Below, piece by piece: positions 1-64,000 of a DNA stretch of 64,000 bases. The stretch is from Thiohalorhabdus sp. Cl-TMA. GTDB taxonomy: Bacteria > Pseudomonadota > Gammaproteobacteria > Thiohalorhabdales > Thiohalorhabdaceae. The position numbers and the translations under genes were made by a program. Numbering within the stretch: position 1 is the first letter of the stretch; each line of letters begins with the position of its first letter. The stretch covers positions 1 to 64,000 of the forward strand of contig NZ_JBGUAW010000006.1 in assembly GCF_041821045.1 (NCBI RefSeq), read 5' to 3'. The notes beneath the pieces were generated by a model. The model saw nothing but the letters and a program-made list of their open reading frames with translations. It ran no database searches and had not been told where the DNA came from.

Positions 1-189
1 AGTAGGTATTCAATCACCGACCGCGCCTCAAAATACATCAGGCTCCGGGGAGGGAGACAATCACCCGAGTCCTTACAGGTATTCCCCGCTCCTACCGGGC
101 AATGCCCCTGGTTTCCCTAACTCCTCATTGTTCAGGGCTCTACCGTTTTGAAAGGGCCATACCGTTAAATGAATCCGGGTGCAGCCGCG

Positions 190-608
190 GCACTCGGTTA
201 TCGAAAAAGGAGGCCCAGGCCAACGGGGTTGGCATGCTGCTGGCGGGCTCGGCGTCACAAGCGCAGCAGGGCGCCGCGCACCACGGGGTACTTGAGGCGG
301 GCGGCGCTGTAGTGGTACCAGGAATAGTTGGCGCCGCGCGGCTCATGGTTAGGCAGGTCCGGCCACGTACGGGGATTTTCGGTCTGCTCAGTCTCCCAGG
401 TAACCAACCCGTCCTTGACGTAGATCTTCCAGGAACAGGCACCGGTGCAGTTCACTCCGTGCGTGGAGCGCACCACCTTGTCGTGCTGCCAGCGCTGCCG
501 ATAGGCCCTTTCCCAGGATCGGTCCTCGTTGGTGGTTCGGCCGTGGCCTACGGCGAACCCGCCCTGGACCCGCTTGAAAAAGGTGCGTCGATCGAGAAAA
601 TGGCTCAT
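190..608 (-). pseudogene. narG: narG remnant (respiratory nitrate reductase alpha, N-terminal piece)
   Basis: The first ~115 codons match the start of membrane nitrate reductase Nar[72 protein letters not shown]. The family then reads CPRG followed by A-x-YSWY; here PRG runs straight into ANYSWY, so four residues are missing, including the cysteine that is the fourth ligand of the FS0 iron-sulfur cluster. The frame hits TGA where the family has Trp (LW-R), resumes as RRARQQHANPV, then shifts frame (AWASFF appears in another frame) and loses similarity near base 190. Nothing of narHJI is visible to the left. This is clearly a decayed gene, with the true 3' end of similarity approximate. Confidence 0.9.
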
Positions 609-644
609 GGCTGCGTCCTATGACTGAGGGTAGAACCCGGCACC

Positions 645-695
645 CCAAAATTTATAGGACCAACACTACCGGGGATGCACGATGACTACGATCAA
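645..695 (-). promoter_or_regulatory. FNR-type promoter in front of the narG remnant
   Basis: Read on the minus strand, TTGATCGTAGTCAT (682-695) matches the FNR palindrome TTGAT-N4-ATCAA at 8 of 10 positions. A -10-like TATAAA lies at 651-656. The FNR-like site centres about 41-44 bases upstream of the expected transcript start, the spacing of class II FNR-activated promoters. So the control region looks better preserved than the gene it serves. The rest of 609-939 holds no gene I can support. Confidence 0.5.
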
Positions 696-939
696 GTAGG
701 AGCCAACAAGGCCTCGGAACCTTCAACCCCCCTGATCGGAACCAGCGGTGGTGGAGGTATCGCCGAGGGTGTTACGCCGGGGCTCCGTGAGCCCGCCCCT
801 CTCCCCACCGCGAAACCGCTTCGCCTCATAAAACCCGATCCAGTAGCCATGAGAGGTAATCCTTCCGAGGGTATCTTCCGGAGCCGCCGCCTGTTTACGG
901 TAATAGTCCCTGAATCGTCGCTGCCGCAAGGGGATTGTC

Positions 940-1197
940 ATGAGGCTACAGGATCTAAACGCCCGGATTCTCGAGCACGAAGGGCGCATCGCCGGTATGG
1001 GGGAGGAAACGCCGCTCCTCGGGCTCTACAACGTGGCCATGTCCTCGGCCACCGGCCATTTCGGGGTGGAAGAGCCGGAAGCCGATCCCGAAGTTCCCCA
1101 GGACCAGGCCGAGTGGTGGCTGCGGTGCTACCAGGAGCTCGAGGAGCGCGGCGAGATGTACCAGGACCTGCAGGACCTCTTCGACGCTATAGATTGA
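940..1197 (+). CDS. Small acidic hypothetical protein (85 aa)
   Basis: An 85-residue acidic protein starting MRLQDLNARILEHEGRI, with the ribosome site AAGGGGA 6 bases before ATG and a clean rho-independent terminator ~80 bases after the stop. It is predicted helical and soluble, with two Trp in a row (AEWWLRCYQELEERGEMYQDL) and no signal peptide or metal motif. I do not recognise a family. The translation signals and terminator make it a credible monocistronic gene; function unknown. Confidence 0.6.
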   Translation: MRLQDLNARILEHEGRIAGMGEETPLLGLYNVAMSSATGHFGVEEPEADPEVPQDQAEWWLRCYQELEERGEMYQDLQDLFDAID

Positions 1198-1274
1198 CGC
1201 GCCTCCGGCCCCGTCCATTCCGGAGAAGCAAGGGGGCTAGAGCGTAACCAAGCCGTTTGCAGCCACCTCTCCGG

Positions 1275-1305
1275 CGCCCCTGCATTCCGTTAGGGGCGTT
1301 TTTTT
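1275..1305 (+). terminator. Rho-independent terminator
   Basis: A perfect 7-bp stem CGCCCCT/AGGGGCG with a 10-base loop is followed by seven T. It ends the 85-aa gene and separates it from the downstream transporter. Confidence 0.85.
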
Positions 1306-1473
1306 CGTCCTGCCCCTTCCCCCTACCGCTATTTCCCTCCTCCCCCAATGGGTTCGCGGCTTCCGGCGAGTCTGGCTCAATGGGAGCAGAAGGGTCCATG
1401 TACATGCGGATGCCGCCCGGCTGGATGCCGGGAAGACATCGCCATCCAGGCATCCATCCAGGAAGGCGGGACC

Positions 1474-2553
1474 ATGCCTGCAGGTTTCTCCTATCCGTCC
1501 GGCCAGGCACAGAAGATCGCCCTGTTCCTACTGGCCGCAATCACCGCCATCCTGGTCGGCGGGGCGCTGAAGGCTACTTATATCGTCACCATGCCCCTCG
1601 CGGTGGCGTTCTTCATCGCGATTCTGGTTCTGCCCTTCCAGAACTGGCTGAGCCGGATACTTCCGGACCGCCTGTGGTGGCTGAGCATCATCGCCACCAT
1701 GCTGGGGATACTGATCGTGGTCGGTGCACTGATCACGGCGATGTGGTACAGCTTCGGGGCCGTCCTGGACAAGGCGCCCCAGTACGCGGACACTGTCCAG
1801 CAGTATTGGGAGCAGATCCAGGCCTGGGCGAAACGGAAGGGACTTCCCCTTCAGGAGACTCTGCGGCAGACCGAAGGAATCTCCAGCACCCTGATCGGCT
1901 TCCTGACCTCCAGCCTCGCGTCCTTCTGGATCGTGGCCGGGATGCTAGTGCTGGTCTTCTTCCTGGTCCTGCTTATGCTGCTGGAGTCCAAGGAATGGCG
2001 GGTGAAGGTCCGCCGCGGCCTTGGTTTCGAGGAATCGGCCGCCACCGTGGAAGCAGTGGACGCCATCGCCTTCCGGGTCCGGCAGTATCTGCTGGTTAAA
2101 ACCGCGGTTAGCCTGCTATCGGGGGTTTCCGCGGGACTCTGGCTGTGGCTTATGGACGTGGATTTCGCCCTGCTCTGGGGCTTGCTGACCTTCCTGCTCA
2201 ACTACCTTCCCAATATCGGCTCGATCATCGCCGTCTTTCCGCCCACCATCCTGGCCTTCATCCAGTTCGGCCTCTGGGGCGGACTGATCGTGGTGGGCGG
2301 TTTGACCCTGATCGAGCAGATCCTGGGCAATCTGGTCGGTCCCCGGCTGGAGGGGCGAACCCTGGCTATTTCCCCCATGGTTGTATTGGTCTCCATCGTC
2401 TTCTGGGGCTGGGTATGGGGCGTGGTAGGGGCGTTGATCGGCGTGCTGTTGACCACCACCATCATCATCATCTGCGACCAGATCCCGACCCTGCGGCCGG
2501 TGGCCATCCTCCTGCGCCGGGCCGAAACCCCGCCCTCCGAGAGCTCGCAATAG
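1474..2553 (+). CDS. AI-2E family transporter (PerM/TqsA-like membrane protein)
   Basis: About 359 residues with the layout of the AI-2E exporter family: two early hydrophobic segments, a central amphipathic stretch (about residues 80-140), and a C-terminal block of five or six membrane helices with LLTFLLNYLPNIGSIIAVFPP and the family G-N-x-V-x-P-R-L-x-G motif (ILGNLVGPRLEGRTLAISP). I chose the ATG at 1474 because GGAAGGCGGG precedes it and the hydrophobic N-terminus follows at once; the frame is open 126 bases further upstream. Family members have been linked to autoinducer-2 or indole export and to Na+/H+ antiport, so the substrate is not known. A second, unrelated-by-position family member lies at 39.7-40.8 kb. 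Confidence 0.88.
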   Translation: MPAGFSYPSGQAQKIALFLLAAITAILVGGALKATYIVTMPLAVAFFIAILVLPFQNWLSRILPDRLWWLSIIATMLGILIVVGALITAMWYSFGAVLDKAPQYADTVQQYWEQIQAWAKRKGLPLQETLRQTEGISSTLIGFLTSSLASFWIVAGMLVLVFFLVLLMLLESKEWRVKVRRGLGFEESAATVEAVDAIAFRVRQYLLVKTAVSLLSGVSAGLWLWLMDVDFALLWGLLTFLLNYLPNIGSIIAVFPPTILAFIQFGLWGGLIVVGGLTLIEQILGNLVGPRLEGRTLAISPMVVLVSIVFWGWVWGVVGALIGVLLTTTIIIICDQIPTLRPVAILLRRAETPPSESSQ

Positions 2554-2577
2554 CCCGGGGAGCTTTGCCTCCCCGGG
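2554..2577 (+). terminator. Hairpin after the transporter, without T-tract
   Basis: A perfect 9-bp stem CCCGGGGAG/CTCCCCGGG with loop CTTTGC begins right after the stop codon. No T run follows, so it may be a 3' stabiliser or a rho-assisted end rather than a classic terminator. Confidence 0.5.
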
Positions 2578-2697
2578 GAGCCCGCCTTCGGGGCCTCCTT
2601 ACCTAGCCCTTCAGGGGCTTCCGGAGGTCCTTTAGAGACTATAACCGTCGGCTTACCATCAACTCGATTTCGGTGCCCCACCGGACGGCCACGCTCC

Positions 2698-3432
2698 TCA
2701 TCCCCGGCCGGTCAATTTCAGCCGACGCTGGAAACGACGCCCGTCTTCGGCCATGGCGTCGTTATTGAACAGGATGCGTACCGGACTCTCGTCCCTCGCC
2801 CACCCCGCCAGGGTGTCCAGCTCTTCGTCCGTGTACCGGTAGTGGTAGCCGTAGGCCGGGTGGCCATGCAGGCGGAAATACCGGTAACCGCCGGTGGCCG
2901 GCGCGCGCAGGAAGGGATCCACGCCGTGCACCACACCCGTTTCCCGGGCAAGCTCCGCAACGAGCGCATCCGTCCACTCCCCGCCGCGGGGCTCGAAGAC
3001 CAGGTAGCGGCCCCGCCGTTCGGCGTTTCGCAGGAATGCGTGAAGGTTTTCCAGATTGCCCGCCGTGGGCCGGAAGCTCGCGGGAGTCTGGAGCAGCACG
3101 GCCTCCGCTACCAGGGCGTCGGCGATGGCCTGGGTACGCTCCCAGGCCATCCGGGTGGTGGGATTCCAGCGCAGACCCCCGGCCTCGCGGCGCTGCCGCT
3201 CGTCCAGCGACTCCCGGAGGCGCCGATACGTGGGGCTGTTGGGGTAATGGGTGATGAGCTGCCAGGCCTTCACGGCGAATGTGAAGGCCGGTCCGGCGCG
3301 CTCCCGCCAGCGGCGGGCGGTGGCCACCCGGGGCGGCTGGTAGAAGGTCTTCTGGTCCTCGAGCATTTCGAGGTCGCGGAAGGTTCGGGCCTGGGCCTCC
3401 GCGAAGCCGCAGGTGCCGACGCGGATATCCAT
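2698..3432 (-). CDS. DUF72 family protein (YecE-like)
   Basis: A 244-residue DUF72 protein, a TIM-barrel family of unknown function. It shows the opening VGTCGF, the F-x-F-x-x-K motif (FTFAVKAWQLITHYP), LLQTPASF, the LVFEPRG strand and the terminal YFRLHGHPAYGY and FNNDAMAEDGRRF motifs. The start is placed at the ATG giving MDIRVGTCGF because the barrel begins there; the frame is open eight codons further up. It is the last gene of a minus-strand group and lies 87 bases after the MnmM-like gene, so it could be co-transcribed. Confidence 0.88.
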   Translation of the reverse strand: MDIRVGTCGFAEAQARTFRDLEMLEDQKTFYQPPRVATARRWRERAGPAFTFAVKAWQLITHYPNSPTYRRLRESLDERQRREAGGLRWNPTTRMAWERTQAIADALVAEAVLLQTPASFRPTAGNLENLHAFLRNAERRGRYLVFEPRGGEWTDALVAELARETGVVHGVDPFLRAPATGGYRYFRLHGHPAYGYHYRYTDEELDTLAGWARDESPVRILFNNDAMAEDGRRFQRRLKLTGRG

Positions 3433-3519
3433 CCGGGGCCCTCCCTCTTCATGCACCCTGCGCTCGCAGAGCCCGGCAGCTCGTCGGAGCGACGAGTCGC
3501 TTCCGAGGAGGGGAATCGC

Positions 3520-4101
3520 TCAGAAAGGGATACGCTCGAGAGCCACCATCCGCGGAACGCCGCGGTCGGACTCCTCCGGCGCATCACGCGCCAAGATATG
3601 GAGCTCCTTACCGCTCCCGCCCTCCGCCCATTCCATGACCGCGGCGCATTCCTCCGCGCCCCCGGGGTGTCCCGGATAGGCCACCACGGAAAGCCGACCT
3701 TCCGGAGCCAATAGGGCGATGCTCGCGTCTAGCGCGGCCAGGGTGGTCTCCGGACGGGTGATCAAGGTTTTCTCACCGCCGGGAAGAAAGCCCAGGTTGA
3801 ACATGACCGCCTGCACCCGGCCTGCCGCTTGGCCGGGAAGCAGATACGGCAGGCGTTCATGACCGCCCTGATGGAGCCGTACCCGGTCCAGGACCCCCGC
3901 CTCCGCGAGGCGGGCACGCGCCGCGCTCAGGGCCGGGGTCTGAGTATCCACGCCGTCCACCCGGCCGCCCTCCCCCACCATCTGCGCGAGGAACAGGGTA
4001 TCGTGCCCATTGCCCACCGTGGCATCCACCGCCCAGGCCCCGGCATATAGGCATTCCGCAACGGCCCGATGGGCCCGGGCCACCGCTCCCCGGGCCGCCA
4101 T
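3520..4101 (-). CDS. mnmM: MnmM/YtqB-like tRNA wobble-uridine methyltransferase
   Basis: A 193-residue class I SAM methyltransferase of the YtqB family. Motif I is VDATVGNGHDTLFLA (about residues 25-39), motif II the acidic DGVDTQ, and the family signatures FNLGFLPGGEK and ITRPETT follow, then VAYPGHPGG. In Bacillus this family (MnmM) methylates nm5(s2)U34 in tRNA, replacing the methyltransferase half of MnmC. Its ATG overlaps the stop of the upstream FAD oxidoreductase by one base (TGATG), so the two are translationally coupled. The family call is firm; the exact substrate here is inferred from homology and the neighbour. Confidence 0.85.
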   Translation of the reverse strand: MAARGAVARAHRAVAECLYAGAWAVDATVGNGHDTLFLAQMVGEGGRVDGVDTQTPALSAARARLAEAGVLDRVRLHQGGHERLPYLLPGQAAGRVQAVMFNLGFLPGGEKTLITRPETTLAALDASIALLAPEGRLSVVAYPGHPGGAEECAAVMEWAEGGSGKELHILARDAPEESDRGVPRMVALERIPF

Positions 4102-5153
4102 CAGGCGCGCTCCCGGAATCGGGCGATATCCGCCTCCTCGGGAAGCTCTTCCCCGGCCACCAGATGGGCCGCCAGGCGCTCGGCATAATAGGGCCCGATG
4201 AGCGCGCCGCGCGCGCCCAGTCCGTTGAGCACCGCCACCCGCGGTTCCTCCGGGTGGCAGCCGGCCATGGGCCGATGGTCGGTGGGCGCCGGACGGATCC
4301 CGGCGCGATGGCGGGTGACCGTCGCTTCGGGCATGCCGCCGAGCAGCGCGGGTAGGTGGGCCAGGAGCTCCCGGCGGCCAGCCTCGGTGGGCAGCTCATC
4401 GGGATGATGCCGGTCGAAGGTGGAGCCCAGCAGGAAGGCTTCGCCGCCGCACGGGACCAGGGTGACCTTCCGGTTCACCGGTTGGTCCGGGACCTCCCCT
4501 TGCAGGTGCCCGCCGACCATCTCTCCCTTGACCGGGGTGAGCGGCAGCCAGTGAAACCAAGGATTCTCCCGCACCCGGTACCCCTCGCAGAAGACCACCC
4601 GATCGGCGCGCAGTCCCTCCCATTCCACGCCTTCGCGGTCCACTCTGACATCTCCCGGCTCCAGCCGGGCCTCCTGCCGCACACCCCGGCTGGCGATCAC
4701 CGCCCCGGCCGCCTCCAGGAAGGCCTCCGTGTCCAGGATGCCGCCGCCGCGTATGAAATAGGCCTCGGGACGGTCCTCCGTGCCATGGATGGGCGTATCC
4801 AGATAGGGCCGGTAATCGGGATCCGCCCGCCGACGCCGGTAATGGCCCGCCTCCTCCTCGTTCCGGCACAGGCGGAGGGTATCGACCTCCCGGAAGAACG
4901 CCCGGCCGCGTTGGCGCTCCACCTTGCGATAGATGCGCCGGGCGGTGGGCAGCATGCGCTCCAGGGGACCAACCCGGGTCAGCCGCCGTCCGCCGATGGG
5001 CGTCAGCAGCCCCGCTGCGACCCGGGAGGCGGACGCCGCACGGTACTCATCCACGAGGGCCACCCGCTGGCCACGCTCCAACAGGGAAAGGGCCACCAGC
5101 GTTCCGGCCAAGCCGCCTCCCACCACCAGGATGTCATGCGCGTTGCCACTCAA
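4101..5153 (-). CDS. FAD-dependent DAO-family oxidoreductase, MnmC2/YurR-like
   Basis: A 350-residue D-amino-acid-oxidase fold protein. The N-terminal dinucleotide motif is VVGGGLAGTLVALSLLERG (residues 10-28); AAGLLTPIGGRR, LTPVKGEM, GSTFDRHHPDE and AGIRPAPTDHRPM follow, and the C-terminal FAD loop is NGLGARGALIGPYYAERLA. These late motifs are typical of the FAD half of MnmC, which removes the carboxymethyl group from cmnm5U34. Coupling to a MnmM-like methyltransferase supports that role. The start is TTG (5153), the only start in the short divergent gap; no strong ribosome site is visible. Alternative: a glycine-oxidase-like enzyme of other specificity. Confidence 0.78.
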   Translation of the reverse strand: MSGNAHDILVVGGGLAGTLVALSLLERGQRVALVDEYRAASASRVAAGLLTPIGGRRLTRVGPLERMLPTARRIYRKVERQRGRAFFREVDTLRLCRNEEEAGHYRRRRADPDYRPYLDTPIHGTEDRPEAYFIRGGGILDTEAFLEAAGAVIASRGVRQEARLEPGDVRVDREGVEWEGLRADRVVFCEGYRVRENPWFHWLPLTPVKGEMVGGHLQGEVPDQPVNRKVTLVPCGGEAFLLGSTFDRHHPDELPTEAGRRELLAHLPALLGGMPEATVTRHRAGIRPAPTDHRPMAGCHPEEPRVAVLNGLGARGALIGPYYAERLAAHLVAGEELPEEADIARFRERA

Positions 5154-5154
5154 G

Positions 5155-6239
5155 ATGCGGGGAGTCCTTTCCGTGGAAGCCGGTGGTCAGGCACTCTACT
5201 ATAGAAAACCTTCGCACCCGGGACATTTCTTGCCGCTCCAGAAGCCGATTTCCGAGGCCCAGGACCTGGACATCCCCGATTCCTGGGTCCGGACCGCGAG
5301 CGCCCTGCTGGCGGAGGGCCGCACACGGGTCATGGTCGCGGGAGGCGCGGACCGGGGCAAATCCAGCTTCTGCCGCTACCTGGCGGCCCGCGCTCTGGAA
5401 ATGGGCAAGAGGGTGGCTTTCCTGGATACGGATGTGGGGCAGAAGGACATCGGGCCCCCGGCGGCCCTGACCCTGAAGCTCCTGCACCCCACTCATCCCG
5501 CGGCGGAGGCTCCCGACGGGTTCTATTTCGTGGGCTCTGTAAGCCCCAGGGGCCATTTCCTGCCCATAGCCACGGGCTCCGAAGCCCTTCTGCGCGGAAA
5601 CGGACAGGATATCGCCATCGTCAATACGGACGGCCTGGTACGCGGCCCGGGCCGAGTCCTGCGCCACTACCAGACAGAGGCGCTCGCGCCGGACACGCTG
5701 GTAGCCATTGAGCGGGAAGGGGAGCAGGGCACGATCCCCGTCCACACGGGCATACGGATCCGTCGCCTTTCCCCCGCCCCCGCCGCCCGGGAGCGCACAT
5801 CCGACCAGCGCCGGGCGGCCCGGCTGGGCGCCTTCCGGCAATATTTCAGCGAAGCGCGGCGCTCGGCCCTGGACCTGGACCTGGAGCACCTGCGCATGGA
5901 GCGCTGCCTCCTGTTCACGGGAGTCCCTGTCGAACCCCACGGCTTCCTGTATGCGGAGGATACCGTCGAAGGGCGCGTGGTAGTGGGGAACCGGGCGTTA
6001 CCGGACCCGGGGACCAAACGGATTCCGGCCGGCTTCGAGCGCGGCCTCCTCTGTGGAATGCTGGATACCGAGGGGACTTGCGTTGGTCTGGGCGTGCTGG
6101 AGCACCTTGATTTCCGCGCCCGCAAGCTGCTGCTCCGCTCCCGGTGGAGGGAGCGCTCGTACGGGGCGTGCAGCTCGGGGACCTCTATCTCGATCCCGAG
6201 GGGCGAGAGCTGAGCCGGTCGCGGCCCAAATTCCTGTAG
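5155..6239 (+). CDS. Clp1/Grc3-like P-loop polynucleotide kinase, frameshifted near the 3' end
   Basis: Walker A is GGADRGKSS and the Clp1-type lid/Walker B motif is FLDTDVGQKDIGPP, followed by FVGSVSPRGHF and NTDGLVRGPG. This is the Clp1_P family (5'-hydroxyl RNA kinases in eukaryotes and archaea; the bacterial role is unknown). The uninterrupted frame stops at 6213 with an unlikely tail. Shifting by one base at the CCC run 6140-6142 restores a good C-terminus (VEGALVRGVQLGDLYLDPEG) ending at 6239, so one C seems to be missing, by mutation or sequencing error. The first in-frame ATG is 5155; a TTG at 5230 is also possible. Divergent from the tRNA-modification pair. Confidence 0.78.
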
Positions 6240-6440
6240 CGGTTTTCCCCCGGAGTCCGGAGAAAACGGTCAACTTTTGCCGTCCCACTGGTGCGCTCTC
6301 CCGGAAAAGCGCCGCAAATGACCCCCTGGACACGGGACAAGGGCTCCGTGCTCGAAGGGATCCCTGCCCTGGGGGCTTCCCTGCTGCCCCGCTTACTGGG
6401 CTCCCACAGCTTTTTTGAAGGGAATTCCCGCGACAGCGCA

Positions 6441-6875
6441 CTACCCCTCCGGACAGCCGGCATATTCGCGGGTCCACTCCAGGGCTCGGCCCACCCGCTC
6501 CCCAGCCAGCGCTCGACCCTCCGGAGCAGTAACCCATCGGTACTCATGATGCTCCGGCCTGCCGAGCTCCGGGCCCACTCCCAGGGTGACCCGCTCCTGC
6601 CGGGTCCTTCCCGCGAAATAGAGCGCCTTCTTCCGGCCACGGTTGTAGGGCTCGGTAATGTGGCAGTCATACCCCCAAGGGAACGTAAGATCCACGATTC
6701 CCGTTTCCTCCCACACCTCTCGGGCGGCCGTTTCCAGCGCCTCCTCGCCGGGCTCCACGAGGCCCTTGGGGAAATCCCAGTAATTATAGGCCCGCAGAAG
6801 TAGGAACCTGCATCCGTCCTCCACCACACGGATCACCACCACCCCCGCTGACAGCTCGGGCAAATCCCTGCTCAT
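6441..6875 (-). CDS. Nudix hydrolase (Ap4A hydrolase-like)
   Basis: A 144-residue Nudix protein. The Nudix box reads GLVEPGEEALETAAREVW then EETGI, matching G-x5-E-x7-REuxEExGu. The N-terminus SAGVVVIRVVEDGCRFLLLRAYNYWDFPKG (read in two blocks) is the arrangement seen in diadenosine-tetraphosphate and MutT-like hydrolases. I chose the ATG at 6875 (MSRDLPEL), preceded by GAGAGG; the frame is open 11 codons further up. About 200 bases separating it from the Clp1-like gene hold nothing recognisable. Confidence 0.85.
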   Translation of the reverse strand: MSRDLPELSAGVVVIRVVEDGCRFLLLRAYNYWDFPKGLVEPGEEALETAAREVWEETGIVDLTFPWGYDCHITEPYNRGRKKALYFAGRTRQERVTLGVGPELGRPEHHEYRWVTAPEGRALAGERVGRALEWTREYAGCPEG

Positions 6876-6963
6876 GAGCCTCTCAGCAACCAGGTTGGAA
6901 CATTCCATGCGCGAGGGCCAAGCCGGGTACTGGCACGGGGAAGTTAGCGAGGACCTCGAAGCC

Positions 6964-7308
6964 TTAACAGGTCAGATGCAGGGCCGCGGCAATCCGGGCG
7001 GAGGTCCGCATCAGCCGGTTCAGCTCCTCCACCGCCTGGGTGGTCCGTGCTACTCGGGGCTCCACCCCCTTGTCGCGCAGGGCCTTCAAGGTCTTCTCCG
7101 GAACATCCATGTTGCCGTAGAAGCCGGTCCCGATCACCAGCGTTTCCGGCGGATCCTCCAGCAGCGCCTCCAGGTCGGCGGGGTCCAGGGAGTGCCCTTC
7201 CCTCCGCCACCATGGCGAATGCACCTCTTCACCGGGCAGAAGGAGCACATCCTTGGTATACACCCGGCCTTCGATGGTGATCCGGCCAAAGGCGTAATCG
7301 TCGATCAC
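6964..7308 (-). CDS. Mth938-like (DUF498) domain protein
   Basis: About 114 residues of the Mth938-like fold: FGRITIEGRVYTKDVLLLPG, then LVIGTGFYGNMDVPEKTLKAL and a final VEELNRLMRTSARIAAALHLTC. The family is widespread and small, of unknown biochemical role (human AAMDC is a member). A GTG at 7308 with GAGG ~8 bases upstream is the best start; an in-frame ATG lies far upstream at 7443 with poor sequence. Downstream of the persulfide dioxygenase fusion, same strand. Confidence 0.75.
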   Translation of the reverse strand: MIDDYAFGRITIEGRVYTKDVLLLPGEEVHSPWWRREGHSLDPADLEALLEDPPETLVIGTGFYGNMDVPEKTLKALRDKGVEPRVARTTQAVEELNRLMRTSARIAAALHLTC

Positions 7309-7474
7309 GGTGTCGCCCTCGAAGTGGCCTCGATCACACCATCCTGCCCCACTCCGAGCCCCGGCGCCAAGATACCCGACCGTTGCCGCGGCCGAGTCCC
7401 GCTCCCGCGGGGCGGACGGGCCGCTGGCTCCGGAGCGGATCACGCCGTGCGTCCCGGCCCCACCTCTGACGGGC

Positions 7475-8869
7475 TCAGGATTCCATCGGAAGACCGGCGT
7501 TTCGCCACCCGTTGAATCCGCCCAGGGTATTGAAAACCGGACCGCGCCCGGCTCGCTTGAGCACGCTGGCGATCACCGAGGAGCGGTAACCGCTGCCGCA
7601 ATAAACGGCGATTGGGCGGTTCGATGGCACCTCGGAAAGCCGCTGGTGGATGTCCCCGCCGGACAGGTGCATGGCCCCCGGAACGTGCCCCGCCTGCCAC
7701 TCGTTGGGCTGGCGGACATCGAGCACCAGCAGGTCGCCGTTCTTCTCCCGCTCCGCGTTCATTTCCGTCGGAGTCCATTGGGGCAGGAATTCCGGTTGCC
7801 GCCCGGAGGTGCGCCAGGCGAACATGCCGCCCTTCAGCCACCCCTGCGGCACCGGATAGCCGATGCGGAGCAGGTGCCAAGCGGCCTCCCACAGGTCGGC
7901 CGGATCGTCCAGCACCAGCACCGTCCGGGCGTCCCCGGGCAGCACCGTGCCCGCCCAGGTGGGGAAGGAATTGCCCAGCCCGATGTTGAGGGCGCCGGGA
8001 ATATGCCCGCCACCGAAAGCCTCCGGGGTGCGGCAGTCCACAACGAAGGCCCCGTCGGATCGGGCCCTCTCCACCGCCTCCGGACCCAGGGGCTCGGGCT
8101 CGGTGAGCACGCCCAGGGGCTCGGGGCCCGCCAGGTTCCGCTCCCGCATGCGCGGCCAGTAGGGCGGCACCGTGGGCAACCCCTCCAGGCTCAGGCACTG
8201 CTCCGTGAAGGCGCTCTCGTCCTCCACGGACTGAAGAATTCCGTTGAGCCGGCGTTCGTAGCCGAGCGAGGTGAACAACATGCTGCCAATGGATCCTCCG
8301 CACAGGGAGCCGGCCACATGGGTGGGGAACACCATTACATGATCGGGGAGCGGCAGGATCTTGTCGCGCAGCGTCTGGCACACCTCCCGGGCATGGCGCT
8401 GGGTCTGCTCCCAGTCGCCCAGGAGGTCCGGGCGCGCCACATCCGCCACCAGAAGCGCGCCGCCGGACAAGAGCATGAGGGGGTCCTCCCCGCGGGAGCG
8501 ATCGCGGACCAGCAGGCTGATGTGCTCGGGGGTATGGCCGGGGGTATGCAGGACCTCGAGCTCCACCTCGCCCATTTGCAGGCGCTCCCCGTCCTCCAGG
8601 GGCTTGGCGCGATATCCGAGCTCCGAGCGCGCGCTTGCCAGCAGCTCCAGATCACTGCGCTGCTGAAGCTCGGTAATGCCCGTGAGGTAGTCGTTGTGCT
8701 GATGGGTATCCGCGGCGTAGCGGATGCGCAGGCCGTGGTCCCGGGCATACTGGTAATAGGTGTCCACATCCCGGCGCACGTCCAGAGCCAGTGCCTCCCC
8801 GGTACTCTCCGAGGCGATCATGTATGATGCGTGGCCCAGGCTGGGCAGATAGAATTGCTCGAAGAGCAT
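7475..8869 (-). CDS. Metallo-beta-lactamase-fold persulfide dioxygenase fused to two rhodanese domains
   Basis: 464 residues. Residues ~1-240 form an ETHE1-like MBL domain: TYYQYARDHG, the metal motif D-T-H-Q-H-N-D-Y, HTPGHTPEHISLLV and FPTHVAGSLCGG. The first rhodanese-like domain (VVDCRTPEAFGGGHIPGALN) has lost its catalytic cysteine: the loop reads LVLDDPADLWEAAW. The second (LVLDVRQPNEWQAGHVPGA) keeps it in VYCGSGYRSS. Such fusions oxidise glutathione persulfide to sulfite and move sulfane sulfur. The start is at MLFEQFY, where the fold begins. A stand-alone enzyme of the same fold is at 23.0 kb. Confidence 0.88.
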   Translation of the reverse strand: MLFEQFYLPSLGHASYMIASESTGEALALDVRRDVDTYYQYARDHGLRIRYAADTHQHNDYLTGITELQQRSDLELLASARSELGYRAKPLEDGERLQMGEVELEVLHTPGHTPEHISLLVRDRSRGEDPLMLLSGGALLVADVARPDLLGDWEQTQRHAREVCQTLRDKILPLPDHVMVFPTHVAGSLCGGSIGSMLFTSLGYERRLNGILQSVEDESAFTEQCLSLEGLPTVPPYWPRMRERNLAGPEPLGVLTEPEPLGPEAVERARSDGAFVVDCRTPEAFGGGHIPGALNIGLGNSFPTWAGTVLPGDARTVLVLDDPADLWEAAWHLLRIGYPVPQGWLKGGMFAWRTSGRQPEFLPQWTPTEMNAEREKNGDLLVLDVRQPNEWQAGHVPGAMHLSGGDIHQRLSEVPSNRPIAVYCGSGYRSSVIASVLKRAGRGPVFNTLGGFNGWRNAGLPMES

Positions 8870-9046
8870 GACACACTCCGTATCCGGGGGAACCACGGGA
8901 CGGGGCCGCATACCTTGCAGGCCGTACCCCTTCTGAAATTGGTTTCCCGGCCGGGTCGTGTGTTCCGTTATGCCATTTGCAATGAGAAATTGACCCGAAC
9001 GGGGTAGTCAGTGACCATGATCCCGCACGGGCGCAGGGGGTGATTC

Positions 9047-9568
9047 ATGCAGATAACGATGATCATGGTAGCGTCGGATGATGGGGTCATCGGTTTCAAC
9101 AACCAGCTACCCTGGCACCTCCCCGATGACCTCCGCTTCTTCGTCCGGCAGACCCGGGGCAAGATGATCCTCATGGGCAACGGGACCTACAAGTCCCTGG
9201 AGCCCACCCCCGAGAAACCGAATCCGCTGCCCGGTCGCAAGCTGCTGGTGGTTACCGGGCGCCCCGGAGAGTTCCCCTACGAGAACGACGAGGTGGTACC
9301 GGTGGGCTCCGTCCAGGAAGGGCTGGCCATGGCCGAGGCCCTGGACGAGGAGGAGCTCATGGTGGCCGGCGGACACTCGGTTTTCATGGAGGCTTGGCCC
9401 TTTGCCGACCGGCTCCTGCTCACGCGGGTCCACGGGGACTTCGAGGGCGATACCTTCATCTCCGATCCCGACCCCAACAAGTGGAAGGTGATGAGCAGCG
9501 AATATCACCCAGCCGACGAGCGCCACTCCCATCCCTTCACCACCATGGAGCTGTTGCGCGTCCGCTAG
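9047..9568 (+). CDS. folA: Dihydrofolate reductase
   Basis: A 173-residue DHFR: MIMVASDDGVIGFNNQLPWH, catalytic Asp27 in HLPDDLRFF, MGNGTYKSL (family MGRxTxES), PLPGRKLLVVT, VAGGHSVFMEAW and the C-terminal substrate strand LLLTRVHGDFEGDTFI. It reduces dihydrofolate to tetrahydrofolate for thymidylate and one-carbon metabolism. GGGGGTGA precedes the ATG. It is alone on its strand, convergent with the ATP-grasp gene. Confidence 0.93.
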   Translation: MQITMIMVASDDGVIGFNNQLPWHLPDDLRFFVRQTRGKMILMGNGTYKSLEPTPEKPNPLPGRKLLVVTGRPGEFPYENDEVVPVGSVQEGLAMAEALDEEELMVAGGHSVFMEAWPFADRLLLTRVHGDFEGDTFISDPDPNKWKVMSSEYHPADERHSHPFTTMELLRVR

Positions 9569-9590
9569 CCCGGCCGCGGCTCACGCTCCT

Positions 9591-10874
9591 TCATCCCGCC
9601 ACCGGCTCCAGCTTGAAGGGCAGGCGCTCCTCGCAGCGCCGGATACGCTCCAGAAGCTGGCGCCGGTCCTCAGCGCCCACGAAGAGAAACCCCAGCTCAT
9701 AGCTGTAGCTGTCCTGCTCGTGCAGCTCGGACAGCCGCATACCCGGCTGCACGTGGATATCTACCAGCGTGCCGGGAATCTCCTCCTGAAGCGCCCGGAT
9801 GTCCTCCTCGCCGGGCACCGCGGCCACTTGGGCATCCTCGAAGTGGCGGATGAAATGCTTCGCGGCGTAACGGAACGCACCCCGTCCCGGCACCCGATCC
9901 GGCAGATTGCCGAGTGCCACGTCCGCCAGGATCCGGAGATTGGAATAGCCGTCCACCTTGTCGAATAGAACGCTGTGGGACTGGGAGATCCGGGGGTTGA
10001 TCTCCAGCAGCCAGATCCGGTCCCGCTTCTCGTCGTAATAGAGCTCGATATTGAAAGTGGTGTTGTCGAGGCCCAGGAACTGGACCACCGCCCGGGACTT
10101 CTCGATCATGCGCGCCTGGATGTCCGCCGGCAGGTCGGAGGGATACTGATAGCGGGAAAAGGTGGTCTCGTTGGCGTAGCGGATGGAATCCACGATGCCG
10201 TAGATGCCCACCTCCCCGTCCAGGGAGAAGCCCTCAAGGGTGCATTGCCTGCCGCCTATGATCTCCTCGGCGATGCAGAAGCTGCCCTCCTCCATGGGGA
10301 TGCCCCGGGGCAGGTCGAGCAGCCCGAGAAGGCGGTTGAAGGGGTCGGAAAACCGCCCGATTCGCTCGCGGATAATCCCGATCGCCTCATGGAGCTCGGC
10401 CTCGTTGCGTATGCGGAACCCCAGCTGCGAGCGCCACGCCTTCACCGGCTTTATCCAGAAAGGATATTCCAGATCCACGCGGGATGCGGGGGCTTCCTCG
10501 AAGGGGTCGAACCGGCAGAACCGCGGTACGCAGTCGGCGATGACCTTGCGCTGCTCCAGCCGACTCCAGAACTTGTCCTCGCACTTAACCACCGCTTCCA
10601 GCGACGGCCCGCGCAGCCCAAGGCGTCGGCACAGGATGGGAACCATGTCGCTCACCGGGAAATCCCAGAAGCCCACCAAGCCGTCGATGCTGCCCTCGAA
10701 CGAGCGCACCTCCGACTCGGCCCGATCAAGGAGCGCCTCCAGGGGATAGTGGGCGCCCCGGACGTCTTCGTACCGCAGCAAGGGGTGGAACCGGACCGCG
10801 CCGGACCGGGACAGCTCTTCGAGCCGGGCCAGATTGAAGGCATCGGGACCGATCACGAATACGTTCTTGGGCAT
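9591..10874 (-). CDS. ATP-grasp domain protein
   Basis: About 427 residues with an ATP-grasp ligase core: a pre-ATP-grasp Rossmann region (FVIGPDAFNLARLEEL), a lysine-bearing nucleotide loop (YPFWIKPVKAWRSQLGFRI), and the Mg-ATP motif IWLLEINPRISQSHSVLFD, similar to carboxylase and carbamoyl-phosphate-synthase-type ligases. It likely couples ATP to formation of a C-N bond, but no substrate can be assigned and no partner enzyme is adjacent. The ATG at 10874 (MPKNVFV) has AGAGGTGG five bases upstream; a GTG two codons earlier is less likely. Confidence 0.8.
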   Translation of the reverse strand: MPKNVFVIGPDAFNLARLEELSRSGAVRFHPLLRYEDVRGAHYPLEALLDRAESEVRSFEGSIDGLVGFWDFPVSDMVPILCRRLGLRGPSLEAVVKCEDKFWSRLEQRKVIADCVPRFCRFDPFEEAPASRVDLEYPFWIKPVKAWRSQLGFRIRNEAELHEAIGIIRERIGRFSDPFNRLLGLLDLPRGIPMEEGSFCIAEEIIGGRQCTLEGFSLDGEVGIYGIVDSIRYANETTFSRYQYPSDLPADIQARMIEKSRAVVQFLGLDNTTFNIELYYDEKRDRIWLLEINPRISQSHSVLFDKVDGYSNLRILADVALGNLPDRVPGRGAFRYAAKHFIRHFEDAQVAAVPGEEDIRALQEEIPGTLVDIHVQPGMRLSELHEQDSYSYELGFLFVGAEDRRQLLERIRRCEERLPFKLEPVAG

Positions 10875-11013
10875 GGCCACCTCTTGCGTACAGCCGGAAC
10901 GGGCGGCGGGGCGCGGAACGGGGCCCCAGCCCCTTGATTAGCCGATACCGGCTAACGTGGCAATACCGGCGGTTACCCAGGGCCCCAGCGGTTCCCCTTC
11001 CGGGCAGGCCGCC

Positions 11014-11535
11014 TCAGGCCAGCGAATCGATCAAGGTCCGGCAGAAGGCCCCGAGGTCATTGGGGTAGCGGGAGGTGATCAGGTTTGCGTCGCGTACCAC
11101 TTGGCTGTCCTCGTATTCGGCACCGGCATTCACCAGATCGTCCTTGATGGACCAGTAACCGGTTACCCGGCGGCCGCGGACGATCCCCGCGGACACCAGC
11201 ACCCAGCCCGCGTGACAGATGGCGGCGATGGGCTTACCGTCCTGGTCCGCCTCCCGGACCATTTCCAGGAGCCGCTCCTCCCTGCGCAGATGGTCGGGCG
11301 CATATCCGCCGGGAAGAACCAGGGCATCGAAGTCGCCGGTGGTCACCTCCTCGGGCGTGGTTTGCGCCTCGGCGGAAAGCCCCTTTTTGCCGTGATAGGT
11401 CCGCCTGGTCCCGCCGAGCACCACCACTTCAGCGCCCTCTTCGTCCAGACGGTAATACGGATAATACAGCTCGATGTCCTCGAAGAGATCGGCGGCGAAC
11501 AGGGCGATACGCCGCCCCTGGAGCTTGCCGTCCAT
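11014..11535 (-). CDS. DJ-1/PfpI family protein (YhbO/PfpI type)
   Basis: 173 residues of the class I glutamine-amidotransferase-like PfpI family: RIALFAADLFEDIELYYP, the nucleophile elbow AAICHAGWVLVSAGIVRGR (Cys-His), FDALVLPGGYAPDHLR and the late VTGYWSIKDDLVNAG and VRDANLITSRYPNDL motifs. Members are stress chaperones or deglycases, their exact activity debated. AGGAGGGGCAGCC stands before the ATG at 11535. Confidence 0.9.
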   Translation of the reverse strand: MDGKLQGRRIALFAADLFEDIELYYPYYRLDEEGAEVVVLGGTRRTYHGKKGLSAEAQTTPEEVTTGDFDALVLPGGYAPDHLRREERLLEMVREADQDGKPIAAICHAGWVLVSAGIVRGRRVTGYWSIKDDLVNAGAEYEDSQVVRDANLITSRYPNDLGAFCRTLIDSLA

Positions 11536-11684
11536 GGCTGCCCCTCCTTGGCTGACGGTTTTCAGTGAGAATGGGGATCCGGGAGCCGTTTTGATGGGCG
11601 GAACCTCGGCCCCTTCCAAGGAGGATTGGGACGAAATGCAGCCGATTAAAGGGTCGCTCCGCCATCGGTGACGGACGTCCGCAC

Positions 11685-12524
11685 TCAAGGCCCCAGGTTT
11701 TCGGTGGCCCCCGCTTCGTCGGGAATGCGTCGGTACCAGCGTTGTACGCGCTCGGTGCCGTAGCGCCGCTCCAGACGGCGCACGGTGAAGTGCCCCCAGG
11801 CCATGTTCTGGAAATGGTGAAAAAAGATGGTATTGATCAATGCCCCGGTGGCTGCGCCCATGAGGGGCACCATCTGGAAGGCGGCCTTCTCCGAGACGGG
11901 AACGCCGAAACGCCCGGCGATGGCGGAGACGAAGCGCACCGAGACCGGGAGGTCCATGGCGGTAAGTCCCTGCCTGGCCAAGTGATAGGAAACGGGGGAG
12001 AAGTGATAGGCCAGCGCGGCCCGCACCCCGAAATAGCCCATCTCTGCCGAATCATCGTCGCGGGAGCGTCCCCCCAGGGCGAATACCTGGATGCAGGCGA
12101 GGCGCGCCTCCGGATCGGACAGATCCTCCCCCTGGCTCTGGGCCACCGTGGCGATGGCCCGTAGCATGAGCACGGTGGTTACGGGGAGCTCCGCCAGGAG
12201 TCCCGGCAGGCCGAAAAAGCCGCCGGCGGCCCCGGTACCCACTCCTAGCAGGCGCTGGCTCCTGGCCTGCGATCCGGTACCCATGCGGGCGGGCGTGCCC
12301 AAAGTATACACCGCCGTTTCCATGGCCCGTGATACGGCCTGGCGCGATGCCTTTTGCAGCCGGACATAGCCCCTCCGAGGCAGCAAGGCGAAGGCCTGTT
12401 CCATGGGCGACCCCACCACGCTGGTCAAGCGTGCCGCGAGACTCGGGTGCTCCAGGAAGAAGTGCGCCCGCTGCAGGGCTCGCCAATCCTCGGACGCAAG
12501 CCGGACTACCGGAAGCTGGACCAT
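11685..12524 (-). CDS. EcsC family protein
   Basis: 279 residues matching the EcsC family: a central glycine-rich hydrophobic segment (GVGTGAAGGFFGLPGLLAELP), TTVLMLRAIATVAQSQGEDLSDPEARL, the YFGVRAALAY stretch, and the late hydrophobic VPLMGAATGALINTIFFHHFQNMA block. EcsC proteins are membrane-associated with no settled function. The ATG at 12524 follows GGGAGGGGAAAA; the open frame upstream of it is non-homologous. The 12525-12808 gap shows nothing. Confidence 0.82.
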   Translation of the reverse strand: MVQLPVVRLASEDWRALQRAHFFLEHPSLAARLTSVVGSPMEQAFALLPRRGYVRLQKASRQAVSRAMETAVYTLGTPARMGTGSQARSQRLLGVGTGAAGGFFGLPGLLAELPVTTVLMLRAIATVAQSQGEDLSDPEARLACIQVFALGGRSRDDDSAEMGYFGVRAALAYHFSPVSYHLARQGLTAMDLPVSVRFVSAIAGRFGVPVSEKAAFQMVPLMGAATGALINTIFFHHFQNMAWGHFTVRRLERRYGTERVQRWYRRIPDEAGATENLGP

Positions 12525-12808
12525 TTTTCCCCTCCCTTGCCGGGCCAACCTACCCAGCATGCCATTACCGGGTGCCGGATGCGGGCCTTCACGCCCGCGA
12601 TCCGGCCCTTTTGCATTGGGCAAGCGGAATCGTCCGGATTTCCGGGGTCGCGGCTGGTACTGCAAGGGGAGGGGCCCGTGGGGAAGGGCTCGGGAGCAGC
12701 CCCGGCGGCGTGGCGAGGCGCCCTCCCGCGGATTGGGGCATTCAGCCGGGAACCGGTCCGCCTCGCCGTTTTGGCCGGTGGCCTCCGGGGAGGGCGGGGA
12801 GGCTCGGC

Positions 12809-13921
12809 CTAGTGCGGCAGGGCGCGGGGTACCTGGATGGGCCGGTCCAGCCAACGCTGGAAGCGGGCATTGATCCGCTCGTAATGCTCCGCCCACCACT
12901 GCGCATCGAGTCGCAGAGCACCTTCCAGCCGGTGGGAAAGCGTGGGTAGGTAGCGTTTCATGGCCTCCGGAACCAGCTCCCGCGAGGATCGGCGCGCGGG
13001 CCCGTGGGGAATGTACTGCACCTGCCGGGCCAGGCTCCGGGTCGAGGTGGCGTAGCGGACGAAGCCCAGCGCCTTCTCCCGGTTAGGGGTATGCTTGACC
13101 ACCCCCCAGAGATCCATGTTCAGGATCTGATGATCCCAGAACAGCTTGAAGTCCTTGCCGCGGTTCACGTTGGCATCGTAGATCTGGCCGTTGTAAACCG
13201 TGGTCAGGGCCACCTCGTCGTTCTCCAGATGGCGCACCGCCTCCATTCCGGTGCTCCACCAGACCACGTAGGGCTTGATGGCGCTGAGCACCCCGAAGGC
13301 CCGGTCGAGCCCCGCGGAGGTGCCGAGCACGTCGTAGACCCGGTCCGGTGGCACCCCATCGGCGATCAGCGCCCATTCCAGGTTCCCCTTGGGGGTGCGC
13401 CGCATCCCCCGCCGCCCGGGAAAATCCGTCACGTTGAAGAAATCCTCCACGCTCTGCGGTTTCCTACGGGGAAAATCACCCCCGTCGAAGGCGAAGGCCG
13501 TGGACCAGAGCACGCTGCCGACGCCGCACTCGCGCAGCGCCCCCTCCAGGAAATCCGCCCCCGGCGGCATCCCCTCCGGAGAAGGCGGCAGCGTATCCGG
13601 ATCCACCCGGACCAGGAGTCCCTGCCGGCACCCCCGGATGGCGTCGGCGAGCTCCAGGTCCACCACGTCCCACTTGACGTTGTAGGACCGCACCTGGGCC
13701 CGGATCTCCGCCAGGCCGCCGTCATAATCCAGCACCTCGACGGCCACACCGGTTTCCTTCTCGTAAGGGCGGATGAAGCCCAGGATCTGACTCCGCGTAT
13801 AGGCGCCGCCCCAGGACACCACCGTCAGCTCCTCGCTAGCGGCCCGGGCCGGCGAAGCGCCGGACCACGCGGTGAACAGGGCGGCCGTCAAAAAGAGCGT
13901 ACGGACCATTCGCCTAGGCAC
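12809..13921 (-). CDS. Periplasmic binding protein of polyamine type (PotD/PotF-like), orphan
   Basis: 370 residues with a Sec signal (TLFLTAALFTAWSGASPARA, cleavage near residue 28) and an extracellular solute-binding fold: ELTVVSWGGAYTRSQ, VDLELADAIRGCRQGLLVRV, SVEDFFNVTDFPGRRGMRR. It resembles spermidine/putrescine-type binding proteins of ABC transporters. No permease or ATPase gene lies beside it; instead a porin follows upstream on the same strand only 37 bases away, so the two are probably co-transcribed and may handle the same solute. GTG start with AGGAGAAAGACA. Confidence 0.83.
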   Translation of the reverse strand: MPRRMVRTLFLTAALFTAWSGASPARAASEELTVVSWGGAYTRSQILGFIRPYEKETGVAVEVLDYDGGLAEIRAQVRSYNVKWDVVDLELADAIRGCRQGLLVRVDPDTLPPSPEGMPPGADFLEGALRECGVGSVLWSTAFAFDGGDFPRRKPQSVEDFFNVTDFPGRRGMRRTPKGNLEWALIADGVPPDRVYDVLGTSAGLDRAFGVLSAIKPYVVWWSTGMEAVRHLENDEVALTTVYNGQIYDANVNRGKDFKLFWDHQILNMDLWGVVKHTPNREKALGFVRYATSTRSLARQVQYIPHGPARRSSRELVPEAMKRYLPTLSHRLEGALRLDAQWWAEHYERINARFQRWLDRPIQVPRALPH

Positions 13922-13958
13922 TGTCTTTCTCCTGCCGTTCGCGGGCCGCGGACGGAAA

Positions 13959-15266
13959 CTAGAAATAATAGCCGAGGTTCAGGTTGAGGCGGGTGTCCCA
14001 GCCCCGGCTTCCCCCGGCCCCCAGGGAGCCGTCCCCGCCGAAGAACACCATGTTCTGCGCCTGGATCAGGTCGAGATAGACGAACAGCGGTCCGGACCCC
14101 ACGGCACAGCCGGTGGTATTCAGCTTGGAATCGCGGAAGCCGTCCGCGTCCTTGGCCAGGATGCTGAAATCGTTGTAGCAGGTGAGCAGGTCGATCCGAC
14201 CCCACTGGACCGGAACGTTGTAGGCCACGTTGAGCACCCCCACCGTACCCCGGGTGGCCAACGGATAGGAGCTGGCGAGCCCGCCCACGGTAATGGTCTC
14301 GTCGCCGATGCCCGCCGGATTCTCCGGGCTGAAGGCATAGCGGAATCCCTCCAGCTGGAGGTTCCAGCGCCCGCAGCGAAGATCCAGGTGCCCGGCGGCC
14401 GCCCATCGCTCGCCACTCTTCCCGGTGTCGGCGTTGTAGAGCGCGCCGGCCTGGCCGGAGATTCCCAGCTCGGTGCTGCAGGCGGTCTGGGCACCCAGGG
14501 TGTACGCCAGACGCACATTGGCCTGGTTGCTCTCCCGGTTCAGGTCCCCCTTGGCATTGTTGGCGGGCGTGCGTGGCACCTGCACCACGTCGATTGAATA
14601 CCGCTCCAGATTGGCGGGATTGCCCAGCTCGGCGTTCTTGAAGAAGGCCGCCCGGACGTCCAGGGGCCCGCGCTTGTGCAGGTATTGCACCCCGGCGTCG
14701 TAATCGTCGGCGAAGCCCATGAAATAGGGCACGCCGAACCAGTAGTTGTGGGCGGCGTAAGGCAGCAGCCCGAAAGGCACGCGCATGATCCCCGCCCGCA
14801 CCGTGCCCGCCTCGCCCATCGGGAAGCCCGCCCAGCCGTGATGCACGGCGTCCAGGTAGGGATACCACCGGTACTCGGCGGAGAATTCGACGCCGTTCTT
14901 GGTGCCGTCCACATTCAGGCGGAACAGCTCCAGGCCCAGATCACCGCCGCGTTCCCGCGAGCCCGGCGCGTAGCCCAGCCAGGAATAATTCAAGCGCAGG
15001 GCACCGCCGATCCGGATGGGAGGCTCCTCGGGCATGTCGGCCTCTGCGCCGTTGGTGCCCGGCACCATGGATTCGAGGCTCTCCAGCTCCGCCCGGAGCT
15101 CCTCCATGCGGCGCTCCTGGCTTTCCAGTTCCTCGGCCAGATCCTCCTTGCGGTGCTCCCCCTCCGCGGACCGGCCCTTCCCCTCGGTCTGCGCCGGGGC
15201 GGGTCCGCTCAGTAGCGGAAGCACCAGCCCCCCGGCCAGGAACAGCGTCCAGCTTGCAGCGCGCAT
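13959..15266 (-). CDS. Outer-membrane porin with N-terminal coiled coil
   Basis: 435 residues: signal peptide ending APAQ (about residue 26), a charged coiled coil (EDLAEELESQERRMEELRAE), then a beta-barrel-like alternating sequence with RIGGALRLNYSWLGY, VEFSAEYRWYPYLDAVHHGW and the terminal aromatic strand LNLNLGYYF, ending in Phe as expected for BAM recognition. The layout resembles trimeric OprP-like or SLH/coiled-coil-anchored porins. It lies upstream of the orphan binding protein, which fits a joint uptake role. Confidence 0.82.
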   Translation of the reverse strand: MRAASWTLFLAGGLVLPLLSGPAPAQTEGKGRSAEGEHRKEDLAEELESQERRMEELRAELESLESMVPGTNGAEADMPEEPPIRIGGALRLNYSWLGYAPGSRERGGDLGLELFRLNVDGTKNGVEFSAEYRWYPYLDAVHHGWAGFPMGEAGTVRAGIMRVPFGLLPYAAHNYWFGVPYFMGFADDYDAGVQYLHKRGPLDVRAAFFKNAELGNPANLERYSIDVVQVPRTPANNAKGDLNRESNQANVRLAYTLGAQTACSTELGISGQAGALYNADTGKSGERWAAAGHLDLRCGRWNLQLEGFRYAFSPENPAGIGDETITVGGLASSYPLATRGTVGVLNVAYNVPVQWGRIDLLTCYNDFSILAKDADGFRDSKLNTTGCAVGSGPLFVYLDLIQAQNMVFFGGDGSLGAGGSRGWDTRLNLNLGYYF

Positions 15267-15301
15267 ACACGACCCTTATGGAACGACGATCTTGCCGGGT
15301 A

Positions 15302-15324
15302 CTAGTGTCCTGAGAGGACACTAG
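15302..15324. repeat. Perfect hairpin overlapping the end of the GGDEF gene
   Basis: CTAGTGTCCT-GAG-AGGACACTAG: a 10-bp stem with a three-base loop, flanked by CTAG at both tips. The TAG stop of the diguanylate cyclase lies in one arm. It could form a 3' hairpin, but no T-tract follows. Confidence 0.6.
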
Positions 15325-16547
15325 CGGCATACCCGGTTACGGCCCTTCTTCTTGGCCCGATAAAGCAGCTCGTCGGCAGCCTTGATCACCTCCTGCGGCC
15401 GCATCCGATCCCCGGTGCGCTCGGCGAGTCCGGCGCTAACGGTCACCTGCACCCTGCCGCCCTGCCCTTGCCCCTTGCCGCGCTTTTTGGCGCCTTTCTT
15501 CGGGGATTCCGGGCGGTCCACGCCGCGCAGCCGGAATCCGGACCCGGCGATCTCCTCGCGGACGCGGTCCATGGTCTCCGCCGCTTCCTCCAGGGTCCGG
15601 TTGGGGAACAGCACCGTGAACTCCTCCCCCCCGTAGCGATAGGCGCGTCCCCCGCCGCCCACCGACCGCAGCTTCCCGGCGACCATGCGCAGGACATGGT
15701 CGCCGATGTCGTGCCCGAAGGTATCGTTGAAGTTCTTGAAATGGTCCACATCCACCATGGCGATCACGAACCCGGCCCCCATGCGCTGGAGCTGCTCCTC
15801 CAGTGCCCGGCGCCCGGGAAGCCCGGTCAGCTCGTCCATGAAGGCCAGGCGATAGGATTCCTGCACCAGCGCGGTGCTGAGCACCAGGACAGCAAGCCCC
15901 CAGAACGCCACCGTCATGCCCGCCTCGCCCCCCCAGGCCAGGGGCGGCGCCGTGGCCACCAGGGCGCCCAGGAACCCGCCGTCGAGCGGACTGTTCCGCA
16001 GCACCCAGACGGCGAGCAGGGCAACGGCGGCCAGCGCGTATATGCCCAGGACCACCGGGGCCAGTCCGCCGGCCTGGCTACTCCCGGAAAACAGCCAGGG
16101 GCTTTGCAGAAGCTCGCCGAGGCGGCCTTGCGGGTGGACCGTGGCCCAGGCGAGGAATCCGGCTTGTACCAGCAGGAAGGCAGCCCGGGCGATGCCGCTT
16201 CCGGTCCAGAGCCCGCGCTCGGGCAGGAAGGCGAGCACGGCGAGATTGAGCGGCACCAGAAGGGCAACTCCGGAAAAGAGGACCGCCGCGGAAACGCCGT
16301 TGTCCGGAAGGAAGACCAGGGGAAGCCCATACGCCCCCAGCAGCACCAGCAGGGCGAGCACGACGCGGCTGCGGTGGAACCACAACGCCAGCGCCATCCC
16401 GATGGCGCCGATAACCAGCGGCACGAGGTTGGCGGTGGCCTGCTGGGCAACGGACAGCTGCTGGTAGAGGAGCCGAAGCCAGATGGCCAGGCCCGACAGC
16501 CCCGCGAAAAGCGAGACCGCGGCGATTCGGTGACCGGCTGGAGTCAT
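15321..16547 (-). CDS. Membrane diguanylate cyclase (GGDEF)
   Basis: 408 residues: eight or so hydrophobic segments (residues ~10-240), then a GGDEF domain with DELTGLPGRRALEEQL, MVDVDHFKNFNDTFGHDIGD and the active-site YGGEEFTVLF. The RxxD inhibitory site expected five residues before GGEEF is missing. A basic low-complexity insert (PKKGAKKRGKGQGQGG) interrupts the domain before VTVSAGLAERTG. It should make c-di-GMP in response to an unknown membrane or periplasmic signal. ATG at 16547 after GGAGGCGCG. Confidence 0.9.
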   Translation of the reverse strand: MTPAGHRIAAVSLFAGLSGLAIWLRLLYQQLSVAQQATANLVPLVIGAIGMALALWFHRSRVVLALLVLLGAYGLPLVFLPDNGVSAAVLFSGVALLVPLNLAVLAFLPERGLWTGSGIARAAFLLVQAGFLAWATVHPQGRLGELLQSPWLFSGSSQAGGLAPVVLGIYALAAVALLAVWVLRNSPLDGGFLGALVATAPPLAWGGEAGMTVAFWGLAVLVLSTALVQESYRLAFMDELTGLPGRRALEEQLQRMGAGFVIAMVDVDHFKNFNDTFGHDIGDHVLRMVAGKLRSVGGGGRAYRYGGEEFTVLFPNRTLEEAAETMDRVREEIAGSGFRLRGVDRPESPKKGAKKRGKGQGQGGRVQVTVSAGLAERTGDRMRPQEVIKAADELLYRAKKKGRNRVCR

Positions 16548-16835
16548 CGCGCCTCCGGGGCTTTGTAACGGCGAGCGCACGGCTTCAAAGGCTACCACAG
16601 GTGACCGGACAAAGTGGGAGCAATGCCGACAAACGCCGCCAAGCCGTCCCGCATTGGCCCCGGTCCGCAGTGAAAGGTACATTAAGGCCGAGAATCTGTC
16701 CGCCGGTCCGCGCCTCCGTGTCCAGCGGGCCCACTCCTTTCGGGAGATCCCGATCGCCCATGCCTATTCCGACGCGCTCCGCCCCGGTCGCCGGGCTTTC
16801 CGGCTCCTCCACCCGCTCCCGGAGGGGCCCCTGAA

Positions 16836-17567
16836 ATGGACGAGCCGCAAGAGGATGCCCGGAGCCACGCGGTTTTCCGGGCCCAAGCCATCACCAAGGT
16901 CTACCGGAACGGCGCGGTGGAGGTTTATGCCCTGCGGGGGGTGGATCTGGACCTGTACGAAGGCGAGCTGGCCGTGCTCCTCGGGCCTTCCGGCAGCGGC
17001 AAATCCACCCTGCTGAATATCCTCGGCGGCCTGGATGTCCCTTCCTCGGGACACGCCTTCTACCGCGACTGGGAGCTCACCAGCGCCGGCGAGGCGGAGC
17101 TGACCCGCTACCGCCGCCACCACGTGGGCTTCGTCTTCCAGTTCTACAACCTGATCCCCAGCCTCACCGCCCGCGAGAACGTGGCGGTGGTCACGGAGAT
17201 CGCCGAACGGCCCATGACGCCCGAGGAGGCCCTGGGGCTGGTGGGCCTCGAGGGCCGCCTCGACCACTTCCCCGCCCAGCTCTCCGGCGGCGAGCAGCAG
17301 CGCGTCGCCATCGCCCGCGCCATCGCCAAGAATCCCGCCGTGCTCCTCTGTGACGAGCCCACCGGGGCACTTGACTCCCAGACGGGCATTCGGGTCCTGG
17401 AGGCCCTGCAGCGGGTCAACCGCGAGCTGGGCACTTCCACCGCGGTCATCACCCACAACGCCGCCATCGCGCGGATGGCCGACCGCGTGGTGCGGATCCA
17501 CGACGGCACCATCGGCTCCATCGAGGTGAACGAGGCCAAGCTGGAGCCGGCGGAGCTCTCCTGGTGA
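16836..17567 (+). CDS. ABC transporter ATP-binding protein (MacB/LolD type)
   Basis: 243 residues with Walker [10 protein letters not shown] (about 51-59), the Q-loop [18 protein letters not shown], signature [16 protein letters not shown], Walker [14 protein letters not shown] and the switch His in AVITHNAA. This is the LolD/MacB subgroup that powers FtsX-like permeases. Its stop overlaps the next GTG start by four bases, and the adaptor gene follows, forming a three-gene exporter operon. Confidence 0.92.
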
Positions 17568-19933
17568 CGCCGCCGGCCCTGCTGCGCAAGCTGCTGCGTG
17601 ACCTTTGGGGCATGCGCGGTCAGGCACTGGCCATCGCCCTGGTACTGGCCAGCGGCGTGGCCACCTACGTGGGCTCATCGAGCACCCTGGAGAGCCTGCA
17701 GCGCACGCGCGCCGAGTTCTACCAGGACTACCGCTTCGCCGAGGCCTTCGCCGTCCTGGAGCGCGCCCCCGAGCGGCTGACTCACCGGATTCGGGCCCTG
17801 CCGGGGGTCCAGACCGCCCACACCCGGATCATGGGCCAGGCCACCCTGGAGGTGGGCGGCTTCCAGCAGCCGGTGTCGGCACAGATCGTCTCCCTGCCCG
17901 ACCACGGCCAGCCACCCCTCAACCGCCTCTACCTGCGCGCCGGACGCCTGCCCGCCCCGGGCCATCGCGACGAGGTAGCGGTGAGCGAGCCCTTCGCCGA
18001 GGCCCACGGCCTCTCCCCCGGTGGCACCCTGGAGGCCGTCATAAACGGCCGCCGGCGCGAGCTGACCATCACCGGGATCGCCCTGTCGCCGGAGTTCATC
18101 TACCAGATCCGGCCCGGCGCCCTGTTCCCCGACTACAAGCGCTACGGCGTGCTGTGGATGAACCGCACCCCGGCGGCGGCCGCCTACGACCTGAACGGCG
18201 CCTTCAACAGCGTGGCGGTCACCCTGGAGCGAGGCGCCCGGGCGGAGGCGGTCATCGACCGTCTGGACCGCCTCCTCGACCCCTATGGCGGAACGGGGGC
18301 CTACGCGCGCGCCGACCAGCTCTCGCACCGTTACCTGGCCGAGGAGATCCGGGGCATCGAGGCTACCGTGGAGACGGTACCCTACCTGTTCCTCGCCGTG
18401 GCGGCTTTCCTCCTGAACGTAGTCCTCAACCGCCTCCTGGCGCGGCAGCGCAGCCAGATCGCCCTGCTCAAGGCCTTCGGCTACTCTAACGGTGCGGTGG
18501 CGCGCCATTACCTGGGCCTGGTGGGGCTCATCGTGGGCCTCGGCGCAGTCATCGGCACCGCCGCCGGCATCTGGATGGGCCAGTCCTTGAGCGCCCTCTA
18601 TCGCGAGTTCTTCCGCTTTCCCTTCCTCACCTATGTCGTCGACCTGGGCACCGTCCTGACGGCGGTGGGCGTCACCGCAGCGGCCGCCCTGGCCGGCACC
18701 CTGGCCGCCGTGCACCGCGCCGCGCGCCTGCCCCCGGCTCAGGCCATGCAGCCGGAACCGCCGCCGCGCTACCGCGAGTCCTGGCTGGAGCGCACCGGCC
18801 TGCGGCGGCTCCTGGACCAGCCCACCCGCATGATCCTGCGCCACATCCTGAGCCACCCCTTCAAATCCGCCGTGTCCGTGCTCGGCATCGGGCTGTCCGT
18901 GGGCATCCTCCTGGTGGGCACCCTGCAGCAGAGCGCCATCGACCACATGATCGACGTGCAGTTCAGTCAGGCGCAGCGCGAGGACATGACCGTCACCTTC
19001 TACGAGCCCACCTCCCGGGACGCCCTCTACTCCCTGCAAGCCATGCCCGGGGTGCGCCTCGCCGAGCCCTTCCGTCAGGCCCCGGTGCGCCTGGTGCACG
19101 AGCACCGCACGGAGCGCACCGCCATCCAGGGCTTCCGGCCCGACGCCTACCTGCATAGGGTCCTGAACGAGGAAACCGAGCCCATCTCCCTGCCCCGTGA
19201 GGGCCTGGTACTCTCGGCTTTCCTCGCCGACCAGCTCGGGGTGCGGGCGGGGGATTCGCTCCGGGTGGAGGTGCTGGAGGGGGCGCGCACCGTGACCCGC
19301 GTACCGGTGGCGGCGGTGGCGCAGGACTTCATGGGCGTATCCGGCTACATGGCCCTGCCCGCCCTCAACCGCCTCCTGGAGGAGGGCCGCGCCGTCTCCG
19401 GGGCCTATCTGCTCACGGACCCGGATCGGCGCCGCGCCATCTTCCACGAGCTGGAGGAGGCGCCGCGGGTGGCCGCCGTGGGTCTGCAGCGCACGGCCTT
19501 GGAGAGCTTCTACGACACCCTGGCGGAGACCATCCTGGTGTTCGCCGCCGTGAACACCGTGCTGGCCGGCATCATCGCCTTCGGCGTGGTCTACAACAGC
19601 GCCCGCATCACCCTTTCCGAGCGCAGCCGGGAGCTGGCCAGCCTGCGTGTGCTGGGCTACACCCGTGGCGAGACCGCCTACATCCTGCTCGGGGAGCTGG
19701 CCATCCTCACCCTGGCCGCCGTCCCGCCCGGCTTTCTCCTGGGCCGGGCCATGGCCGCGGCGGTGGTCACCGCCTTCCAGACGGAGATGTATCGTTTTCC
19801 GCTGATCCTGAAGCCCGATGACTACGCCTTCGCCGCCCTGGTGGTGCTAGTGGCCGGCCTGCTATCCGGGGCGGTCATGGCGTACCGGGTTTTCCGCTTG
19901 GACATGATCGAAGCCCTCAAGGCACGGGAGTAG
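17564..19933 (+). CDS. FtsX/MacB-like ABC transporter permease, duplicated form
   Basis: 789 residues with the two-module FtsX layout: an N-terminal helix ([17 protein letters not shown]), a periplasmic region, three helices around 285-405, then a second periplasmic module flanked by [25 protein letters not shown] (read in two parts) and a final three-helix group ending [16 protein letters not shown] start overlapping the ATPase stop (GTGA). With its ATPase and adaptor it probably works as a mechanotransmission exporter or lipid/peptide pump; the substrate is unknown. Confidence 0.87.
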
Positions 19934-19939
19934 AGGCGC

Positions 19940-21145
19940 ATGCACTGGCGCAAGCGATTGATCGGGGGAACGGCGGGCTTGCTGCTGGCCGTCGCCCTCG
20001 CCTACGGCTTCTGGCCCCGCCCCCTTCCGGTGGACACTGCGGTGGTCTCCCGCGGGCCGCTGCGGGAGACCATCGAGCAGGAGGGCCAGACCCGGGTTCG
20101 CGACCGCTTCGTGGTGGCGGCCCCGGTCACCGGACGGCTCGTGCGCCACGACTGGGAGGTGGGCGACCGGGTGGAAAAGGGCCAGGAGCTGCTGCGTATC
20201 GACCCGGCCGCCTCTCCCCTCCTCGACCCCCGCAGCCGCGCCCGGGCCGAGGCCCGGGCTGCCCAGACCGAGGCCGCCATGGATCGGGCGCGTGCGGAGC
20301 TCGAGGCCGCCGAGTCCCAGGCCGATTTCGCCGAGCACTCCCTGAACCGAATCCGCCGGCTGCACCAGGGCGGCAAGGCCTCCGACGCCGAGCTGGACCA
20401 GGCCCGCAACCGGGCCCGCGTAGCGGATGCCGGTCTGCGCTCGGCCCGGTTCAGCGTCCGGGTCGCGGAGTTTGAGCGGAACATGGCCCGCACCGCCCTC
20501 GAACGGGGCACCGATGCAATGCGGCCGCTGGTCCTGACGGCACCTGTCTCCGGAAAAATCCTGGCGGTGCAGGAGGAAAGCCGCGTCCCGGTGCAACCCG
20601 GCCAACCGCTGCTCACCATCGGCGATACGGCCTCGCTGGAGGCAGTCATGGACGTCCTGTCCAGCGATGCCGTCCGCATCCGGGCCGGCACCGCCGTGGA
20701 GTTCATCGGCTGGGGCGGCGAGGGCGCCCTCGAAGGCCGCGTCCGGCGCGTTGAGCCGGCGGGCTACACGAAGGTTTCCGCCCTTGGCGTGGAGGAACAG
20801 CGGGTGGACGTGGTAGCCGACTTCACGAGCCCCCGTGCGCAATGGCGGCGTCTGGGCCACGGCTATCGGGTGGATGCGCGCTTCATCCTGTGGGCTGCCG
20901 AGGACGCCTTACAGGTCCCCGAAAGCGCCCTCTTCCGATATAAGGGCCATTGGGCGGTGTTCATGGTGGCGGAGGGCGAGGCACGGCGGCGGGAAGTGGA
21001 GGTCGGCCATCGAGGGGGTCTGCGCGCCCAGGTGCTCGCCGGGCTTCAGGAGGGGCAGCGGGTGATCGTCCATCCCCCGAGCAAGCTGCGCCCCGGGGCA
21101 CGGGTGGCTGCCCGGGGCGAACAGGGTTCCGAGTATCTGCCCTAG
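19940..21145 (+). CDS. Membrane-fusion (HlyD/MacA-like) periplasmic adaptor; last codons lie in a palindrome
   Basis: 401 residues: a short N-terminal anchor (LIGGTAGLLLAVALAYGFW), the first lipoyl half (APVTGRLVRHDWEVGDRVEKGQ), a long coiled-coil hairpin (about 80-180), the second lipoyl half (TAPVSGKILAVQEESRVPVQPGQ) and a beta-barrel domain. It bridges the permease to an outer-membrane exit. The last residues SEYLP-stop are encoded by one arm of the palindrome into which the IS inserted, and are shared with the convergent zinc-ribbon gene. Confidence 0.88.
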   Translation: MHWRKRLIGGTAGLLLAVALAYGFWPRPLPVDTAVVSRGPLRETIEQEGQTRVRDRFVVAAPVTGRLVRHDWEVGDRVEKGQELLRIDPAASPLLDPRSRARAEARAAQTEAAMDRARAELEAAESQADFAEHSLNRIRRLHQGGKASDAELDQARNRARVADAGLRSARFSVRVAEFERNMARTALERGTDAMRPLVLTAPVSGKILAVQEESRVPVQPGQPLLTIGDTASLEAVMDVLSSDAVRIRAGTAVEFIGWGGEGALEGRVRRVEPAGYTKVSALGVEEQRVDVVADFTSPRAQWRRLGHGYRVDARFILWAAEDALQVPESALFRYKGHWAVFMVAEGEARRREVEVGHRGGLRAQVLAGLQEGQRVIVHPPSKLRPGARVAARGEQGSEYLP

Positions 21146-22626
21146 TACTACTTTGTTAGTTATTGCCAGATCCGATCTTGTCCGGCATGTTGGCCCTCGT
21201 ATCCTGGACCATCAGGAGGGATGCGATGGGCATACCGCAAGCGGGCGAAGACCCTTTGCCGGACCTGGAGGCGTTTTTGGCCCCCTTTGGGAGGCTTCTC
21301 AAGCGCTCCGAGAGCCGTCATGCCCTGGAACGGTACACGACGGGGCTTTTGGCGAACATTCCGCATAAGACGGCCTCGGCGATGGGAGAGGTCTTGCCCG
21401 GGACGAATGGGCAACGGCTCCAGGAGCTGCTGACGCGAACGCGCTGGAACGCCGAGGCCATGGACCGGCTCCGGATCCAGCACCTGAGCTGGCATGCCCG
21501 CGCCGGGCAAGGCGCGCTGATCTTCGACGACACGGGCCTGCCCAAGAAGGGCGGTGCCTCCGTGGGCGTGGGGCGGCAGTATTCGGGCACGCTGGGCCGG
21601 GTGGACAACTGCCAAGTTCTGGTTACGGCCCATTACGTCGACCGGGCCTTCGACTGGCCGGTGAACGCCCGCCTGTATTTGCCGCAGGACTGGGCCGACG
21701 ATCCGGCCCGCCGGAGGCGGGCTCAGGTGCCGGAAGCGGTGCCCTTTCGGACCAAGGGCGAGATCGCCCTGACCCTGTTCGACGAGGCCCGGGTGGCCGG
21801 CCTGACGGTGGGGGCCGTGGTGGCCGATGCCGGGTACGGCGATCAGGCGCCGTTTCTGGATGGCCTGGAGGCCCGGGACCAGCCTTATGCCGTGGCCGTG
21901 GGCAAGCAGGCCCCTTTCCGGGACGCGGCCGCCGTGGAATCGGATCCCGGCGACCCCGAGCCGCCGCCCTACCAGGGGGTGGGCCGACCGCGGAAGGCGA
22001 GCACATTGGCCGACCGGGTGCCCAAGGCGACGGCCGAGGCCTTGATTGGTGAGCTGCCGGAATCGGCCTGGCAGGAGGTGGCCTGGCGCCAGGGCACGCA
22101 GGGCGCGCTGGTCAAAGAATTCGCGGCTCACCGGGTCTACCGAAGCGGTTCCCGGGGCGCCCATCGGCCCACCCGGGGCTGGCTGGTCGGCGAGCGTCCA
22201 CGGCCGGGTCATGCGGGCGACACCAAGTATTACTTCGCCTGGGGACTGGATGAGATGCCCCTGGCCGAGCTGGTGGCCCTGATCCACGTGCGCTGGGCCA
22301 TTGAACGGTTCTATCAGGACGCCAAGGGCGAGCTGGGGCTCGACGATTACGAGGGCCGGCTATGGCCCGGCTTTCATCGCCATGTGGCCCTGGTCATGCT
22401 GGCACACAGTTACCTGGCCTTGCAGCGGGCACTGGGCCCGAGCACGGAAAGGCCGCCGCCGAAGGACGGCGATCCGGGGAACGAGCCCCCGGATCCCGGG
22501 GGTTTTCCCCCCAGCGGACCGGGTGAGCATCGCCGCCCTGAGGCGCCGTGTCCTGACAACCTTGTTTGAGCAGATCATTACCGAGGCCCAAAAGGCTCGT
22601 GCCGGACCTTAAATAACAAAGTAGTA
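21146..22626 (+). mobile_element. IS701-like insertion sequence, 1,481 bp, CTAG duplication
   Basis: Terminal inverted repeats begin TACTACTTTGTTA at both ends. The four-base CTAG occurs on each side (21142-21145 and 22627-22630), as a target duplication. A single transposase occupies most of the element. The insertion just touches the stop codons of the two flanking genes without destroying either. Confidence 0.88.
21226..22569 (+). CDS. IS701-family DDE transposase
   Basis: 447 residues with the IS701/IS4-superfamily DDE pattern: first acidic strand GALIFDDTGLPKKGGASVGVG, second GAVVADAGYGDQAPFL, and the late YYFAWGLDEMPL then VRWAIERFYQDAKGELGLDDYEGR block bearing the catalytic Glu. The ATG at 21226 has AGGAGGG five bases upstream. 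The frame is intact, so the element may be active. The C-terminal tail is Pro/Gly-rich. Confidence 0.9.
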   Translation: MGIPQAGEDPLPDLEAFLAPFGRLLKRSESRHALERYTTGLLANIPHKTASAMGEVLPGTNGQRLQELLTRTRWNAEAMDRLRIQHLSWHARAGQGALIFDDTGLPKKGGASVGVGRQYSGTLGRVDNCQVLVTAHYVDRAFDWPVNARLYLPQDWADDPARRRRAQVPEAVPFRTKGEIALTLFDEARVAGLTVGAVVADAGYGDQAPFLDGLEARDQPYAVAVGKQAPFRDAAAVESDPGDPEPPPYQGVGRPRKASTLADRVPKATAEALIGELPESAWQEVAWRQGTQGALVKEFAAHRVYRSGSRGAHRPTRGWLVGERPRPGHAGDTKYYFAWGLDEMPLAELVALIHVRWAIERFYQDAKGELGLDDYEGRLWPGFHRHVALVMLAHSYLALQRALGPSTERPPPKDGDPGNEPPDPGGFPPSGPGEHRRPEAPCPDNLV

Positions 22627-22761
22627 CTAGGGCAGATACTCGGAATGCCCGCAGGCCGGGCAATCCGGCAGGACCTCGTCGTCGCTGTCCAGAACCACCT
22701 CCTTACCGCATTTGCGGCACCAATACCGCCGGGCTCCGGGCCTGGATCCGGATGTGGCCAT
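22627..22761 (-). CDS. Tiny zinc-ribbon protein (44 aa)
   Basis: 44 residues: a basic N-terminus, then YWCRKCGKEVVLDSDDE and CPACGHSEYLP. Two CxxC pairs (Cys15/18 and Cys34/37) make a rubredoxin-like zinc or iron knuckle. AGGAGGGAG precedes the ATG at 22761. It is too small for enzymatic assignment and may be a redox or nucleic-acid-binding accessory. Its stop codon abuts the IS right end, and its last codons form one arm of the palindrome. Confidence 0.75.
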   Translation of the reverse strand: MATSGSRPGARRYWCRKCGKEVVLDSDDEVLPDCPACGHSEYLP

Positions 22762-23022
22762 GGTACTCCCTCCTGCTGGTTTTTCGGGAAAGACCACATA
22801 AAATTTATGGCCTTACCGTGGCCGGGTCAATAAAACCCCACGGCCGCCGCACCGGCACCGTTGATTGGCAAAGCGATATCCGCGCCGCGGCCCGGGCGGT
22901 GCTCCCCGCCCATACACCCGCTCCATCCGTAGGCGATCACACTGCGGCACACCCCTGCCGGGAACGGCTCCGTCCCGCCCGTGGCCTCACTATTAGGATC
23001 CACAACTTAGCGGGGACGGACC

Positions 23023-23772
23023 ATGATCTTTCGCCAGCTCTTCGAGGACATATCCAGCACCTACACCTACCTCATCGGCAGCGAGCAAACGGGCCGCGCC
23101 ATCCTGGTGGACCCGGTGCTGCCAACTTGGCAGCGGGACCTGGAGGTGACCCGTGACCTCGGCCTGACACTCGCCTATACCCTGGAAACCCACATCCACG
23201 CCGACCACATAACCTCGGCGCGCATGATGAAGCAGGAGGTGGGCAGCGGTATTGCCGGCCCCTCCCTGGACGGCCTGCCGTGTACGGATGTGCCCGTGGA
23301 CGAGGCCAACCCTTTCGAGATGGACGACGTCCGCCTGGAGGCGCTGCACACCCCCGGGCATACCGACAACCATATGGCCTACAAGTTGGGCGATCGGGTG
23401 CTCACCGGCGATGCCCTGCTGATCGACGGCTGCGGACGCACCGATTTCCAGAACGGCCACGCCCCCACCCTCTATCGCAGCGTCCACGACAAGCTGTTCA
23501 CTTTGCCCGATGACCAGCTCGTCCACCCGGGCCACGACTACCACGGACGCTGGGTCTCCACAATCGGTCAGGAAAAGGGCCGCAATGCGCGCCTGGGCCA
23601 GGGCAAAAGCGAGGCGGAGTTCCTGGAGATCATGAGCAACCTCAACCTGGCCCACCCCAAATTCATCGACCACGCCGTGCCAGGGAACCAAGCGTGCGGC
23701 GAGTGCCCATCCGATATTCCCGAGCACCTGCAAAAGTATTGCGGGGAAATGGAGCAGAGCCCCCAGGGTTGA
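23023..23772 (+). CDS. Persulfide dioxygenase (ETHE1-like MBL-fold protein)
   Basis: 249 residues, single MBL domain: LVDPVLPTWQRDLEV, metal motif ETHIHADHITSARMM, HTPGHTDNHMAYKLGDRVLTGDALLIDGCGRTDFQ and VHPGHDYHGRWVSTIGQEK. These are the hallmarks of ETHE1/Blh glutathione-persulfide dioxygenases with a mononuclear iron. A C-terminal CGECPSD tail is present. Together with the rhodanese fusion at 7.5 kb it points to steady handling of sulfane sulfur. Confidence 0.9.
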   Translation: MIFRQLFEDISSTYTYLIGSEQTGRAILVDPVLPTWQRDLEVTRDLGLTLAYTLETHIHADHITSARMMKQEVGSGIAGPSLDGLPCTDVPVDEANPFEMDDVRLEALHTPGHTDNHMAYKLGDRVLTGDALLIDGCGRTDFQNGHAPTLYRSVHDKLFTLPDDQLVHPGHDYHGRWVSTIGQEKGRNARLGQGKSEAEFLEIMSNLNLAHPKFIDHAVPGNQACGECPSDIPEHLQKYCGEMEQSPQG

Positions 23773-23909
23773 GCCATATTCGACGGCCAATTCATTCCTG
23801 GCGGGGAGGGCCCGACCACCACCTTCCGCCCGGAGGGAGGCGGGTCCGCCGGATTGAAAGGAACAGGGGGACTGGAGTTACCCCGTCAGTGGATATGTAA
23901 CAGGTTGGT

Positions 23910-24008
23910 TTACGCGGCACCCCGCCAGGCCGCTCCATAGGCCTTCGGCGCCTGTTGGCCGAGGGCGGAATGGCACCGCCTCGGGTTGTACCGGCCCCTG
24001 GTGTCCTG
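23910..24008 (-). pseudogene. Transposase C-terminal remnant (IS3/IS481 type)
   Basis: The minus-strand reading GRYNPRRCHSALGQQAPKAY followed by GAAWRGAA-stop matches the conserved end of rve-type transposases (YNxxRPHSALGxxxP). Nothing upstream of it is recognisable, so only ~33 codons remain. Confidence 0.6.
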
Positions 24009-24013
24009 TTTCG

Positions 24014-24048
24014 AAAGTGCGCTGCAAAAAACTACGGCAGCGCACTTT
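24014..24048. repeat. 12-bp perfect inverted repeat
   Basis: AAAGTGCGCTGC, an 11-base spacer, then GCAGCGCACTTT. It sits right beside the transposase remnant and may be an IS end or a hairpin; no open frame covers it. Confidence 0.55.
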
Positions 24049-24078
24049 ATTGCGCTCCGCTAATGGAAAACGCCTCCC

Positions 24079-24158
24079 GTGGGAGCCCACTTTAGTGGCG
24101 ATTCCCAACCTCCGCACAGTGCCAAATTAGGCCTTCGCCCACTAAAGTGGGCTCCCAC
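24079..24158. repeat. Pair of REP-like elements in inverted orientation
   Basis: GTGGGAGCCCACTTTAGTGG (24079-24098) recurs inverted at 24136-24158. Each unit is itself a GTGGGAGCC-type REP hairpin, and the two face each other 30-odd bases apart as in bipartite REP clusters. A differently centred relative (GTGGGAGCGGCC) is at 55.6 kb. Confidence 0.7.
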
Positions 24159-24304
24159 AAAGGGCTCCTTGTGCGGTAGCCTTGCCTCCCTTTCCGAACA
24201 ACGGCGCGCTCGGCCGTTGGGCCTAATTACCCCCCCAAAGAGCCCGAGGGACAAGCGCCAAGCTCCATCGGCCCACCCTGCTGGAGCGCCCCAAAATGGC
24301 GGGC

Positions 24305-24310
24305 TATAAT
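24305..24310 (+). promoter_or_regulatory. Sigma-70 -10 element for the DUF2333 gene
   Basis: A consensus TATAAT lies 68 bases before the start codon; a TGGAGC at the right distance is only a weak -35. Confidence 0.45.
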
Positions 24311-24378
24311 CCCGGCCCGGACATCCGGGGGGACATGCCCAAACCGGTACCCAATCAATTACGGGATAGGAGCCACCA

Positions 24379-25506
24379 TTGACCACCAAGGACGAGCCCA
24401 TCGACTGGGGGGAGCGCCTCAATCGCTTGCTGGACTTCCTCCAAGAAATCTATGCACGAGCTCGTCGACTCTTCAGCTTTCAGTGGATGCCCGGGGGAGC
24501 TTGGACCGGCTACCTCGCCGGAGGAGTGCTCACCCTGGGCTTGGTGATTCCTTTCCTCCTCAGTCTCTGGTGGGGCATTCAGCCCGGTCGCTTCAATGTG
24601 GTGGAGAACGCCCGACAACTGGCCGCGGAGCGCGGTCACCCGGACACGGGCGAGCTGACACCCGGCTACGTTTCCGTGGCGGCCCTGGATCAGCTCACTA
24701 GCTTCCTCCTGGACAAGCCTGGCGGCTACCTGCACAACGACATCCTTCCGCCCGGTATGCTCATGGACAACATGCCCTCCTTCGAACGGGGCGTGGTCAT
24801 CCAGATCCGCGATTTCGCCGAGGCGCTGCGTGACGACATGACCCGCTCGCAGACCCAGTCCCGCGAGGACCCGGACCTGGCGATGGCGGACCCGCAGTTC
24901 TCCTTCGACTTCAACAAATGGGGCGTGCTGTTCATCACCTCCACCGAGCACGAGTACCGTAAGGGCCAGGAGGCCCTGCGCGCCTATCTGGACCGTCTGG
25001 CCGAGGCGGAGAACGGCGCCGAGGCCCAGTTCTACGTTCGTGCCGACAATCTGCGGGACTGGCTGAAAACCGTGGAGATGCGTCTAGGCGACTACGCCCA
25101 GCAGCTCGCTGCTGCACGGACCGAGATCCGTGTCCAACGCAATCTGGAACGTGAGCCCGCCGGCACCAAGGCCAAGCACGAGCCCTCCAACGAGGTCATC
25201 GCCACGCCCTGGATGGAGGTGGACAACGTCTGGTGGGAGGCGCGGGGCGCCAGCTACGGCCTGCTCCATCTTCTGAAGGGCATCCGCCACGACTTCCGGC
25301 CGGTGCTCAAGGACAAGAACGCCCTGCCCAGCATGAACCACGTCATCCGCGAGCTGCGCATGGCCCTGCACGAAAAGGACGCCTGGATGGTGCTCAACGG
25401 CGAGCCCTTCGGCCTGCTGGCCAACCACTCCATGACCATGTCCTCCTACATGGCCCGGGCCAACGCCGCTGTCATCGACCTGCGCAACCTGCTGGAGCAG
25501 GGGTGA
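24379..25506 (+). CDS. DUF2333 family membrane-anchored protein
   Basis: 375 residues, one N-terminal transmembrane helix (YLAGGVLTLGLVIPFLLSLWWG), then a large periplasmic domain with TPGYVSVAALDQLTSFLLDK, GGYLHNDILPPGMLMDNMPS, FERGVVIQIRDFAEALRDD and ATPWMEVDNVWWEARGASY, all diagnostic of DUF2333. The family is common in gammaproteobacteria with unknown role. TTG start with ATAGGAG upstream; no ATG alternative is close. Confidence 0.87.
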   Translation: MTTKDEPIDWGERLNRLLDFLQEIYARARRLFSFQWMPGGAWTGYLAGGVLTLGLVIPFLLSLWWGIQPGRFNVVENARQLAAERGHPDTGELTPGYVSVAALDQLTSFLLDKPGGYLHNDILPPGMLMDNMPSFERGVVIQIRDFAEALRDDMTRSQTQSREDPDLAMADPQFSFDFNKWGVLFITSTEHEYRKGQEALRAYLDRLAEAENGAEAQFYVRADNLRDWLKTVEMRLGDYAQQLAAARTEIRVQRNLEREPAGTKAKHEPSNEVIATPWMEVDNVWWEARGASYGLLHLLKGIRHDFRPVLKDKNALPSMNHVIRELRMALHEKDAWMVLNGEPFGLLANHSMTMSSYMARANAAVIDLRNLLEQG

Positions 25507-25560
25507 CGGGGCGCCCCTCTAGCCTTCAATGAGCTGCAACCCGGGAACCGCAGTAGCCAT

Positions 25561-25921
25561 TTAACGGAAATCCCTAGCGCTTTGCAGCAGGGCCACGCCG
25601 TGCTCGATGGCGATTCTTGCAATGAGGCAATCAATGGTGCTCCGCACCGTGATCTCCCCCCCGACACTGCCCGAAAATGCTCGCGGCCTCCGCATGGGTT
25701 TTTACGGGGTCCAGCGGGTGGAGAAAGCGCTCGGTGCCGAAGTAATCCGCAGCCGTTCATGGCTCTCGGGGGAGTCGGCCCCTTCCAGGATTTCCTGGTA
25801 AACCACCCCGGTGATGGCAAAGGGGGCGCCACCGGCCATGGTGCGCTCCAGCGCTTCCATCGCCGCGGTGGACGCCCCCCCGGAGATAATCGATCCAGAC
25901 GGAAGTATCCACCAGGATCAC
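25561..25921 (-). pseudogene. vapC: vapC toxin (PIN domain), three frameshifts
   Basis: Starts GTG with VILVDTSVWIDYLRG (first PIN Asp). A run of seven G (25875-25881) adds a base; the next frame reads MEALERTMAGGAPFAITGVV then YQEILEGADSPESHERL (second acidic residue). One base is lost near 25745, after which the frame reads DYFGTERFLHPLDPVKTHAE; a second G7 run (25656-25662) shifts again to TVRSTIDCLIARIAIEHGVA and ALLQSARDFR-stop. All PIN acidic residues are thus present but in three frames. GTG overlaps the antitoxin stop by four bases (GTGA). Confidence 0.82.
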
Positions 25922-26133
25922 GCAGAGCCCCCGCGCTCGCGCAGGGCCTTGTGGTCATAGTCCGGAGCGATACCCCCCTGTCCGCGTAGCTCCCGCAGAT
26001 CCTTGCGGCGATGGTGCTCCAGGAGCTCCCGCAGCGCCAGATCCACCAGCTCCCGCTTGGTTTTCACCGGGGCGTAGCGGAACGCCGCCTCTAACAGCTC
26101 CTCATCCAGCTCGATACTGGTCCGCATGACCAT
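25918..26133 (-). CDS. vapB: VapB-type antitoxin
   Basis: 71 residues: MRTSIELDEELLEAAFRYAP and TKRELVDLALRELLEHHRRK form a ribbon-helix-helix DNA-binding domain, and the acidic/aromatic tail (GGIAPDYDHKALRE) would thread into a VapC toxin. AAGGG precedes the ATG at 26133; a second ATG two codons on is possible. The partner toxin is frameshifted, so this may be a leftover antitoxin. Confidence 0.85.
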   Translation of the reverse strand: MVMRTSIELDEELLEAAFRYAPVKTKRELVDLALRELLEHHRRKDLRELRGQGGIAPDYDHKALRERGGSA

Positions 26134-26365
26134 CACACCCTTCCATACACAAAGATAGGGGTATCTATCCAACTCCCTTCCAGTAGGGTCAACCTGTCCG
26201 TCCACCTTCCACGCAACCACGCCAGCAGCGCATAAGCCCACTCCTCCACCCCGCTCTGGAGGTGGCCCCGGTCGGAACCCCTGCAACGGGAAAGGCCGCG
26301 AAAAGGGGAGGCCGTCCAGCGTTTCAGAACCTCTTCGGCGGTCCCGTTCTAGCGGTGCTGCCGGT

Positions 26366-26491
26366 GAATGGATCAGCGGGCGGGGCGAGGCGTTTGCCGC
26401 GTTCGGGGCCGGCGCGTACGTACTGCGCCACCGGCTGGAGGGCGACCGGCCCATGGTCATCCGGGCCTGGCATACCCGCGAGCAGGGCTGA
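26366..26491 (+). pseudogene. RelE/ParE toxin C-terminal remnant
   Basis: A 41-codon reading, AFAAFGAGAYVLRHRLEGD followed by RPMVIRAWHTREQG-stop, matches the last strands of RelE/ParE toxins (Y-V-x-R-Y-R-x-E-G-D ... I-R-x-W-H-x-R-E). The upstream part does not read as a toxin in any one frame. The rest of 26134-26565 holds no gene I can support. Confidence 0.5.
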
Positions 26492-26565
26492 CCCATGCCC
26501 ATCCCGCCCCGGCCTTCGCCAGCCAGCCGGGCTTCCCGCCCCTGGACCAGCCCCAAAAGGCCCAA

Positions 26566-26694
26566 TCACTGTCCGCCGCGCACGAGGCGAACGCGGTAGG
26601 CATCGTCCTTATCGCTGAATTTGACGACGCCATCATCGAAGTCGACCTTCCACGCGCGGCTCGAAAAGTCGGCGTAAGGCGAGGCCGACCAGTA
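26566..26694 (-). repeat. Putative variable region 1 (129 bp)
   Basis: Codons from TAC-TGG-TCG through the stop. Against variable region 2 at 27178-27306 (also 129 bp) there is no indel, the last 27 bases before and including the stop are identical, and similarity continues past the stop (GTGAT, GGGC, TTTTGGG). Confidence 0.6.
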
Positions 26695-27111
26695 CCACGA
26701 AGCGCCCGTGTTGGGAAAGATGGTGGCGTTGACGGCCGGTGAATGGCAGGCCCGCTCCACCAGAGAGGCCAGCTCGTTCTTGTTGGGCAGGCGCCAGTCG
26801 CTGTGGCCGAGGCTGTCGCCCGCGGTGCCCTCATTAACATTCTGCGCCCGCTGCAGGGCCTCCTGCCAGGTGTAGGTGGCCGCGCTGCCGGTGCAGGTGG
26901 AGCCGTCCCAGGTCTCGCCCTCGGAGCAGCGCTTCCAAGTGAGGCCGGTGCTCTTGTCGGTCACCGTGCCGTCGGTGCCGTTGTCCGTAATGTAGCGGCT
27001 GTCCGGGGCGGTCTTGGGGATGCTGTCATTGCAGGTCTGGGCGCCCGCGGGCCCGGCCAGGGCCAGGGCCAGCACCGCGACCACGGATTGCCGGATCAAG
27101 GTTGCGCGCAT
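26566..27111 (-). CDS. Secreted DUF1566 (Lcl C-terminal domain) protein A
   Basis: 181 residues: Sec signal ending AGAQ (about residue 25), then a DUF1566 domain with STGLTWKRCSEGETW, TYTWQEALQRAQ, LGHSDWRLPNKNELASLVE and YWSASPYA, ending VRLVRGGQ. DUF1566 is a C-type-lectin-like fold found in adhesins and among variable proteins of diversity-generating retroelements. The last 43 codons align without indel to the neighbouring gene but differ in 15 residues. The two genes lie head-to-tail 66 bases apart. Confidence 0.85.
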   Translation of the reverse strand: MRATLIRQSVVAVLALALAGPAGAQTCNDSIPKTAPDSRYITDNGTDGTVTDKSTGLTWKRCSEGETWDGSTCTGSAATYTWQEALQRAQNVNEGTAGDSLGHSDWRLPNKNELASLVERACHSPAVNATIFPNTGASWYWSASPYADFSSRAWKVDFDDGVVKFSDKDDAYRVRLVRGGQ

Positions 27112-27177
27112 GGGGATTACTCCAGGTTCCTATTCGGTTTGGGCTTCATCGCCTTCTTCCCGGCTCCCAAAAGCCCA

Positions 27178-27306
27178 TCACTGTCCGCCGCGCACGAGGC
27201 GAACACCGTTGGCATCGCCCTTAAAATTGTTGCCGACCAAGCCAGAGAAGAAGTAGACGTCCCACGCATAGCTCGAATTCCCGGCGTACGGCGAGGCCGA
27301 CCAGTA
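27178..27306 (-). repeat. Putative variable region 2 (129 bp)
   Basis: Partner of variable region 1. Fifteen codons differ, all changing the amino acid (for example GAC/TAC, GAT/TTT, TTC/AAC, TAC/AAC), while the other codons are the same at all three bases except one proline codon. Confidence 0.6.
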
Positions 27307-28329
27307 ATTTGAAGCAGCGGTATGGGGGAAATAGCCGGTGTCCACGGCCGGGCCAATGGTGCTGTTGTCGACGATGGAGGCCAGCTCGGCCGGGGTGGGC
27401 ATGCGCCAGTCGCTGTGGCCGCACAGGGCGGCGTTGTTGACTTCAGCCACGTAGCTCTCGGTGTCGCAGTCGATGCCCCCGGCGCAGGTGCCGCCGTCCT
27501 GGGTGCCGGCGCTGCCGCCGTTGGTATCGCCGTCGGGGCTGTACCAGGTGTAGGTGTGGTCCTTGTCCCGCAGGCCGCCGTCATCGGTCTTCCCCTCCCA
27601 CATCAGGCCGGTAACGTTGTCGCGCACGCAGGTCCAGTCGGTGGCATTGGCGTCCAGGGCGTTGCCGTTGGAACCGATCTTGGTGAAGTCGAAGCCGGCG
27701 CTGCCGCCGCCCTCCTTAGTCAGGGTACCGTTGCGCTCGGCGGCGTCGCGGCCGTAGACCGCGTCCTGGCCGGCGGGGACCGGATCGCCTTCCGCATCGG
27801 TGCCGGATTCGGTCTGCGTGGCCTCGGCAGTGTCATCGCAATCTACATGGTTGTCATGATTGCCGGTATTGCCGTAGGCGTAGTCGCCGCAGGCCGTGAT
27901 GCCAGTGTCGTTGAGGCCGGGCACGGCGACGGTGACCTCGGCCGTGGCCTCGTTGCCGTTACCGTCGGTGACCCGGTAGGTGAGGGCGTCATCGCCGAGG
28001 AATCCGGCGTCCGGGGTATAGGTCAGCGTGCCATCGCCGGCGATGTCCGCCGAGCCGTGGTCGGGGGCGGCGCTCACCGCGTAGGTGAGGGTGTCGTTTT
28101 CCGGGTCGCTGGCGGTCAGGGAGACGGTGGCCTCCAGGCCGCGGGCCGTGGTCAGACTGGCGGTTTCGGCGGTGGGGGCGCCGTTGTCCGTCTGCGAAGG
28201 ATCATTATCCTCCGATCCCCCGGAGCCTCCTCCGGAGCAGCCGCTCAGTAGATGGAGCATGGCTCCCGCAACCAGGACCAGACCCCAGCCATTTCGATTC
28301 TTAATGCGCTGCCAACCCGCCTTTGCCAT
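27178..28329 (-). CDS. DUF1566 lipoprotein B with cadherin-like repeat
   Basis: 383 residues. The signal has a lipobox (MLHLLSGC, Cys31) and a Gly/Ser linker. Residues ~50-135 are one tandem-95/cadherin-like Ig repeat (TASDPENDTLTYAVSAAPDH, DALTYRVTDGNGNEATAEV). A DUF1566 domain follows: VTGLMWEGKTDDGGLRDKDH, CGHSDWRMPTPAELASIVD, YWSASPYA, ending VRLVRGGQ. It is likely displayed on the outer membrane. The tail is identical to protein A at constant positions and different at 15 others. The 28330-28818 gap upstream shows nothing further. Confidence 0.87.
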   Translation of the reverse strand: MAKAGWQRIKNRNGWGLVLVAGAMLHLLSGCSGGGSGGSEDNDPSQTDNGAPTAETASLTTARGLEATVSLTASDPENDTLTYAVSAAPDHGSADIAGDGTLTYTPDAGFLGDDALTYRVTDGNGNEATAEVTVAVPGLNDTGITACGDYAYGNTGNHDNHVDCDDTAEATQTESGTDAEGDPVPAGQDAVYGRDAAERNGTLTKEGGGSAGFDFTKIGSNGNALDANATDWTCVRDNVTGLMWEGKTDDGGLRDKDHTYTWYSPDGDTNGGSAGTQDGGTCAGGIDCDTESYVAEVNNAALCGHSDWRMPTPAELASIVDNSTIGPAVDTGYFPHTAASNYWSASPYAGNSSYAWDVYFFSGLVGNNFKGDANGVRLVRGGQ

Positions 28330-28818
28330 TGCACTTACCTACGCCACTGCTGATGGTATTGGAAGCCGCCTGCTCCCCGGATTCGAGAGCCGCCGAGCCT
28401 TCCTCGCCTCGCTTCTCGTCCCGACACGATCCTGCTGTCCTTACTCCCTATCGGAATGCTTCGGGAGCAACGCGCAATTGCTTGACCGAAAACTACTTTT
28501 CTTGAGTATCGGGGGCAACCCAGAAAAATTTTCGGGCTTTGCTCTGGAGGGCCGTATCCGGCCGAAGGGCTACGCTTGTCCACGCTGGGAGACAGGAGAT
28601 CTCGAGACTCACAACAAGAACGCACGGCAGAAAGGGGAATGGGCGGAAGATGATGTCCGTTGGCAGGGCTTTTCAGGAAAGTGGCGTAGCTTTAGACAGG
28701 AACCGGGGGGACGGGGATCGTGGTCGGGGGGCTGCTGACAGCAGACCCCGACTCGCCGTTGGTTGCCATCGTGGATGGCATGCTCTGGGTAAGGCCCTGA
28801 TTGCCACAGCCGCGCAGC

Positions 28819-30060
28819 CTAGCCGCCGAGCCTTTTCTCCCCTTGCAAATCACGGTCTACCGCTCCTTTCTCCCGCAACCGTGCCAAGCGGCGATCCCCC
28901 TCCGGGGTTCCCGCCAGGGGCGCCGCCCAGGCCAGGGCCTTTTCCATGTCACGGGCAATGTGCTCCCAGTACTTGGCCAGCCGCTCCCGGGAATCGCGGC
29001 AGCCCCGGGCGGCCAGCTCCTCCCAGAGGGCCAGGGCCAATGGCCACTCTTCGCGGCGCCGGTGCAGCCGGGCCAGCTCGCGCAGGCCTTCGCCGTCCAA
29101 AGCGTCGCGTTGGGCGGCCAGCAGCGCGAAGGCCTGCTCCTCCGCGCCGCGCTGGAGGTGGCCCCGGGCGGCGGCCAGGACGTCGGCGCCCCATGCGCCG
29201 GGCTCGGCATGGATGCGGTCCAACACCGGAACCAGGGCGGCCAGGGCCAGCAGGTCGCGCTCGTTGTGCTGCACCACCGCGGGCAGACGGCCGGCATCGC
29301 CGGCGTGGAGGAAGTCGAACCAGGCCTGGGGCGCCTCGGCGCCGGGGAGGTCGTCGGGGCGGGTGACGCCGAGCAGGCGCTGCTCGGCGGTGGCCAGGCG
29401 GCAGTCGGGGAATCGCCGGCCGAACAAGCGGCGGAAGGGGTAGAGCAGGTCCAGGTGGGACCGCCCGGCCAGGGGGTCGGCACGGCCGGCGAGCAGGCAG
29501 CGGGTGGTCAGCAGCGGCACGTCGAAACGCTTGCCGTTGAAGGTAACCAGGTAATCGCCCTCCCCCAGCCAGTCCGCCACCGCCGCGAGCAGGGCGGCCT
29601 CGCCACCGAAGTGGGTGAGCAGGAGCTGGCGCTGGACCAGGGCGTCCCCCTCGATGCGGGCCAGCCCCACCAGGAAGGCCACGGTGCCGCTGCCGCCGGC
29701 GAGGCCGGTGGTTTCCGTGTCCAGAAAGACGGCACGCCCCGGATCCCAACCGGTGGCCTCGGGGAGCGCTTCCGGCACACCGGCCGCGCCGCCTAGCGCC
29801 GCCCCTTCGGAGCCTTCGGCCAGGGACAGGCGGCGGTCGCGCACCAGCACGCCCTCGGCCAGGGGCTCGGCGCCGATGCGCTCGGCCAGTTCCTCCGGAC
29901 CCAGGTTCTCCCGGGGCGGGCGGCGGGCACCGCCGGCGCGCTGCACCCGCTCGGCCAGGCTGGGGCCGGCGGGCGCGGGGCGCGATTCCGGCGCCGGCGC
30001 ATCCGGCCGCTGGCCGGTCTGGCGCCGCAGGTCGGCGAGGCGGCCCTTGAGGCGGCTCAT
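28819..30060 (-). CDS. mrfB: MrfB/YprB-like 3'-5' exonuclease
   Basis: 413 residues. The DnaQ/RNase H-like core carries FLDTETTGLAGGSGTVAFLVG (DxE), THFGGEAALLAAVADWLGEG, LVTFNGKRFDVPLLTTRC, HLDLLYPFRRLFGRRFPDCR and VQHNERDLLALAAL. The C-terminal third is helical repeats rich in Leu/Ala/Arg. In Bacillus YprB (MrfB) acts with the YprA helicase in repair of mitomycin C damage. Here the helicase gene is 1.8 kb upstream, beyond a hipAB module. Confidence 0.85.
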   Translation of the reverse strand: MSRLKGRLADLRRQTGQRPDAPAPESRPAPAGPSLAERVQRAGGARRPPRENLGPEELAERIGAEPLAEGVLVRDRRLSLAEGSEGAALGGAAGVPEALPEATGWDPGRAVFLDTETTGLAGGSGTVAFLVGLARIEGDALVQRQLLLTHFGGEAALLAAVADWLGEGDYLVTFNGKRFDVPLLTTRCLLAGRADPLAGRSHLDLLYPFRRLFGRRFPDCRLATAEQRLLGVTRPDDLPGAEAPQAWFDFLHAGDAGRLPAVVQHNERDLLALAALVPVLDRIHAEPGAWGADVLAAARGHLQRGAEEQAFALLAAQRDALDGEGLRELARLHRRREEWPLALALWEELAARGCRDSRERLAKYWEHIARDMEKALAWAAPLAGTPEGDRRLARLREKGAVDRDLQGEKRLGG

Positions 30061-30170
30061 TCAGAGCCTCCCAGACGGCCCGGCCCTTGCTCCCGTGCCC
30101 GTGCCTCCAATGGATAGGCGGCTACCAGCTCCTCCCAAGGATCCCGCATTTTCTCAGCCCCCTTCGCCAT
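30057..30170 (-). CDS. 37-aa open frame in the hipA-mrfB gap
   Basis: Starts nine bases beyond hipA, reads MRDPWEELVAAYPLEARARE and ends LGGSE-TGA, with the stop overlapping the mrfB ATG by four bases. The LGGSE end imitates the LGGAE end of mrfA, so part of it is a junction duplication. It may be translated and couple mrfB to the hip transcript; no family is recognised. Confidence 0.35.
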   Translation of the reverse strand: MAKGAEKMRDPWEELVAAYPLEARAREQGPGRLGGSE

Positions 30171-30178
30171 ATCGGTGC

Positions 30179-31495
30179 CTATTCCCGCTCCAGCCTGCGG
30201 ATTCGATCCAACATTCCCCGTTTCACGGATTCATGGATTTCTTCGGGGAAACCGGCCGGCAGCTCGGCCTCGACCCTTTCCACCGCTTCCCGAGCCCTGC
30301 CCGCCATCTCCTCAAGGGCATCGTGTACGAGCCTTTCCGGCAGCCCCGCCTCTTGGCCGGATTGGGCGAAATGCCTGCCGAGGACCTCATGGACCTTGTA
30401 GTGACGACGGGCTCCCACGGACATGGCCAGACGCATGTGCTCGGGCTGGATCTGGCCCGATTCCAGGCTTGGCTGGACGCTTACCACATCATAGAGCGGG
30501 GTCAGGCGATAACTGCCCCCCGGAGCAAGAAACACACTGAAATTCTTGGCATGGCCATCGGTTGCCCCCAGCAGCCAGAACAGGGTCTGCGCCTTGAGGA
30601 CCGTGGCCTGATCTGCGTGCGGCTGATCGCTTCCCCGCAGCAGGCCCAGCACATCCACCAAGCCCGGCCCGCCTTCGTTCTGGTACTTGCGTGTCGGCGG
30701 GACCGACAGGGCCTGGCAGCAATCCTCCTGCGGGACCCGTAGCAACCGGCCATCCCGTGTCCACTGCCGGTCGAAACGCTCGACCACCAGGGCCTTCGTG
30801 CTACCGAAGGTCCGGATTTCCGCGTGGTTCACCGGCAGTCCGAATGCCTCGGCCATCTTCAGGCAATAGAATTCATTCTCGACACTGTTCGATAGGTCCA
30901 TGCCGTAGGGCAGGGTCCCGATCTGGGGCTTGAGGATGTGCGTGGTCGGGGTTGTACCGTGCGGCCGCAGCCATTGCCCGCCGTCCCACAGTAACGCGGT
31001 CTTTTCCTGGGCCCCGGCCACCGAAATGCGGAACGGGTCCTCGCGGCCAAGCCCCAGAGGGGCCTGGGCGAGCCCCTGGAGAAGCCGCTCGATGGCCTCC
31101 CCGTCGACCGCCTCGCCATGGATCATGGTGGAATCCGGGCCGACCGCCTCCCTCTCCTCTCCCGGGGCGAATTGCAGGGCACCGACACAATCGCGGCCGA
31201 TGGCGGCAAGAAGGCTATAGGCATCGGTCCCGGCGGCCCCCACCCGCTCCGCGACCCGGTGCCGCAGGACCTGGGCATCCGGGAGCAGGTTGTCGAACAC
31301 CGCGGAGACGGGCTCCCCCCGATAAGGATCCTCGCGCAGTGGGAGGGAGAGCGAGACCGGGAAGGCGTACTTCCATTCCAGCCAAGCGGGGTCATACCCA
31401 AAACGGATCTCCCCGCCCGGGCGCTTGGTGAGATGCCCGACTGGGCGATTGTTCAGGAGGACTCGCAGCGGCTCGTACCGAGGCCGACGCGGCAT
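30179..31495 (-). CDS. hipA: HipA-type toxin kinase
   Basis: 438 residues. N-terminal HipA domain (RVLLNNRPVGHL, FDNLLPDAQVLRHRVAERVG), then the kinase core: FRISVAGAQEKTALLWDGGQ, HILKPQIGTLPYG, VERFDRQWTRDG, catalytic DGHAKNFSVFL and metal-binding LTPLYDVVS. HipA kinases phosphorylate glutamyl-tRNA synthetase or other targets and cause dormancy. It overlaps hipB by one base. It appears intact. Confidence 0.92.
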   Translation of the reverse strand: MPRRPRYEPLRVLLNNRPVGHLTKRPGGEIRFGYDPAWLEWKYAFPVSLSLPLREDPYRGEPVSAVFDNLLPDAQVLRHRVAERVGAAGTDAYSLLAAIGRDCVGALQFAPGEEREAVGPDSTMIHGEAVDGEAIERLLQGLAQAPLGLGREDPFRISVAGAQEKTALLWDGGQWLRPHGTTPTTHILKPQIGTLPYGMDLSNSVENEFYCLKMAEAFGLPVNHAEIRTFGSTKALVVERFDRQWTRDGRLLRVPQEDCCQALSVPPTRKYQNEGGPGLVDVLGLLRGSDQPHADQATVLKAQTLFWLLGATDGHAKNFSVFLAPGGSYRLTPLYDVVSVQPSLESGQIQPEHMRLAMSVGARRHYKVHEVLGRHFAQSGQEAGLPERLVHDALEEMAGRAREAVERVEAELPAGFPEEIHESVKRGMLDRIRRLERE

Positions 31496-31746
31496 CAGAA
31501 GATCTCCTCGAGATCCACGCCCCCGCCCTTGGACCGCGGATCGATGCGGAGGTCGAGATCCAGAGCGACGAAGACGGCCAGGAGCGTTTCCAGCTTGGCC
31601 GCGGGATTGCCCGTCTCAATGATGGAGATCGTCTCCTGACGCACCCCCGCCACCTTCCCGAGAGCTGCCTGGGTCAGCCCCTGCTTCTTGCGGGCCCGGC
31701 GTACCACACTTCCGAGCTGCTCCGGCGTCCGCACGAGATCGGCCAT
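31495..31746 (-). CDS. hipB: HipB-type antitoxin/repressor
   Basis: 83 residues, Xre-type helix-turn-helix: LGSVVRRARKKQGLTQAALG, KVAGVRQETISIIETG, then LETLLAVFVALDLDLRIDPR. It binds HipA and represses the operon. The ATG at 31746 follows GGGAGTGGGACCG; three more codons are open upstream. An inverted repeat lies 21 bases before the start. Confidence 0.9.
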   Translation of the reverse strand: MADLVRTPEQLGSVVRRARKKQGLTQAALGKVAGVRQETISIIETGNPAAKLETLLAVFVALDLDLRIDPRSKGGGVDLEEIF

Positions 31747-31766
31747 CGGTCCCACTCCCGCCCGCC

Positions 31767-31786
31767 TTATGCGAGATAACGCATAA
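31767..31786. promoter_or_regulatory. Candidate HipB operator
   Basis: TTATGCG-AGATAA-CGCATAA, a perfect 7-bp inverted repeat in the AT-rich leader just before hipB. Further TATCG motifs follow at 31795-31825. The low GC of this leader against its neighbours suggests it came in with the module. Confidence 0.5.
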
Positions 31787-31873
31787 CTTTGAATTATCGG
31801 ATATAGAACATAATATCGAAATATGCCCCATACCCAATAGATAGGATAAAGTCATCCGGGGCCGGCGATTGGA

Positions 31874-31913
31874 GCGAGATGGGCCTTGAAGCAGCTCATT
31901 CCGCGCCTCCCAG
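31874..31913. repeat. Duplicated mrfA-mrfB junction (partner at 30035-30074)
   Basis: Forty bases around the mrfA stop match 33 of 40 bases around the mrfB start, in direct orientation. Each copy carries an LGG-x-E-stop with an overlapping ATG (ATGA). The copy beside mrfA ends in a dead mrfB-like start. Confidence 0.65.
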
Positions 31914-34292
31914 CAGCTCAAGCACCCGCGCCGCCGCCCCCTTGGGCGAGAAGCCGCGCTCGGCGTCGGAGGCCAGTATCGGCCCTACGCAGGCGGGGCA
32001 GCCGTAGGCGCAGTCGCAGGCGGCCACCAGCTCGCGGGCCTGGGTCACCACCGCCTGACGCTGGTCGAACAGGGGCGCGGACAGGCCCACGCCGCCGGGG
32101 TAGTTGTCGTAGAGGAACAGGGCGGGCACGAAGCGGCCCTGGGCTTCCGGGTCGCCGTCGCTGCCATCGAAATGCTTGATCTGGCCGCGGCCGGCCGCAC
32201 CCACGATGGCGAACCACTCGGCGTCGCCGTCGCCCACGGCCCGGCCCAGATCGCCGGGCTCACACATGGCACGCAGCGCCGCCACGTGGTGCACGGCGTA
32301 GGCCGCGCCCAGAAAGCCGTCCAGAGCCTCCTGGCGGCTGCCGAAGGCCGCCTCCAGCCCACCGCCGGGAAGCTGCCACCAGACGGCGGTAGTGTGCATT
32401 TCCTGATCCGGGAGACTGATGTCACCGAAGCCCACGTTCTCGTGGGTGTAGTAGCGGATCTTTTTGTAGCCGGCGATGCGCCGCACCAGGTGGACCTCGC
32501 CGTTGGCGGCCTCGCCACTGCCCTGCCCCGCCCGCTCGAATGCATCCAGGATCTTCAGGCGGATGTAGTCGATGGCGTCGGTGTAGTAGTCGGCCCGCGT
32601 GGCGCGCACGTACGCCTTGCGACCCTCCCAGTCCAGCTGCTCCACCTGGTAGGGCTGGGCCTGGATCATGTAGATGGCGCCCTCGTAGATGGTCATTGGG
32701 GCGCTGGCGTAGTCCACCTCGGCGACAATGGTCCGACCGCCGTCCGTGATATCCACCACCACGAAGTTGCCCTCGGCGATGGAGCGCAGGCTGACGGCAT
32801 TGGCCGGGTAGCTGTCGGCGGTCCAGTGCCAGCGCTCCCCTTCCCGGTGCAGCAGCCCCTCCTCTTCCAGATAGTCCAGGAGAGCCTCCAGGTCCTCCCC
32901 GCCGAAGGACTCCCCTTCCCGGAAGGGCAGCTCGAAGGCGGCGCACCGCACGTGATCGAGCAGGATCAGGAGCTGGTCGGGGTCTATTCGGGCGTGCTCC
33001 GGCGAGCCGCCGAAGAAGAAGTCCGGATTGCGGACCACGTACTGATCCAACGGCAGGCTGGAGGCCACCACCACCCCCAGCGCGGCACGGCTTCGCCGGC
33101 CCGCCCGGCCGAGGCGCTGCAGGGTCCCGGCGATGGTCCCCGGGTAGCCGTTGAGCACGCAGACGTCGAGGGCGCCGATGTCCACCCCCAGCTCCAGGGC
33201 CGAGGTGGCCACCACGCAGCCCAGGTCGCCCTCGCGCAGACGCTTCTCCGTGGCCCGGCGCTCCGTGGGCAGGTAACCGCCCCGGTAGGCGGCGACACGC
33301 TGCGGCTGGCGCGGGTCGGTATCGAATACATCCTTCAGGTACTTGGTGAGCACCTCCACCATGAGCCGGGAGCGGGCGAACAGGATGCTCTTCAGGCCCG
33401 TGCGCATGGCGGTGCGCACGATCCGGGTCACCTGGGAGCGCGCCGAGGCGCGCAGGCCCAGATCGGGGTTCACCACCGGCGGATTCCACAGCAGCAGGTG
33501 CTTCTCTCCGGCCGGCGCGCCACTTTCGGTGATGGCGGATACCGGCTCCCCCACCAGCTGTTCCGCCAGCTCCGCCGGGTTGGCGATGGTGGCGGAGGAG
33601 AGGATGAACACGGGATCGGCGCCGTAGAACCGGCAGACCCGCCGCAAGCGGCGAATCACGTTGGCCATGTGCGAACCGAATACGCCGCGGTAGGTGTGCG
33701 TCTCGTCGATGACCACGTAGCGCAGCGACTCGAAGAACTGCGCCCACTTGGTGTGATGCGGCAGGACCCCCTGGTGCAGCATATCTGGGTTGGAGACCAC
33801 GATGTCGCCGCGGCTGCGTACGGCCTTGCGGGCGTCCCCGGGCGTGTCGCCGTCGAAGGTATGGGCCCGCACGCCCAGGTCCCCGGCTTCGTTGAGCTCC
33901 GCGAGCTCGGCCACCTGATCCTGGGAGAGCGCTTTGGTGGGGAAGAGGTAGAGGGCCTTGGCGCCCGTGCCGAGCACATCGTGCAGGACGGGGAGGTTGT
34001 AGCACAGAGTCTTGCCGGAGGCCGTGGGCGTGACCACCACGGCATGTCCGCCAGCCCGGACCCGGTCCCATGCGGCACGCTGGTGGCTGTAGAGGGCGGT
34101 AACGCCGCGCGCCTCCAGGGCGGCGCGCACCCGCCCGTCGAGCTCCTCCGGGAACGGGGCGTAGCTCCCTTCCCGGGCCGGGAGGACGCGCTGCCCCGTG
34201 ATCCGGCCGCCGTACTTGGCCTTCAGCCGTTCGGCGAGGGCGCGGACCGGGTCATCGTCAGTGGCAGCCGGGGGCGGAATGGTTTCGGGCAC
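31896..34292 (-). CDS. mrfA: MrfA/YprA-like DEAD/DEAH-box helicase with DUF1998 zinc domain
   Basis: About 798 residues: ATPase motifs YSHQRAAWDRVRAGGHAVVV, TPTASGKTLCYNLPVL (Walker A), FPTKALSQDQ, VVIDETHTYRGVFGSH (DEIH-type box), ILSSATIANP; second RecA lobe with VATSALELGVDIGALD and QRLGRAGRRS; C-terminal DUF1998 with four Cys (ACDCAYGCPACVG). In Bacillus it pairs with MrfB in mitomycin repair. Start uncertain: GTG 34292 leaves the LexA-type box upstream; an in-frame ATG at 34343 would place the box inside the gene. Divergent from lexA. Confidence 0.9.
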   Translation of the reverse strand: MPETIPPPAATDDDPVRALAERLKAKYGGRITGQRVLPAREGSYAPFPEELDGRVRAALEARGVTALYSHQRAAWDRVRAGGHAVVVTPTASGKTLCYNLPVLHDVLGTGAKALYLFPTKALSQDQVAELAELNEAGDLGVRAHTFDGDTPGDARKAVRSRGDIVVSNPDMLHQGVLPHHTKWAQFFESLRYVVIDETHTYRGVFGSHMANVIRRLRRVCRFYGADPVFILSSATIANPAELAEQLVGEPVSAITESGAPAGEKHLLLWNPPVVNPDLGLRASARSQVTRIVRTAMRTGLKSILFARSRLMVEVLTKYLKDVFDTDPRQPQRVAAYRGGYLPTERRATEKRLREGDLGCVVATSALELGVDIGALDVCVLNGYPGTIAGTLQRLGRAGRRSRAALGVVVASSLPLDQYVVRNPDFFFGGSPEHARIDPDQLLILLDHVRCAAFELPFREGESFGGEDLEALLDYLEEEGLLHREGERWHWTADSYPANAVSLRSIAEGNFVVVDITDGGRTIVAEVDYASAPMTIYEGAIYMIQAQPYQVEQLDWEGRKAYVRATRADYYTDAIDYIRLKILDAFERAGQGSGEAANGEVHLVRRIAGYKKIRYYTHENVGFGDISLPDQEMHTTAVWWQLPGGGLEAAFGSRQEALDGFLGAAYAVHHVAALRAMCEPGDLGRAVGDGDAEWFAIVGAAGRGQIKHFDGSDGDPEAQGRFVPALFLYDNYPGGVGLSAPLFDQRQAVVTQARELVAACDCAYGCPACVGPILASDAERGFSPKGAAARVLELLGGAE

Positions 34293-34298
34293 GGGGGT

Positions 34299-34313
34299 GT
34301 TCTCGTTATGTTC
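34299..34313. promoter_or_regulatory. LexA box of the GTTC-N7-GTTC type
   Basis: GTTCTCGTTATGTTC is an exact match to the direct-repeat operator known from alphaproteobacterial LexA. It lies between the divergent mrfA and lexA starts, 46 bases before the lexA ATG, where it could control both. Confidence 0.65.
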
Positions 34314-34358
34314 TCCGTATGCGATACTAGCCCCAAAACCCATTCAGGGACAAGCGCC

Positions 34359-34961
34359 ATGGACACGCCGCTGACGCGACGCCAACGCGAGATCCACGAA
34401 TACCTCCTGGCCCACGCGGACGAGCCGCCCCCCACCCTGGACGAGCTGGCCCGGGGACTCGGCATGCGCTCCCGGGGATCGCTGCACCGGCACGTGCAGG
34501 CCCTGGTGGACGCGGGCCTGGTGGAGCCCATGGACGGCAAGAAACGGGGTGTGCGGCTCGCCGAGACTACGCACGAGCGGGACGACGAGCTGCCCCTCCT
34601 GGGCCGGATCGCCGCCGGACAGCCCATCGCCGCCCTCCCCCAGCCGGAAACCCTCGAGGTGCCCACCCAGCTCCGGCGCGACCAGCCTTGCTACGTCCTC
34701 GAGGTGGATGGCGACTCCATGATCGACGAGGGGATCTTCGACGGCGACTGGGTCGTGGTCGAGGAGCGGGACCGCGCCGACAACGGCGAGCTGGTGGTGG
34801 CCCTCATAGACGGCGAGGAGGCCACGCTGAAGCGCATCGAGCAACGCCCGGACAAGGTGGTTCTGCATCCCGCCAATGCCGATCACGCGCCGCAGGAATA
34901 CGCTCCGGAACGGGTCCGAATCCAGGGTGTGGTGGTGAGCCAGATGCGGCGCTATTTCTAG
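34359..34961 (+). CDS. lexA: LexA repressor
   Basis: 200 residues: winged-helix N-terminus (TRRQREIHEYLLAHADEPPP, recognition helix SRGSLHRHVQALVDAGL), Ala86-Gly87 cleavage bond in LLGRIAAGQPIAA, catalytic Ser120 (VDGDSMIDEGIFDGD) and Lys158 (EEATLKRI). It represses SOS genes and self-cleaves on RecA filaments. AGGGA precedes the ATG. The recognition helix differs from E. coli LexA, in keeping with the non-enteric operator upstream. Confidence 0.95.
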   Translation: MDTPLTRRQREIHEYLLAHADEPPPTLDELARGLGMRSRGSLHRHVQALVDAGLVEPMDGKKRGVRLAETTHERDDELPLLGRIAAGQPIAALPQPETLEVPTQLRRDQPCYVLEVDGDSMIDEGIFDGDWVVVEERDRADNGELVVALIDGEEATLKRIEQRPDKVVLHPANADHAPQEYAPERVRIQGVVVSQMRRYF

Positions 34962-35145
34962 CTCCGGTGCCCGGGGGCCTGCCGCCGCCCGGCTTCACCG
35001 GCCCTTCCCACGAGGACGCCGGGCCTTCGCCGCCGAGTCCGCCGGAGAGCCGGTATGGAGCAGGTAGCGCGGCGTCCCGGGAGCGGGCTTCCTTTTACGG
35101 CGTGGCAGCCCCGCTGCCCGAAGGACAATGCGCTGCTGAGCGCCG

Positions 35146-35427
35146 CTATCCTCTATTGTCCACGAGGGGGTTGCGCCAGGAGGTGGCCCGATCATAGGCA
35201 GCCATGGCTATGACGGCGGTATTGAGGCCCTGGATGAATCCGCTCACGGATTCCCCGCTGTGCATGGCCGCCGCCAGGAGGCCGTATAAACCGCGTAGCA
35301 TCTCGAAAAGCGCCATACCGCCCATGGCCAAGGCCGCGAACAGGAAGAAGGAAGAGAGCCCCATCGACGCCATGGTGCGGAAGGATTCGATCTGGGATAT
35401 CGCATTATGGGAGAGGGAGCTCCACAT
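35146..35427 (-). CDS. Small membrane protein (93 aa), unknown
   Basis: Starts MWSSLSHNAISQIESF after GGAGG seven bases upstream. Two hydrophobic helices are likely (GLSSFFLFAALAMGGMALFE and VSGFIQGLNTAVIAMAAY) with a Gly/Met-rich first helix. No recognised family. It converges with lexA. The 35428-35941 gap beyond it has no supportable gene. Confidence 0.55.
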   Translation of the reverse strand: MWSSLSHNAISQIESFRTMASMGLSSFFLFAALAMGGMALFEMLRGLYGLLAAAMHSGESVSGFIQGLNTAVIAMAAYDRATSWRNPLVDNRG

Positions 35428-35941
35428 AGTCAGGCCTCCGGTAACAAGAAGTGGAACGTCGGTACCCCCGATTAAGCAAACACCGGGCCAGCGCGTTATG
35501 CCTTCTGTTTTCTCAGGAAATCCTTCTTCCCGTTCGCCGCGGCGTCTCCTTTTACCGACGCGGCGCACCGGGGCGCCACCGCTTCAGGACCCGGGACAAG
35601 CCTGAATCCCTTGCGCATCCTGGGCTTACGCGAATCTTTCCCGCGTCTTCTGCCAACGACAAACGGGTGCACAAGCCCTTTTCTTCTTCCAGACCAATGA
35701 AAGTTAAGGATTTTCCGGCGGCGTCCAGGCTTAGGCCTTCCGCCGGGCGCGGCCTCCACGGATAGGCCGGCAAAGGGGAACCCGCATCGGTCCGCCACTG
35801 CCTACCCATTGGGGTGGTTTGACGCCGTTATCCGCCTGGACTAGGGTTATAATCGGCTCAAATGACTGAGCTTCCCTCTCAGGAATTACGCCCGGCCCGG
35901 GATTCCCAGGCGCCCGGGGCCGGCGACGGGACCCATCTGCC

Positions 35942-36949
35942 ATGAGTATCCGCGACACGCTGAATCGACCGCTCCGGGATCTGCGCATCTCGGTCACCGA
36001 CCGCTGCAACTTCCGCTGCGTCTACTGCATGCCCAAGGAGCTGTTCGGCTCGGGGCACGCCTTTCTGCCGCGGGACGAGATCCTCTCCTTCGAGGAGATC
36101 ACCCGGCTTACCCGGATTTTCACCGAGCACGGCGTTAGCAAGCTCCGGATCACCGGCGGCGAGCCCCTGGTGCGGCACGACATCGAGCATTTCGTGGCCA
36201 TGGTCGCGGCGGTGGAAGGAATCGAGGACATCACCCTCACCACCAACGCCACCCTGCTCCCCGGCAAGGCCGAGGCGCTGCGGGAGGCGGGCCTGAGCCG
36301 CATCACGGTGAGCCTGGACGCCATCGAGGATGAGGTCTTCCGGCAGATCAACGATGTGGGCTATCCCGTGGATCGGGTGCTGGAGGGTATCGACGCCGCC
36401 TCCGCCGCCGGGCTGGGTCCCATCAAGGTCAACATGGTGGTCAAGCGCGGCATGAACGAGGAGCAGATCCTCCCCATGGCCCGCCACTTCCGCGGAACGG
36501 GCCACATCCTGCGCTTCATCGAGTTCATGGACGTGGGCAACAGCAACGGCTGGCGCATGGACGACGTGGTAACCGCCGCCCAGATCCGCGATACCCTGGA
36601 CGCGGAATGGCCCATCGAGCCCCTGGACCCCAACTATCCCGGCGAGGTGGCGAGCCGCTATCGCTACAGGGACGGCGCCGGCGAGGTGGGCATCATCTCC
36701 TCGGTAACCGAGCCGTTCTGCGGCTCCTGCACCCGCGCCCGCCTGTCCGCTCAGGGGGAGCTGTACACCTGCCTGTTCGGATCGCGCGGACACGACTTCC
36801 GCGCCCTCCTGCGCGGCGGCGCTTCCGATGCGGAGATCTCCGAATTCCTGAGCGGCCTCTGGTCCCTCCGAGCGGACCGCTACTCGGAGCTGCGCACCGA
36901 AGAGACCGCCCACCTTCCCAAGGTGGAGATGTCGCACATCGGCGGCTAA
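35942..36949 (+). CDS. moaA: GTP 3',8-cyclase (molybdenum cofactor)
   Basis: 335 residues, radical-SAM enzyme: DRCNFRCVYCMPKE (Cys22/26/29), TGGEPLVRHD, then the C-terminal cluster FCGSCTRARLSAQGELYTCL and the terminal Gly-Gly needed for activity. It makes the pyranopterin precursor of Moco. The genomic need for Moco fits the nitrate reductase remnant at 0.2-0.6 kb, though other Moco enzymes must exist. A -10-like TATAAT lies at 35848-35853 without a good -35. Confidence 0.95.
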   Translation: MSIRDTLNRPLRDLRISVTDRCNFRCVYCMPKELFGSGHAFLPRDEILSFEEITRLTRIFTEHGVSKLRITGGEPLVRHDIEHFVAMVAAVEGIEDITLTTNATLLPGKAEALREAGLSRITVSLDAIEDEVFRQINDVGYPVDRVLEGIDAASAAGLGPIKVNMVVKRGMNEEQILPMARHFRGTGHILRFIEFMDVGNSNGWRMDDVVTAAQIRDTLDAEWPIEPLDPNYPGEVASRYRYRDGAGEVGIISSVTEPFCGSCTRARLSAQGELYTCLFGSRGHDFRALLRGGASDAEISEFLSGLWSLRADRYSELRTEETAHLPKVEMSHIGG

Positions 36950-36975
36950 GCTCCCCTGCCGGTAACGAACGCGCC

Positions 36976-37605
36976 ATGGACTACCTTTTCAACGGCCCCG
37001 AGGACGCCGCCCTCACCATCGCCCTCGCCCACGGCGCGGGCGCGCCCATGGACTCCCCGTTCATGGAGGAGGTGGCCGAGGCCCTCGCCGCCCGCTCCTG
37101 GCGGGTGGCCCGTTTCGAGTTTCCCTACATGGTGCGCCGGCGGGAGGACGGCAAGAAGCGCCCCCCCGACCGCCAACCGGTGCTGCTCGACACCTGGCGG
37201 GCGGTGATTGCCGACCTCGGCCCGCAAGGCCTGGTCATCGGCGGCAAGTCCATGGGGGGGCGCATGGCGAGCCTCGTGGCGGAGGAATCCGGCGTTCCGG
37301 GACTGGTCTGCCTCGGTTATCCCTTTCATCCCCCCGGCAAGCCGGACCGCCTCCGCATCGACCACCTGCGGGAGCTGGCGACGCCCGCGCTCATCGTCCA
37401 GGGCACGCGGGACCCCTTCGGCAATGCCGAAGAGGTTGCCGGCTACCCCCTTTCCCCGACCATGCGCCTTCACTGGGCGGAGGATGGCAACCACGACCTC
37501 GCCCCGCGCAAGCGGTCCGGACGCAGCGCGGAGCAGAATCTGGCCGAGTCCGTTTCCGCCATGGACGGATTCCTGCAGGAGCTGTCCGCCCCGGCCTCCC
37601 CCTAG
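36976..37605 (+). CDS. Alpha/beta hydrolase (TEX30/dienelactone-hydrolase-like)
   Basis: 209 residues: IALAHGAGAPMDSPFMEEVA, the nucleophile elbow GLVIGGKSMGGRMASLVAEE (Ser in GKSMGG), VCLGYPFHPPGKPD, PALIVQGTRDPFGNAEEV with the acid, and the His in DGNHDLAPRKRSG. The family is widespread with unknown substrates. It follows moaA by 26 bases and is likely co-transcribed. The 37606-37921 gap holds no gene. Confidence 0.87.
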   Translation: MDYLFNGPEDAALTIALAHGAGAPMDSPFMEEVAEALAARSWRVARFEFPYMVRRREDGKKRPPDRQPVLLDTWRAVIADLGPQGLVIGGKSMGGRMASLVAEESGVPGLVCLGYPFHPPGKPDRLRIDHLRELATPALIVQGTRDPFGNAEEVAGYPLSPTMRLHWAEDGNHDLAPRKRSGRSAEQNLAESVSAMDGFLQELSAPASP

Positions 37606-37921
37606 CACCGGCGCCCCCAGCCGGCGGTCTTCGCCTTCAATCGTATCCGGCCCTCGCCCGAACGCGCTGACCCGAGCATCAAAAACCGTTGGTCCGCTTT
37701 TTTCCGGGACTATACCCTGGCCGGGACATCCAAGCCCCTGGAAGTCGGGCGTTCCGAGGCGGCCGAGCCCCTCCGCAATCTCCGGGCGGATAAAGTGAAA
37801 TACATTTCATACGGTTTTTTCAGGGCCCATTCCCCCGGAGCCGGGACGGGATCGGAACGGATGCCCGCGCGGGGAGCACGAGTGATACGGTATCGCCATT
37901 TGCACCGAGGAGGGACGATGT

Positions 37922-38305
37922 ATGTCCGGCTCGCCGACCACCGAGCCCACGGAGCGGACCTACCTGGCCTACAATGTCACCACCCTGTTCAAGCGCTGGG
38001 GCCTGGAGGACGCCGAGCAGACGGGCCTCCTGGGGCTGTCCCGGCGGGATAAGAAACAGTTGGACCGGTTCCGCAAAGGGGAGCCACTACCCGAAGAGCC
38101 GGAGATTCTGGGCAGGGCCAGCGCCCTGCTCGCCATCCATCAGCAGCTGGCGGATCACTATCCCGCGGACGACCCGCGTGTCTATACCTGGATGGTCACG
38201 CCCGAGGCCGGCCTGGAGGAACGGAGGCCGGTGGATCTGATGCTGGAGGAAGGGGTTCCCGGTATTCGCCGGGTGCTGCAGTTCCTCGATTCCGCTTCCG
38301 GGTAG
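37922..38305 (+). CDS. Xre/MbcA/ParS-family antitoxin-like protein, solitary
   Basis: 127 residues: a helical N-terminal region with LSRRDKKQLDRFRKGEPLP, a central ILGRASALLAIHQQLADHYP, and the toxin-binding DUF2384 tail MLEEGVPGIRRVLQFLDS. These proteins normally pair with RES or MbcT toxins; none lies next to it. GGAGGGACG precedes the ATG. It may be an orphan regulator. Confidence 0.75.
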   Translation: MSGSPTTEPTERTYLAYNVTTLFKRWGLEDAEQTGLLGLSRRDKKQLDRFRKGEPLPEEPEILGRASALLAIHQQLADHYPADDPRVYTWMVTPEAGLEERRPVDLMLEEGVPGIRRVLQFLDSASG

Positions 38306-38418
38306 CCCCTTCCCGTCAGGCACCCGCCTGGGGCCCTTCCACGGCGATCCGGGGCATGAACCGTATCGTCGTACCCGTGCGAGGATCCGGAGTCCGGCCC
38401 CGATTCCCCACGGAATCC

Positions 38419-39708
38419 TTATTCCAGGCGTCCCGCCGCCAGCCGGGCCGTGCCGCAGGCCGCCTCCGCATCCCCGGCTCCCAGCATGGGCACCCCCAGA
38501 AGATCGCCGCGGATGCGGGTCCACGCCGGATTCCGGGCCCCGCCGCCCACCGTGCGCACGGAGTCGGGATTTGGAGCCCCCAGCTCCGCCAGTCGGCGAT
38601 AACCGCGCGCCTCAATGGCGGCGATGCCCTCCAGCAGGCCCTGCAGGAGCTCGGCCCGCTCCGCCGGCCTCGGCTCCAGCCGCGGCTCCAGATCCGGGTC
38701 GTTGTCCGGGAACCGTTCTCCCGGACCGGGAAGGGGCAGGTAATCAAGCCCGGTGGGTCGTTCCGGGTGCAGATATGGCGTGAGCTCGGTCAGCTCCGCG
38801 TCGCTGAAGAACCGGCGAAGCACGGCCCCGCCGCTGTTGGAGGCCCCGCCCGGCAGCCAGCGCTCGCCGAGGCGGTGGCTGTACACCCCGTACTCCGGTG
38901 CGAACACCGGATGCTCCCCCACCACCTTGAGCGCCAGGGTGGAGCCCAGGGAGGTCACCGCTTCGCCGGGCCCTCCGGCACCGGTGGCCAGGAAGCCGGC
39001 AACGCTGTCGGTGGTGCCCGCCATGACCGGAATACCTCCCGGCAGTCCCAATCGCCGCGCGGCGTCCGCGGATAGCTCACCCACCCGGGCTCCCGGCGGC
39101 ACCACCTCGGGCAGAAGCCCGGAATCCACCAGCCCGTGCACCCAGTCCGGCCAAGTCCGGCGCACCGGGTCGTACCCCAGCTTGAGGGCATTGTTCTCGT
39201 CGCTTACCCCGTACCGCCCGAGAAGGCATCCGGTCAGCCAGTCGGCGGCGTGCAAGGCGTGGGCGGCCTGTGCCGTCTCCCCCCGGCCGGCCCGGTACAG
39301 CAATTTCGCCAGACTGCTGCTCGCGCCGTGGGCGCCGCTATCGGCCGGCGCATTCCGGGCAATGCGCTCCGCCTCCCCCCGGCTTCGCCGGTCATCGTAC
39401 ATCAGCGCCGGCCCCAACGGAGCGCCCCGTGCATCGGCGAGCAGCAGGGTCCCGGAGGTGGAGTCCAAGGCCAGCCCCCGGACCGGCACCTCAGGCAGGG
39501 CGGCGGCCAGCTTCGAGATGGCCGCAACCAGTGCCTCCCACCAGCTCTCCGGGTCCTGCTCGTGCCCGCTGCCGGAGCGGTACCCGGCGGGCAGGGTCGC
39601 TTCTTCCTGCGCGAACGGCGCTCCGGTCTCGGTCAAGGCGCACACCCGGACCCCGGAGGTCCCCACGTCGGCACCCAGGAACAGCGCGGACGGCTCGATA
39701 CCGCTCAT
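38419..39708 (-). CDS. FGGY-family carbohydrate kinase (ribulokinase/xylulokinase-like)
   Basis: 429 residues, actin-like ATPase fold: LFLGADVGTSGVRVCAL (phosphate 1), LALDSTSGTLLLAD, catalytic-base region AADWLTGCLLGRYGVSDENN, MAGTTDSVAGFLATGAGGPG (second phosphate loop), ASNSGGAVLRRFF and VGGGARNPAWTRIRGDLLG. It resembles D-ribulose kinases of the SePSK/AtXK-1 group. It overlaps the AI-2E transporter gene by four bases. Confidence 0.87.
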   Translation of the reverse strand: MSGIEPSALFLGADVGTSGVRVCALTETGAPFAQEEATLPAGYRSGSGHEQDPESWWEALVAAISKLAAALPEVPVRGLALDSTSGTLLLADARGAPLGPALMYDDRRSRGEAERIARNAPADSGAHGASSSLAKLLYRAGRGETAQAAHALHAADWLTGCLLGRYGVSDENNALKLGYDPVRRTWPDWVHGLVDSGLLPEVVPPGARVGELSADAARRLGLPGGIPVMAGTTDSVAGFLATGAGGPGEAVTSLGSTLALKVVGEHPVFAPEYGVYSHRLGERWLPGGASNSGGAVLRRFFSDAELTELTPYLHPERPTGLDYLPLPGPGERFPDNDPDLEPRLEPRPAERAELLQGLLEGIAAIEARGYRRLAELGAPNPDSVRTVGGGARNPAWTRIRGDLLGVPMLGAGDAEAACGTARLAAGRLE

Positions 39709-40772
39709 TCCTCCTCCGCTCCCTGATGATAGAGCTGGCTCTCCAGATACCGCTCATGGGCATGGCGTACGAAAACGGCGATCACGGCCGCCGCGGGCAG
39801 GCCGAGCAGGACGCCGACGAAGCCGAACAGCTGACCGCCCGCCAGGACCGCGAAGATCACCGCCACCGGGTGGAGGCCGATCCGGTCGCCCACCAGGAGC
39901 GGCTGGAACAGGACGCTTTCGAGCACCTGCCCCGCCGTGAATACGGCGAGCACCAGCAACAGGTCCAGCGGCGAGCCGGTCTGGACGATCATGGCGATCC
40001 CGGCCATGAGCATGCCCAGGATGAAGCCCAGATACGGCACGAAGCTCACAAGGCCGGCCACCAGTCCCACCAGGAAGGCCAGATTCAGCCCGGCCAGCCA
40101 GAGGCCGACGGCATAGACCCCGCCCAGGCCCAGCATGACGAGGAACTGGCCGCGCAGGAACCCGGCAAGCACCTCGTCCGACTCCCGGGCCAGCTTGGAG
40201 ACCGTTTCCACGTAGGGACGCGGGAACAGGTCCCGCACCCCGGCCACCAGATGGTCCCAGTCGCGCAGCAGGTAGAAGGTCACCACCGGGATCAGCAGCA
40301 GGTTCGCCATCCAGCCCACCAGGGCCAGTCCGGAGCGGGAAATGGAGGAAACCAGGCCCGCGGCGATGCCGCCCGCTTCCTGCCAGTTCTCCTGAACGGA
40401 TTGCTTGAGGGCTTCCAGGGTGGAGCCGTCCGGCTCCAGCCCAAGATTGGTGGCCAGGAACGGCAGCAGGGCATTCTGCACCCAGGCGATGTAATCGGGG
40501 AGCTGCCGGATCAGGGAGCGCACCTGATGGTCCAGCAAGGGGATCAACAGCAGCACCAGCGCCAGCAGGCCGGCCACCAGAATCATGAACACGATACCCA
40601 CCGCCACCGTACGCGCCGTTCCCCGCGCCTCGATCCGGTCCACCAGGGGGTCGCCGAGATAGGCGAGGAGCGCCGCCACCAGGAATGGCGTTAGGATAGG
40701 GGCCAGCAGGTAGAGCAGCCAGCCTACGGCCACGGTTCCGGCCAGGATCAGCCACTTCTGGGCATCGGTCAT
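39705..40772 (-). CDS. AI-2E family transporter (PerM-like)
   Basis: 355 residues: LLYLLAPILTPFLVAALLAYLG at the start, the family motif LVSFVPYLGFILGMLMAGIA, VLESVLFQPLLVGDRIGLHP and VGVLLGLPAAAVIAVFVRHA. Eight transmembrane helices are likely. ATG at 40772 (MTDAQKW); the 31 open codons above it are not homologous. Its stop overlaps the kinase start, so the two are coupled. Confidence 0.88.
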   Translation of the reverse strand: MTDAQKWLILAGTVAVGWLLYLLAPILTPFLVAALLAYLGDPLVDRIEARGTARTVAVGIVFMILVAGLLALVLLLIPLLDHQVRSLIRQLPDYIAWVQNALLPFLATNLGLEPDGSTLEALKQSVQENWQEAGGIAAGLVSSISRSGLALVGWMANLLLIPVVTFYLLRDWDHLVAGVRDLFPRPYVETVSKLARESDEVLAGFLRGQFLVMLGLGGVYAVGLWLAGLNLAFLVGLVAGLVSFVPYLGFILGMLMAGIAMIVQTGSPLDLLLVLAVFTAGQVLESVLFQPLLVGDRIGLHPVAVIFAVLAGGQLFGFVGVLLGLPAAAVIAVFVRHAHERYLESQLYHQGAEEE

Positions 40773-40908
40773 CCGGGGTCTCCGGGTTGCGGGCTCGCGG
40801 AGCGCGCGCCTTGGGAATCCGCCTTTCGGGCCCAGAGTGTAGCCGTGTCCAGCGGCGCTCGTCACGGCCCGCCCGGATCCGGTCGTCCTTCAGTCGTTCG
40901 GAGGAATC

Positions 40909-41427
40909 ATGGGAGAAGGTCAGCAAGGTCGGGAGGCGGAGGCTCCGCAGCCCCGGCCCGGCGTTCTGGCGGTGGTCTGGAACGGTCCCCGGGTTCTGCT
41001 CGTGAAGCGCCGCAATCCACCCCAGGCCGGGCACTGGGGATTTCCGGGCGGCCGGCTGGAATGGGGGGAGACACTCCTCGAGGCCGCCCGCCGGGAGCTC
41101 CGGGAGGAGACGGGAATCGTGGGCGAGCCCCGCGAGGCCTTCAGTGCGCTGGATGTCCTGGACCGGGACGAATCGGGCATCCTGCGGCACCATTACGCCC
41201 TGATCGCCGTCCACCTCCTCTACCGCTCGGGCACCCCGGAAGCCAGCGATGATGCCCTCGCGGCGGACTGGTATGCACCGGACCACCTGCCCGGGCCCCT
41301 CTGCCAGGGGGTTCCGGACCTGGTCCGGCACAGCCGACTGCTCCTGCGGCTTGAAGCCGAGGGCGCAATGCGCCAATCTGCGGGTAATTCAGACGCCACC
41401 GGAGGTGGAAATGGCGACCCTGCATGA
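40909..41427 (+). CDS. Nudix hydrolase (ADP-ribose pyrophosphatase-like)
   Basis: 172 residues: [40 protein letters not shown] and [13 protein letters not shown] form an exact Nudix box. The arrangement is that of ADP-ribose or NADH-type pyrophosphatases (COG1051). It overlaps the next small gene by 17 bases. Confidence 0.88.
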
Positions 41428-41623
41428 GCTGGACGAGGTCCTGCGGGAAACGGCGGATCGGTTGGCCGAGCTCGGCCAGGGAGATTCGGAGATAACCGAC
41501 CGCTACCTCAGAAAGGCCCGCTCCTATACCCATACCCTTCGAAACAACCTCGCCCTGGAAGCCCAAGGCCAGGTCCAGCAGCCGGGCGACGGGCGCAACG
41601 GCGACGACCACTCCTCCAACTGA
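41411..41623 (+). CDS. Small helical hypothetical protein (70 aa)
   Basis: [20 protein letters not shown], then a helical stretch with [18 protein letters not shown] and a polar tail. GGAGGTGGAA precedes the ATG. Its overlap with the Nudix gene and 21-base gap to the FMN reductase suggest an operon. Not recognised. Confidence 0.6.
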
Positions 41624-41644
41624 GCAGCAACGGACGGCAAGCCC

Positions 41645-42193
41645 ATGGCCACCCTTCTAGGAATCTCCGGCAGCCTGCGTCGCGGCTCCTTCAATACCGC
41701 CCTGCTGCACGCCGCCGAATCCCTGGCCCCGGACGGCGTTCGCCTGGAGATCGCCACCCTGCACGGCATCCCCCTCTTCGACGGCGATGTGGAGCGGGAG
41801 GGCGTTCCGGACGTGGTGACGGCCCTCAAGGACCGAATCGCCGAATGCGACGGCCTGCTGCTCGCCACGCCAGAGTACAACCATTCCCTGCCCGGTCCGC
41901 TGAAGAACGCCGTGGACTGGCTGTCCCGGCCGCAGGCGGATCAGCCCCGCGTTTTTCACGGACGGCCCGTTGCCCTGGTGGGCGCGACACCGGGTCCCAC
42001 GGGTACCCGCTACGCCCAGACGGCCTGGCTCCCGGTCATCCAGAACCTGGGGATGCGCCCCTGGTTCGGTGGCGCCTTCTATCTGTCCCAGGCGCGGCAG
42101 GCCTTCGATGAATCCGGCACCCTGATGGACCCCGATTACCGCGAGCGCCTCCGGGGCTTCCTGGCCGGGTTTGCGGAATTCCTGGGCCGATAA
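41645..42193 (+). CDS. NADPH-dependent FMN reductase
   Basis: 182 residues, flavodoxin-like: LLGISGSLRRGSFNTALLHA (FMN phosphate loop), LLATPEYNHSLPGPLKNAVD (FMN ring loop) and FHGRPVALVGATPGPTGTRY. Members reduce FMN, azo dyes or quinones. It is six bases upstream of the GH3 gene. Confidence 0.92.
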   Translation: MATLLGISGSLRRGSFNTALLHAAESLAPDGVRLEIATLHGIPLFDGDVEREGVPDVVTALKDRIAECDGLLLATPEYNHSLPGPLKNAVDWLSRPQADQPRVFHGRPVALVGATPGPTGTRYAQTAWLPVIQNLGMRPWFGGAFYLSQARQAFDESGTLMDPDYRERLRGFLAGFAEFLGR

Positions 42194-42198
42194 GCTCC

Positions 42199-43362
42199 AT
42201 GGCCGGCCACGGAGCTCCCGCGCGGCGTATTCATGCCGCCCTCGTTCTGCTGACGCTCCTGATTCAGCCGCTGGCGGTCCGTTCCGGGGAGATACCGCCC
42301 CATCCGGGCCTGGATTTCCAGATCGGCCAGATGCTGATGGTGGGCTTTCGGGGCATGCAGCCGGGTCCTGACCATCCCGTCCGCCGGGCGATCCGTGAAC
42401 AGCATATCGGCGGGGTCATCCTGTTCGACCGGGATGTGGCCCTGGAGTCGGACGAGCGCAATATTCGCGGCCCCGAACAGGTCCGCCGGCTCACCGGGCG
42501 GCTCCAGGCATCGGCGGACTATCCGCTGCTGATCGCCGTCGACCAAGAAGGAGGGAAGGTCAACCGGCTCTCGCCGGAGCGGGGATTCTCCGTGGCCCCC
42601 TCCCCGGCCGCGCTCGCCGAGCGGGGACCCGACGCCACCCGGCGTGCGGCTCTTGGAACCGCGCGCCAACTGGCCGGGCTGGGCTTCAACCTCAATCTGG
42701 CTCCGGTGGTGGACCTGGCACGCAACCCCGCGAGCCCCATCATAGCGGGCTTGGACCGGAGCTTCGGCGCGCGCCCGGGGCCGGTCTCCCGGAATGCCGG
42801 CCAGGTGGTCCGGGCGCACAGGGCGGCCGGCGTGCGCACCTCCCTCAAGCATTTCCCCGGCCACGGCAGCTCGCGCGGCGACACGCACAAGGGGCTGGTG
42901 GATATAACCGCCACCTGGGAGCCGGTGGAGCTGGCGCCGTACCGGCGCCTCATAGACGCCGGGCTGGCGGATACGGTGATGGTGGGGCACCTGGTGAACC
43001 GCGAGCTGGACCCGGATTGGCCCGCCTCCCTGTCCCGCCGCACCGTTCACGGACTGCTCCGGGAGAAGCTCGGCTACGAGGGCGTGGTGATCCTCGACGA
43101 CCTGCAGATGGGCGCCATCCGCAAGCACTACGAGCTGCGGACGGTGATCCGGCGCGCCCTGCGGGCGGACGCGGATATACTGCTGTTCGGCAACAATCTG
43201 GTCTACCAGCCGCGCATCACCGAGCGCGCGCACCGGATCATCCGCGAGCTGGTGGAACAGGGGCGGGTTAGCGAGGAGCGGATTCAGCGTTCCTACCGGC
43301 GCATCCGGGCCCTCAAGGAAGACCTTGTCGAAGAGGCAGCGGCCGGAGGCGGCGGGGGATGA
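42199..43362 (+). CDS. Secreted glycoside hydrolase family 3 protein (NagZ-like)
   Basis: 387 residues with a signal peptide (AALVLLTLLIQPLAVRSGE) and a GH3 barrel: IGQMLMVGFRGM, GGVILFDRD, AVDQEGGKVNRLSP, LNLAPVVDLARNP, KHFPGHGSSRGDTHKGLVD (the NagZ His loop), VMVGHLVN and nucleophile region VVILDDLQMGAIRKHY. Cytoplasmic NagZ has no signal peptide, so this is an exported beta-N-acetylglucosaminidase-type enzyme. Confidence 0.9.
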   Translation: MAGHGAPARRIHAALVLLTLLIQPLAVRSGEIPPHPGLDFQIGQMLMVGFRGMQPGPDHPVRRAIREQHIGGVILFDRDVALESDERNIRGPEQVRRLTGRLQASADYPLLIAVDQEGGKVNRLSPERGFSVAPSPAALAERGPDATRRAALGTARQLAGLGFNLNLAPVVDLARNPASPIIAGLDRSFGARPGPVSRNAGQVVRAHRAAGVRTSLKHFPGHGSSRGDTHKGLVDITATWEPVELAPYRRLIDAGLADTVMVGHLVNRELDPDWPASLSRRTVHGLLREKLGYEGVVILDDLQMGAIRKHYELRTVIRRALRADADILLFGNNLVYQPRITERAHRIIRELVEQGRVSEERIQRSYRRIRALKEDLVEEAAAGGGGG

Positions 43363-43847
43363 TGCGCCGGGCGCTGCGCCTCTGCCTGCTCCCCCTCCTG
43401 ATTGCCGGCGGTGCGGCCCCGGAAGCCGCCGCAGCGCCCACGGTAACGGTGGCGGTCGGCGATGCCCGGCTGCACGCGGAGGTGGCGGCCACGCCCGAGG
43501 CGCACAGGCGGGGCCTGATGGGCCGGGAGCACCTGGGGGCGGATAGCGGCATGCTGTTCGTCTGGCGGCGATCCGGATCCCGGACCTTCTGGATGAAGAA
43601 TACCCCCCTGCCCCTTTCGGTGGCCTTTCTGGACGACCGGGGCCGAATCCTCAACATCGAAGCCATGGCGCCCCTGCGGGAGGACCGCCACTACCGCTCC
43701 CGCGGGGCCGCCCGATTCGCCCTGGAAGCCAACCGGGGCTGGTTCCGACGGCACGGCGTGGAACCGGGCGACCGCTGCCGGTTCCGGATTCCCGCCGGCC
43801 TGCTGCCGGCCCGCGAGCGGGGTGCTCTGGTGGTGGGCGCGCCCTGA
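43359..43847 (+). CDS. Secreted DUF192 protein
   Basis: 162 residues: signal peptide (LRLCLLPLLIAGGAAPEAAA) and a DUF192 domain with HRRGLMGREHLGADSGMLFV, TFWMKNTPLPLSVAFLDD, LEANRGWFRRHGVEPGDR. Family function unknown. It overlaps the GH3 gene by four bases. Confidence 0.9.
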   Translation: MMRRALRLCLLPLLIAGGAAPEAAAAPTVTVAVGDARLHAEVAATPEAHRRGLMGREHLGADSGMLFVWRRSGSRTFWMKNTPLPLSVAFLDDRGRILNIEAMAPLREDRHYRSRGAARFALEANRGWFRRHGVEPGDRCRFRIPAGLLPARERGALVVGAP

Positions 43848-43851
43848 CCCC

Positions 43852-44127
43852 CTAATTGCCGCTGGCCGGATGGGGCCGGTCCTCCTCGGACAGGGCCAGC
43901 AGGGCCGCCTCGATCCGGTCCAGGATATCCGGCTCGCCGCCGCCCATGCCTTCCTCCTCGGCGATCTCCAGTTCGCGGGCGTCGTATTCCCAGCGGCGCA
44001 GCAGCTCCAACTTCTCCGCCCGACTCAGGGTGGGATGATCCCGCACCGCTTCCGGCGAGGCGAACACCGATACGGGGTCCCTGCGCGCCTTTTCCATATC
44101 CGGCCTGTGGCCGTGGGATTGACTCAT
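43852..44127 (-). CDS. Conserved small helical protein (91 aa)
   Basis: Contains DPVSVFASPEAVRDHPTLSR, AEKLELLRRWEYDARELEIA and EEEGMGGGEPDILDRI, a recognisable conserved small family in proteobacteria with no assigned role. GGAGGATCGGAT precedes the ATG. Converges with the DUF192 gene. Confidence 0.72.
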   Translation of the reverse strand: MSQSHGHRPDMEKARRDPVSVFASPEAVRDHPTLSRAEKLELLRRWEYDARELEIAEEEGMGGGEPDILDRIEAALLALSEEDRPHPASGN

Positions 44128-44237
44128 ATCCGATCCTCCATGGGGCTATCGGACCCTACCAGGGTAGGATGCCCCTTTGACTTCGGGGTTCCCCCATGGG
44201 GACGGCCCGTTCCGGCCGCGGACAATAGCGCACCCGT

Positions 44238-44738
44238 TCAGCCGAGGGCCGCCAGCGCGTCCTCGTAGCCCGGCTCTTCGGCGATCTCCTTTACGAGCTG
44301 ACGATAGATCACCCGGTCGTTCTCATCGAGCACCACCACCGCGCGGGCGGTCAGTCCGGCGAGGGGACCGTCCTCGATCAGCACGCCGTAGTCGCGCGCG
44401 AACTGCTTATCCCGCATCATGGACAGCGGGAGGACGCTGGACAGCCCCTCGTCCTGGACGAATCGCTGCTGGGCGAAGGGCAGGTCCGCGGATATGATCA
44501 GCGTCACCGTGTCCGCGTGGTTCCGCGCGTATTCGTTGAAGCGGCGGGTGGACTGGGCGCACACGGGGGTGTCCAGACTGGGCACGATATTCAGGAGCTT
44601 TTTCTTGCCTCGGAGCTCCTCCAGCGTGCGGTCGTTGAGCTCCTGGTCCGCGAGGATGAATCCCGGAGCCTGGGCACCCTCCGCGGGAAGGTCGCCGTTG
44701 GTATGTATGGGAACGCCCTGAAAGGTTACCTCGGCCAT
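44238..44738 (-). CDS. tpx: Thiol peroxidase Tpx, one-cysteine form
   Basis: 166 residues: [12 protein letters not shown], peroxidatic Cys60 in [29 protein letters not shown] and [20 protein letters not shown]. Classic Tpx has a resolving cysteine after QRF (E. coli Cys95); here it is Val94, and the protein has no other cysteine. It must use an external thiol for recycling. GGAGGG upstream of the ATG. Confidence 0.92.
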
Positions 44739-44875
44739 GCTTGCTGCCCTCCAAAGGATGTCCCGGCCCGCTCCGCGGGCAGAGATAGCGAATATAGATC
44801 CCGATTGTTGGATGGGCCCAGCCCCCCGTTCAACCCCTGCGGGAGCAACCCCAACCCACCCCTAGGAGGAACGCC

Positions 44876-45397
44876 ATGCAAGGAAGCAACCGCTGGAAGA
44901 GCGCATTAACCGGAATGGTCGCCGCCTTCACTCTTTCCGCCGGCACCACCGGCGTCCAGGCGGCCGACTTGGTGAACGTGAAACGGATGTCCATGGAGCT
45001 GGCGCAGGACATCGCGGAGGGCGCCGTGAAGGCCTGCCGGAAGAAGGGCTACCAGGTCTCCGCGGTGGTCCTGGACCGCGGCGGCGACATGCAGGCCATG
45101 CTCCGCGACGTCTACGCCCCGCGCATGACCATCGACATCGCCCGCCAAAAGGCCGGCGCCGTCATCCTCTCGGGGGCTTCCAGCGCCCAGCTGGACCGGA
45201 ACCGCTCCGACATCGCCAGCGACCTGAACCATCTGGAAGAGGTACTCACCATGGCGGGCGGCCTCCCCATCGAGAGCCAGGGCTCCCTGGTGGGCGCGGT
45301 GGCGGTGAGCGGGGCCCCGGGCGGCGACATCGACGCCGAGTGTGCCCAAGCCAGCCTGGACAAGGTGGCCGACCGGCTGCAGTTCGGCGGGCTTTAA
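44876..45397 (+). CDS. GlcG/HbpS family secreted heme-binding-like protein
   Basis: 173 residues: signal peptide ending VQAA (about residue 30), then LAQDIAEGAVKACRKKGYQV, VVLDRGGDMQAMLRDVYAPR, IDIARQKAGAVILSG and GGLPIESQGSLVGAVAVSGA, diagnostic of the GlcG/HbpS domain. Periplasmic; members bind heme or other tetrapyrroles or corrinoids. Confidence 0.9.
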   Translation: MQGSNRWKSALTGMVAAFTLSAGTTGVQAADLVNVKRMSMELAQDIAEGAVKACRKKGYQVSAVVLDRGGDMQAMLRDVYAPRMTIDIARQKAGAVILSGASSAQLDRNRSDIASDLNHLEEVLTMAGGLPIESQGSLVGAVAVSGAPGGDIDAECAQASLDKVADRLQFGGL

Positions 45398-45407
45398 GCC
45401 CTTCCGG

Positions 45408-45436
45408 CCGGGGAGGCCCGAGGCGGGCCTCCCCGG
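45408..45436. terminator. Strong GC hairpin between convergent genes
   Basis: CGGGGAGGCCCG-AGG-CGGGCCTCCCCG, 12-bp stem with three-base loop, between the HbpS-like gene and the oppositely oriented PatZ gene. No T-tract on either side. Confidence 0.5.
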
Positions 45437-45526
45437 GTGGCCCGGGCCGGGGCCTTACCCTGCCTTCCCCCTTCCGCAAGCGCGCATCACGATCCCGGCC
45501 CGGGCCACCAGGGGAGGCTCGCCCGC

Positions 45527-48205
45527 TCACAGCTCCTTGCGCATCACCAGGATCCCCGGGTCCTGGTCACTGGGTCGGATGGTGAAGCCCAGGCGCTCGG
45601 CCAGCGCCCGCATCTCGGAATTGTTAGAGAGCATCTCCCCTTCCATGACCTGCAGGCCGCGGTCCTTGGCGGACTCCATGAGGATCCGGCCGAGGCGGGT
45701 CCCCAGGCCCAGACGCCGCCACTCGTCCGCCACCACGATGGCCAGCTCGCAGCTTTCGCCGTCCGGGTTTATGGTGTAGCGGGCCACGCCCAGCTCCACC
45801 TCCCGCCCCTCGCGCTCGGTAACGGCGATGAACGCCATCTCCCGGTCGTAGTCGATCTGCGTGAAGCGTACCAGCATCTCCTGGGTCAGCTCGTGCAGGG
45901 TACGCATGAACCGGAAGTACTTGGACTCCTCCGAGAGGTTGCGGACGAACTCCTGCTCGATCTCCGCGTCCTCGGGACGAATGGGCCGAATCGAGATCTC
46001 CGTGCCGTCCACCAATTGGAAGTGCCCCCCTAGCTCGGAAGGATAGGGATGGACCGCCATGTGCCCGTAGGGCTCCAGGGTCGGCGCTGGCGCTTCCACG
46101 CGGATCCGGGCGTCCAGCGCCCAAGCGCCGCCGGGATCGGCCATGAGCGGGTTGATATCCAGCTCCTGGATATGCGGCAGCTCGCATACCAGCTCCGAGA
46201 CGCGCAGCAGGACGTTCTCCAGTGCCGTTCGGTCCACTGCGGGCATATTGCGATAGGAGTCCAGCAATCGGGAAATCCGGGTCTCCCCCACCAGCCGCCC
46301 GGCAAGGAAGCTGTTCAGGGGCGGCAGCGCGACGGCCCGGTCGCGCATGATCTCCACCGCCGTTCCGCCGGCACCGAAGCTCACCACCGGACCGAACACG
46401 GCGTCCCGGAGCACGCCCACCAGCAGCTCCCGGCCATGGGCCTGGGTGTACATGCGCTCCAGGACCACGCCGTGCAGGCGCGCCTCCGGACGCTCCTGGC
46501 GCACTTTGTCCATGAGATCGTTGTAGGCATGGCGCACCGCCTGGGCATTGGCGATATTCAGCCGGACGCCCCCCACGTCGGACTTGTGGGTTATGTCCGG
46601 GGAGTTGATCTTCATGGCCACCGGGAAGCCGATGGACTCGGCCACCACCAGGGCCTGATTGGCGGAGGTCACCTCCATGGACGGCAGCACAGGAACGCCG
46701 AAGGCCGTGAGCACCGCCTTGGACTCCATCTCCGTGAGCACCTTGCGGTGCTCCGCCAGTGCGCCCTCGATGATCAGGCGCGCGCCCTCCACGTCCGGCT
46801 CGCTGCGGTAGGAGCGCGGACCCGGCACCTGCATGAGCATTTCCTGGTTGCGGCGATGGGTGGCCAGGTAGGAGAAGGCCTCCACCGCCGCCTCCGGGCT
46901 GCCAAAATAGGGTACCTGCGCCTCCAGGAACCGGCTCCAGGCGGGCGCCACCTGCTCCTCGCCCATCCAGCAGGCCAGCACCGGCTTATCGCTACCCTGC
47001 CGGGCCTCGATCACCGCCTCGGCGGCCTCCAGCGGACGGGTCATGGCCTGCGGCGTGAGCATGGCCAGCACGCCGTCCAGATTGGGATCGGTTAAACAGG
47101 CGGACAGGGCCTCGCCGTAGCGCTCCGGGCTGGCGTCGCCAAGGATGTCCAGGGGATTGCCCCCGGACCAGTGCGCCGGCAGGCGCTGATTGAGCCGCTC
47201 CAGGGTCGGCTCGGCGAGCCGGGGTACCGAGACGCCCACGTCGATGGCCCGATCCGTGGCCAGCACGCCCGGTCCTCCGGCGTTGGTGATGATCCCCAAC
47301 CGGTCGCCGGCCACCTTGGGCCGCTCCGCCAGCATCTGAGCAGCGGCAAAGAGCTGATCGATGCTCCGGGCCCGGACCGCGCCCGCCCGGCCCAGGGCGG
47401 CCTCGAACACGTCGTCGCCGCCCACCAGGGCCCCGGTATGGGACATGGCGGCCCGGGAGCCCTCGGAATGGCGCCCGGCCTTCACCACGATCACCGGCTT
47501 CATGCGCGCCGCGATGCGCAGGCCGCTCATGAACCGGCGCGCGTTGTGGATGCCTTCCACGTACAGCAGGATGCTGGAAGTACGGGGGTCCAGGGCGAGG
47601 TAGTCCAGGACGTCGCCGAAATCCACGTCGGCGGCGTCGCCCAGGGAGACCATGGCGGAGAAGCCCACTTGGTGGGGACGCGCCCAGTCCAGGATCGCCG
47701 TGCACAGGGCCCCGGATTGGGACACCAGGGCGAGATTCCCGGGCTCGGCGCTGTTGTTGCTGAAAGTGGCGTTCAGGCCGTGGCCCGGCCGGATGACACC
47801 CAGGCAGTTGGGGCCCAGCACCCGCATTCCGTAGTAGCGCGCGTACTCCTGGATCTCGCGCTCCAGCCGGCGTCCCCTGCCCCCGGCCTCGCCGAAGCCG
47901 GCGGACATGATCACCGCCACTTCCACACCGGTCTCTCCGCATTCCCGGACGATGCCGGGCACGGTCTCCGCGGGCGTGGCCACCACCGCCATGTCCACCC
48001 GCTGCCCGATATCCGCCAGCCGCGCGTAGCAGGGCTGGCCCATCACCGCCTCGTATTTGGGGTTGACTGCGTAGAGGGCCCCGGAGAAGCCCCCCTCCAG
48101 CAGGTTGTGCAGCACCTGCCCGCCCACGGAGCCGCCTTTCTCGCTGGCGCCATAGACGGCCACGGATTCCGGTGCGAACAGCTTGTTCAGGTAATGGGGG
48201 CGCAT
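45527..48205 (-). CDS. ADP-forming acyl-CoA synthetase-like protein fused to GNAT acetyltransferase (PatZ/Pka type)
   Basis: 892 residues. N-terminal CoA-binding domain (SVAVYGASEKGGSVGGQVLH), succinyl-CoA-ligase-like domain (LALVSQSGALCTAILDWA; MSHTGALVGGDDVFEAALG), ATP-grasp (FPVAMKINSPDITHKSDVGG), and from ~residue 730 a GNAT domain (ELAIVVADEWRRLGLGTRLG). The fusion matches PatZ lysine acetyltransferases, which silence acetyl-CoA synthetase. It stands alone on its strand. Confidence 0.92.
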   Translation of the reverse strand: MRPHYLNKLFAPESVAVYGASEKGGSVGGQVLHNLLEGGFSGALYAVNPKYEAVMGQPCYARLADIGQRVDMAVVATPAETVPGIVRECGETGVEVAVIMSAGFGEAGGRGRRLEREIQEYARYYGMRVLGPNCLGVIRPGHGLNATFSNNSAEPGNLALVSQSGALCTAILDWARPHQVGFSAMVSLGDAADVDFGDVLDYLALDPRTSSILLYVEGIHNARRFMSGLRIAARMKPVIVVKAGRHSEGSRAAMSHTGALVGGDDVFEAALGRAGAVRARSIDQLFAAAQMLAERPKVAGDRLGIITNAGGPGVLATDRAIDVGVSVPRLAEPTLERLNQRLPAHWSGGNPLDILGDASPERYGEALSACLTDPNLDGVLAMLTPQAMTRPLEAAEAVIEARQGSDKPVLACWMGEEQVAPAWSRFLEAQVPYFGSPEAAVEAFSYLATHRRNQEMLMQVPGPRSYRSEPDVEGARLIIEGALAEHRKVLTEMESKAVLTAFGVPVLPSMEVTSANQALVVAESIGFPVAMKINSPDITHKSDVGGVRLNIANAQAVRHAYNDLMDKVRQERPEARLHGVVLERMYTQAHGRELLVGVLRDAVFGPVVSFGAGGTAVEIMRDRAVALPPLNSFLAGRLVGETRISRLLDSYRNMPAVDRTALENVLLRVSELVCELPHIQELDINPLMADPGGAWALDARIRVEAPAPTLEPYGHMAVHPYPSELGGHFQLVDGTEISIRPIRPEDAEIEQEFVRNLSEESKYFRFMRTLHELTQEMLVRFTQIDYDREMAFIAVTEREGREVELGVARYTINPDGESCELAIVVADEWRRLGLGTRLGRILMESAKDRGLQVMEGEMLSNNSEMRALAERLGFTIRPSDQDPGILVMRKEL

Positions 48206-48271
48206 GGATACGGCGACCTCGCTCGCTGCATGTGCCGATGATCAGGGCCTTGGCTTCCACATTGCAGATCC

Positions 48272-48287
48272 CGGCAGGGGCTTTGCA
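48272..48287 (+). promoter_or_regulatory. Possible sigma-54 promoter for the first chemoreceptor
   Basis: CGGCAGGGGCTTTGCA fits the -24/-12 pattern (GG and GC ten bases apart, GGCA-N6-TTGC). The leader to the start codon would be ~160 bases, longer than for the other three candidates. Confidence 0.35.
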
Positions 48288-48461
48288 AAAGCGCTCCGCC
48301 ACAATCAATTTTCTTTTTTAAGCATTTACTAATTTTAATAACTCTTTTATAGTGCGCACCCCCTACGTGAAATTACGTACTACCGTGGGCAGCAAAATGC
48401 CGACCTGACGGATAGAGCAAGGCCCCACCCCCCACGTCACCGGGAAAGGAGCCATCCTCCA

Positions 48462-50348
48462 ATGGACTGGTCTCGTCTCAATATTCTGAAAAACCTACCG
48501 ATGGCCTGGAAGATGACCGTCATTCCAGTGATGGCCATCGTCGCCCTCCTGGGCGTGTACCTGATCACCAAAACCAACCTGGACACCTATCAGGTCAAGG
48601 TGGACCAGGCTGCCGCCGCGGAAGCCATCATCAAGCACGAGAAGGCGGCCCGCATCGCCGAGAAGAACTACTTGCGCCGGGATGCGGAAAAAGAAATCGA
48701 GAAGCTGCGCGAGCATCTCGCGCAAATCGACACCCTGGTGCAGGAAACGAAGGCCTCGCTCGACGAGCAGTCCGAGCGGGCGCGCATGGAGCGCATTCTT
48801 CAGGCCAAGGAGCGCTACGCAGAAGGCTTCGACCAGGTGGCGGAGTACCGGGAGACCTTCCAGACGGTCAGCGACAAGATGGTGACGGCGGCCCGCAGCG
48901 TGGAAGAGGCGGCCGTCAACCTGGCCAAGGAGCTCCGCCAGGAGCTGCAGTCCCTCATCGACTCCGGCGATGCCTCCGGGGCCATTGCCGACAAGCGGAT
49001 GCACCTGGAAACCCTCAACCGCATGGTGCTGCTGCTGAAGGAGGCCCGCGTCGCCGAGAAGAACTATATCCGGCGCGACGACGAGGGCGCCCTCCAGAAG
49101 GCCAAGGAGAACATCGACCAGGTGCGCACCCTCGCGCAGCAGACCAAGGACCGACTGAATCAGGCCGAGGATAGGGCCCGCATGGATTCCATCCTCGAGG
49201 CGGGCGGCAATTACGGGGCCCTGCTGGACAAATACGCGAGCACCCGCGAGAAGTCCCAGAAACAGGTGGACACCATGGTACAGGCCGCCCGCTCCCTGGA
49301 GCAGGAGGCCTCCCAATTTTCCAGCAGCCAGGTACGGGAGCGCAACGCGGTTCGCGCGGGCCTGGAGACCACGGTACTGACGGTGACCCTGGCGGCCATG
49401 GCGGTGATCGGCCTGATCGCCTTCGTCACCACCCGGATCATCCTCGGCCCCATCAACTCGGTGAGCGCCACCGTCCAGCATATCCAGCGCGACAAGGACT
49501 TCACCGAGCGCGCCCGCGCCGACGGCAACGACGAGATCGGCCGCATGGCGGGCTCCGTCAACGACCTCGTGGACAACCAGACCGAGCTGCTCAACGGCCT
49601 CCAGCAGCAGACCGCCCAGGTGGCCGCCGCCAGCGAGGAGCTGTCCTCCACCGCCGACGAGATCACCCGCAACGCCCGCTCCTCCAGCCAGCGCGTCGAG
49701 GAGGTCTCCAGCTCCGCCCAGGAGGTCAACAACGTCGTCCAGGACGTGGCCAACAACATCGCCGAGGTCTCCGACTCCGCCTCCAAGACCACCGACCGCA
49801 CCCAGAAGGGCATGCAGACGGTGGACCAGGCCGCCGAGCGCATCGACAACCTCAAGGGCTCTACCCAGCGCGTCGACGAGATCATGGAGACCATCGAGAA
49901 CATCGCCAAGCAGACCGACCTGCTGGCCCTAAACGCCGCCATCGAGGCCGCCAACGCCGGCGAGCAGGGCAAGGGCTTCGCCGTGGTGGCCGACGAGGTC
50001 CGCAAGCTCGCCGAGCAGACCTCCGACGCCACCGGCCAGGTGAACAAGATCGTCTCCGAGCTACGCGAGCAGTCCGAGTCCTCGGTCACCGCCATGAGCG
50101 ATGTCCAGACCCAGATGAAGGAGGTCCTGGAGATGATCGAGCACACCGACAGCACCGCCAACCAGATCGCTGCCGCCGCCGAGGAGCTCGCCGCCACCAT
50201 GGGCGAGACCACCAGCAACATGACCGAGATCTCCAGCTCCGTGGAGCAGGTGGCCGGCAGCGTCACCCAGGTGGAGTCCGCCGCCGAGCAGCTCGGCGAG
50301 CTCGCCCACAACCTGCGCGCCTCGGTGGACCAGTACAAGCTGGAGTAG
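48462..50348 (+). CDS. Methyl-accepting chemotaxis protein with HBM-type sensor
   Basis: 628 residues: first helix [19 protein letters not shown], a periplasmic all-helical domain with two copies of A-R-x-A-E-K-N-Y-x-R-R-D (near residues 64 and 196), matching the helical bimodular (HBM) sensor, second helix [24 protein letters not shown], and the cytoplasmic hairpin with [23 protein letters not shown] receptors sense organic acids and similar ligands. Bases from 49363 on are identical to the next gene. Confidence 0.92.
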
Positions 50349-50382
50349 CCCCCGCCGACCGCAGCACCCAAAAGCCCCGCCA
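49363..50382 (+). repeat. 1,020-bp direct repeat, copy 1 (copy 2 at 51664-52683)
   Basis: From the codons just before transmembrane helix 2 to the terminator stem, the two chemoreceptor genes appear identical base for base, offset 2,301. The sensor halves before it are diverged but colinear in length. Confidence 0.88.
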
Positions 50383-50400
50383 TAAGGCGGGGCTTTTTTT
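50371..50400 (+). terminator. Rho-independent terminator of the first chemoreceptor
   Basis: AAAGCCCCGCC-ATAA-GGCGGGGCTTT stem with a T-run. Its left arm is within the duplicated 1,020 bases. Confidence 0.92.
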
Positions 50401-50762
50401 GGGATTATCGGTCGTCTGCCAAGTACTCGCCGAAACCTGCCGACTTCCCCTTCAAATGTCCGGCCCCCTACTTGACGACTCCGTCCGGTATTCCCAGGGG
50501 CAACCAGCACGGGCCCTCTTCGGACAAGGCCCGATTTCGTCCATACGCCGGCCTTGGGCTCCGCCTTGCGTACTTCGGAAGGCATACCCGAAACCCCTGT
50601 GTCGCACCCAACATTCTTTTTTTGAGCGTTTTCAAAAAGTGGTAACTTTACGAGACTTCGTCGCCGCTGGACGACACAATGCGCCGCCGTTGGTCGCAGA
50701 ATGCCGACTAAGCTGATGGACTAAGACTTCCTCCGCAACCCCCGGGGAAAGGAGCCCTGCCC

Positions 50763-52649
50763 ATGGACGGGTCTCGTCTCAATTTTCTGAAAAACCTGCC
50801 AATGGCCTGGAAGATGGCCGTCATTCCGGTTCTGGCCATCGTCGCCCTCCTGGGCGTGTACCTGATCACCAAGATCAACCTGGAGTCCTACCAGACGAAG
50901 GTGGACCACGCCGCCGATGCGGATGCCGTCATCAAGCAATTGCGGGAGGCCCGCATCGCCGAGCAGACCTACCTGAACACCTATAACGACCAGGAAATAG
51001 AGAAGCTGAACGAGGCCCTGGGCAAGGTGGAAGCGCTGGCCCAGAAAACCCGGACCACGCTCAGCGCGGAGGAAGACCGGGCGCTCATGGACCGTACCCT
51101 GCAGGCGCTCGAAAACTATCGCTCAGGGTTTCATCACATGGTGGAGCTGCGGAAAAGCTTCCGGGGGGTCAATGAGAAGCTGGTAAGCTCCGCCCAGGCC
51201 GTGGAGCAGGCGGCCACGGCCCTAGCCGAGGACCAACGGCGGGAGCTCAACGCGGTGGCCGGCTCCGGAGGCAGCCAGCAGGAAATCGGGCACAGGCAGG
51301 AGCGGGTAAAGGCCGCCAACCGCATCGTCTTCCTCAAGAAAGAAGCCCGCATCGCCGAGAAGAACTACAAGCGGCGCGACAACAAGACGGAATTCCAGGA
51401 GGCCAAGGACCGGGTGGACCAGCTTCGCGAGCTGGCCCGGAGCGAGAAGGACGCCCTGCGGGAAGCCAGGGATCGGGCGCGCATGGACACCATCCTGGAG
51501 AAAGGGGCGACCTACAAGAAGCTCCTCGACGAGTACAGCGCCACCCGGGATGAATTCCAGAAGCAGATACTGGACCTGGAAGGGGCGGCCCACTCCATGG
51601 AAAAGGCGGCCATCACCTTCATGGAAGGCCAGAAACAGCAAAGGAATGCGGTACGAGCCGGCATGGAGACCACGGTACTGACGGTGACCCTGGCGGCCAT
51701 GGCGGTGATCGGCCTGATCGCCTTCGTCACCACCCGGATCATCCTCGGCCCCATCAACTCGGTGAGCGCCACCGTCCAGCATATCCAGCGCGACAAGGAC
51801 TTCACCGAGCGCGCCCGCGCCGACGGCAACGACGAGATCGGCCGCATGGCGGGCTCCGTCAACGACCTCGTGGACAACCAGACCGAGCTGCTCAACGGCC
51901 TCCAGCAGCAGACCGCCCAGGTGGCCGCCGCCAGCGAGGAGCTGTCCTCCACCGCCGACGAGATCACCCGCAACGCCCGCTCCTCCAGCCAGCGCGTCGA
52001 GGAGGTCTCCAGCTCCGCCCAGGAGGTCAACAACGTCGTCCAGGACGTGGCCAACAACATCGCCGAGGTCTCCGACTCCGCCTCCAAGACCACCGACCGC
52101 ACCCAGAAGGGCATGCAGACGGTGGACCAGGCCGCCGAGCGCATCGACAACCTCAAGGGCTCTACCCAGCGCGTCGACGAGATCATGGAGACCATCGAGA
52201 ACATCGCCAAGCAGACCGACCTGCTGGCCCTAAACGCCGCCATCGAGGCCGCCAACGCCGGCGAGCAGGGCAAGGGCTTCGCCGTGGTGGCCGACGAGGT
52301 CCGCAAGCTCGCCGAGCAGACCTCCGACGCCACCGGCCAGGTGAACAAGATCGTCTCCGAGCTACGCGAGCAGTCCGAGTCCTCGGTCACCGCCATGAGC
52401 GATGTCCAGACCCAGATGAAGGAGGTCCTGGAGATGATCGAGCACACCGACAGCACCGCCAACCAGATCGCTGCCGCCGCCGAGGAGCTCGCCGCCACCA
52501 TGGGCGAGACCACCAGCAACATGACCGAGATCTCCAGCTCCGTGGAGCAGGTGGCCGGCAGCGTCACCCAGGTGGAGTCCGCCGCCGAGCAGCTCGGCGA
52601 GCTCGCCCACAACCTGCGCGCCTCGGTGGACCAGTACAAGCTGGAGTAG
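50763..52649 (+). CDS. Second methyl-accepting chemotaxis protein, paralogous sensor
   Basis: 628 residues, same plan: [21 protein letters not shown]-type sensor with [19 protein letters not shown] and [18 protein letters not shown] repeats, HAMP and signalling hairpin. The sensor domain differs strongly from the first copy, so the ligands should differ, while the output half is identical and should mix in the same arrays. The 414-base gap between the two genes carries TTTTTGA-N6-TCAAAAA and an AT-rich patch. Confidence 0.92.
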
Positions 52650-52671
52650 CCCCCGCCGACCGCAGCACCCA

Positions 52672-52699
52672 AAAGCCCCGCCAAACGGCGGGGCTTTTT
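52672..52699 (+). terminator. Rho-independent terminator of the second chemoreceptor
   Basis: AAAGCCCCGCC-AAAC-GGCGGGGCTTT followed by T-rich sequence; same stem as copy 1, different loop. Confidence 0.9.
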
Positions 52700-52894
52700 A
52701 TTGAACGGATCGGGAGGAAAGCCCCCACAGCCCGCCGGGTATTCCGTTCTCCCTGATAGGTCCGAGCGGCGGCCTTTGGAACCCCGACGGGCATCGCGAA
52801 GGGCACGCTTCCCCGGGCTCCACGGACCCGATCCGGGGCCTTCAAGCCGGGTCTCCGGGGGTGTAAAGTAGCGTCCCCCTACAACGGAGCCGTC

Positions 52895-53815
52895 ATGAGT
52901 CTTGCCGTGGTCTCGCATCCCGCGTGCGAGCGATACAGCCTGCCCGCCCCGTACCCGGACCAGCCGGGCCGGCTGGATGCCGTCAACGACCAGCTGATCG
53001 CCTCCGGCCTGGATCCCCTGGTGCGGCACGTGGAGGCGAAAGCGGCCACGGATGCCCAGATCACCGCGTTGCATGCCCCCCAATACCTGGCGGACCTCGC
53101 CCGGAACCTGCCCGAGAGCGGCTGGAGCGCACTGGACCGGGACACCCTGCTGGTCCCCGGCTCCCTGGAGGCCGCCCGGGGAGCGGCCGGCGCCGCCCTG
53201 CGTGCCGCCGAGCTGGCGATGTCGGGCGAGGCCGAGGCGGCCTTCGCCCTAACGCGCCCCCCGGGTCATCATGCCGGAACATCCACCGCAGGGGGCTTCT
53301 GTCTGCTCAACCATGTGGCAATCGCGGCACACCATGCGCGCCGCAACCTGAACGCGGAGCGTATCGCCATCGTGGATTTCGATGCCCACCACGGCGACGG
53401 CACGGAGGGGCTGGTGGCCGACTGCCCGGAGGTCCGGTTCTTCTCCCTGTACCAGGAGGGCGGTTTCGGCGCGCCCGCCGGACCGGCTCCGGCCAATTCC
53501 AGCCGCATCCCCCTGCCGGTGCGCTGCACCGGCATCGAGCTGGACGCCCTGGCCCGTGACACGCTGTTCCCCGCGCTGAACAGCTTCCAGCCGGACCTGT
53601 TACTGTTCTCGGCCGGATTCGACGGCCACCGGGACGAAGACCTCTCCGACCTGCGGTTGTCGGAAGGTGACTTCTCCCGGCTCGTGACGGAATGCCGCGC
53701 CGCCTCGGGGACGGCCGTCCCGCCACCCACTGGGCTGGTCCTGGAAGGCGGCTATATCCCAGACGTCCTGGGCCGTTGCGTGACCGCCGTAATCAAGGGC
53801 CTGCTGACCCCCTGA
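52895..53815 (+). CDS. Histone-deacetylase-family amidohydrolase
   Basis: 306 residues: RPPGHHAGTSTAGGFCLLNH, the metal site IVDFDAHHGDGTEGLV, LFSAGFDGHRDEDLSDLRLS and VLEGGYIPDVLG. This is the class II HDAC/acetylpolyamine amidohydrolase-like group of bacteria; substrates may be acetylated polyamines or lysines. GGAG precedes the ATG. Confidence 0.92.
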   Translation: MSLAVVSHPACERYSLPAPYPDQPGRLDAVNDQLIASGLDPLVRHVEAKAATDAQITALHAPQYLADLARNLPESGWSALDRDTLLVPGSLEAARGAAGAALRAAELAMSGEAEAAFALTRPPGHHAGTSTAGGFCLLNHVAIAAHHARRNLNAERIAIVDFDAHHGDGTEGLVADCPEVRFFSLYQEGGFGAPAGPAPANSSRIPLPVRCTGIELDALARDTLFPALNSFQPDLLLFSAGFDGHRDEDLSDLRLSEGDFSRLVTECRAASGTAVPPPTGLVLEGGYIPDVLGRCVTAVIKGLLTP

Positions 53816-53975
53816 GCCGTCACCAGCTCATCCCGGCCGAGCACCCATAGCATGCCCTTCCCCAGGATATTCCGGCGTCCGTAGGAGACGTTATGTCCGA
53901 TTCACCGACTTTTTTGCCTTAGACACGTTCTAAATATATACCTGACAAAAAGAAAAATATGCTTATATTTTTGCT

Positions 53976-53997
53976 GCGCAATGCCGCTCCGTTGCGC
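53976..53997. promoter_or_regulatory. Inverted repeat, possible activator site
   Basis: GCGCAA, ten bases, TTGCGC. It lies ~120-140 bases upstream of the porin's sigma-54-like promoter, a usual distance for an enhancer-binding protein. An AT-rich hairpin (AAAAATAT-GCTT-ATATTTTT, 53953-53972) is just before it. Confidence 0.4.
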
Positions 53998-54118
53998 CAA
54001 AAACGAAGCATTGACGGAATAGGCTCGTTCCCATTTTGTATCAGCCTGCCCTTTCCTTGGAGCCGAAAACTTCCGGGACACCGGATGCCCGGCATATTCC
54101 AAGGGGCATACGACATAG

Positions 54119-54134
54119 TGGCATACCAGTTGCT
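54119..54134 (+). promoter_or_regulatory. Sigma-54-type promoter of the porin
   Basis: TGGCATACCAGTTGCT matches TGGCAC-N5-TTGCW nearly completely, with GG and GC ten bases apart. Leader to the ATG ~85 bases. Confidence 0.65.
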
Positions 54135-54229
54135 TTCAGGATGGGATAGCACTTCCACGGACGGGAGCCCCTGCCTGGAAGGACAGACCGCCGGCAGGTG
54201 CGCTCCCCCCACTCGCTAGAGGGTGAGCA

Positions 54230-55516
54230 ATGCACTACAAGTCTTTATCTGTCGCTGCGGCGGGCGCGCTACTGATGAGCGCCGCCACTTCCTCCCAAGC
54301 AGCGTCCTGGGAGGCCGGTGACTGGACGCTTAGCATGTCCGGGCAGGTGAACGTTCATGCGGCGATGACGAGCTGCGAAAGCGCTTCTTCAGCTGTTTCC
54401 GTTGACGCAGGTTTGGCGTGTGCGCAGGCGACTAGTTCTACAGATCAGGATAACTTCTCCGTTCAGAATGGCCTGCTTCCCGCTTCTTTCGTCTTCGGCG
54501 CTTCCACTGTTCAGAATGGCTGGGACCTTCACGCCCAGCTCGGGCTGTATCCCGGCATTGCCACTAACGATACCCTCGGAGGAGGCGGACCCAATCTTCG
54601 GGGCGGTGGTGCTGGACAGAATACTGGCCTGGGGAGCACCGGTTTGGATGTCCGCCAGGTTTTCCTGAAATTTGGTAAGGATGAGGTGGGCACCTTCAAG
54701 CTGGGCCGCGATTACGGCATCTTCGGCTTCGACGCCATCATTAATGACATGACCATTCAGGGTATGGGCCCCATTCATGGCAGTGTAGGGGCGCCCGCCA
54801 ACACCACCCTGGGCTCCATTGGTGTAGGCTACCTCTATACCGACACCCTGGCGCAGGTCAACTATACCACTCCCAATTTCTCGGGCTTTACCGCCACTGT
54901 TGGCGTGTTTGAACCCCTGGATACGTTCTCTTTGGCGGACATAACCGCTAGCAATGCCCAAGGAACTATTTCTTCCAGTACTACTGGACAGCTGGTTGAA
55001 ACCCCTGGATACCATGGCCGGGTTAAATACCGGTATGGCGCAGAAATGGTGGAAGGGTTCGTATCCGCCTCTTTCATTCAGCAAGATATGCCGGCGGTTG
55101 GGAATAACGGCAGCGAGTCCACGGGCTACGATGTAACCGCCACGCTGAATGTAGCCGACCTTTCGCTGCTCGGCTCCTACTATGCCGGCGAAGGTCTCGG
55201 CACCACCGCGTTGTTCTTCGACGGCTTCGATGGCCAGGGGGACAAGCGGGATTCAGACGGCTTCCTGGCCCAGGCCACGTATGCCTTCGGTGACACCAAG
55301 CTCGGCGTCAACTACGGCGTGAGCAACCTGGACCAGACCGATAACGATCCGGATACCCTTCTCGACAAGCATGAGAAGTACACCGTGGGCGTCTATCACA
55401 ACATGACCGACAACCTGCTGCTGGTGGGCGAGTACAGCGACTTCACCGCCGAGAACCACAACGGCAATGATAACTCCTCGTCCAACTACAGCGTCGGCGC
55501 GGTGCTGTCCTTCTAA
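54230..55516 (+). CDS. Outer-membrane porin (general Gram-negative type)
   Basis: 428 residues: signal MHYKSLSVAAAGALLMSAAT ending SQAA, then WTLSMSGQVNVHAAMT, a long extracellular loop with GGGGPNLRGGGAGQNTG, FLKFGKDEVGTFKLGRDYGI (the porin pore-loop region), and terminal YSVGAVLSF with C-terminal Phe. GC and codon use are lower in its first half than in neighbours. Its sigma-54-like promoter is shared in type with xoxF and pqqA, so it may admit alcohols or chelated metals. Confidence 0.88.
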   Translation: MHYKSLSVAAAGALLMSAATSSQAASWEAGDWTLSMSGQVNVHAAMTSCESASSAVSVDAGLACAQATSSTDQDNFSVQNGLLPASFVFGASTVQNGWDLHAQLGLYPGIATNDTLGGGGPNLRGGGAGQNTGLGSTGLDVRQVFLKFGKDEVGTFKLGRDYGIFGFDAIINDMTIQGMGPIHGSVGAPANTTLGSIGVGYLYTDTLAQVNYTTPNFSGFTATVGVFEPLDTFSLADITASNAQGTISSSTTGQLVETPGYHGRVKYRYGAEMVEGFVSASFIQQDMPAVGNNGSESTGYDVTATLNVADLSLLGSYYAGEGLGTTALFFDGFDGQGDKRDSDGFLAQATYAFGDTKLGVNYGVSNLDQTDNDPDTLLDKHEKYTVGVYHNMTDNLLLVGEYSDFTAENHNGNDNSSSNYSVGAVLSF

Positions 55517-55542
55517 GCACTCCCAAGGACTGCGCTGCTTCG

Positions 55543-55567
55543 GGGCGCCCCTCGCGGGCGCCCTTTT
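55543..55567 (+). terminator. Rho-independent terminator of the porin
   Basis: GGGCGCCC-CTCGC-GGGCGCCC stem followed by TTTT. Confidence 0.85.
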
Positions 55568-55644
55568 CCATATTACCGGCTGACTTTGGACAGCGGTTGT
55601 CCCCTTCGCTCAGGGCGGCCCCTTCCCCGTACGGAACGGCGCCC

Positions 55645-55678
55645 GTGGGAGCGGCCTCCGGCCGCGACGCCTTTCCCA
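55645..55678. repeat. REP-like element
   Basis: GTGGGAGCGGCCTCCGGCCG then CGACGCCTTTCCCA: the GTGGGAGCGGCC...GGCCGCGA form known from pseudomonad REPs, here single. Compare the pair at 24.1 kb. Confidence 0.6.
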
Positions 55679-55877
55679 ACGGGAGCCCGGCACCGGAAGC
55701 CCTGCTTCGACAGCCTTCCTGCGCGAAGCGGAGAACCATTCGGGAAAACTTGCCCCCGGCCGCGCCGGGGGACTAGGATGCTGAATTTCAAGGACGAGCA
55801 GCCGCGAACGGCGGCATGGAAGCTCTTCAAGCCGAGGCACCGAAAAGTGCCTCCTCCAGCCACCACGAGAGCCTGCA

Positions 55878-56450
55878 ATGGAAAGAACGAACCCGGACGA
55901 ATCTGGTATCGACGCACCGGCCATCCCCGCCTGGGCCAGCTGGCTCGGCGCCATAGCCGTGGTCCTAGGCCTCTACCTCGCCGCGGATTTCGGCGTGGAG
56001 GCCTCCAGGCAATACGTTCTGGATTTCCCCTCCCAGGAGGCCTGGGCAGACTCTTGGGAGTGCCCGCCGGACGAGCTCGAGGAGGAAGGCGTCTCGCCGG
56101 TGGTGTGCGATGAGATGGCCTCCCAGGTGTCCTCGTTCCTGGTGGCCCGTCCCGACTGGTTCCGGGGCTTCCAGATGGGCGTCGCGCTGGCGGGTACCGG
56201 CCTGGCCCTGCTCTCCATGGTGTCCGCATTGGGCCTGCTCAACGGACGCGCCTGGGCTCCCATGGCCACCGTGGCGGTTTTCACGGCCTTCGCGGTGCTG
56301 GATGCGGTGGGACTGATCGCCGTGGCCAACGGCAACCCCATGCTGCGGGACATGTACCTCTGGCAGTGGACCCTATGGCTCATGCTCCATATCGCCCTGG
56401 CGGTGGCCGCCTACGCGGGGAGCCAGAAGGGCCTTTCCCGGGAAACCTGA
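55878..56450 (+). CDS. Four-helix membrane protein, unknown (190 aa)
   Basis: Four hydrophobic segments (WLGAIAVVLGLYLAADFG; MGVALAGTGLALLSMVSALG; MATVAVFTAFAVLDAVGLIA; WTLWLMLHIALAVAAYAG) with a periplasmic loop carrying two cysteines (ECPPDELEEEG, PVVCDEM). Start at ATG 55878 (MERTNPDESG). I do not recognise a family. It sits between the porin and the cytochrome b561. Confidence 0.72.
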   Translation: MERTNPDESGIDAPAIPAWASWLGAIAVVLGLYLAADFGVEASRQYVLDFPSQEAWADSWECPPDELEEEGVSPVVCDEMASQVSSFLVARPDWFRGFQMGVALAGTGLALLSMVSALGLLNGRAWAPMATVAVFTAFAVLDAVGLIAVANGNPMLRDMYLWQWTLWLMLHIALAVAAYAGSQKGLSRET

Positions 56451-56579
56451 GCGGTTCCCTGCAGGCCGTACCGGAGCCATTCGGGGCGGGACGTCCGACC
56501 AACGCAACGCGCTCGCTGGCCGGGCCCTCGCCCCTTCCAAAAAAACCGGCGATGCAACGCAATTTCTAGGCAGGAAACA

Positions 56580-57110
56580 ATGGCGGAAAAACGTGGTTAC
56601 AGCGCTCTGACTGCCGCGCTTCACCTGGTGATGGCGGTGGGCATCTTCTACCTGTTCGCCCTGAGCTGGTGGATGCTCGCGCTTCCCTGGGGCGATGCCC
56701 GGCCGTTCCCGTACCAGATGCACAAGAACGTCGGCCTCACCGTGATCCTGTTGGTAGTGATCATCCTCTTCGATCGCTTCCGCAGGCGCCCCGGCCCCCT
56801 ACCCCGCTCCATGTCGGGCTGGATGCGCAAGCTGGCGATTGTGGATCATGCGGCCCTGTACTTCCTGATCCTGCTGGCCTGCCTGAGCGGCTACCTTTCC
56901 TCCGCTTACAGCGGCTGGGGGATCACCTTCTGGTGGACCGTGGACCTTCCCAATTGGGGCGAAGAGAACGAACCCCTGAATCAGTTCTTCTCCGATATCC
57001 ACATCTGGGCCTGCTGGGCGCTGTTCGCCGTTCTGGCCACCCACATCGGCGGCGCCCTCTACCACGCCTTCCGCAATGACGGCGTGGTGCGGCGCATGCT
57101 GCGCTTCTGA
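56580..57110 (+). CDS. Cytochrome b561-type membrane protein
   Basis: 176 residues, four helices with the spaced histidines of bacterial b561: ALTAALHLVMAVGIFYLF, PYQMHKNVGLTVILLVVIIL, VDHAALYFLILLACLSGYL and HIWACWALFAVLATHIGGAL-YHAF. It would carry two hemes b and move electrons between quinol and a periplasmic partner. Location near xoxFG suggests, but does not prove, a link to methanol oxidation. Confidence 0.87.
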   Translation: MAEKRGYSALTAALHLVMAVGIFYLFALSWWMLALPWGDARPFPYQMHKNVGLTVILLVVIILFDRFRRRPGPLPRSMSGWMRKLAIVDHAALYFLILLACLSGYLSSAYSGWGITFWWTVDLPNWGEENEPLNQFFSDIHIWACWALFAVLATHIGGALYHAFRNDGVVRRMLRF

Positions 57111-57147
57111 GAACGACAAGCGCCGGAACGATCCTAGAGATATCTCC

Positions 57148-57171
57148 GGGGGGCCATCGGCCCCCCTTTTT
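57148..57171 (+). terminator. Rho-independent terminator of the cytochrome b561 gene
   Basis: GGGGGGCC-ATC-GGCCCCCC stem followed by TTTTT. Beyond it, 57172-57643 holds nothing I can support. Confidence 0.88.
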
Positions 57172-57643
57172 CTTGGAAAAGCCCTTACACGGACCTCCCG
57201 GATCCGGGGGTAATTCGTTCCCACCATCGGCACCCGCCCCGGGGTTCCCCATCTCGCGAATCCCGCCCTGCTCGGTGCGGCCCCGAAACTGTGGGCAGTC
57301 CTGACCGCTCACCCAGGAATCGAGCCTCTTACACCGCATTTGTCGGGGCCGGGAGGCCCCTCTCACGGGGCCCCTTGCCCACCGCCCCCAAATCCAACCC
57401 GCTGCGCCAACCGGCTGACCAGATTCCGGCTCCTCGTGTCGCCTGTGGACGAGCGCACGCACCAGGAAGGACGGCTTGGCGCAGGGGCATGCTGGCCCCC
57501 AGGGCCGGAGGCCAGCGCCCAGCGCGAATTGCTCCGTACGTTCCATGCGCTTTGTGGTGCTCCCCCACCCCTCTCCCTGCGCTCCACGTTTCCGCGGTCT
57601 TTCCGGAACGGGAGGAACCCTATTCGCGCGCCCGATGCGCCGC

Positions 57644-57681
57644 AAAAAAAGCCGCCGCGCCCAGCGAGGGTCACGGCGGCT
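57644..57681 (-). terminator. Rho-independent terminator of the xox operon
   Basis: On the minus strand AGCCGCCG, 16 bases, CGGCGGCT, then seven T. It closes the five-gene minus-strand unit. Confidence 0.85.
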
Positions 57682-57709
57682 GCCCGAACGGTGCAAAGGG
57701 GCAGAGGAG

Positions 57710-58135
57710 CTACTTGCCTCCGGAGCCCCTATCCATGTTCCCGCCATCGGGGAAACATTCCTTCACCGCGTTGCTTTCGGCCTGCAGGAGCTGACTCCGG
57801 GCATCCTCGGAGCCCGGGCCCTCGCGCAACAGCTCGCCGCGCTCTCCACCGGCCTCCGCGCCGCGGAGATAAGTCTCGGCGAAGGTGAACTCGGAAACGG
57901 TCAGCTGCTCGGCGATCTTGTCGATGGTGCAGGAGCACTTGTAGAGATTGCCGAAGTTCATGCCGCCGTTGCGCTTCATGCACTCCATGACATACCGCAC
58001 CCGGATCTGGGTGGGATAGTCATGGCTGTCGTTTTCCTTTTCCTGAATCGCGGCCCAGGCAACGGACGGTGAGGCAATCGCCAGGACGAGGCCGACCACT
58101 ACCCCCCTTAAGCCCCAACTAAAGGCGCGCGCCAT
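57710..58135 (-). CDS. Secreted cysteine-containing protein of the xox unit, unknown
   Basis: 141 residues from MARAFSWGLRGVVVGL: signal peptide ending AWAA, then YVMECMKRNGGMNFGNLYKC then SCTIDKIAEQLTVSEFTF, with cysteines C-x14-C-x-C and a late KECFPDGG. Likely periplasmic with a disulfide. The gene closes the xox operon (terminator 28 bases on). Not a family I can name; the position suggests a methanol-oxidation accessory. Confidence 0.72.
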   Translation of the reverse strand: MARAFSWGLRGVVVGLVLAIASPSVAWAAIQEKENDSHDYPTQIRVRYVMECMKRNGGMNFGNLYKCSCTIDKIAEQLTVSEFTFAETYLRGAEAGGERGELLREGPGSEDARSQLLQAESNAVKECFPDGGNMDRGSGGK

Positions 58136-58198
58136 TTCGTTATCCTCCAAGGTACTGGCTTGCTCTTCTAGAGAGCGTAAAGACGCGATCAACGGGAA

Positions 58199-58885
58199 CT
58201 ACTGACGGCTCTGGAACTGCATAGTTTCCACCAGCCGGGGCTCCCCGCCTTGCTCCTTTCCGGGAACAAAGGCGCGCATCTTGTAGATGTAACCGGGAAC
58301 CGACGGAGAAAGGAGGAACTCGTAGGACTTCTCGGCAAGCTCTTCGAACTTGTCCCGATGCGGATCCTCGATGTAAGGCTGGATCCGGATCCGCCAGCCT
58401 TCCACCTGCTGCCCGTTGAAGTCGAAACGGGTCTCTTTCACTTCCGCGGAATTCGCAAAGGCCAGCTTGATGTACTTCTGGAAATGCCGCCAGGAGCCGT
58501 CGGTCTGCTCCTCCATCTCGACCACATCCCGCTGCAGGAAGGCCATCAGGGCGGGATTGCCGTCGGAATTGGGACTGGCGGGGAAAGGACGCTCCCGCTC
58601 CCCGGTGAAGAGCTGGATTTCCACCCGCTTGCCGTCTCCCTTGGAGCTTTCGGCGATATCCAGCCGCACCTCGTCGGAGAAGTCCTCTTCCAGCGACCCC
58701 TGCCGAGAGAAGCTGTAGACGATAGTCTCCGGGGTATCAAGATTATCCAGGTGGGCGGTCTTGAAGAGGAGCTGGTTGGCCCGGGAGAACTCCTCCGCAC
58801 CCTGCGCCGCCCCCACTAGGAAAAGGCCGAGCACCAAGCAGGCAAGATGCGTGAATAACCGGCCGGTACGATGGCCTGACAGCAT
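58199..58885 (-). CDS. Secreted LolA/MucB-like fold protein of the xox unit, unknown
   Basis: 228 residues: signal peptide (LACLVLGLFLVGAAQGAEE), then beta-rich sequence: NLDTPETIVYSFSRQGSLEE, VRLDIAESSKGDGKRVEIQL, FDFNGQQVEGWRIRIQPYIE and YIYKMRAFVPGKEQGG. The strand pattern recalls outer-membrane lipoprotein-carrier-like folds but no motif fixes it. It lies 49 bases downstream of xoxJ. Confidence 0.7.
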   Translation of the reverse strand: MLSGHRTGRLFTHLACLVLGLFLVGAAQGAEEFSRANQLLFKTAHLDNLDTPETIVYSFSRQGSLEEDFSDEVRLDIAESSKGDGKRVEIQLFTGERERPFPASPNSDGNPALMAFLQRDVVEMEEQTDGSWRHFQKYIKLAFANSAEVKETRFDFNGQQVEGWRIRIQPYIEDPHRDKFEELAEKSYEFLLSPSVPGYIYKMRAFVPGKEQGGEPRLVETMQFQSRQ

Positions 58886-58934
58886 GCGTGCATCCCCTTA
58901 TCTGAATGGAAAATCGACCACGGCTGACGGCCGT

Positions 58935-59861
58935 TCAATCGCCCCAGTGGACTTCCCCGTCATCGGAGACGATGGGGACATTGTATTCGGCCAGAATCCG
59001 GTCGATCTCCGCTTTATGTTCTTGCATTAGGCGATTCAGCGTGTCCTTGAGGCCATCATCGCTGTAGCGGACCGCCATGGAGATGGGGAACACGAAGGGA
59101 TACTTCTTTTCCCCGTTCAAGGGAATCAGCCCGAAATCCGTATTCTTGCAGTCGCTACAGTCCGCGAGGCGCTTGGTGTAGTAGCCCCCGATGGGCCCCC
59201 ATACGATCGCCGCGTCCACCTCACCCCGCGCCATCCCCTTGGCGATGACTTGACCGGGATAGTCCTGCCAATTTCCGCTATCGATCTTGTACGAGGTAGA
59301 CTGCTGCATGAGCTGATTGTCCACCAGCCAGGTAGCTCCGGGGCTCTTCGTGAATACCCCGATCTGCAGGCTCGAAAGGGTCTCTTCGGGGAGGTTCAAG
59401 AAGTCCTGCGGAGTTTTCAGGGGCTCGTCGGAGATCCCCTTGCGGTAGACGATCACATAGGTGGACCGGTACCAGGGCTCCGTGGTCTGCCCCACCTCGA
59501 ACCCTTCCGTGGCGCTCATGACCACGTCACAGCGGTACCGCCCCTTCTCGGGAAGGTACTTGGTCAAGGTGTTGCGGCCGAAGCCCATTTTCTGCGGAAG
59601 CCAGGTATATTCGATGGAGAGCCCCAGGTCCTCCGCGAACAGCTGCGCCACCTTGTTCTCGAATCCCCGCTCCTCGCGGCTGGAGAAGGGCAGGTTGTTC
59701 GGCGGGGCGCACACCCGGAAGGCTTCGCGCTCCTGCACTTCCGGTGCTTCCTGGGCTGCGGCAGGGCTCCCGACGCCCGCGAGCACCAGGGCGCCGAGAA
59801 CCAGCATACCAAGCCTGCAAAAACGTCCGCTTACGTATTCGCCGTACGAGTGCGGTTTCAT
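58935..59861 (-). CDS. xoxJ: XoxJ periplasmic binding protein (methanol dehydrogenase accessory)
   Basis: 308 residues: signal peptide ending AAAQ, then a family-3 solute-binding fold: FRVCAPPNNLPFSSREERGF, EYTWLPQKMGFGRNTL, RCDVVMSATEGFEVGQTTEP, PWYRSTYVIVYRKG and GEVDAAIVWGPIGGYY. These are the motifs of quinoprotein-dehydrogenase-associated MxaJ/XoxJ. It is thought to help mature XoxF. The ATG at 59861 has AGAAGAGC seven bases away; a TTG two codons up is less likely. Confidence 0.9.
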   Translation of the reverse strand: MKPHSYGEYVSGRFCRLGMLVLGALVLAGVGSPAAAQEAPEVQEREAFRVCAPPNNLPFSSREERGFENKVAQLFAEDLGLSIEYTWLPQKMGFGRNTLTKYLPEKGRYRCDVVMSATEGFEVGQTTEPWYRSTYVIVYRKGISDEPLKTPQDFLNLPEETLSSLQIGVFTKSPGATWLVDNQLMQQSTSYKIDSGNWQDYPGQVIAKGMARGEVDAAIVWGPIGGYYTKRLADCSDCKNTDFGLIPLNGEKKYPFVFPISMAVRYSDDGLKDTLNRLMQEHKAEIDRILAEYNVPIVSDDGEVHWGD

Positions 59862-59905
59862 GAGCAAGCTCTTCTTATAGCTGGAATATGGGAGAGCCCA
59901 CCTGA

Positions 59906-60352
59906 TTATTGGTTCCGGAGCTTACCGGGGCGGCCCATGGGGAGAACGCCGTCCTTCCGGGCTTGCAGGTAGGACCAGATTTTGCCGAACTTATCATTGA
60001 CGTTGGGGTTCTGGCCGAAGGCGGGCATCACGCCGACGCTTCCTTCGGTCCCGGTGGAGACCACCTGGACGAAATCGGCGTAGGTTATGTTCTTGTTCTC
60101 GATGCGGGTCATCACGTTGGGCGCAACGCTGGAGCCGACGGCGCCCTCGCCGTGGCAGCGGGAACAGAAGGCGTTGAAGGTTCGCCATCCGATATAGGTA
60201 TCCAGATCCACCTTGCAGTTCCGGGGATCCCCTTCACGGCATGCCTCATTCACCTTATAAGGCTTTTCCTCAGCCGCATTCGTCGCGGGAGCCGCGACAG
60301 CGAGAAATCCGAAAGCCAAAGCGGCCGAAGCCAGCCGACCTTTCTTCGTCAT
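59906..60352 (-). CDS. xoxG: XoxG cytochrome c
   Basis: 148 residues: signal peptide (ASAALAFGFLAVAAPATNAA), heme motif FCSRCHGEGAVGSSVAPN (CxxCH), axial Met in VGVMPAFGQNPNVNDKFG. It takes electrons from XoxF in the periplasm. Adjacent to xoxF with the 106-base gap. Confidence 0.92.
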   Translation of the reverse strand: MTKKGRLASAALAFGFLAVAAPATNAAEEKPYKVNEACREGDPRNCKVDLDTYIGWRTFNAFCSRCHGEGAVGSSVAPNVMTRIENKNITYADFVQVVSTGTEGSVGVMPAFGQNPNVNDKFGKIWSYLQARKDGVLPMGRPGKLRNQ

Positions 60353-60458
60353 CGTAAGTCCTCATCCTTTCTAGAACAATAAACCTGCTGGTTGGTAATG
60401 GAAGGCCCCCGAAACCGGGGGCCTATTCCGCAGACTAAACCTACCCTAAGCGCGTGGG

Positions 60459-62285
60459 TCAAATAGCGCTGTCGGGAAGGGCGAAGACCGTCATCACGCC
60501 ACCAAGCTTGGTGTACTTGTTCAGGTCCCGGAAGGCACCCACGGCGCCGAGGCCGGCGGTGGACTCTTCCAGACCGGCAGCCATGCCGATACCGGCCCAG
60601 CCGCCAACACCGGAGTAGACCGCCATGTACTGCTTGCCGTCATACTTGTAGGTGTTGACGTTGCCGATAATTCCGGAAGGCGTCTTGAACTCGTACAGCA
60701 GGTCACCGGTCTTGGCGTTCCGCACCTTCAGGTAGCCGTCCAGGGTGCCGTAGGCAACGATGTTGCCGGAGGTGGACAGGCTGCCGCTCCAGACGGCGAA
60801 GCGCTCATCCACGGTCCAGGCAGCCTCGGCCTCGGTGGCATCCCAGGCGATGAAGCGGCCGCTGTGCTTGGAGCCGTCGCCGCCTTCACGCTGACCGGCG
60901 GGGTACATCAGCACGGTCGCGCCGACGTAGGGCTGGCCGGCAACGTACTGCACGTTGAACGGCTCGTAGTCCATGCACAGATGGTTGGTGGGGACGTAGA
61001 AGAGACCGGTATTGGGGTTGAAGGAAGCGGGCTGCTGGTCCTTGCTGCCCAGAGCGGCGGGGCAGATCCCCTCCACGTTCACGTTCGTCTCTTCCGTGCT
61101 GTACTCCGCGACGCGAACGGGACGGTTGGTCTCCATGTCGATCTTCTCGGCCCAGTTGACCGTGGGGTCGTACTTGGCCGCCTTGAGAAGCTCGCCGTCG
61201 GTCCGGTCATGGGTGTAGGCGAAGCCGTTCCGGTCGAAGTTGACCAGCAGCTTGCGCATCTCACCGTCGACCTTCTGATCAACGAGGATCTTCTCGTTCA
61301 CACCGTCGTAGTCCCACTCGTCGTGGGGGGTCATCTGGTAGACCCACTTGGCCTCGCCAGTTTCCGGGTCGCGGGCGAAGGTGGTCATGGACCACTTGTT
61401 GTCACCCGGCCGCTGGCTCGGGTTCCAGGAGCCCGGGTTACCGGTGCCGTAGTAGATCAGATCCAGCTCGGGGTCGTAGGTGTACCAGCCCCAGGTGGTG
61501 CCGCCGCCGAGCTTCCATTCGTCGCCTTCCCAGGACTTCAGACCGGAGTTCTTCTCCACGGTCTTGCCGGTGGCAGCGTTGATGGTCTCGGAGGGATCGA
61601 CCAGCATCTCATCATCGGGGCCGGTGCTGTAGGCGCGCCATTCTTGCTCGCCGGTCTCGATGTTGTAGGCCGTCAGGTGACCCCGGACACCGAACTCACC
61701 GCCGCTGATGCCGGTGATGACCTTGTCCTTGACGACGATGGGGGCGTTGGTAGCGGTTTCACCCTTGCTGGGATCACCGTTCTTGGCCTCCCAGACCAGA
61801 TCGCCGGAATCAGCGTCGAGCGCCACCAGCGTGGTGTCGGCCTGCTGCATGAAGATCTTGCCATCAGCGTAGGCCAGGCCGCGGTTCACCGTGTCACAGC
61901 ACATCACGGCGATCACGTCACGGTTCTGGTTGGGCTCGTAGGTCCACTTGATGGACCGGTCATCCAGGTTCAGAGCGATGACCTTGTTGGGGAAGGGGGT
62001 GTTGATGTACATGGTGTCGTCCACCACCAACGGACCACCCTCATGGCCCCGCAGGACGCCGGTGGAGAAGGTCCAAGCCGGCTGCAGCTTGTCCGCGTTC
62101 TCGGCGTTGATCTGGTTCAGCTCGCTGTACCGCTGACCACCGTAGTCACCACCCCACATCGTCCATTCATTGGGGTTGTCCTGCTCAGCCAAGTCCTTGT
62201 TGGCATGGGCACAGCCAGCCACCAAGGCTAACGCTGTCCCTAACACCACGGTTCCGCGCCAATACGTCCGCGCTTTTCCCCTCAT
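60459..62285 (-). CDS. xoxF: Lanthanide-dependent methanol dehydrogenase XoxF
   Basis: 608 residues, eight-bladed PQQ enzyme: [18 protein letters not shown], the adjacent-Cys disulfide Cys129-Cys130 ([10 protein letters not shown]), Glu197 (GGEFGVRG), Asn283 ([20 protein letters not shown]) and the catalytic DEWDYDGVN with Asp325 and the extra Asp327 that marks lanthanide binding (Ala in calcium MxaF). The signal peptide ends CAHA-NK. It oxidises methanol to formaldehyde or formate in the periplasm. AGGAGG before the ATG. First gene of xoxF-G-J-unknown-unknown. Confidence 0.96.
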
Positions 62286-62426
62286 GGTTAAACCTCCTTG
62301 AAAACCCGGGCCCCTGAAGGGCCTCGATTCGTTGGTCAGGGAATCGCCACCAGCCTCCTGGCCACCACACCAGCTAATACGGCCGGGTGCTCATCCCTGG
62401 AGAAGGGGTTTCTCCCTCCCCCATCT

Positions 62427-62442
62427 AGCAACCCCTATGCCT
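62427..62442 (-). promoter_or_regulatory. Sigma-54-type promoter of the xox operon
   Basis: Minus-strand AGGCATAGGGGTTGCT: GG and GC ten bases apart, GGCA and TTGCT conserved. The transcript would start ~130 bases before xoxF. ATTAGG occurs twice with a 15-base period just upstream. Confidence 0.6.
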
Positions 62443-63263
62443 AATGAAAATTACCCTAATATTTCAGAAGGTTAGGTGCTGCCGGGACCCCCTGCGGGGG
62501 TCCGCTGTTCCGGAAGTGTTACAATGTGACGAAGTCAAAGTGCTCCGCACCTACCAAAATTGGTTAACGCCAGGGGCTTATCCCCAACGGAAACACTCCC
62601 GACCCCTCCTCGTAGCAGGTTTTTCCCTGACGGTCCACCCCCACCCCAATCCGGTCCCCCCCGAAATATGGAAGGAACCGGCCCCCTCGTTACGCGGGCA
62701 AGGAGCCTGGATGGGGCACCACCCCGGATGCGCCGAGCCCACTCTTATTCGCCTTCTTCCGGGTCATGCCCCCACTTTCCGGTTTTGCGCTCGCCTCGTG
62801 GAAATACCGGCGATCCTGTCATGACCTCAACTCGGAAATCCGCCGACTCTGTCACGGCCGATACAACTTTTCTGGTGCAGCCGTTTGCTGCTGCAGAAGC
62901 TTTCCGGGCATCGCCCCCGGCTCCGCTACTGGTGTAACGGATCGGGGAACCAACCGGACACCCTCCGGTCGAAGTCTTGTAGCCAATACGTCCGTGGAGG
63001 AAAATCCTCGCAGTGCCCGGGATTTATAGGCGAGTCCACCCGATCAGGGTGCGCCTTTTCCGTGACAACGGTTGTTCCGTTTCCGGAGCCTACCGGCCGA
63101 TCCCGTTTCAGACTTCTCGAACGGGCGGAATGCACCGAGGTCGCCGGAGCCCCTCGTCCGGTGCGACGTGAGACCAACCGGGCGGTTTTCCCTCCCGGCG
63201 AATCGGGCAGGTACGGTCACCAACCTGCTTGTCCGGCCGGAGGGCCCGCCACGGGGGTCTCCC
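62443..63263. other. Long intergenic region between xoxF and pqqA
   Basis: About 820 bases without a supportable gene. It contains a hairpin GGACCCC-CTGC-GGGGTCC (near 62484-62502) and GTGC-TCC-GCAC (near 62540), possible activator sites for the divergent promoters, but no open frame with ribosome site or family match. Confidence 0.6.
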
Positions 63264-63280
63264 TTGGTATGCTGTTTGCT
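63264..63280 (+). promoter_or_regulatory. Sigma-54-type promoter of pqqA
   Basis: TTGGTATGCTGTTTGCT: GG and GC ten bases apart, TGG and TTGCT conserved, leader to the ATG ~80 bases, the same as for the porin. Confidence 0.55.
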
Positions 63281-63370
63281 TCCTAATCAGGAGCAAAAGG
63301 CTCTACTATCGGTCGCTCCCAATGGAGCCAGACCCGAATGAGCCCACCACTACAAGCCCAGGAGGTGATT

Positions 63371-63442
63371 ATGTGGAGCAAGCCGATGTTTCATGACTAC
63401 CGGTTCGGTTTCGAGATCAATCTGTATATCGGGAACCGGTAA
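63371..63442 (+). CDS. pqqA: PQQ precursor peptide PqqA (23 aa)
   Basis: MWSKPMFHDYRFGFEINLYI plus GNR: the canonical 23-residue PqqA with the Glu15-x3-Tyr19 pair that is cross-linked to make pyrroloquinoline quinone, the cofactor of XoxF. AGGAGGTGATT is a near-perfect ribosome site. A terminator follows 23 bases after the stop, and no pqqB/C/D/E is next to it, so the gene is transcribed alone. Confidence 0.95.
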   Translation: MWSKPMFHDYRFGFEINLYIGNR

Positions 63443-63465
63443 GGGAGAGCACCTCCCCTTTTCCT

Positions 63466-63492
63466 ATCGGGGGCTCCGGCCCCCGATTTTTT
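63466..63492 (+). terminator. Rho-independent terminator of pqqA
   Basis: ATCGGGGGC-TCCG-GCCCCCGAT stem (9 bp) followed by six T. The following 63493-63734 shows no gene. Confidence 0.93.
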
Positions 63493-63734
63493 GTCCATGG
63501 ACATTCCCTACGCTTCCCACCGGGCTTGCCCCTGCCCCCTTGCCGATAATCGCTCCGGCGCCTCCATCCCGAATTTGCTCGACCCTTCGCGCCCTATCGT
63601 TCCAGGCATGACACACTGCGCCACCCGGCAAGCGGCGGCTCGGAATGCCGCTCCCGATAGCGAGGAACCTTGGGGCAGTGCAGAAATCCGGAAGGGAAAG
63701 ACGGGCCCGAGCGGGCCTGGCAGGGAGTCCCAGC

Positions 63735-64000
63735 TTATTCTTGCGATCCGCCCTCGCCGTTGGCTTCCTTGCCAAGGCGCCGAACGAGGACTCCGGCCAC
63801 CTCCAGCATGCGCTCCCTGGAGCCGGCGATCCGGGAATTGGTTACGTAACGGCCAGCGATGACCAGGGTGGGGACCGATTGCAGCTGATGCGCGCGCTCG
63901 AGCTTCCGTATCCGACGGACTTCCTCGCGGATCCAGGAAGCGCGGATGCCTTCACGCCATTGCTCTCCGGAAACTCCCGCCTCTTCGAACCGGGCACGGA
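63735..64000 (-). CDS. DsbA-like thiol:disulfide oxidoreductase, C-terminal part
   Basis: The minus-strand frame enters from the window edge and ends at 63735: AHQLQSVPTLVIAGRYVTNS carries the cis-proline (V-P-T) and the G-x-Y-V motif of DsbA-type thioredoxin folds, followed by a C-terminal helix (ERMLEVAGVLVRRLG) and a Gly/Ser/Glu tail. The active-site CxxC lies outside the window. Disulfide formation would serve the disulfide-bearing XoxF and cytochromes among others. Confidence 0.8.
   Translation of the reverse strand, partial: RARFEEAGVSGEQWREGIRASWIREEVRRIRKLERAHQLQSVPTLVIAGRYVTNSRIAGSRERMLEVAGVLVRRLGKEANGEGGSQE

Follow-up and report, generated by a model that had tools for sequence, protein, structure and literature searches.

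Tandem Lcl_C genes in Thiohalorhabdus as probable orphaned targets of a diversity-generating retroelement

Results

Two tandem genes with terminal Lcl_C domains

The window analyzed here is a 64,000-nucleotide stretch of the genome of Thiohalorhabdus sp. Cl-TMA. On its minus strand lie two tandem genes, each with a terminal Lcl_C domain, the present name of DUF1566 (PF07603). The first in reading order, gene B (27178-28329, minus strand; 383 aa), encodes a long lipoprotein with a Big_9/cadherin-like arm and a C-terminal Lcl_C domain; the lipobox LSGC, read from the sequence, and the Big_9 match (E 2e-19) agree with an earlier sequence-only reading, which had described a lipoprotein with a cadherin-like arm. 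Gene A (26566-27111, minus strand; 181 aa) follows as a short Lcl_C gene, whose product is probably secreted, given a signal peptide-like N-terminus in the sequence. PF07603 matches gene A at E 6e-39 and gene B at E 3e-32, and the scores of 133 and 112 bits are well over the curated cut-off of 34.9, placing both in the family. Only 66 bp separate the genes (27112-27177, minus strand), at the site that holds a template repeat (TR) and a reverse transcriptase (RT) in relatives. No third Lcl_C gene is found in the whole genome. In the vicinity are a DDE transposase gene (DDE_5; window 21163-22569) about 4 kb from the pair, with which a mobile neighborhood is possible, the end of an antitoxin-like open reading frame adjoining gene A (25918-26133), and a HipA family gene (30179-31495).

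Codon-patterned variation at the gene ends

VR-A (26566-26694, minus strand) and VR-B (27178-27306, minus strand), the 43 terminal codons of gene A and gene B, align codon by codon over 129 bases with no indel at 77% identity. Twenty-seven codons are identical at all three bases, one differs silently (CCT/CCG), and 15 differ nonsynonymously; the final 27 bases up to the stop are identical, with partial identity past it, all as had been noticed from the letters alone. Counted back from the stop (-1), the variable codons are -35, -34, -31, -28, -26, -24, -23, -21, -19, -18, -17, -16, -14, -11, and -10. The 31 base differences, 12 of them transitions, are confined to 16 codons against an expectation of 24.1 by permutation; a value as low as 16 did not arise in 100,000 permutations. 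Codons of the form NNY occupy 26 of the 30 variable positions in the two copies, compared to 60% in neighboring genes (p 0.0014). Framework sites differ at only 1 of 63, compared to 0 in RT-bearing pairs of other species and 3-24 in the RT-less pairs compared; since this is as in RT-bearing pairs, the last common writing of the two ends would have been recent.

Relatives carrying the whole system

Scanning GTDB species genomes, we retained the best 80 loci. Five loci hold the pair with a TR and an RT of a diversity-generating retroelement (DGR), in the order long gene (VR1), TR, RT, short gene (VR2); they come from Desulfobotulus alkaliphilus (L097), Desulfobulbales (L099), Betaproteobacteria (L130), Gammaproteobacteria (L146), and Desulfocapsa (L162). 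Their RT is of the DGR type, with the motifs IGNL[TS]SQ...YVDD. Every locus carries the end sequence in triplicate: VR1 closes the long gene, the template immediately precedes the RT, and VR2 closes the short gene, an order that L162 shares with the other four. Between the Lcl_C domains of L097, L099, L130, and L146 lie 2.4-3.4 kb that include the DGR RT, whereas the gap in the window is 66 bp. When the aligned cores are compared, TR and VR disagree almost exclusively at template A in L097, L099, L130, and L162; VR1 of L146 has drifted further than the VRs of the other RT-bearing loci. At L099 (5784-8483), TR, RT, and the short Lcl_C target stand in a single open frame of 899 codons, either an RT-target fusion protein or a frame open by chance. 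Several framework-sharing Lcl_C open reading frames, some with a downstream DGR RT, are also found on five viral contigs from IMG/VR (L193, L197, L199, L203, and L208).

Mapping the window pair onto these templates, we found that its variable codons fall on template AAY codons in 14 of 15 cases for L097 (p 1.1e-6) and L130 (p 1.2e-6), 13 of 15 for L162 (p 2.7e-6), and 12 of 15 for L099 (p 4.3e-6), four tests that are not independent, as the templates are homologous, and that concern relatives' templates, the cognate template of the window pair not being among them. The lone variable codon off AAY in the L097 and L130 templates is -10, and each of the 22 differences at first or second codon bases coincides with an A of the L130 template. 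Both genes thus carry a 3' VR with a kept framework and variation at template adenines, the exception being eight third-base differences. The sequence-only reading of both gene ends as DGR variable regions is borne out by this homology to loci with TR and RT, and the adenine mutagenesis of AAY codons that it proposed fits the coincidence of variable with AAY codons.

VR-type ends and post-stop elements

Both copies close with the same 27-base IMH-like end, GTTCGCCTCGTGCGCGGCGGACAGTGA in VR-A (26566-26592, minus strand) and again in VR-B (27178-27204, minus strand), which is also identical to VR1 of L130. They finish in the VR-type end GGACAGTGA, as do the VRs of relatives, while the TRs of relatives end in GGAGCGTGA, GGATAGTGA, GGAGAGTGA, or GGAAAGTGA and differ from the VRs exactly there. 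To judge from these letters, the window genes appear to have the VR 3' end, distinct from the IMH* of a TR, that marks a DGR target. The exact IMH 25-mer had no match in viral contigs. Behind the stop codons stand the elements TTGGGCCTTTTGGGGCTGG of gene A (26547-26565, minus strand), where a small hairpin is possible (-10.0 kcal/mol over 30 nt), and TGGGCTTTTGGGAGCCGG of gene B (27160-27177, minus strand), where a small hairpin is predicted (-6.4 kcal/mol). They resemble a T-rich element (TTTTGGC-CTTTTG-like) that stands behind the VRs but not the TRs of relatives, and by this likeness they may serve the same function.

Third-base differences in variable codons

The third base differs in 8 of 15 variable codons but in only 1 of 26 framework codons (p = 0.0005), so that a caveat raised earlier about such differences concerns a real feature. 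Variable codons of the RT-bearing pairs have no third-base difference, and those of L095 and L121, pairs with no RT found in their locus, have one each. At the eight codons, A occupies only 1 of 16 third bases. Two variable positions encode K (AAA, AAG), which is unreachable from AAY through adenine change alone. Uniform drift after DGR loss is disfavored as the sole source by the same p value, since drift would strike framework silent sites too.

Search for the RT and template

The genome is a draft of 3.74 Mb in 45 contigs, 99.2% complete. Searching all of it with the RVT_1 profile, which recovered the RTs of all five relatives, we found no protein. No template repeat was found in the whole genome, where just the two VRs match; in other species, a BLAST search with the window VR does hit template as well as VR copies. 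Thus, of a complete DGR, neither the dedicated RT nor the AAY-rich template with an IMH*-type end is present in this assembly. Searches of the genome by tblastn with the L130 RT and for an Avd-like accessory protein (PF05635), both run without a positive control, gave no match. The absence of RT and template from the window, noted before, therefore extends to the rest of the genome, and the genome-wide search for both that had been proposed as a check, with its controls positive in relatives, leaves the accompanying claim of a DGR acting in trans unsupported. Lcl_C genes are missing from both other genomes of the genus, which also lack the DUF2333 gene that neighbors the pair.

Predicted fold

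AlphaFold predicts the fold of gene A with a mean pLDDT of 90.5. Its best Foldseek match in PDB is the C-terminal domain of Legionella Lcl (8q4e, E 4e-5), and weak hits to C-type lectins rank behind it (E 0.004-0.2), so the VR would be borne by a C-type-lectin-like fold. In this model, variable and framework residues appear to alternate on a predicted strand (W-K-V-D-F), as for a single exposed face. Both Lcl_C domains are likely to bind ligands, and both proteins are expected to remain functional as C-type-lectin-like binders, the product of gene B anchored to the membrane by way of its cadherin-like arm and that of gene A secreted.

Discussion

We consider it probable that the pair represents DGR targets orphaned through loss of TR and RT and now frozen, leaving two distinct binding faces. 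The two genes would have served as the long and the short target of a DGR, with first the TR and then the RT between them. Judging from homology and position, the latest writing of their 3' ends would have been adenine-directed mutagenic retrohoming that drew on one shared template, after which the TR-RT segment would have been lost from the genome, with the gap now 66 bp and the pair probably inactive.

A live DGR could instead serve the pair in trans, with TR and RT on a plasmid, on a prophage, or in an assembly gap of this draft genome, where the cassette may lie, and still be rewriting both VRs. The intact look of the VR ends and post-stop elements and the framework divergence of 1/63 would suit such a supply, and Treponema denticola has targets remote from the DGR core (PMC4891356). 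However, the RT, where found with such a pair, sits between the two genes, the short protein has no match in 50,697 phage records and only plasmid homologues below 60% identity, and the third-base differences imply that some change was not adenine directed. Because the assembly is 99.2% complete and yields neither an RVT_1 protein nor a template in searches that do recover both from relatives, orphaned targets are more likely than targets served from outside the assembly, and we regard a supply in trans as unlikely.

The third-base differences are the sole feature that plain orphaning leaves unexplained, since AAY templates do not give them. They could stem from a template in which some codons were not AAY, or from selection at these codons after the loss. 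A stronger version holds that variable codons are, or once were, rewritten at all three bases, either from a DGR template that is not AAY only (some AAA, GAA, or ATA) or by a second whole-codon diversifier that needs no DGR RT and acts on orphaned Lcl_C pairs. The restriction of the third-base excess to variable codons speaks for it, as do some Lcl_C pairs of isolate LS06H_Bin4 (G049) whose variation affects length and every codon position. Against it, A is found at 1 of 16 third bases of the eight codons, stop codons are a risk with AAA templates, AAY is what the RT-bearing Lcl_C relatives have in their templates, and several copies in the same isolate obey the AAY rule (13, 11, and 1 differences by codon position). 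Taken together, we find rewriting at all three bases improbable. The isolate itself (L060-L074) has 25 Lcl_C matches, many of them arranged as a long with a short gene and many situated at contig ends. Its only RT found was rejected as a DGR RT by its motif (QGSPLSP/YADD); the 986-aa open reading frame with this RT is presumably a CRISPR Cas6-RT-Cas1 fusion.

That no DGR was ever involved, the two genes being paralogous binding domains under diversifying selection with frameworks kept alike by constraint or gene conversion, would account for the third-base changes in variable codons, and tandem Lcl_C domains without a DGR RT in the locus are frequent (39 of the best 80 loci), but this reading is very improbable given the coincidence of variable codons with template AAY codons (p about 1e-6), the first- and second-base changes solely on L130 template adenines, and the conserved VR-type IMH end. 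Gene conversion was rejected as the origin of framework identity because its tracts cannot skip single variable codons between framework codons.

If the pair is orphaned, it shows an Lcl_C DGR module with two targets, found across several proteobacterial lineages, at a stage after the loss of its engine. Such targets would preserve traces of earlier diversification and would allow the borrowing of a DGR in trans to be tested. RT-first surveys will miss them.

DUF1566 is a common DGR target (PMC4159848; PMC6642488), and both orphaned DGR targets and DGRs with one template and two DUF1566 targets are already known. In the DGR of Vibrio cholerae 1311-69, one TR serves two separate DUF1566 open reading frames (PMC6642488), each with a C-terminal VR as in the window, whose assembly, in contrast, lacks TR and RT. 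T. denticola isolates keep DGR target genes without RT and TR, which their authors consider remnants of core components (PMC4891356). As in the window, targets persist there in genomes without the core DGR, but those targets are spirochetal, whereas ours are a gammaproteobacterial tandem Lcl_C pair with the usual place of the RT closed to 66 bp. Legionella Lcl, whose C-terminal domain (8q4e) is like gene A in fold and Pfam family, has host glycosaminoglycans as its reported ligand (PMC11162425) and differs in carrying a collagen-like stalk. Also close are the two-target DGRs of L130, L099, and L097, in which, unlike in the window, TR and RT lie between the genes and VR differences occur almost only at template adenines, but which share with it the same long and short Lcl_C genes, the same variable positions, and the same VR end.
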